Part shown: positions 1 to 17,758 of the stretch, piece by piece
Layout: the number at the start of each line of letters is the position of its first letter
Numbering within the stretch: position 1 is the stretch's first letter
NCBI GenBank assembly: GCA_031283785.1
Contig: JAITBC010000376.1
Span: forward strand, 1 to 17,758
From: Tannerella sp.
GTDB lineage: Bacteria > Bacteroidota > Bacteroidia > Bacteroidales > Tannerellaceae
DNA: 17,758 bases
Direction: 5' to 3'
Translations under genes and position numbers: made by a program
The notes under the pieces: generated by a model
The model's input: the letters and a program-made list of their open reading frames with translations, nothing else
Database searches by the model: none
Told to the model about the DNA's origin: nothing

Positions 1-165
1 TGCGGATAATAAACCCGGAAAACGACGCTTTATCGTTTTCTGATAACAGGAGGCTATCTGACGACTCTCCTCTTCTGTCTTGAATGTTTTTGACTGTTCT
101 TTCTATAGCGTTTTTTCAACCTCAAAAAAAGTAAAACAAAAACATGCAAATAAGAGCATTATTTC

Positions 166-196
166 TTTGTAACTCAATAAAATATTACTATCTTTG
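166..196 (+). promoter_or_regulatory. Bacteroidetes-type promoter, possibly of a small RNA
   Basis: TTTG at 166-169 and TATCTTTG at 189-196 are separated by 19 bases. This matches the Bacteroidetes -33 / -7 (TAnnTTTG) arrangement. Transcription would start near 201-204. No coding sequence begins within 300 bases downstream, and a hairpin lies directly after the predicted start. Confidence 0.55.
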
Positions 197-202
197 CGAC
201 AG

Positions 203-260
203 TAAAAATAACAGCCGCAAGGCTTAGTTTCACAACTTCCCTGCGGCTTTAAAATTTTTC
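203..260 (+). ncRNA. Candidate short RNA ending in a terminator-like hairpin
   Basis: Directly after the promoter is a 10-bp stem with one mismatch: 213-222 (AGCCGCAAGG) pairs with 239-248 (CCCTGCGGCT) around a 16-base loop. It is followed by TTTAAAATTTTT. The transcript would be about 60 nt, or longer if the hairpin leaks. No Rfam family is recognised. An alternative is an attenuator in a long leader of the glycosyltransferase at 542, but that gene has its own promoter-like box. Confidence 0.3.
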
Positions 261-516
261 TAATAATGAAAGAACACTGCAGTTAATAGCTCAGTCTCAA
301 GGACTTGGGGCGAATTCTTCCTGCATATTTATTTTCAACTGATTACAAGTGGCCTTTTTTTCTCCCTGAATCGCTGAAAATCCGCAATCAAATAATTTGA
401 TACCTGAACAGTCGTTATTTAGCGCTTCGTAAGTTCAATTAGTAAATGCAACGAAGTGGGAGAAAACAAAGTCAAACATTTTTATCAAAAGACAGTGGAA
501 ATCCGAAATTTTTATG

Positions 517-524
517 TAGTTTTG
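517..524 (+). promoter_or_regulatory. -7 box upstream of GT2 gene
   Basis: TAGTTTTG fits TAnnTTTG exactly and lies 18 bases before the ATG at 542, giving a leader of roughly a dozen bases. No clear TTTG is present at the expected -33 position, so the promoter is incomplete by consensus. Confidence 0.4.
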
Positions 525-541
525 CATCTTAAATAAACCTT

Positions 542-1324
542 ATGGAAGGAAAAATATCTGTAGTAATCCACACTTTCAATTCGGAAAAATTTCTGGATCG
601 TGTGTTGTCGTCTGTAAAAAACTTTGACGAGATCATCATTTGCGACATGTACAGTACGGATCGCACGCTGGAAATTGCACAAAAATACAATTGCAAAATT
701 ATCTTTCACGAAAAGTGCGAAGTCCCCGAACCGGCAAGGAATTTCGCTATTCATGCCGCCTCAAACGAATGGATTTTGGTGGTAGATTCGGACGAGATTA
801 TACCGGAAGCATTACAAAATTATCTATATCGCTGGATAAAAGAAGAAACCGATATACAGGGGATTTGGCTGACACGCAAAAATTATATATTCGGTCATTT
901 CCTGCATGGCGAATACCCTGATCATATTCTGCGTTTTTTTAGAAAAAATAATACCTCTTGGCCTCCCTATGCACATACGATGCCTGAAGTGAACGGACGG
1001 GCAGCATACATTCCGAAACGCAAAAAAGAGTTGGCGATTATTCATCTGGCGAACAGTTCGATGAGTGAGAAACTCCGGAAAATGGATATCTATACAAATA
1101 ATGAAGTTTTAAAACGCGCCGAACAAAACTTCTCTGTTTTGAAAATATTTGTTGCCACTTTTTTCCGCTTTTTTAAATCATATATTATAAAGGGAGGCTT
1201 CCGCGATGGAAAAGCCGGAATCGTTATTGCCGGGACCGATGCTTTTTACAAATTCGTCACTATTGCCAAAATATGGGAAAACAAAGTCCGCGAGGAAGAT
1301 TTCGACGAAGATTTACTACGGTAA
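542..1324 (+). CDS. Glycosyltransferase family 2 (LPS core type, WaaE/KdtX-like)
   Basis: This 260-residue protein has a GT-A fold transferase N-terminus. It opens with ISVVIHTFNSE (residues 5-15), followed by a nucleotide-binding acidic stretch CDMYSTD (34-40) and a DxD-type motif VDSDE (81-85) for metal and nucleotide-sugar binding. Length and order match small bacterial GT2 enzymes of the WaaE/KdtX kind that add a sugar to the inner LPS core. The C-terminal part (about 185-260) is basic and rich in aromatic residues, consistent with peripheral membrane contact. No signal peptide or clear transmembrane helix is visible. It converges on the sugar-kinase gene with no spacer between the stop codons. 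The neighbouring kinase and GT9 gene support a surface glycan role. Donor and acceptor cannot be read from sequence. Confidence 0.85.
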   Translation: MEGKISVVIHTFNSEKFLDRVLSSVKNFDEIIICDMYSTDRTLEIAQKYNCKIIFHEKCEVPEPARNFAIHAASNEWILVVDSDEIIPEALQNYLYRWIKEETDIQGIWLTRKNYIFGHFLHGEYPDHILRFFRKNNTSWPPYAHTMPEVNGRAAYIPKRKKELAIIHLANSSMSEKLRKMDIYTNNEVLKRAEQNFSVLKIFVATFFRFFKSYIIKGGFRDGKAGIVIAGTDAFYKFVTIAKIWENKVREEDFDEDLLR

Positions 1325-2122
1325 TCACTTCTTCCGCCGTATATTTATACCCCACCACTTTAATATAAGTATAGAAACACGTTTTAACGCTTCTTTTCGC
1401 GCTTTCTTTTTCGAAAACCGGTTTTTATATTTCAATATCAGCCTGACGGCCTCTTGTTCACTAAAAACTTTTTTCCGGGACTGTGAATACACTATCCCGA
1501 TACGCGTATATATCTCATCATTACCAAAGAGGCGGGCAAAATTCTCACATCCTTTGTCCGGACTAACCGTCATAAATTTCATCCGGTTTACATCTACCGG
1601 AATAAAGGCATATTTCCCTGAGACCGAATCGTCGCGAATCAATATATTGCCGGGAGAATAATCCAGATGATATATGCCGGCATCGTGTAATGCCGCACTA
1701 TATCTTGCAAACGCATCAATCAGGTCTTCATTCCCGGCAAGCGGCTCGGAATAATATTCGCGTATTTCCCGTACCTGCTGACAGTGCAAACTTATATAAT
1801 AACTGTCGGAAAGCCATCCGCCTTCTTTGATTTCTATACAAGCAACAGATTCAGCCGTATCAAATCCTTTTTTCGAAATTTGCAATGTATTATAATATGA
1901 TCTGCGAGCTTTTGATTTCCTGAAATACGTATACATAATACGGTTAAAAAGACGAGGCTTCCGAAATCTTTTGACATTAATACATAATCCATTGCCATAT
2001 GAAAATATTTTGACAATATTCTTTTTATCATAAATAACCGTTCCTTCCTTATCGAAAAAAAACGGTATTTTCTCTATCCAATCACGCAAATAAGCATATC
2101 CGGGGTTTATAATCACATTCAT
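1325..2122 (-). CDS. Lipopolysaccharide kinase-like protein (Kdo/WaaP/InaA family)
   Basis: This 265-residue protein carries a protein-kinase-like core. A candidate ATP lysine is K51 in INVKRFR. The catalytic loop is HLDYSPGN (residues 152-159, Asp154 and Asn159). A metal-binding Asp177 lies in VDVNR, in place of DFG. Families with this signature (WaaP, KdkA, InaA) phosphorylate a heptose or Kdo residue of the LPS inner core at the cytoplasmic face. The lower half ends in a strongly basic tail (about residues 234-265). Its ATG overlaps the stop of the GT9 gene upstream (ATGA at 2119-2122), so the two are probably translationally coupled. Its stop (1325-1327) directly abuts the stop of the convergent GT2 gene. 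The substrate is inferred from context. Confidence 0.82.
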   Translation of the reverse strand: MNVIINPGYAYLRDWIEKIPFFFDKEGTVIYDKKNIVKIFSYGNGLCINVKRFRKPRLFNRIMYTYFRKSKARRSYYNTLQISKKGFDTAESVACIEIKEGGWLSDSYYISLHCQQVREIREYYSEPLAGNEDLIDAFARYSAALHDAGIYHLDYSPGNILIRDDSVSGKYAFIPVDVNRMKFMTVSPDKGCENFARLFGNDEIYTRIGIVYSQSRKKVFSEQEAVRLILKYKNRFSKKKARKEALKRVSILILKWWGINIRRKK

Positions 2123-3153
2123 AATTGCTCCAAATAACTGTCTATTTTATCAATAATCCGCTCAGAAGTGATTTCATTCATACATGCCCAATCCCCGCGA
2201 AAACAAGGTTTATTCCCATATATCGAACACGGGCGGCACGGCAGATCAACCTGCACAGCGAGGTCTTCACGTTGGTGATAACCGAGGAACCCGGCATACG
2301 GATGCGTAGCGCCCCATATGGAAATGATTTTGACGCCGACAAGCGAAGCAAAATGCATGTTTGCTGAATCCATACAGACAAAAAGGTCCAGTTTACTTAT
2401 AAGGGGCAACTCCATATCAAGCGTATAACGCCCGACAACACTCCGGGTACGGGCATATTTATTTTCCCAACCGTTCAGTATCACTTCTTCTTCACCCCGT
2501 CCGCCAAACAAAAAAACGGTGACATCATCGCGTTCGGATAATGTTTTCACCACCTTTTCCATTTTTTCTATCGGATACACCTTCCCTTTGTGCTTTGCAA
2601 ACGGAGCTATGCCGATCCAATATCCGTCCTTATTCCCCGCTATCGCCTGTATCGCCCTGTCATTAACCGGATTATTGTCATATAAAGAAACAAATGTCTC
2701 CTCAAAACGAAATCCGGCCGCACGAAACACATCCGCATAACGACCTGTCGCCGGACGCAACCGGCTTATTTTTTTAGGCGGACGTCCGGTAAGATTCCTG
2801 CGCTCTTTTCGTCCTTTGTCGATCATAAATACCTTTTTACCGCTCAGGCAAAAAATAATATCAACAAGCCGTGAACGTATGACGGAATGCAGGTCGAGTA
2901 CAATATCAAATTCATACTTTCTCAGGATAAACGCATATCGCAGGAATCCGAATAAAGACTTTTCGGTATTTTTGATATTTATACCCATCACGTTAACATT
3001 CGGCGGGCGGTTAACAAAAAGCGGCATCAGAAATGTCTGCGTAAACACGGTAAACGAATCATCCGGATTCGCTTCCGCAACAGAATATATGACGGGAATC
3101 GTCATCGCGACATCCCCAATCGCAGAAAGTCTTATTATCAGCACCTTAGACAT
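2119..3153 (-). CDS. Glycosyltransferase family 9 (heptosyltransferase-like)
   Basis: This 344-residue protein starts VLIIRLSAIGDVAMTIPVI, the characteristic N-terminus of ADP-heptose:LPS heptosyltransferases (GT9, GT-B fold), with the conserved Asp at residue 14. The C-terminal domain has the nucleotide-sugar binding segment MDSANMHFASLVG (about 261-273) and a cluster of four cysteines (CRPC, then two more within about 16 residues), frequent in Bacteroidetes GT9 proteins. The likely role is transfer of a heptose or similar sugar onto the LPS core from the cytoplasm. It lies 12 bases after the DUF4254 gene and overlaps the kinase gene by 4 bases, so all three are probably one transcript. Whether the donor is really ADP-heptose is not shown by sequence. 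Confidence 0.9.
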   Translation of the reverse strand: MSKVLIIRLSAIGDVAMTIPVIYSVAEANPDDSFTVFTQTFLMPLFVNRPPNVNVMGINIKNTEKSLFGFLRYAFILRKYEFDIVLDLHSVIRSRLVDIIFCLSGKKVFMIDKGRKERRNLTGRPPKKISRLRPATGRYADVFRAAGFRFEETFVSLYDNNPVNDRAIQAIAGNKDGYWIGIAPFAKHKGKVYPIEKMEKVVKTLSERDDVTVFLFGGRGEEEVILNGWENKYARTRSVVGRYTLDMELPLISKLDLFVCMDSANMHFASLVGVKIISIWGATHPYAGFLGYHQREDLAVQVDLPCRPCSIYGNKPCFRGDWACMNEITSERIIDKIDSYLEQL

Positions 3154-3165
3154 TCTTCCCCGTTC

Positions 3166-3774
3166 TTATTTTTTACCGTACAACACAGGATTCAACGAAG
3201 GATCATTATACATTTTCATTTGTTTATAAACCTTCATGTATTTACGTCCGTCCCTAATGTCATCCAGCAACTGATTCAGGGCAAAGGATAAATCCTTCTT
3301 CTGCTCCAATAAGACAGACAACTTCTCCTTACATGCCTCGATATGTTCCGGCGTCACATTCGTACGCCGGGTCTCGTCCTGCATATGATATATCTTCAGT
3401 ACAAGGATCGACAAACGGTCGACCGCCCACGCAGGGCTCTCGGTATTAATTCCTGCATCCGGCAGAACATTTACATCTTTATATATATCAAAAAAATAAC
3501 TGTCGATACGTTCTACCAGATCCGTACGGTCCTGATTCGACTTATCAATACGGCGTTTTATCTCCAATGCCTTTGCCGGATCAATCTCCGGGTCGCGTAT
3601 AATATCTTCCAGATGCCACTGCACCGCATCAATCCAATTTTTACAATACAAATAGAACTCTATACTCTCTTTCCCGTAAGGATTCCTGACAGTAGCATCG
3701 ACATCATTCGTCCTGTGATAATCGCTTGTAGCCCTTTCGAAGACCGGATAACATTTTTCGCTAAATTTCTCCAT
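3166..3774 (-). CDS. DUF4254 family protein
   Basis: This is a 202-residue, mostly alpha-helical, charged soluble protein with no signal peptide or membrane segment. I recognise it as DUF4254, a Bacteroidetes family often found beside LPS-core glycosyltransferases; no reaction is established. Visible features are an N-terminal helix with a Tyr/His-rich SDYHRTND motif (about 17-24), a conserved-looking NPYGKESIEFYLYCKNWIDAVQWHLED segment (32-57, read here in pieces), and a long helical C-terminal half. The ATG at 3774 is chosen; a GTG one codon upstream (3777) is also possible. It is 43 bases downstream of purN and 12 bases upstream of the GT9 gene. Context suggests a helper of core-glycan synthesis, but that is inference. 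Confidence 0.85.
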   Translation of the reverse strand: MEKFSEKCYPVFERATSDYHRTNDVDATVRNPYGKESIEFYLYCKNWIDAVQWHLEDIIRDPEIDPAKALEIKRRIDKSNQDRTDLVERIDSYFFDIYKDVNVLPDAGINTESPAWAVDRLSILVLKIYHMQDETRRTNVTPEHIEACKEKLSVLLEQKKDLSFALNQLLDDIRDGRKYMKVYKQMKMYNDPSLNPVLYGKK

Positions 3775-3820
3775 CACATATTATCTAAAAATTTGTCAAA
3801 GATAAGAAAACAAAGTAATA

Positions 3821-4393
3821 TCAGGAAGTAGAAAGCAATTTTTCTATAATACGGGGATAATTTTTGTACTCCAGTTCATGAACCTTCATTGCCACATCAT
3901 CCGCCGTATCCGATGGAAAAACAGGACAAGACGCCTGAAAAATAACAGCGCCCTCGTCATAATGCTCATTCACGTAATGGATCGTAATCCCTGTCTGCGT
4001 CTCCTTTGCTGCAACAACCGCCTTATGGACATAATCGCCATACATGCCTTTGCCTCCGAATCCAGGCAGTAACGACGGATGAATGTTTATGATTCTATCC
4101 GGATACGCCTCAATTACAACTGCGGGAATCTTCAATAAAAATCCGGCCAGCACAATAAAATGCGTTTCATATTCGGAAAGCTTCCGCAGGACTGAAGAAC
4201 CCTCTTTAAATTCAATATTCGTGAAAGTAAATGAAGGGACGCCCAGCCTTTCCGCCCGTACATGAACCCCGGCATCAGACCTGTTCGACAAAACGACGGC
4301 AACGCGTATCATAGCATCGCTGCTGTTGAAATAATTTATCAGGTTTTCGGCATTAGAGCCTGATCCTGAAGCAAATATGGCAATATTATTCAT
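3821..4393 (-). CDS. purN: Phosphoribosylglycinamide formyltransferase, GART
   Basis: This enzyme transfers a formyl group from 10-formyltetrahydrofolate to GAR in step three of purine synthesis (cytosolic). The 190-residue protein has the phosphate-binding SGSGSN (residues 9-14) and the active-site stretch INIHPSLLP (102-110) with Asn103 and His105. The catalytic Asp is Asp146 in HYDEGAVI. These match the Asn-His-Asp triad of the PurN family, and the length is normal. It is divergent from acpP with 157 bases between start codons, and is the first gene of a minus-strand series leading into DUF4254 and the LPS-core genes. The 43-base gap to DUF4254 has no strong terminator, so read-through is likely. 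Confidence 0.96.
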   Translation of the reverse strand: MNNIAIFASGSGSNAENLINYFNSSDAMIRVAVVLSNRSDAGVHVRAERLGVPSFTFTNIEFKEGSSVLRKLSEYETHFIVLAGFLLKIPAVVIEAYPDRIINIHPSLLPGFGGKGMYGDYVHKAVVAAKETQTGITIHYVNEHYDEGAVIFQASCPVFPSDTADDVAMKVHELEYKNYPRIIEKLLSTS

Positions 4394-4411
4394 AATATGT
4401 TATCTTATTTT

Positions 4412-4438
4412 ATGCACAGATTTTAAAAATATGTGCAT
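4412..4438. promoter_or_regulatory. Inverted repeat ATGCACA-N13-TGTGCAT, candidate operator or leader hairpin
   Basis: Perfect 7-base arms lie at 4412-4418 and 4432-4438. A third copy of the arm, ATGTGCA, is at 4472-4478, between the acpP -33 and -7 boxes and overlapping the purN -7 box. It could be a DNA operator shared by the divergent genes, or a 7-bp hairpin in the purN mRNA leader. No matching regulator is known to me. Confidence 0.35.
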
Positions 4439-4463
4439 CTTTCTGCATTTTTTGCATTGATTA

Positions 4464-4496
4464 TTTGTTTTATGTGCAAAAATATATGTTCCTTTG
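4464..4496 (+). promoter_or_regulatory. Promoter of acpP-fabF-rnc
   Basis: TTTG at 4464-4467 is followed after 21 bases by TTCCTTTG at 4489-4496, a near match to TAnnTTTG. The predicted start of transcription near 4501-4504 gives a leader of about 50 bases, A/T-rich before the acpP ATG at 4551, typical of well-expressed Bacteroidetes genes. The same -7 octamer occurs before the TonB receptor (14245-14252). Confidence 0.55.
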
Positions 4497-4505
4497 CGGC
4501 GCAAA
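4477..4505 (-). promoter_or_regulatory. Promoter of purN, interleaved with that of acpP
   Basis: On the minus strand TATTTTTG (4477-4484) fits TAnnTTTG exactly. TTTG (4502-4505) lies 17 bases upstream, slightly close for a -33 box. The boxes lie between and around those of the acpP promoter, so the two polymerases would compete for overlapping DNA. Confidence 0.4.
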
Positions 4506-4550
4506 TATAAGAAATATCAATAACTTAGTATTAATTTAAAATTAAAATTT

Positions 4551-4787
4551 ATGTCTGATGTAGCATCTCGCGTAAAAGCGATTATTGTTGACAAATTGAG
4601 CGTTGAAGAATCAGAAGTTACTAACGAAGCGAGTTTCACAAACGATTTGGGAGCAGATTCTCTGGACACAGTTGAGTTAATCATGGAATTCGAAAAAGAA
4701 TTCGGTCTTTCAATTCCTGACGATCAGGCTGAAAAAATTTCTACCGTAGGAGACGCTATTGCTTTTATCGAATCTAACGCGAAGTAA
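4551..4787 (+). CDS. acpP: Acyl carrier protein
   Basis: This 78-residue acidic protein is the standard carrier of growing fatty acyl chains. The phosphopantetheine attachment site is Ser37 in [15 protein letters not shown], and the surrounding helix II sequence is canonical. Length is normal for bacterial AcpP. It sits 16 bases upstream of fabF on the same strand, the usual pairing. It is preceded by an A/T-rich leader without a Shine-Dalgarno sequence, as is common in this phylum for abundant proteins. Confidence 0.98.
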
Positions 4788-4803
4788 TTTAATCCTTATC
4801 GGT

Positions 4804-6063
4804 ATGGAATTAAAAAGAGTTGTAGTAACAGGTCTTGGCGCCATTACTCCATTAGGTAATACTGTTGCGGAAACATGGCAGGCATTGATTAATGGGATAA
4901 GCGGGGCGGGGCCTATTACTCGCTTTGACGCTTCAAAGTTCAAGACACAGTTTGCCTGCGAAGTAAAAAATTTCGATCCTTTAGCCTATTTTACGGATAA
5001 GAAGGAGGCGCGTAAGTGCGATTTACATGCACAATATGCCATTGCCTCAGCGCAGGAAGCCATAACTGATGCGAATATAAATTTGGAAAAAGAGGACAAA
5101 GATCGTATCGGCGTCATTTTCTCCTCCGGTATTGGGGGTATCTATTCATTCCAGGAGGAAGTAAGAGGATACAGCGATGAACGCGGCCCGCGTTTCAATC
5201 CGTTTTTCATACCTAGAATCATTGCAGATATCTCGGCCGGACACATCTCTATGAAATACGGTTTTCGCGGTCCGAACTTTGCAACGGTATCGGCATGCGC
5301 CTCATCGACTAACGCAATTGGCGACGCGTTCAATTACATCCGTCTCGGCAAAGCGAACATAATCGTAACCGGAGGCGCCGAAGCGCCTATCGCAATCGTA
5401 GGAGTTGGCGGATTTAACGCTATGAACGCTTTATCGACCCGTAATAATTCGCCGGAAACAGCCTCCCGTCCTTTCAGTAACAGCCGTGACGGTTTTGTCA
5501 TGGGTGAAGGCGGAGTTTGTCTTATCCTCGAAGAAATGGAACATGCCCTTGCTCGCGGAGCAAAAATATATGGAGAAATTGTTGGTTCGGGAATGTCGGC
5601 CGACGCATACCACCTGACCGCTTCGCATCCCGACGGATTAGGCGCTACGCTTGTTATGCGTAATGCGCTTGACGATGCGGAAATGAAACCCGAAGATATT
5701 GATTATATCAATGTACATGGCACATCAACCCCCGTAGGCGATATTTCGGAAGCCAGAGCGATAAAAGAAGTCTTCGGCAACCATGCGTATAACCTGAACA
5801 TAAGTTCTACAAAATCGATGACCGGCCACATGCTGGGTGCAGCAGGAGCTATCGAAGCAATGACTTGTATATTATCCGTATATGAAGATATTGTCCCGCC
5901 TACCATAAATCATACGGAAGGTGACAACGACCCCGAAATTGATTATAACCTGAATTTTACTTTTAACAAAGTTCAGAAAAGAACGGTCAATGCGGCACTC
6001 TCCAATACATTTGGTTTTGGCGGCCACAACGCAAGCATAATCGTAAAAAAAACCGGGAAATAA
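4804..6063 (+). CDS. fabF: Beta-ketoacyl-ACP synthase II
   Basis: FabF condenses malonyl-ACP with acyl-ACP in fatty acid elongation. From the ATG at 4804 the protein has 419 residues and begins MELKRVVVTGLGAITPLG, the family N-terminus; the reading frame runs further upstream into acpP but that would add an atypical extension. The Cys-His-His catalytic set is present: Cys165 in VSACASSTNAI, His305 in VHGTSTPVGD and His342 in KSMTGHMLGAAGA, with Lys337 nearby. The glycine-rich FGFGGHNA (403-410) closes the active site. It lies between acpP (16 bases) and rnc (start one base after its stop), so the three genes are almost certainly co-transcribed. Confidence 0.97.
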   Translation: MELKRVVVTGLGAITPLGNTVAETWQALINGISGAGPITRFDASKFKTQFACEVKNFDPLAYFTDKKEARKCDLHAQYAIASAQEAITDANINLEKEDKDRIGVIFSSGIGGIYSFQEEVRGYSDERGPRFNPFFIPRIIADISAGHISMKYGFRGPNFATVSACASSTNAIGDAFNYIRLGKANIIVTGGAEAPIAIVGVGGFNAMNALSTRNNSPETASRPFSNSRDGFVMGEGGVCLILEEMEHALARGAKIYGEIVGSGMSADAYHLTASHPDGLGATLVMRNALDDAEMKPEDIDYINVHGTSTPVGDISEARAIKEVFGNHAYNLNISSTKSMTGHMLGAAGAIEAMTCILSVYEDIVPPTINHTEGDNDPEIDYNLNFTFNKVQKRTVNAALSNTFGFGGHNASIIVKKTGK

Positions 6064-6064
6064 A

Positions 6065-6850
6065 GTGATATTCAAAAGTATATATAAATGGATAAGGCTC
6101 TTTAGATTAAAACACAAAGAGCCTTATCTGTCATTATACAACATTCTTGGCTTTTATCCCGACAATATCGAACTTTATGAACAGGCATTCATTCATCGTT
6201 CCCTTTCCATGACACAGCAGGACGGGAGACGGAGCAATAACGAACGTCTTGAATTTTTAGGCGACGCGGTGTTGGATGCAATAATAGCAGATATTGTATA
6301 TCAGCATTCCCCTAACAAAAAGGAAGGATTCCTTACAAACACCCGCTCGAAAATCGTACAACGGGAAAGCCTCAACCAAATAGCCCTGGAATTGGGCGTT
6401 GACAAAAAAGTGACCTCCATGCCATATGCGACTACCCACCACAAATATATGTATGGTAATGCACTTGAAGCATTAATCGGAGCTATATACCTTGACCAGG
6501 GATACGGACGTTGCTGCAAATTTGTTAAAGAACGTATCATCAATAAACATATCTCTTTAGACAAACTGGCAAACCGCGAAGTAAACTTCAAATCCCGCCT
6601 CCTTGAATGGGGACAGAAGACAAAACTTCATATCGAATTTGACCTTATTGAATCGTTCACGGACGAGGACGGAAATCCTGTTTTTCAGACAAGCGTATCG
6701 TTGGAAGGGACGCCGCTCGGCATAGGCACGGGAAGCACTAAAAAAGAATCGCAGCAACTTGCGGCAAAAAATGTGATCCGGAAGATACACAAAGACAAGG
6801 TGGTCAAACAATTAATAGAAGAACTGAAACATCAACAAACGACAGAATAG
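6065..6850 (+). CDS. rnc: Ribonuclease III
   Basis: RNase III cleaves double-stranded RNA, including rRNA precursors. The start is GTG at 6065, one base after the fabF stop. The resulting 261-residue protein has an N-terminal stretch of about 45 residues before the RNase III domain, longer than in E. coli but plausible for this phylum. The signature NERLEFLGDAVLD is at residues 59-71 (Glu63, Asp67). The second acidic motif reads GNALEALIGAIYLD (131-144): Glu135 is kept, but Asn132 stands where most enzymes have Asp. A double-stranded-RNA-binding domain covers about 172-241, with the terminal helix motif KKESQQLAAKNVI. Location after fabF is a conserved Bacteroidales arrangement. Confidence 0.96.
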   Translation: MIFKSIYKWIRLFRLKHKEPYLSLYNILGFYPDNIELYEQAFIHRSLSMTQQDGRRSNNERLEFLGDAVLDAIIADIVYQHSPNKKEGFLTNTRSKIVQRESLNQIALELGVDKKVTSMPYATTHHKYMYGNALEALIGAIYLDQGYGRCCKFVKERIINKHISLDKLANREVNFKSRLLEWGQKTKLHIEFDLIESFTDEDGNPVFQTSVSLEGTPLGIGTGSTKKESQQLAAKNVIRKIHKDKVVKQLIEELKHQQTTE

Positions 6851-6934
6851 AGGATATACGGGGGGGGGATTGCATTAAAAATCACACGCCGGCAAAAGGA
6901 CTTCCGTAATTACAATTTTGATATCCCGAAGATA

Positions 6935-6963
6935 ATAATGAAGCCGCAACAACTGTTCATTAT
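6935..6963 (-). terminator. Weak hairpin downstream of pfkA
   Basis: An 8-bp A/T-rich inverted repeat (6935-6942 with 6956-6963, 13-base loop) starts just past the pfkA stop. Two or three weak base pairs dominate and the T tract is broken (TTATTATC), so it is at best a weak terminator. No better candidate is seen in the 115 bases between rnc and pfkA. Confidence 0.2.
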
Positions 6964-6965
6964 AA

Positions 6966-7976
6966 TTATATTCCAAACGAAATACCCATATGTACGCCCT
7001 GTTGTATAAGGTCATGGTCTACAGGGACTAACTTTATCTTACCGGCTACTTCCGAAAGGGGTATAGAACCGATTTCATTACCCTTGATACAAACCATACG
7101 TCCAAAAGCCTTCTGCGCAATCAGTTCGGAGGCATGACCACCAAGACGCGTAGCCAGGTTGCGATCGAAAGGAGAAGGATTCCCCCCCCGTTGTATATAT
7201 CCCAAAACCGTCGTTCGCACCTCTATATCCGTAGCCTTTTCAATGGCATGAGATATATAATCCGACGAATAGTCTTTTGCTTTCTTCAAGCCTTCGGCAA
7301 TAACGACAATCGAATACGGCTTCCCTAAACGCGAACGCTCCAGTATTTTGTCGTTCACCCTGTCAATATCAAAACCTATCTCGGGAATAAGGATAACATC
7401 AGCGCCTCCCGCCATTCCGGCATAAAGAGCAATCCACCCTGCATGATGCCCCATCACTTCGACAACCATAACCCGCTTATGCGAACTCGCGGTCGAGTGT
7501 AACCGGTCGATCGCTTCCGTAGCAATATTCACCGCCGTATCGAAACCAAACGAAAGATCCGTGCCGAAGACATCATTGTCAATCGTTTTCGGTACGCCAA
7601 TGACATTAAGTCCTAACTGCATCAACTTATTTGCCGTCTTCTGAGTGCCGTTCCCCCCAATACAAACGACACAGTCAAGCCCCATTTCAATATAATTCCG
7701 ATATATGATCTGCGGCTTGTTATTATCTCCCGAATCAAGCATTTTCTTAAATGGTTTTTCCCGGGATGTTCCCAAGATCGTCCCTCCCAGATTTAGAATG
7801 CCGGAAAGCTTACGTTCATCGAACACTTCAATATCCCTGTTCAACAGTCCGGTAAACCCGTTGTGAATGCCTACCACCTCCATTCCGTAATGCAAAATTG
7901 CAGATTTCCCAACCCCTCGAATCGTTGCGTTTATTCCCGGACAATCACCGCCGGAAGAAAGGATTCCTATTCTCAT
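6966..7976 (-). CDS. pfkA: 6-phosphofructokinase
   Basis: PfkA phosphorylates fructose 6-phosphate in glycolysis. Start ATG at 7976 gives 336 residues opening MRIGILSSGGDCPGINATIRG; a TTG two codons upstream extends the frame but is less likely. Motifs: TSREKP (70-75), GGNGT (107-111), PKTIDND (129-135, catalytic Asp133), MGHHAGWIA (175-183) and QRGGNPSPFDR (262-272). Gly110 is the residue associated with ATP use, whereas Lys130 in PKTIDND is typical of the pyrophosphate-dependent branch. Asn109 replaces the usual metal-contacting Asp. ATP use is therefore likely but not certain. A run of eight G in the coding strand (7182-7189) encodes part of RGGN. The gene converges on rnc. Confidence 0.93.
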   Translation of the reverse strand: MRIGILSSGGDCPGINATIRGVGKSAILHYGMEVVGIHNGFTGLLNRDIEVFDERKLSGILNLGGTILGTSREKPFKKMLDSGDNNKPQIIYRNYIEMGLDCVVCIGGNGTQKTANKLMQLGLNVIGVPKTIDNDVFGTDLSFGFDTAVNIATEAIDRLHSTASSHKRVMVVEVMGHHAGWIALYAGMAGGADVILIPEIGFDIDRVNDKILERSRLGKPYSIVVIAEGLKKAKDYSSDYISHAIEKATDIEVRTTVLGYIQRGGNPSPFDRNLATRLGGHASELIAQKAFGRMVCIKGNEIGSIPLSEVAGKIKLVPVDHDLIQQGVHMGISFGI

Positions 7977-8123
7977 AAGCAAATATATAATCTATGTATA
8001 ACCTCATATTAATGACCATCCGGAACACCACTTTTCCCGGATCTTTTACTGCCCCTTATCCAAACCTTAAACTATCCACTAAAATAACAAAGCCCGCCTC
8101 TCAAAAAAAACGCTTCCGGAGAA

Positions 8124-8312
8124 TTAGGCGATTAACAGATAAACAAAAGAATCTTTCCCCTGATTACTATCGTCAACATTAATGGTCTTTACCGATTCTT
8201 CCGGAAAAAGCCATTTATTCTTTTTCCTTTTTATTGTCGCACGATTCCCGAAACAGGGGACAGACACGGCGCATACAAGAACTATTAACAAAATATCTCT
8301 TACTACAATCAT
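8124..8312 (-). CDS. Possible small secreted or lipoprotein-like protein, unknown
   Basis: This is a 62-residue frame from an ATG. The N-terminus looks like a signal peptide: a hydrophobic core ILLIVLVCAVSV (residues 7-18) precedes PCFG. A short, charged mature part of about 40 residues follows. The cysteine at about 20 does not sit in a good lipobox because Pro precedes it. No family is recognised. No clear Bacteroidetes promoter is seen upstream, and the gene lies beside transposase debris, so it may be a remnant of a larger gene or not expressed. Confidence 0.35.
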   Translation of the reverse strand: MIVVRDILLIVLVCAVSVPCFGNRATIKRKKNKWLFPEESVKTINVDDSNQGKDSFVYLLIA

Positions 8313-8333
8313 ACTTGCTGTATTTATTATACT

Positions 8334-8554
8334 TTAACTGCGCGACAAAATTACATTAATATCCCAAGATTTCCAAGCACAGCGGATGAAAAATTTCCGG
8401 AATGACAGCCTTTGTATCGCCGGGCATGGTCGCCAACAAACTGCCGTCCGCATCTTTTGCACAAATAATTTTGCTGCCCGTACGATTTCCTGTCGTTTAC
8501 CTTTACGTTTCTTCTGTAAAAACATAGTCGTCTATGATAAGTCCGGCAGTTCAA
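8334..8554 (-). pseudogene. IS1-family transposase (InsA-like) N-terminal fragment
   Basis: Minus-strand translation from about 8554 gives a zinc-ribbon segment NDRKSYGQQNYLCKRCGRQF followed by VGDHARRYKGCHSG. This is the characteristic N-terminal DNA-binding part of IS1-type InsA transposases as found in Bacteroidetes and cyanobacteria. The first CxxC pair is degraded (CRTY). The usual helix-turn-helix and the catalytic InsB part are missing: after CHSG the frame drifts and stops at 8351, while the shifted frame continues only to 8334. There is no ATG start and no visible terminal inverted repeats. I read this as a decayed insertion sequence. Confidence 0.6.
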
Positions 8555-8736
8555 ATACGGAACGTATATGCGGACTTTACGACAATATTACAGTAATCAG
8601 GGACACGGACAAAGGATTCAAAAAATACCTGTTTCTTATCCGGCTGTATTTCGTTATTTTCCGGAGAAAACCGAATGGAAAAAAATAATGCCTGCTTTTC
8701 CTTCATAAATTTTGAAGGACATTTTTATTCGTCAGT

Positions 8737-8766
8737 ATTGAATGTCGAAAATTTCATGTACATTTG
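8737..8766 (+). promoter_or_regulatory. Promoter of GH3 / chorismatase-like operon
   Basis: TACATTTG at 8759-8766 matches TAnnTTTG exactly, and ATTG at 8737-8740 lies 18 bases upstream. Transcription would begin near 8772, giving a leader of about 30 bases to the ATG at 8805. Confidence 0.5.
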
Positions 8767-8804
8767 CATGGTTTTTCAAGGTTGCATTTTTTCCTTATTA
8801 AAAT

Positions 8805-10322
8805 ATGGACATCATAACTAAAACAATAGCTCCCTTATTCTCTGCAAGGCAACGGCAAATTGAATCGTTCGGTAAACGATTCGCCGATATACAACATAAA
8901 CAACTGTTACAATTACTGCAAACCGCAAAAAATACAGAATGGGGTGAGCATTACAAATTCCGGGATATTACCGGATACAACACCTTCCGCGAACGGGTCC
9001 CCATATCTGTTTATGAAGATTTGCAACCTTTCATCGAAAGAATGATTAATGGCGAAAGAAACATTCTATGGCCATCTGTCGTAAGATGGTATGCAAAAAG
9101 TAGCGGTACGACAAACGACCGCAGTAAATATATCCCCGTCACCCGCGAAATATTAAGGATGTGCCATTATCAGGGCGGATTCGATACCGTCTCATTATAC
9201 ATGCACAACTACCCCGAAACACGCTTTTTTTCAAAAAAAGGATTGATACTGGGTGGAAGCCACAGTCCTTCAGCCATCAACGAAAAGGCGCATTGCGGAG
9301 ACCTCTCGGCCGTTTTACTGCAGAACCTGAATCCGCTCGTGAATCTTATCCGCGTTCCGAGAAAAGAGATTATACTTATGGACGAATGGGAAGCCAAAAT
9401 AAGCGCGATTGTAGAAAACACACGGGATAAAGATATCGTTAGCATTTCGGGAATACCTTCGTGGATGCTTACGCTCATTAAAGCAATCCTGAATGAAACC
9501 GGAAAAGAAACGCTCCACGAAGTATGGCCGAACCTCGAAGTGTTTTTCCACGGAGGAGTGGGATTCGAACCGTACCGGCCACATTACGAAAAATTATTAC
9601 CGTCCGGCAAGATGCATTATATGGAGACGTATAACGCTTCCGAAGGATTCTTCGGCATTCAGGACGACCCGGCAGACAAAAGCCTGTTGCTGATGCCCGA
9701 TTATGGAATATTCTACGAGTTTATCGCGATGAACGAACTCTCGGCATCCGATAATCCGACAATTATCCCTCCGGAAGACGTAAAGACGAATGAAAATTAT
9801 GCCGTCGTGATTACTACGGCAGGTGGATTATGGCGGTATCTTATCGGTGATACGATACGTTTCACGTCCCTGTTTCCCCACAAATTTATTATTACCGGCC
9901 GGACAAAACATTTCATAAACGCTTTCGGCGAGGAACTGATGATCGACAATGCGGAAAAAGGAATACATACGGCCAGCCTCGAAACCGGCGCCATCGTAAG
10001 GGCGTATACCGCCGCTCCTTTATTCGTTTTAGACAGCGGAAAAGGACGCCACCAATGGTTAATAGAATTTGAAAAATTACCCGAATCTATCGACGAATTT
10101 GCAACAGCCCTGGACAATGCTCTCAAACAATTAAACTCCGATTACGAGGCCAAACGATACAAAGACATCTCCCTTCAGAAACCCGAAATAATACAGGCAA
10201 GAGAAAACCTGTTTTATGACTGGCTGAAAAAAGAAGGCAAACTGGGTGGGCAACATAAAGTGCCATGCCTGTCCAACAACCACGATTTAATCGACAAACT
10301 GTTAGCGATGAATATTTCATGA
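8805..10322 (+). CDS. GH3-family acyl-adenylating (acyl-amide synthetase-like) protein
   Basis: This 505-residue soluble protein belongs to the GH3 family, named after plant enzymes that adenylate auxin, jasmonate or benzoates and join them to amino acids. Motifs appear in family order: the phosphate-binding loop SSGTTNDRSKYIPVT (99-113), the adenine-contacting motif YNASEGFFG (276-284) and the ATP/ribose motif YLIGDTIRF (345-353, Asp349). The C-terminal subdomain contains TGRTKHFINAFGEEL (364-378) and ends with GGQHKVP (481-487), a conserved region in bacterial members. Length is slightly below plant GH3 proteins. Bacterial members are widespread but their substrates are mostly unknown. Its stop overlaps the ATG of the next gene, so the acid it activates may be the product of that enzyme. 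Confidence 0.88.
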   Translation: MDIITKTIAPLFSARQRQIESFGKRFADIQHKQLLQLLQTAKNTEWGEHYKFRDITGYNTFRERVPISVYEDLQPFIERMINGERNILWPSVVRWYAKSSGTTNDRSKYIPVTREILRMCHYQGGFDTVSLYMHNYPETRFFSKKGLILGGSHSPSAINEKAHCGDLSAVLLQNLNPLVNLIRVPRKEIILMDEWEAKISAIVENTRDKDIVSISGIPSWMLTLIKAILNETGKETLHEVWPNLEVFFHGGVGFEPYRPHYEKLLPSGKMHYMETYNASEGFFGIQDDPADKSLLLMPDYGIFYEFIAMNELSASDNPTIIPPEDVKTNENYAVVITTAGGLWRYLIGDTIRFTSLFPHKFIITGRTKHFINAFGEELMIDNAEKGIHTASLETGAIVRAYTAAPLFVLDSGKGRHQWLIEFEKLPESIDEFATALDNALKQLNSDYEAKRYKDISLQKPEIIQARENLFYDWLKKEGKLGGQHKVPCLSNNHDLIDKLLAMNIS

Positions 10323-11494
10323 CCCGCCGCGCATATATGCAATACAAAACGATTACAGACAGGAACCGGCATGCAACGGCAACAATCTCAATGTTTGCCG
10401 CCGAGAAAGGAGTGTCCGAATATCAATTGTCGATTCAAATCATTGAGCAGGGACTTCCCTTTTCCGAACAGCTAAAATCGGTTTTCTCCCTTTTCAATGA
10501 CATCCGCGAAAATGATTTACGTAACACAATCACCGTTTTCCTGCGTGTTTTTCTAAGCGATGCAGCGAATCAAACACAGTTGTTACCGGGATATCTTCCC
10601 GACAGGAAAGACAATATATCAATAATAGAACAGCCTCCGCTGAACAGCACGAAAATCGCCTTATGGGCGTATCTGCAAACCGGAATGGAAGTTTCGTTAT
10701 CACCACCGCATATGCCGGGACTTTTCGGCGTACAACACGGCCGGTACCTGCATTTATGGAATGGAACGGCCATCAAACCGGAAAATGACTCCGAACAACA
10801 AATGAACGCTTTGCTGAAAAATTACATCGCACAACTGAACGTGCACGACTGTACGCTTGCCGGAAACTGTATCCGCACTTGGATTTTCGTTCAGAATGTC
10901 GATGTAAATTATGCCGGGATCGTAAAAGCCAGACGTGAACTATTCAACGAAAACGGGCTTACCGACAAAACGCATTATATTGCAAGCACGGGAATAAGCG
11001 GCCGTCATGCCGACCCAAAAGCTGTCGTGATATTCGATTCTTACGCCGTCAAGGGACTCGAACCCGGACAAATCCAACATCTGCATGCAATGACACATAT
11101 GAGCCCAACTTCCGAATATGGCGTAACTTTCGAACGTGGGACATGCATACGTTACGGAGATCGCCGGCATGTATTCGTATCGGGAACGGCCAGCATCGAT
11201 AACAAAGGGATGATCGTTCACGAAGGAGATGCCGGCAAACAGGCGATCCGCATGATAGAAAATGTTGAAACATTACTGCGGGAGGCGGAATGTGAAACGG
11301 ATGATATTGCACAGCTGATCGTATACCTGCGCGATATGGCCGATTATACGGTTGCCGGAACAATCATCGAAAAGCACTTCCCGGAAATACCGAAAGTAGT
11401 CGTTCACGCTCCCATCTGTCGATCGGGATGGCTTGTCGAAATGGAGTGTTTTGCCATCAAAAAGGATGACAACGCAAAATTCGAACCGTTATAA
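10319..11494 (+). CDS. Rid-superfamily protein, chorismatase-like (FkbO/Hyg5/XanB2 type)
   Basis: Start ATG at 10319 overlaps the GH3 stop (ATGA); the frame is open further upstream but that lies inside the GH3 gene. The protein has 391 residues. Residues about 268-380 form a Rid-like domain with GVTFERGT, VFVSGTASID (286-294), HEGDAGKQ (301-308), a helix ending NVETLL, IVYLRDM and the closing WLVEMECFAI. The combination of SGTASI, GD, Q and LL resembles chorismatases, which hydrolyse chorismate to hydroxybenzoates or dihydroxycyclohexadiene acids plus pyruvate. Upstream segments about 140-215 (YLHLWNGTA, TWIFVQNVDVNYAGI) and 20-90 (TVFLRVFLSDAANQ) also look Rid-like, suggesting up to three repeats against two in known chorismatases. 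It could instead be a Rid protein of other function. Confidence 0.6.
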   Translation: MTRRAYMQYKTITDRNRHATATISMFAAEKGVSEYQLSIQIIEQGLPFSEQLKSVFSLFNDIRENDLRNTITVFLRVFLSDAANQTQLLPGYLPDRKDNISIIEQPPLNSTKIALWAYLQTGMEVSLSPPHMPGLFGVQHGRYLHLWNGTAIKPENDSEQQMNALLKNYIAQLNVHDCTLAGNCIRTWIFVQNVDVNYAGIVKARRELFNENGLTDKTHYIASTGISGRHADPKAVVIFDSYAVKGLEPGQIQHLHAMTHMSPTSEYGVTFERGTCIRYGDRRHVFVSGTASIDNKGMIVHEGDAGKQAIRMIENVETLLREAECETDDIAQLIVYLRDMADYTVAGTIIEKHFPEIPKVVVHAPICRSGWLVEMECFAIKKDDNAKFEPL

Positions 11495-11504
11495 TCCTTC
11501 ATGG

Positions 11505-11523
11505 CGCATATTCGCGGTTTTAT
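11505..11523 (+). repeat. 19-bp direct repeat, left copy
   Basis: The sequence CGCATATTCGCGGTTTTAT recurs exactly at 13405-13423, 1900 bases away in the same orientation. The copy lies in the 25-base space between two convergent genes and overlaps the last codons of the lipoprotein gene on the minus strand. It contains a 3-bp CGC/GCG mini-stem followed by TTTTAT. Confidence 0.8.
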
Positions 11524-12740
11524 TTGACTTTTGCAATGATAAGAACAGGATTATCGTCAAATGTCAAGTCATAAAATTCCGCCGGGAATGTAACATCTTT
11601 GTTTTCTTCCATATATGACATCATGTCGGATGCCGGAATTATGCAAACGGCGTCTTCGTACTTGTTGATCCGGGCTATGTGAAAAGGAGGAAATAATCTG
11701 TTTTTGTGGATAAAACCTCTTTTGGATTTCGATTCACTAACTGTGACAACGGTCTTTTTTGTTCTTTTGTCATAATATCCGTCATAATATTTTACATTGT
11801 CATCAGACCCGCTGTCATATCCCATATCATTATAATCAAAAAAAATATAGCGTTCTGTTTCCTGCACATATTTAATCCAGTAACGGTTGAGATTTTTTTC
11901 CTTATTTTCTCTTTCCGCATAATCCGGTTTCATGTTGCCGAGTTCAAAGACAATATGAGGGACAATTGTGTCCGGGCTTACCCGAAATACAGTATCGTTG
12001 TAGTTCGGTTCCTTAAAATAAAGCGAACCGTCATATTCATAAAACTGTCCGGGATTAAAAGTCGATCTGTCGGTCTGATAATCTTTATATTTACGGTGAT
12101 TGGGGAAGGTCTTGACAATCTTTCCGTCCTTGTTAAATATGACAAGCAAATAAGGCAAATCACCTGTATCATTATTTACATATCCGATATAGTAAACCGA
12201 ATCCATTTTATAAATATTGTCTATTTTTGTAAAGATAATATTATCGTCTGTAATGTCGGCTATCTGTTCGGCCGGCTTGATTACTTTCTCGACAACTTTG
12301 TTTGTATGAATATCTATCCCCAGCCTTTGCAAACTCCTGTAAACATAGAAGATATCGTCCCTTTCATTGAACGGTTCGGAATATATTGTAAAATATTCAT
12401 CCGGCCCTTGTCCTCTTTTTCCTATTTCATAAAGAAACTTACCCGATTTTCTCTCAAACAAATATGCTCCTGTTCCTCCAAACATCTTATTGTAGGCAAC
12501 AATATATTTATCCGTCACATAATACGAACTCATCTCGGCAATTAACAGACATTCGGGTGAGGTTTCCAAGCAAACATATTCCATTGAAACAAACATCTCA
12601 TCTGTATAGGCGGGTTGATAATTTACGTGATCAGGGTCAATAGAAATGTAAATATTCTTTACGTCCACACTTGCGTCTTGCCTGCATGAAAAAAAGAACA
12701 GTACGAATAAAATTTTTAACAAATGTCTATACATCATCAT
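11520..12740 (-). CDS. 6-bladed beta-propeller lipoprotein
   Basis: This 406-residue protein has a basic start, a hydrophobic core and a lipobox-like FFFSC with Cys19, so it is probably a lipoprotein exported by Sec and lipidated. The first of three consecutive ATG codons is used; either of the next two is equally possible. The body is repeated beta-strand sequence with the motif GKRGQGPDEY (107-116), typical of Bacteroidetes 6-bladed beta-propeller (BF3164-like) lipoproteins. Their function is mostly unknown; they are often found next to small exported peptides. It follows the small peptide gene by 91 bases on the same strand and is likely co-transcribed. It converges on the Rid/chorismatase-like gene. 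Its lower G+C than the neighbours suggests separate ancestry. Confidence 0.82.
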   Translation of the reverse strand: MMMYRHLLKILFVLFFFSCRQDASVDVKNIYISIDPDHVNYQPAYTDEMFVSMEYVCLETSPECLLIAEMSSYYVTDKYIVAYNKMFGGTGAYLFERKSGKFLYEIGKRGQGPDEYFTIYSEPFNERDDIFYVYRSLQRLGIDIHTNKVVEKVIKPAEQIADITDDNIIFTKIDNIYKMDSVYYIGYVNNDTGDLPYLLVIFNKDGKIVKTFPNHRKYKDYQTDRSTFNPGQFYEYDGSLYFKEPNYNDTVFRVSPDTIVPHIVFELGNMKPDYAERENKEKNLNRYWIKYVQETERYIFFDYNDMGYDSGSDDNVKYYDGYYDKRTKKTVVTVSESKSKRGFIHKNRLFPPFHIARINKYEDAVCIIPASDMMSYMEENKDVTFPAEFYDLTFDDNPVLIIAKVK

Positions 12741-12831
12741 TTATTGTTTTTATAAAACAAGGTATATAAAATTCGTAATTGTTCATGTATAGTCAATGCA
12801 ATGATTTTTTTGATATATCACTCTTCATGAA

Positions 12832-13074
12832 TTAAAGTGAGCAAACCTCTATTCCAAGAACATTGTAGCAAACTTCATACCCTCCTATTACACAAGGACT
12901 TCCGTCAGGATAGTTATAAACATACCGGTATGTGTTACCATTAAGGATACAGAGGTAAACACCCGCAGAACTAGCATATCCTCCATAATCACTACTATCC
13001 ATAACCATTTTCGCTTCACTTTTGCTCAACACAACGGCTTTTCCTTTAAAAATCAATTTGTTTAACTTTTTCAT
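12832..13074 (-). CDS. Small Cys-rich peptide with RiPP-like leader
   Basis: This 80-residue protein begins MKKLNKLIFKGKAVVLSKSE, then AKMVMDSS. The Lys/Leu-rich start followed by LSxxE is the leader pattern of Bacteroidales peptide precursors with double-glycine leaders (TIGR04149-like). At the place where GG normally follows, this protein has Asp-Ser, while a GG pair comes a few residues later (31-32). The remainder (33-80) is Tyr/Gly/Cys-rich with Cys42, Cys61, Cys69 and Cys78 and few charges. No radical SAM enzyme, peptidase or transporter is encoded in the window. It lies 91 bases upstream of the propeller lipoprotein gene on the same strand, inside the direct-repeat-bounded segment. Function as a modified or disulfide-bonded exported peptide is inference. 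Confidence 0.7.
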   Translation of the reverse strand: MKKLNKLIFKGKAVVLSKSEAKMVMDSSDYGGYASSAGVYLCILNGNTYRYVYNYPDGSPCVIGGYEVCYNVLGIEVCSL

Positions 13075-13251
13075 TTGTATAAAATTAAGAATGTTATGTT
13101 ATGGCAATATGCAATAACGACCCCAATATTACAAAATAAAATCAATAGCGCCTCTATTTTTGATATAAATTTGCTGAATGTACTGATTTTATAGGCCGAA
13201 CGTAGTCTCAAATGTTAACAGCACATCGAAAGAACTTTTTGCTTATGTAAT

Positions 13252-13286
13252 AAAATAACAGGAATGTCTCCTGTTATTTTTTCAAT
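13252..13286. terminator. Strong hairpin, bidirectional terminator-like
   Basis: A perfect 12-bp stem (AAAATAACAGGA at 13252-13263 with TCCTGTTATTTT at 13269-13280) closes a 5-base loop ATGTC and runs into TT on the plus strand. On the minus strand the stem ends in TTTTATTA. It stands in a divergent intergenic region where no annotated gene needs a terminator, so it may end a small RNA or a lost gene. Confidence 0.65.
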
Positions 13287-13404
13287 GTTACGAACAGTGC
13301 CGAGGTTGGATATTCATCCGAATTGTCCGCATCTCGCGTTTAAAACATACAACAGCCGCTTTTCACACTCGTCCGAATCAAACTGCATTCTCGACGGTTA
13401 AATC

Positions 13405-13423
13405 CGCATATTCGCGGTTTTAT
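13405..13423 (+). repeat. 19-bp direct repeat, right copy
   Basis: This is identical to 11505-11523. Here the flanking base makes the mini-stem CCGC-ATATTC-GCGG (4 bp) followed by TTTTAT. It ends 12 bases before the -33-like box of thrH. Confidence 0.8.
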
Positions 13424-13434
13424 CACCGGCAAGT

Positions 13435-13465
13435 TTTCGTTTTATAGCAAATAATTGTAATTTTG
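13435..13465 (+). promoter_or_regulatory. Promoter of thrH
   Basis: TTTC (13435-13438) is followed after 19 bases by TAATTTTG (13458-13465), an exact TAnnTTTG. The predicted start near 13471 gives a 25-base leader before the ATG at 13496. Confidence 0.5.
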
Positions 13466-13495
13466 CGGATCGTTCAATTTAATAATTATAAGGAG

Positions 13496-14104
13496 ATGTG
13501 GGTCATTTGTGCTGATTTAGAAGGGGTTTTCGTGCCTGAGATATGGGTTAACGTGGCAAAAAAGACAGGAATAGAAAAACTGAAACTTACGACACGCGAT
13601 ATCAAAGATTACGATGAACTGATGAAATACCGTTTGCAGGTACTGGATGATAATAACTTGAAATTAAAAGATATTCAAAATGTTATTGCTACACTCGAAC
13701 CCCTTCGCGGAGCTTTGGATTTCGTCAGGTGGCTGCGTAAAATTTCGCGTTTTGTCATCGTTTCGGATACTTTCATCGAATTTGCACAGCCATTGATGGA
13801 CCAACTCGAAAATCCTTTATTACTCTGCCACTCGCTGGAGACCGACAAATCCGGGAAAATCACAAATTACAAATTACGCCAACCCGACCCCAAACGTAAA
13901 ACCGTGGAAGCATTCCGCAGTCTCCGGTATAAAACGCTTGCTTTCGGAGATTCCTACAATGATATCTCAATGCTCAAATCGGCGGATGTCGGAATATTGT
14001 TTTGTCCGCCCGATAACGTAATTGCCGATTACCCGGAATTTCCCGTCACAAAGAGTATACCGGAACTTAAAATGCTTATACAGCGACATATATCCGACGA
14101 TTAA
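13496..14104 (+). CDS. thrH: ThrH-like phosphoserine phosphatase / homoserine phosphotransferase
   Basis: This HAD-superfamily enzyme removes phosphate from phosphoserine and can pass it to homoserine, linking serine and threonine metabolism in the cytosol. The 202-residue protein closely follows the ThrH pattern throughout: DLEGVFVPEIW (7-17) with nucleophile Asp7 and Glu9 in place of the usual second Asp, TTRDIKDYD (32-40), VSDTF (89-93), LRQPDPKRK (127-135, with Lys133) and GDSYNDISML (151-160, Asp152 and Asp156). The ATG at 13496 is preferred because it gives the family N-terminus and full length; a TTG at 13463 would overlap the -7 box. AAGGAG directly touches the ATG and is too close to act normally. 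No threonine or serine genes are adjacent. Confidence 0.92.
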   Translation: MWVICADLEGVFVPEIWVNVAKKTGIEKLKLTTRDIKDYDELMKYRLQVLDDNNLKLKDIQNVIATLEPLRGALDFVRWLRKISRFVIVSDTFIEFAQPLMDQLENPLLLCHSLETDKSGKITNYKLRQPDPKRKTVEAFRSLRYKTLAFGDSYNDISMLKSADVGILFCPPDNVIADYPEFPVTKSIPELKMLIQRHISDD

Positions 14105-14114
14105 ACGATTAAAT

Positions 14115-14174
14115 CTGCCGGCCGGACGACCGGGGAATGCCGCCCACCGCCTTGTTCGCCCGCAGGCGCACCAC
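14115..14174. other. GC-rich island after thrH
   Basis: Forty-six of these 60 bases are G or C (77%), far above neighbouring intergenic DNA. It contains CCGGCCGG and a 5-bp CGCCT/AGGCG stem, but no T tract, so it is not a normal terminator. No coding frame of use is seen. Confidence 0.5.
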
Positions 14175-14203
14175 TTACCATTGTAATGTTTTTATACGGA
14201 AAA

Positions 14204-14223
14204 AATCACTACATGTAGTGATT
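14204..14223. promoter_or_regulatory. Perfect 20-bp palindrome, probable operator
   Basis: AATCACTACA is followed immediately by its reverse complement. The right edge overlaps the -33 box of the TonB receptor promoter, and the centre lies about 44 bases before the predicted transcription start. That position suits a dimeric activator of the CRP/FNR type or a repressor blocking the -33 box. The regulator is not in the window. Confidence 0.65.
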
Positions 14224-14252
14224 GTCCATATCAACTTTTTAAAGTTCCTTTG
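14221..14252 (+). promoter_or_regulatory. Promoter of TonB receptor gene
   Basis: ATTG (14221-14224) and TTCCTTTG (14245-14252) are 20 bases apart. The -7 octamer is the same as in the acpP promoter. The predicted start is near 14258, 38 bases before the ATG. Confidence 0.5.
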
Positions 14253-14295
14253 CCGTCGCAAAATGAAGTAGCTTTAATAACCAATATATTAATGT

Positions 14296-16605
14296 ATGAA
14301 AAAAATATTTTTATTATTATCCCTGTTCATTATTATTCCAGTGAACGGGAAAGTATCGGCTGAAGAAAAAAACACTCCGCAGGACACGGTTAGAATATTT
14401 AATATGGACGAGGTTGTCGTCATTTCGTCGTCAAAAGAGACAAACAAAATGCGTACACTGCCCGGCTCCGTCTCGCTGCTGTCGCCCCAGCAGATTTACG
14501 GGAAACAGGTGACGTCAATAAAAGATATCAGTTCGTTCGTCCCTAACCTGTATATACCCGATTATGGCGCCAAACTGACCTCCGCCGTTTATATAAGGGG
14601 CGTCGGAGCGCGGAGCAGCGGACAGTCCATCGGCTTATACGTAGATGAAACCCCGTATATGGATAAAAGTTCGTTCGACTTCGAACTGACGGATATTCAG
14701 CGGATCGAAGTGCTGCGCGGCCCGCAGGGGACATTATACGGGCGTAATGCAATGGGTGGGATAATTAACATATACACCCTTTCTCCCTTTGATTACCAGG
14801 GCGTCAAAGCATCTCTTTCTTACGGCAACTACGGCCAGGCAAACGCTAAAATATCCGTTTATAATAAACCGAACGACAAACTCGGACTGTCGCTCGGTGC
14901 ATATTACAGCCATCGAGACGGTTTTTTTACAAATACTTATAACAGCCGGAAAGCGGATTATGAAGATACGGCAGGAGGAAACATGAAATTATATCTGATA
15001 TTATCTTCCGCCCTCACCGCTTCATATTCCGTTTCTTACGAACACACCGGCCAGGGCGCATTCCCTTACGGGTTTTATCATGAGGACACAAAGACGGTCG
15101 ACAAAGTGAATATCAACGACAAATCATCGTACGAACGCTCCCTGTTAAGCAATAATCTGTCTCTCAGATATCAAAATGAAAATATTTCCGTCACTTCCAC
15201 CACCGGATATCAATATCTGAATGATGACATGAAAATGGATCAGGACTTTTCCGATTCTTCCCTGTTTATTTTAAACCAGTTACAGAAACAACACACATTC
15301 ACCGAAGAAATATCGGTGAAAAGTAAAAACGACAATAATTACCAATGGTCATTCGGCGTACACGGCTTTTATAATAAATCCGGTACCGACGGGCCGGTAG
15401 AATTTAAGGAAGACGGGATAAAAACGATTCTGCAACCCGTATTCGACAAACTGAACGACTATGGGATGCCGGGTAAACTCACCATCACCAACGAATCGTT
15501 ATATATCCCCGGCGATTTCGGGACGCCTTCATTCGGTACGGCAATATATCATCAATCAACCTGCAATAACCTTCTCTCCGAAGGCCTGTCCATCACGGCG
15601 GGTATACGTCTGGACTACGAGAAACAGGAGTTAACATATCACTCCGAAGCAAAAATGAACCTCCACATGCAAATTGCACCCGGCAGGCCGCCGATAGATT
15701 TAAGTGAAAGTTATCCGGCTTCGATAATCAACGAGAAAATCTCGCAGGAATTCCGTCAGGTTTTGCCGAAGATTTCGCTGAAATACGAGTGTACTCCGCG
15801 TACATTCGCCTATTTATCGATCGCCAAAGGATATAAGGCCGGAGGATATAACGTGCAAATGTCCGCCGATATTATGCAGCGACGGATGCAGTTCGACGTT
15901 ATGAACTCCTTCAAACAATATATGCCTCCTTCGTTTGAGATAACAGAGCCGCAACCGGTGAAAGAAGTCATTTCATACAGGCCCGAAACGAGCTGGAATT
16001 ATGAGACCGGCATGAAAAGCATGCTTATAAAAGACCGGTTACGTACGGAAGTTACGCTATTTTATATGGATATCAGGGATCTGCAAATCACTAAATTCGT
16101 CGAAAGCGGAAACGGACGTTACTTGAGTAATGCGGGAAAAGCAGAAAGTTATGGCGCAGAACTTTCTCTGTCTGCAAGATTATCCGACAAACTCACCGCC
16201 GACCTCAACTATGGATATACTCATGCCACATTCCTCGATTATAACAATGCAAAAGAAAATTATAAAGGGAAATACATCCCCTACACGCCGCGACACACGT
16301 TAAGCACAGGCCTGCAATATAACAGGCCGCTCAGGAACTGCCTGATAGACCGGATAACCGCATCGGCGCAATGCAACGGAACAGGGAAAATCTACTGGAC
16401 GGAAGAAAACAGTATATCACATCCGTTCTATGTGATTGTCAATGCACAAGCCGGCGTACATAAAGGAAGGATTTCGCTGTATTTATGGACGAAAAACCTT
16501 ACCGATACGGATTATTCGACATTCTACTTCGAATCGCTGAATAAACCCTGCATGCAAAAAGGTAAACCGCTACAATTCGGCGCCAGACTAAACATCACAC
16601 TCTGA
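14296..16605 (+). CDS. TonB-dependent outer membrane receptor
   Basis: This 769-residue protein has a signal peptide (about 1-22, probable cut after VSA) and then a short periplasmic stretch with a TonB-box-like DEVVVISS (38-45). It has no carboxypeptidase-like N-terminal domain, so it is not a SusC-type receptor. The plug domain spans about 52-165 with VYIRGVGAR (98-106) and IEVLRGPQGTLYGRNAMGG (137-155). The rest is a beta-barrel of about 600 residues with alternating Tyr/Ser/Lys strands and TonB_dep_Rec-type segments such as YKAGGYN and ETSWNYETGMKS. The length fits siderophore, haem, cobalamin or small-glycan receptors; the ligand cannot be named. The gene is preceded by a palindromic operator and followed after 54 bases by a DUF4491 gene. 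No SusD partner is present. Confidence 0.93.
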   Translation: MKKIFLLLSLFIIIPVNGKVSAEEKNTPQDTVRIFNMDEVVVISSSKETNKMRTLPGSVSLLSPQQIYGKQVTSIKDISSFVPNLYIPDYGAKLTSAVYIRGVGARSSGQSIGLYVDETPYMDKSSFDFELTDIQRIEVLRGPQGTLYGRNAMGGIINIYTLSPFDYQGVKASLSYGNYGQANAKISVYNKPNDKLGLSLGAYYSHRDGFFTNTYNSRKADYEDTAGGNMKLYLILSSALTASYSVSYEHTGQGAFPYGFYHEDTKTVDKVNINDKSSYERSLLSNNLSLRYQNENISVTSTTGYQYLNDDMKMDQDFSDSSLFILNQLQKQHTFTEEISVKSKNDNNYQWSFGVHGFYNKSGTDGPVEFKEDGIKTILQPVFDKLNDYGMPGKLTITNESLYIPGDFGTPSFGTAIYHQSTCNNLLSEGLSITAGIRLDYEKQELTYHSEAKMNLHMQIAPGRPPIDLSESYPASIINEKISQEFRQVLPKISLKYECTPRTFAYLSIAKGYKAGGYNVQMSADIMQRRMQFDVMNSFKQYMPPSFEITEPQPVKEVISYRPETSWNYETGMKSMLIKDRLRTEVTLFYMDIRDLQITKFVESGNGRYLSNAGKAESYGAELSLSARLSDKLTADLNYGYTHATFLDYNNAKENYKGKYIPYTPRHTLSTGLQYNRPLRNCLIDRITASAQCNGTGKIYWTEENSISHPFYVIVNAQAGVHKGRISLYLWTKNLTDTDYSTFYFESLNKPCMQKGKPLQFGARLNITL

Positions 16606-16619
16606 AATTTCCGACATTA

Positions 16620-16633
16620 ATTAACAGGTTAAT
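16620..16633. repeat. Small palindrome between receptor and DUF4491 gene
   Basis: ATTAAC-AG-GTTAAT is a 14-base palindrome in the 54-base gap. It is AT-rich with no T tract, so it is not a convincing terminator. Confidence 0.25.
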
Positions 16634-16659
16634 AATTAAAACGATAAAAATTTTATATC

Positions 16660-16980
16660 ATGATAGAGCTGCTCACTACATACAATCTACTGGGGCTGAC
16701 AATCGGAATTGCCACATTCCTCATCATCGGACTGTTTCATCCGCTTGTGATAAAAGCCGAATATTACTGGGGCAGAAAATGCTGGTGGCTATTCCTGATG
16801 ACCGGGATTACTTTTCTTGCTTTATCGGTCCTGATAAAAAACACATTTTTGTCGACCGTCATGGGCGTCATTGCCTTTTCATGCTTCTGGTCTATCTTCG
16901 AACTTTTCGAACAAACCAAACGCGTCGCAAAAGGCTGGTTTCCTGCAAATCCCAAACGAGTAAAAAAGAAAACAAAATAA
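16660..16980 (+). CDS. DUF4491 small membrane protein
   Basis: This 106-residue integral membrane protein has three predicted hydrophobic helices at about 7-30, 41-60 and 63-84, with a cytoplasmic-looking basic tail ending in VKKKTK. The conserved-looking stretches GLFHPLVIKAEYYWG (25-39) and SIFELFEQTKRVAKGWFP (78-95) match my recollection of DUF4491, a Bacteroidetes family without a known function. It lies 54 bases after the TonB receptor with no terminator between, so they are probably co-transcribed. A role linked to uptake through the receptor is possible but is inference. There is no clear promoter of its own. Confidence 0.82.
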   Translation: MIELLTTYNLLGLTIGIATFLIIGLFHPLVIKAEYYWGRKCWWLFLMTGITFLALSVLIKNTFLSTVMGVIAFSCFWSIFELFEQTKRVAKGWFPANPKRVKKKTK

Positions 16981-17065
16981 CATGCGAACAGATTTTTATA
17001 CATCCATCTTACATATCGTATCCTCATTTTCTGCGACCTGTTTTTATTTTCCAGATCCAAACGCA

Positions 17066-17091
17066 TTTGTTAAATATAATTAGTACATTTG
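17066..17091 (+). promoter_or_regulatory. Promoter of ridA-GH28 operon
   Basis: TACATTTG (17084-17091) fits TAnnTTTG exactly. The nearest TTTG (17066-17069) is only 14 bases upstream, shorter than usual, so the -33 element is uncertain. Transcription would begin near 17098. Confidence 0.45.
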
Positions 17092-17180
17092 CAAACTGTT
17101 TTTTTTCACATAACAGGCTTTCATCTTATAAAATGAAAGACAAAAAAGTATCGTATCATAAATCTTTAGATCGGAAAGAG

Positions 17181-17558
17181 ATGGAAAAAGTTATTCAAAC
17201 CAATCATGCGCCTGCGGCGATAGGCCCTTACAGCCAGGCCATCCGGAAAGGCAATATGCTTTTTGTTTCGGGGCAATTAGGAATTGAGCCTGCCACCGGA
17301 AATTTTGTAGAAGGCGGAGCAAAAGAGCAAACAGGGCAGGTTTTTAAAAATATCAGGGCTATTCTTTCAGCGGCCGGTTATGCGATGGCTGATATCGTAA
17401 AAACAACCGTTTTTCTGGCCGACATGACGGATTTTGCGGACGTTAATGAAATATATGCTTTACAATTCGAGGGCGATTTTCCTGCACGCTCGGCCGTTGC
17501 GGTCAGAACCTTACCCAGGAACGGACTGGTCGAAATTGAAATAATCGCAGTCAAATAA
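17181..17558 (+). CDS. ridA: RidA-type enamine/imine deaminase
   Basis: RidA hydrolyses reactive 2-aminoacrylate and related enamines formed by PLP enzymes, protecting them from damage. From the ATG at 17181 the protein has 125 residues and starts MEKVIQTNHAPAAIGPYSQAI, the family N-terminus. GAAAGAG lies just before the ATG. An in-frame ATG at 17133 would add 16 polar residues and sits behind a typical A-rich leader, so the start is not settled. Key residues are present: Tyr17 and Ser30 lining the pocket, the essential Arg103 in PARSAVAV and Glu118 in LVEIEIIAVK. It forms a trimer in known cases. It is 20 bases upstream of the GH28-type gene on the same strand. It is a different lineage from the large Rid-like protein at 10319. 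Confidence 0.93.
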   Translation: MEKVIQTNHAPAAIGPYSQAIRKGNMLFVSGQLGIEPATGNFVEGGAKEQTGQVFKNIRAILSAAGYAMADIVKTTVFLADMTDFADVNEIYALQFEGDFPARSAVAVRTLPRNGLVEIEIIAVK

Positions 17559-17578
17559 TTTTTAACGGGAATAGAACG

Positions 17579-17758
17579 ATGAGAACCAAGTCTTTACTGT
17601 TATTATTCGTAACAGCATTTTATTTTTCAACGCCCTTACCAGCACAGGAAAAATTCCCTGACGGGACACTCATTCCAGACTGGTTCAGGCAACATGATCT
17701 TACCGATATCGGGAAGCCGGGCAAACGATTTATTATCACGGACTATGGCATTGTCAAT
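17579..17758 (+). CDS. GH28-type polygalacturonase-like protein, partial (5' end)
   Basis: The frame starts at ATG 17579 and is open to the window edge, giving 60 residues. Residues 1-22 are a signal peptide (LLLLFVTAFYF core, cut after LPA). The mature start EKFPDGTLIPDWFRQ, then DIGKPGKRFIITDYGIVN, matches the entry segment of Bacteroidetes glycoside hydrolase family 28 proteins, where the first beta-helix strand begins at about ITDYG. Such enzymes cut galacturonic-acid linkages in pectin, acting in the periplasm or at the surface. The catalytic Asp residues lie beyond the window. It follows ridA by 20 bases and is likely in the same operon. The family call rests on the N-terminal motif only. 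Confidence 0.7.
   Translation, partial: MRTKSLLLLFVTAFYFSTPLPAQEKFPDGTLIPDWFRQHDLTDIGKPGKRFIITDYGIVN

Follow-up and report, generated by a model that had tools for sequence, protein, structure and literature searches.

OlsH, the lyso-ornithine lipid synthetase of Singulisphaera acidiphila, joins ornithine and fatty acids; its substrates are not aromatic acids (PMC12493201). Bacteroidota supply almost 90% of the BLASTp hits in the same report, where N-acyl ornithine is held to be an unlikely product of the Bacteroidota homologues and other amino acids are considered possible. Plant GH3 enzymes such as GH3.12/PBS3 belong to the same wide family, whose chemistry is acyl adenylation with amide formation.

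The chorismatases FkbO (CH-I) and Hyg5 (CH-II), seen in PDB entries 4bps, 5ag3 and 5a3k, have a two-part sequence in which a RidA-like domain comes last. For Hyg5, E334 has been described as the essential acid, together with a role of the cysteine (PMC7170507). The same source gives two glycines and that cysteine (G164, G231 and C318 of Nat-hyg5) as the signature of the CH-II/Hyg5 type. Shifted by nine, these numbers become G173, G240 and C327 of Hyg5, an equivalence that is our own.

A described system of another kind also bears on what follows. In Bacteroides thetaiotaomicron the genes BT2473-BT2482, among them those for a porin, a thiol oxidoreductase, a peptidase M75 and CcsA, are reported to be induced 62.7- to 323.7-fold in low iron (PMC10434189), and imelysin-like proteins have been linked to iron uptake (PMC3143127).

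Here we consider a stretch of 17,758 nucleotides from Tannerella sp. (contig JAITBC010000376.1 of assembly GCA_031283785.1), called the window below, in which a GH3 gene is followed by a gene for a two-domain Rid protein (Table 1). A preliminary description had proposed that the pair forms one pathway, a chorismate-derived acid being made by the second protein and adenylated by the first for conjugation. We favour instead, with a probability of roughly 60%, the reading that these are two probably co-transcribed enzymes of different pathways, the GH3 protein serving N-acyl amino acid synthesis and the Rid protein being chorismatase-like.

Table 1. Coordinates of the features discussed, numbered from the first letter of the window
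Feature	Position	Strand	Remarks
Promoter-like element TACATTTG (TAnnTTTG)	8759..8766	+	38 bp upstream of GH3
GH3-family acyl-adenylating enzyme, 505 aa	8805..10322	+	ORF list, Pfam, named-family models, PDB matches
GH3 nucleotide-binding motif I, SSGTTNDRSK	9099..9128	+	read off the translation against the motifs given in PMC12493201
GH3 nucleotide-binding motif II, TYNASEGFF	9627..9653	+	read off the translation against the motifs given in PMC12493201
GH3 nucleotide-binding motif III, GLWRYLIGD	9825..9851	+	read off the translation against the motifs given in PMC12493201
Chorismatase-like two-domain Rid protein, 385 aa	10337..11494	+	begins at the conserved ATG; the ATG at 10319 is an alternative in the same frame
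SGTASID, residues 282-288	11180..11200	+	G283 = Hyg5 G240; FkbO has Ala
CRSGWLVEME	11417..11446	+	C361 = Hyg5 C327; E368 = catalytic E334
6-bladed beta-propeller gene and 80-aa ORF	11520..13074	-	between the Rid and HAD genes; absent there in L025 and L029
HAD phosphatase (ThrH-like by eye)	13463..14104	+	in several relatives this gene and a TonB receptor flank the GH3/Rid slot downstream

Gene starts and signals for expression

Both open reading frames were confirmed, on the same strand. The start of the Rid gene had been said to overlap the GH3 stop codon (ATGA). The four letters are there, at 10319-10322 with the GH3 stop TGA at 10320-10322, but the start at 10319 is probably unused: it adds six residues that are absent from the aligned homologues, most of which carry M(x)YK at or near their start, corresponding to position 10337. 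Since the homologues begin at or near this point, the two genes are taken to be 14 bp apart and not overlapping, and residue numbers of the Rid protein are counted here from the ATG at 10337.

The single promoter ahead of the pair, also proposed earlier, has a counterpart in one promoter-like element found before GH3. The sequence TAnnTTTG is the -7 type promoter consensus of Bacteroidales. There are 27 such sites in the window against 17.3 expected, 27 being reached by 1 of 200 shuffles, and by eye the element also lies upstream of GH3 in the relatives L023, L024, L026 and L029. In the closest relative, L023, the GH3 and Rid genes are separated by a gap of 347 bp that has a TAnnTTTG element of its own, TAAGTTTG. 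No RNA structure was found at the GH3/Rid junction (z 1.13). Co-expression of the two genes in the window is likely, presumably through co-transcription. The same-strand order is kept in all six genomes in which the genes adjoin, mostly with little space between them, and this order and spacing may reflect selection for co-expression.

The GH3 protein

The GH3 protein has the full make-up of an acyl-acid amido synthetase. A Pfam scan finds the N-terminal (PF03321, 3e-60), central (PF23571) and C-terminal (PF23572) GH3 domains, and the three nucleotide-binding motifs are all present, in common with OlsH. OlsH is also its closest named family (NF052613), with 394.6 bits over residues 14-500, which falls short of the equivalog cut-off of 620 bits. 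Unlike the OlsH system, the window has no OlsI/OlsG-like alpha/beta hydrolase or methyltransferase among the 12 open reading frames scanned with Pfam. Plant GH3 structures are matched at E values of 6e-21 to 3e-12 in a sequence search of the PDB. GH3.12 shares the GH3 domain with the window protein but, at 1e-18, it is not the top plant match, being surpassed by the auxin-conjugating GH3-1 (6e-21), and an aromatic specificity is unreadable from the GH3 sequence of the window.

The gene is widespread. It is found in 105 of the 118 Tannerellaceae genomes surveyed (59 of 61 of good quality) and in 28 of 31 genomes of a wider set of relatives; among 14 control genomes, Bacteroides ihuae alone has it. 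Its product is a core ligase, nearly always single-copy, for which the synthesis of N-acyl amino acids is the easiest explanation.

The Rid protein

By the usual models the second protein is simply a member of the Rid superfamily. PF01042 is its sole Pfam match, the best PDB match by sequence is the single-domain Rid protein 2dyy, and the general Rid model TIGR00004 scores 48.1 bits against 37.5 bits for TIGR04444, the FkbO/Hyg5 chorismatase model, whose curated cut-off is 325 bits. The N-terminal FkbO/Hyg5-like domain, PF21168, gives no Pfam match up to an E value of 10, yet the alignment of the window's own family (57 rows) matches that of an intermediate Bacteroidales FkbO/Hyg5-like family over 332 columns in a profile-profile comparison (E 6e-30). 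The alignment of the intermediate family (six members) in turn matches the PDB chains of Hyg5 (5e-44) and FkbO (3e-31). As each of these matches leads to the next, homology of the Rid protein with the chorismatases is supported by way of the intermediate family. Proteins of about 385 residues with the same Gly/Cys/Glu signature are found on both sides of the first comparison, and the intermediate family is 24-28% identical to the closest Rid rows in those cases in which BLAST reported an identity. PF21168 is carried by the listed relatives of one intermediate-family member, L013.

Searching 119 genomes of the order Bacteroidales with TIGR04444 gave matches in 13, none above the cut-off. The best of them, at 144 bits, come from the intermediate family, whose proteins are of similar length, and the search missed the Rid gene of G001, whose protein is 87% identical to that of the window. 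The 14 control genomes gave one match, below the cut-off. In a class-wide search 211 of 295 genomes had a match, mostly to single-domain RidA genes; among the matches listed, those of G001, G124 and G305 are full-length and those of G276 and G078 partial. What is said here of the Rid subfamily is confined to the order. Its public names are Rid family hydrolase, RidA, endoribonuclease L-PSP, translation initiation inhibitor and hypothetical protein.

The residues bring the protein closer to Hyg5. In a joint alignment E368 coincides with the catalytic E334, and G219, G283 and C361 with the CH-II set G173, G240 and C327. G173 is common to Hyg5 and FkbO and hence uninformative on the type; at the other two positions FkbO has Ala. 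Also matched are R180, W182, Y192, R199 and T218 (Hyg5 R128, W130, Y147, R154 and T172), Y261, F265, R267, S282, T284 and A285 (Y207, F218, R220, S239, T241 and A242), and Y330, R362, L366 and E370 (Y295, R328, L332 and E336). Five residues that Hyg5 shares with FkbO and the intermediate family, N131, P169, A171, G175 and L331, are not kept and are replaced by I183, I215, S217, S221 and W365; R148 and D149 of Hyg5 are changed to Ala and Gly, and there are further differences. The intermediate family has N131, P169, Q201 and L331 in 22 of 22 rows, and the window's subfamily has lost them, the column of Q201 being uncertain in the joint alignment.

The locus rows of the joint alignment had been filtered by motif, and conservation was counted instead in the family set of 57 rows and in one of 121 (120 database proteins and the window), which were free of that filter and consist of fairly close homologues only. 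E368 and the other matched residues are invariant in the smaller set, G219 nearly so. The larger set has no other residue at the matched positions; one row is gapped towards the C-terminus, and E368 is present in 120 of the 121 rows (one gap). Lys353 was hand-aligned to 2dyy, at the position that we take to be that of the substrate-binding Arg of RidA; the residue here is Lys in 105 of the 121 rows and Arg in 3.

The preliminary description had likened the protein to the chorismatases on the strength of three features. SGTASID and HEGD are indeed present, the latter at residues 295-298. The third, given as "Q/LL", survives in part: the motif CR-SG-WL-VE is partly alike, having Trp at a position that is Leu in Hyg5 and FkbO. 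The likeness itself holds, the profile match and the catalytic residues placing the protein, by sequence, with the chorismatases within the Rid superfamily. These comparisons support a divergent chorismatase-like subfamily that scores below the family cut-off and differs at several positions.

Neighbourhood of the two genes

In a GH3-chorismatase conjugation pathway the two genes would be expected to be kept together or to occur together, and the earlier proposal had itself been made to depend on a conserved neighbourhood. No such neighbourhood was found for the pair. The Rid gene is present in 68 of the 118 Tannerellaceae genomes and both genes in 62 (E up to 1e-30 in the searches for either gene), against 60.5 expected if they were independent. 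They adjoin in 6 of the 118 (G001, G002, G008, G011, G505 and G516); in G503 both lie at contig ends, where adjacency is undecidable. Joint presence and adjacency were counted by hand. Among 80 named Rid loci (the best 80 of 581 relatives, a choice that favours close kin), five have GH3 next to the Rid gene (L023-L026 and L029). These five are all Tannerella sp. MAGs, presumably from termite guts. The surveys overlap and lack independence from each other, since the five loci appear to be the same as five of the six adjacent genomes.

A tree of 94 rows of the Rid subfamily and seven of the intermediate family (two of them identical) puts the window in a clade of eight rows, with support of 100/100, of which six are GH3-linked; the outgroups are on long branches, so only this inner clade is used. 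In two members of this clade the Rid gene has no adjoining GH3. In L027, GH3 is on another contig of the genome (matched to G497). In L028 it is missing from the roughly 400 bp of upstream sequence present, and none was found in the genome, which is matched to G514 and 73% complete.

The position of GH3 itself is stable. The upstream flank purN-fabF-rnc-pfkA-GH3 (purN and rnc named by eye) is kept in many relatives with no adjoining Rid gene, and in G495 and G469 the flank is kept and the Rid gene lies elsewhere in the genome. In five sister genomes (G006, G009, G013, G015 and G510) the next same-strand gene after GH3 is that for CcsBA (cytochrome c assembly), followed in G009 and G510 by the HAD gene, as the Rid gene is in the window. 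A tree built by a quick method from every third row of L023-L102 groups this post-GH3 CcsBA with the CcsBA of operons that hold imelysin, di-haem oxidoreductase (DHOR) and Rid genes, away from general CcsBA; of the five sister genomes the tree covered four, G006, G009, G013 and G015. With the post-GH3 CcsBA of these four being of the iron-operon type, the slot appears to have been occupied by either of two genes that lie near each other at other loci. The adjacency of GH3 and Rid genes is recent, belongs to one lineage and looks accidental.

The commonest home of the Rid subfamily among the 80 loci is an imelysin/DHOR (EfeOB-like) iron operon of Bacteroidales. Of five operon genes, those for porin A, imelysin, DHOR, Porin_O_P and a 241-aa lipoprotein, 51 loci have three or more, and 44 loci carry CcsBA. 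We liken these operons to BT2473-BT2482 by the porin, thiol oxidoreductase, peptidase M75 and CcsA genes reported there. Four loci carry a PD40-type protein, the representative of which has a CxxCH motif; 14 have none of the neighbours searched for nor GH3, several of these being on short contigs; and none combines GH3 with an operon gene or CcsBA. In the window, imelysin, DHOR, porin and CcsBA are absent from the 12 open reading frames scanned, and GH3 and Rid are the only ones of the labelled gene sets. A literature search by title or start of abstract found no paper that ties chorismatases to imelysin/DHOR operons.

We also tested whether the window's genus has an iron-operon link of its own and found none. 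DHOR and imelysin occur in the same 15 of the 31 genomes of the wider set and in 6 of the 10 that have a full-length Rid gene, and no Rid gene was seen in 20 stretches that surround genes for DHOR, imelysin or CcsBA in this set, several of them cut by contig ends. Both DHOR and imelysin are missing from G001, the nearest genome examined, which is 86% complete.

Weighing the explanations

If the two proteins belong to different pathways, the GH3 enzyme would use ATP to adenylate a carboxylic acid and would then join this to an amino acid, giving an N-acyl amino acid; the most likely substrate is a fatty acid. The Rid protein would act, through its conserved acid E368, on chorismate or on a similar enolpyruvyl or diene acid. 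Its gene, whose commonest partners in relatives are those of the imelysin/DHOR/porin/CcsBA operon, may have been placed between GH3 and the HAD gene in one Tannerella clade, a direction of movement that we infer. We count in favour of separate pathways that GH3 is found almost everywhere whether or not the Rid gene is present, that its slot is also filled by CcsBA, that the Rid gene so often lies in the iron operon and at no locus combines GH3 with it, that OlsH is the nearest named family of the GH3 protein, and the residue evidence for the Rid protein. The same-strand order in all six adjacent genomes, mostly with little space, counts against them. Our reading is further weakened by a Rid gene that does not track the iron genes in the 31 genomes, by a TIGR04444 score far below the cut-off and lower than that of TIGR00004, by the failure of the order-wide TIGR04444 search to find the Rid gene of G001, by an OlsH score below its cut-off and by the loss of several Hyg5 residues.

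Could the Rid protein make a hydroxybenzoate from chorismate, which the GH3 enzyme then adenylates and conjugates to an amino acid? The pairing within a well-supported clade, the Hyg5-type residues that are kept and the place of GH3.12 among the best PDB matches would all fit. We think it most improbable, however, given that GH3-1 is matched better, that OlsH is the nearest named family, that the joint presence of the genes is at the level of chance, that their adjacency is so rare and that L027 and L028 have the one gene without the other beside it. Little credence, too, can be given to the idea that the Rid protein is a common imine deaminase of the Rid type, enlarged by a further domain, that detoxifies a reactive intermediate. 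The Pfam, TIGR00004 and 2dyy matches are what such an enzyme would show, but the position of the RidA Arg is occupied by Lys, and the chorismatase-like family is matched by the motif CR-x-x-[LW]-L-x-E as well as by the N-terminal half. An enzyme of iron limitation, whose chorismate-derived aromatic chelates or reduces iron for the imelysin/DHOR/porin system, would agree with the 51 operon loci, with the reported induction of BT2473-BT2482 in low iron, with the link of imelysin-like proteins to iron uptake and with the conserved chorismatase residues. Set against this are the 14 loci with none of the neighbours (some limited by contig ends), the 20 stretches free of Rid genes and the genome G001, which make it unlikely in our view.

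A GH3-chorismatase pathway would be a novelty, yet it is not supported by our results. They leave us with a family of Bacteroidales proteins that goes publicly by the names given above and keeps the catalytic signature of the chorismatases, and that is often found among genes whose B. thetaiotaomicron counterparts are reported to be strongly induced by iron starvation. If the Rid protein acts on chorismate, gut Bacteroides would have an iron-tied branch of aromatic-acid metabolism that can be tested in genetically tractable commensals. A bolder suggestion, which we hold to be doubtful, is that a large undescribed chorismatase-like subfamily of Bacteroidales works in an operon for iron starvation and c-type cytochromes, where its aromatic product would be an iron chelator or electron shuttle, and that the window's clade has recruited it beside a lipid-forming GH3 ligase.

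The idea of one conserved neighbour for all copies of the Rid gene was rejected, as GH3, iron-operon, PD40, trp and unrelated genes all occur beside it. The trp genes were seen by eye near the Rid gene in L154 and L157.

Iron-operon setting of the Rid gene in relatives

Among the best 80 of 581 relatives of the divergent Rid protein, 51 loci carry at least three of five iron-operon genes beside the Rid gene, and the order porin, imelysin, di-haem oxidoreductase, Porin_O_P, lipoprotein and Rid recurs at loci among L030-L101. This array spans Bacteroides, Parabacteroides and Prevotella, and at these loci CcsBA (cytochrome c assembly) or hemerythrin-cluster genes are frequently next to it. The Rid gene is doubled in tandem in Parabacteroides-type genomes (L070, L071, L089, L159), with hemerythrin-cluster genes separating the two copies.

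The slot after GH3 and its downstream flank

GH3 is followed by CcsBA in five sister genomes (L135, L136, L137, L142, L197), where CcsBA occupies the same slot as the Rid gene of the window clade. In the tree, which included four of the five, the post-GH3 CcsBA is of the iron-operon type.

Features downstream of the Rid gene in the window
Feature	Position	Remarks
6-bladed beta-propeller gene and 80-aa ORF	11520-13074	between Rid and HAD genes; ORF without Pfam match
second RidA gene, ordinary single-domain	17181-17558	PF01042, E 7e-44

The beta-propeller gene and short ORF are absent from the corresponding place in relatives L025 and L029; single-domain RidA genes likewise lie downstream in L025 and L027. 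In the closest relative, L023, fragments at 3340-3869 of that locus resembling, by eye, an IS30-type transposase lie immediately 3′ of the Rid gene.

Other neighbors of chorismatase-like genes

Inspection by eye placed tryptophan biosynthesis genes, which are chorismate users, near the Rid genes of L154 and L157; these Rid proteins are distant (~45-50% identical). At four loci (L162, L164, L168, L155), PD40-type protein genes of one cluster adjoin chorismatase-like genes or sit one gene off, and such neighbors are found with both chorismatase-like families. The PD40-type protein of L155 (= L007) has a CxxCH haem motif.
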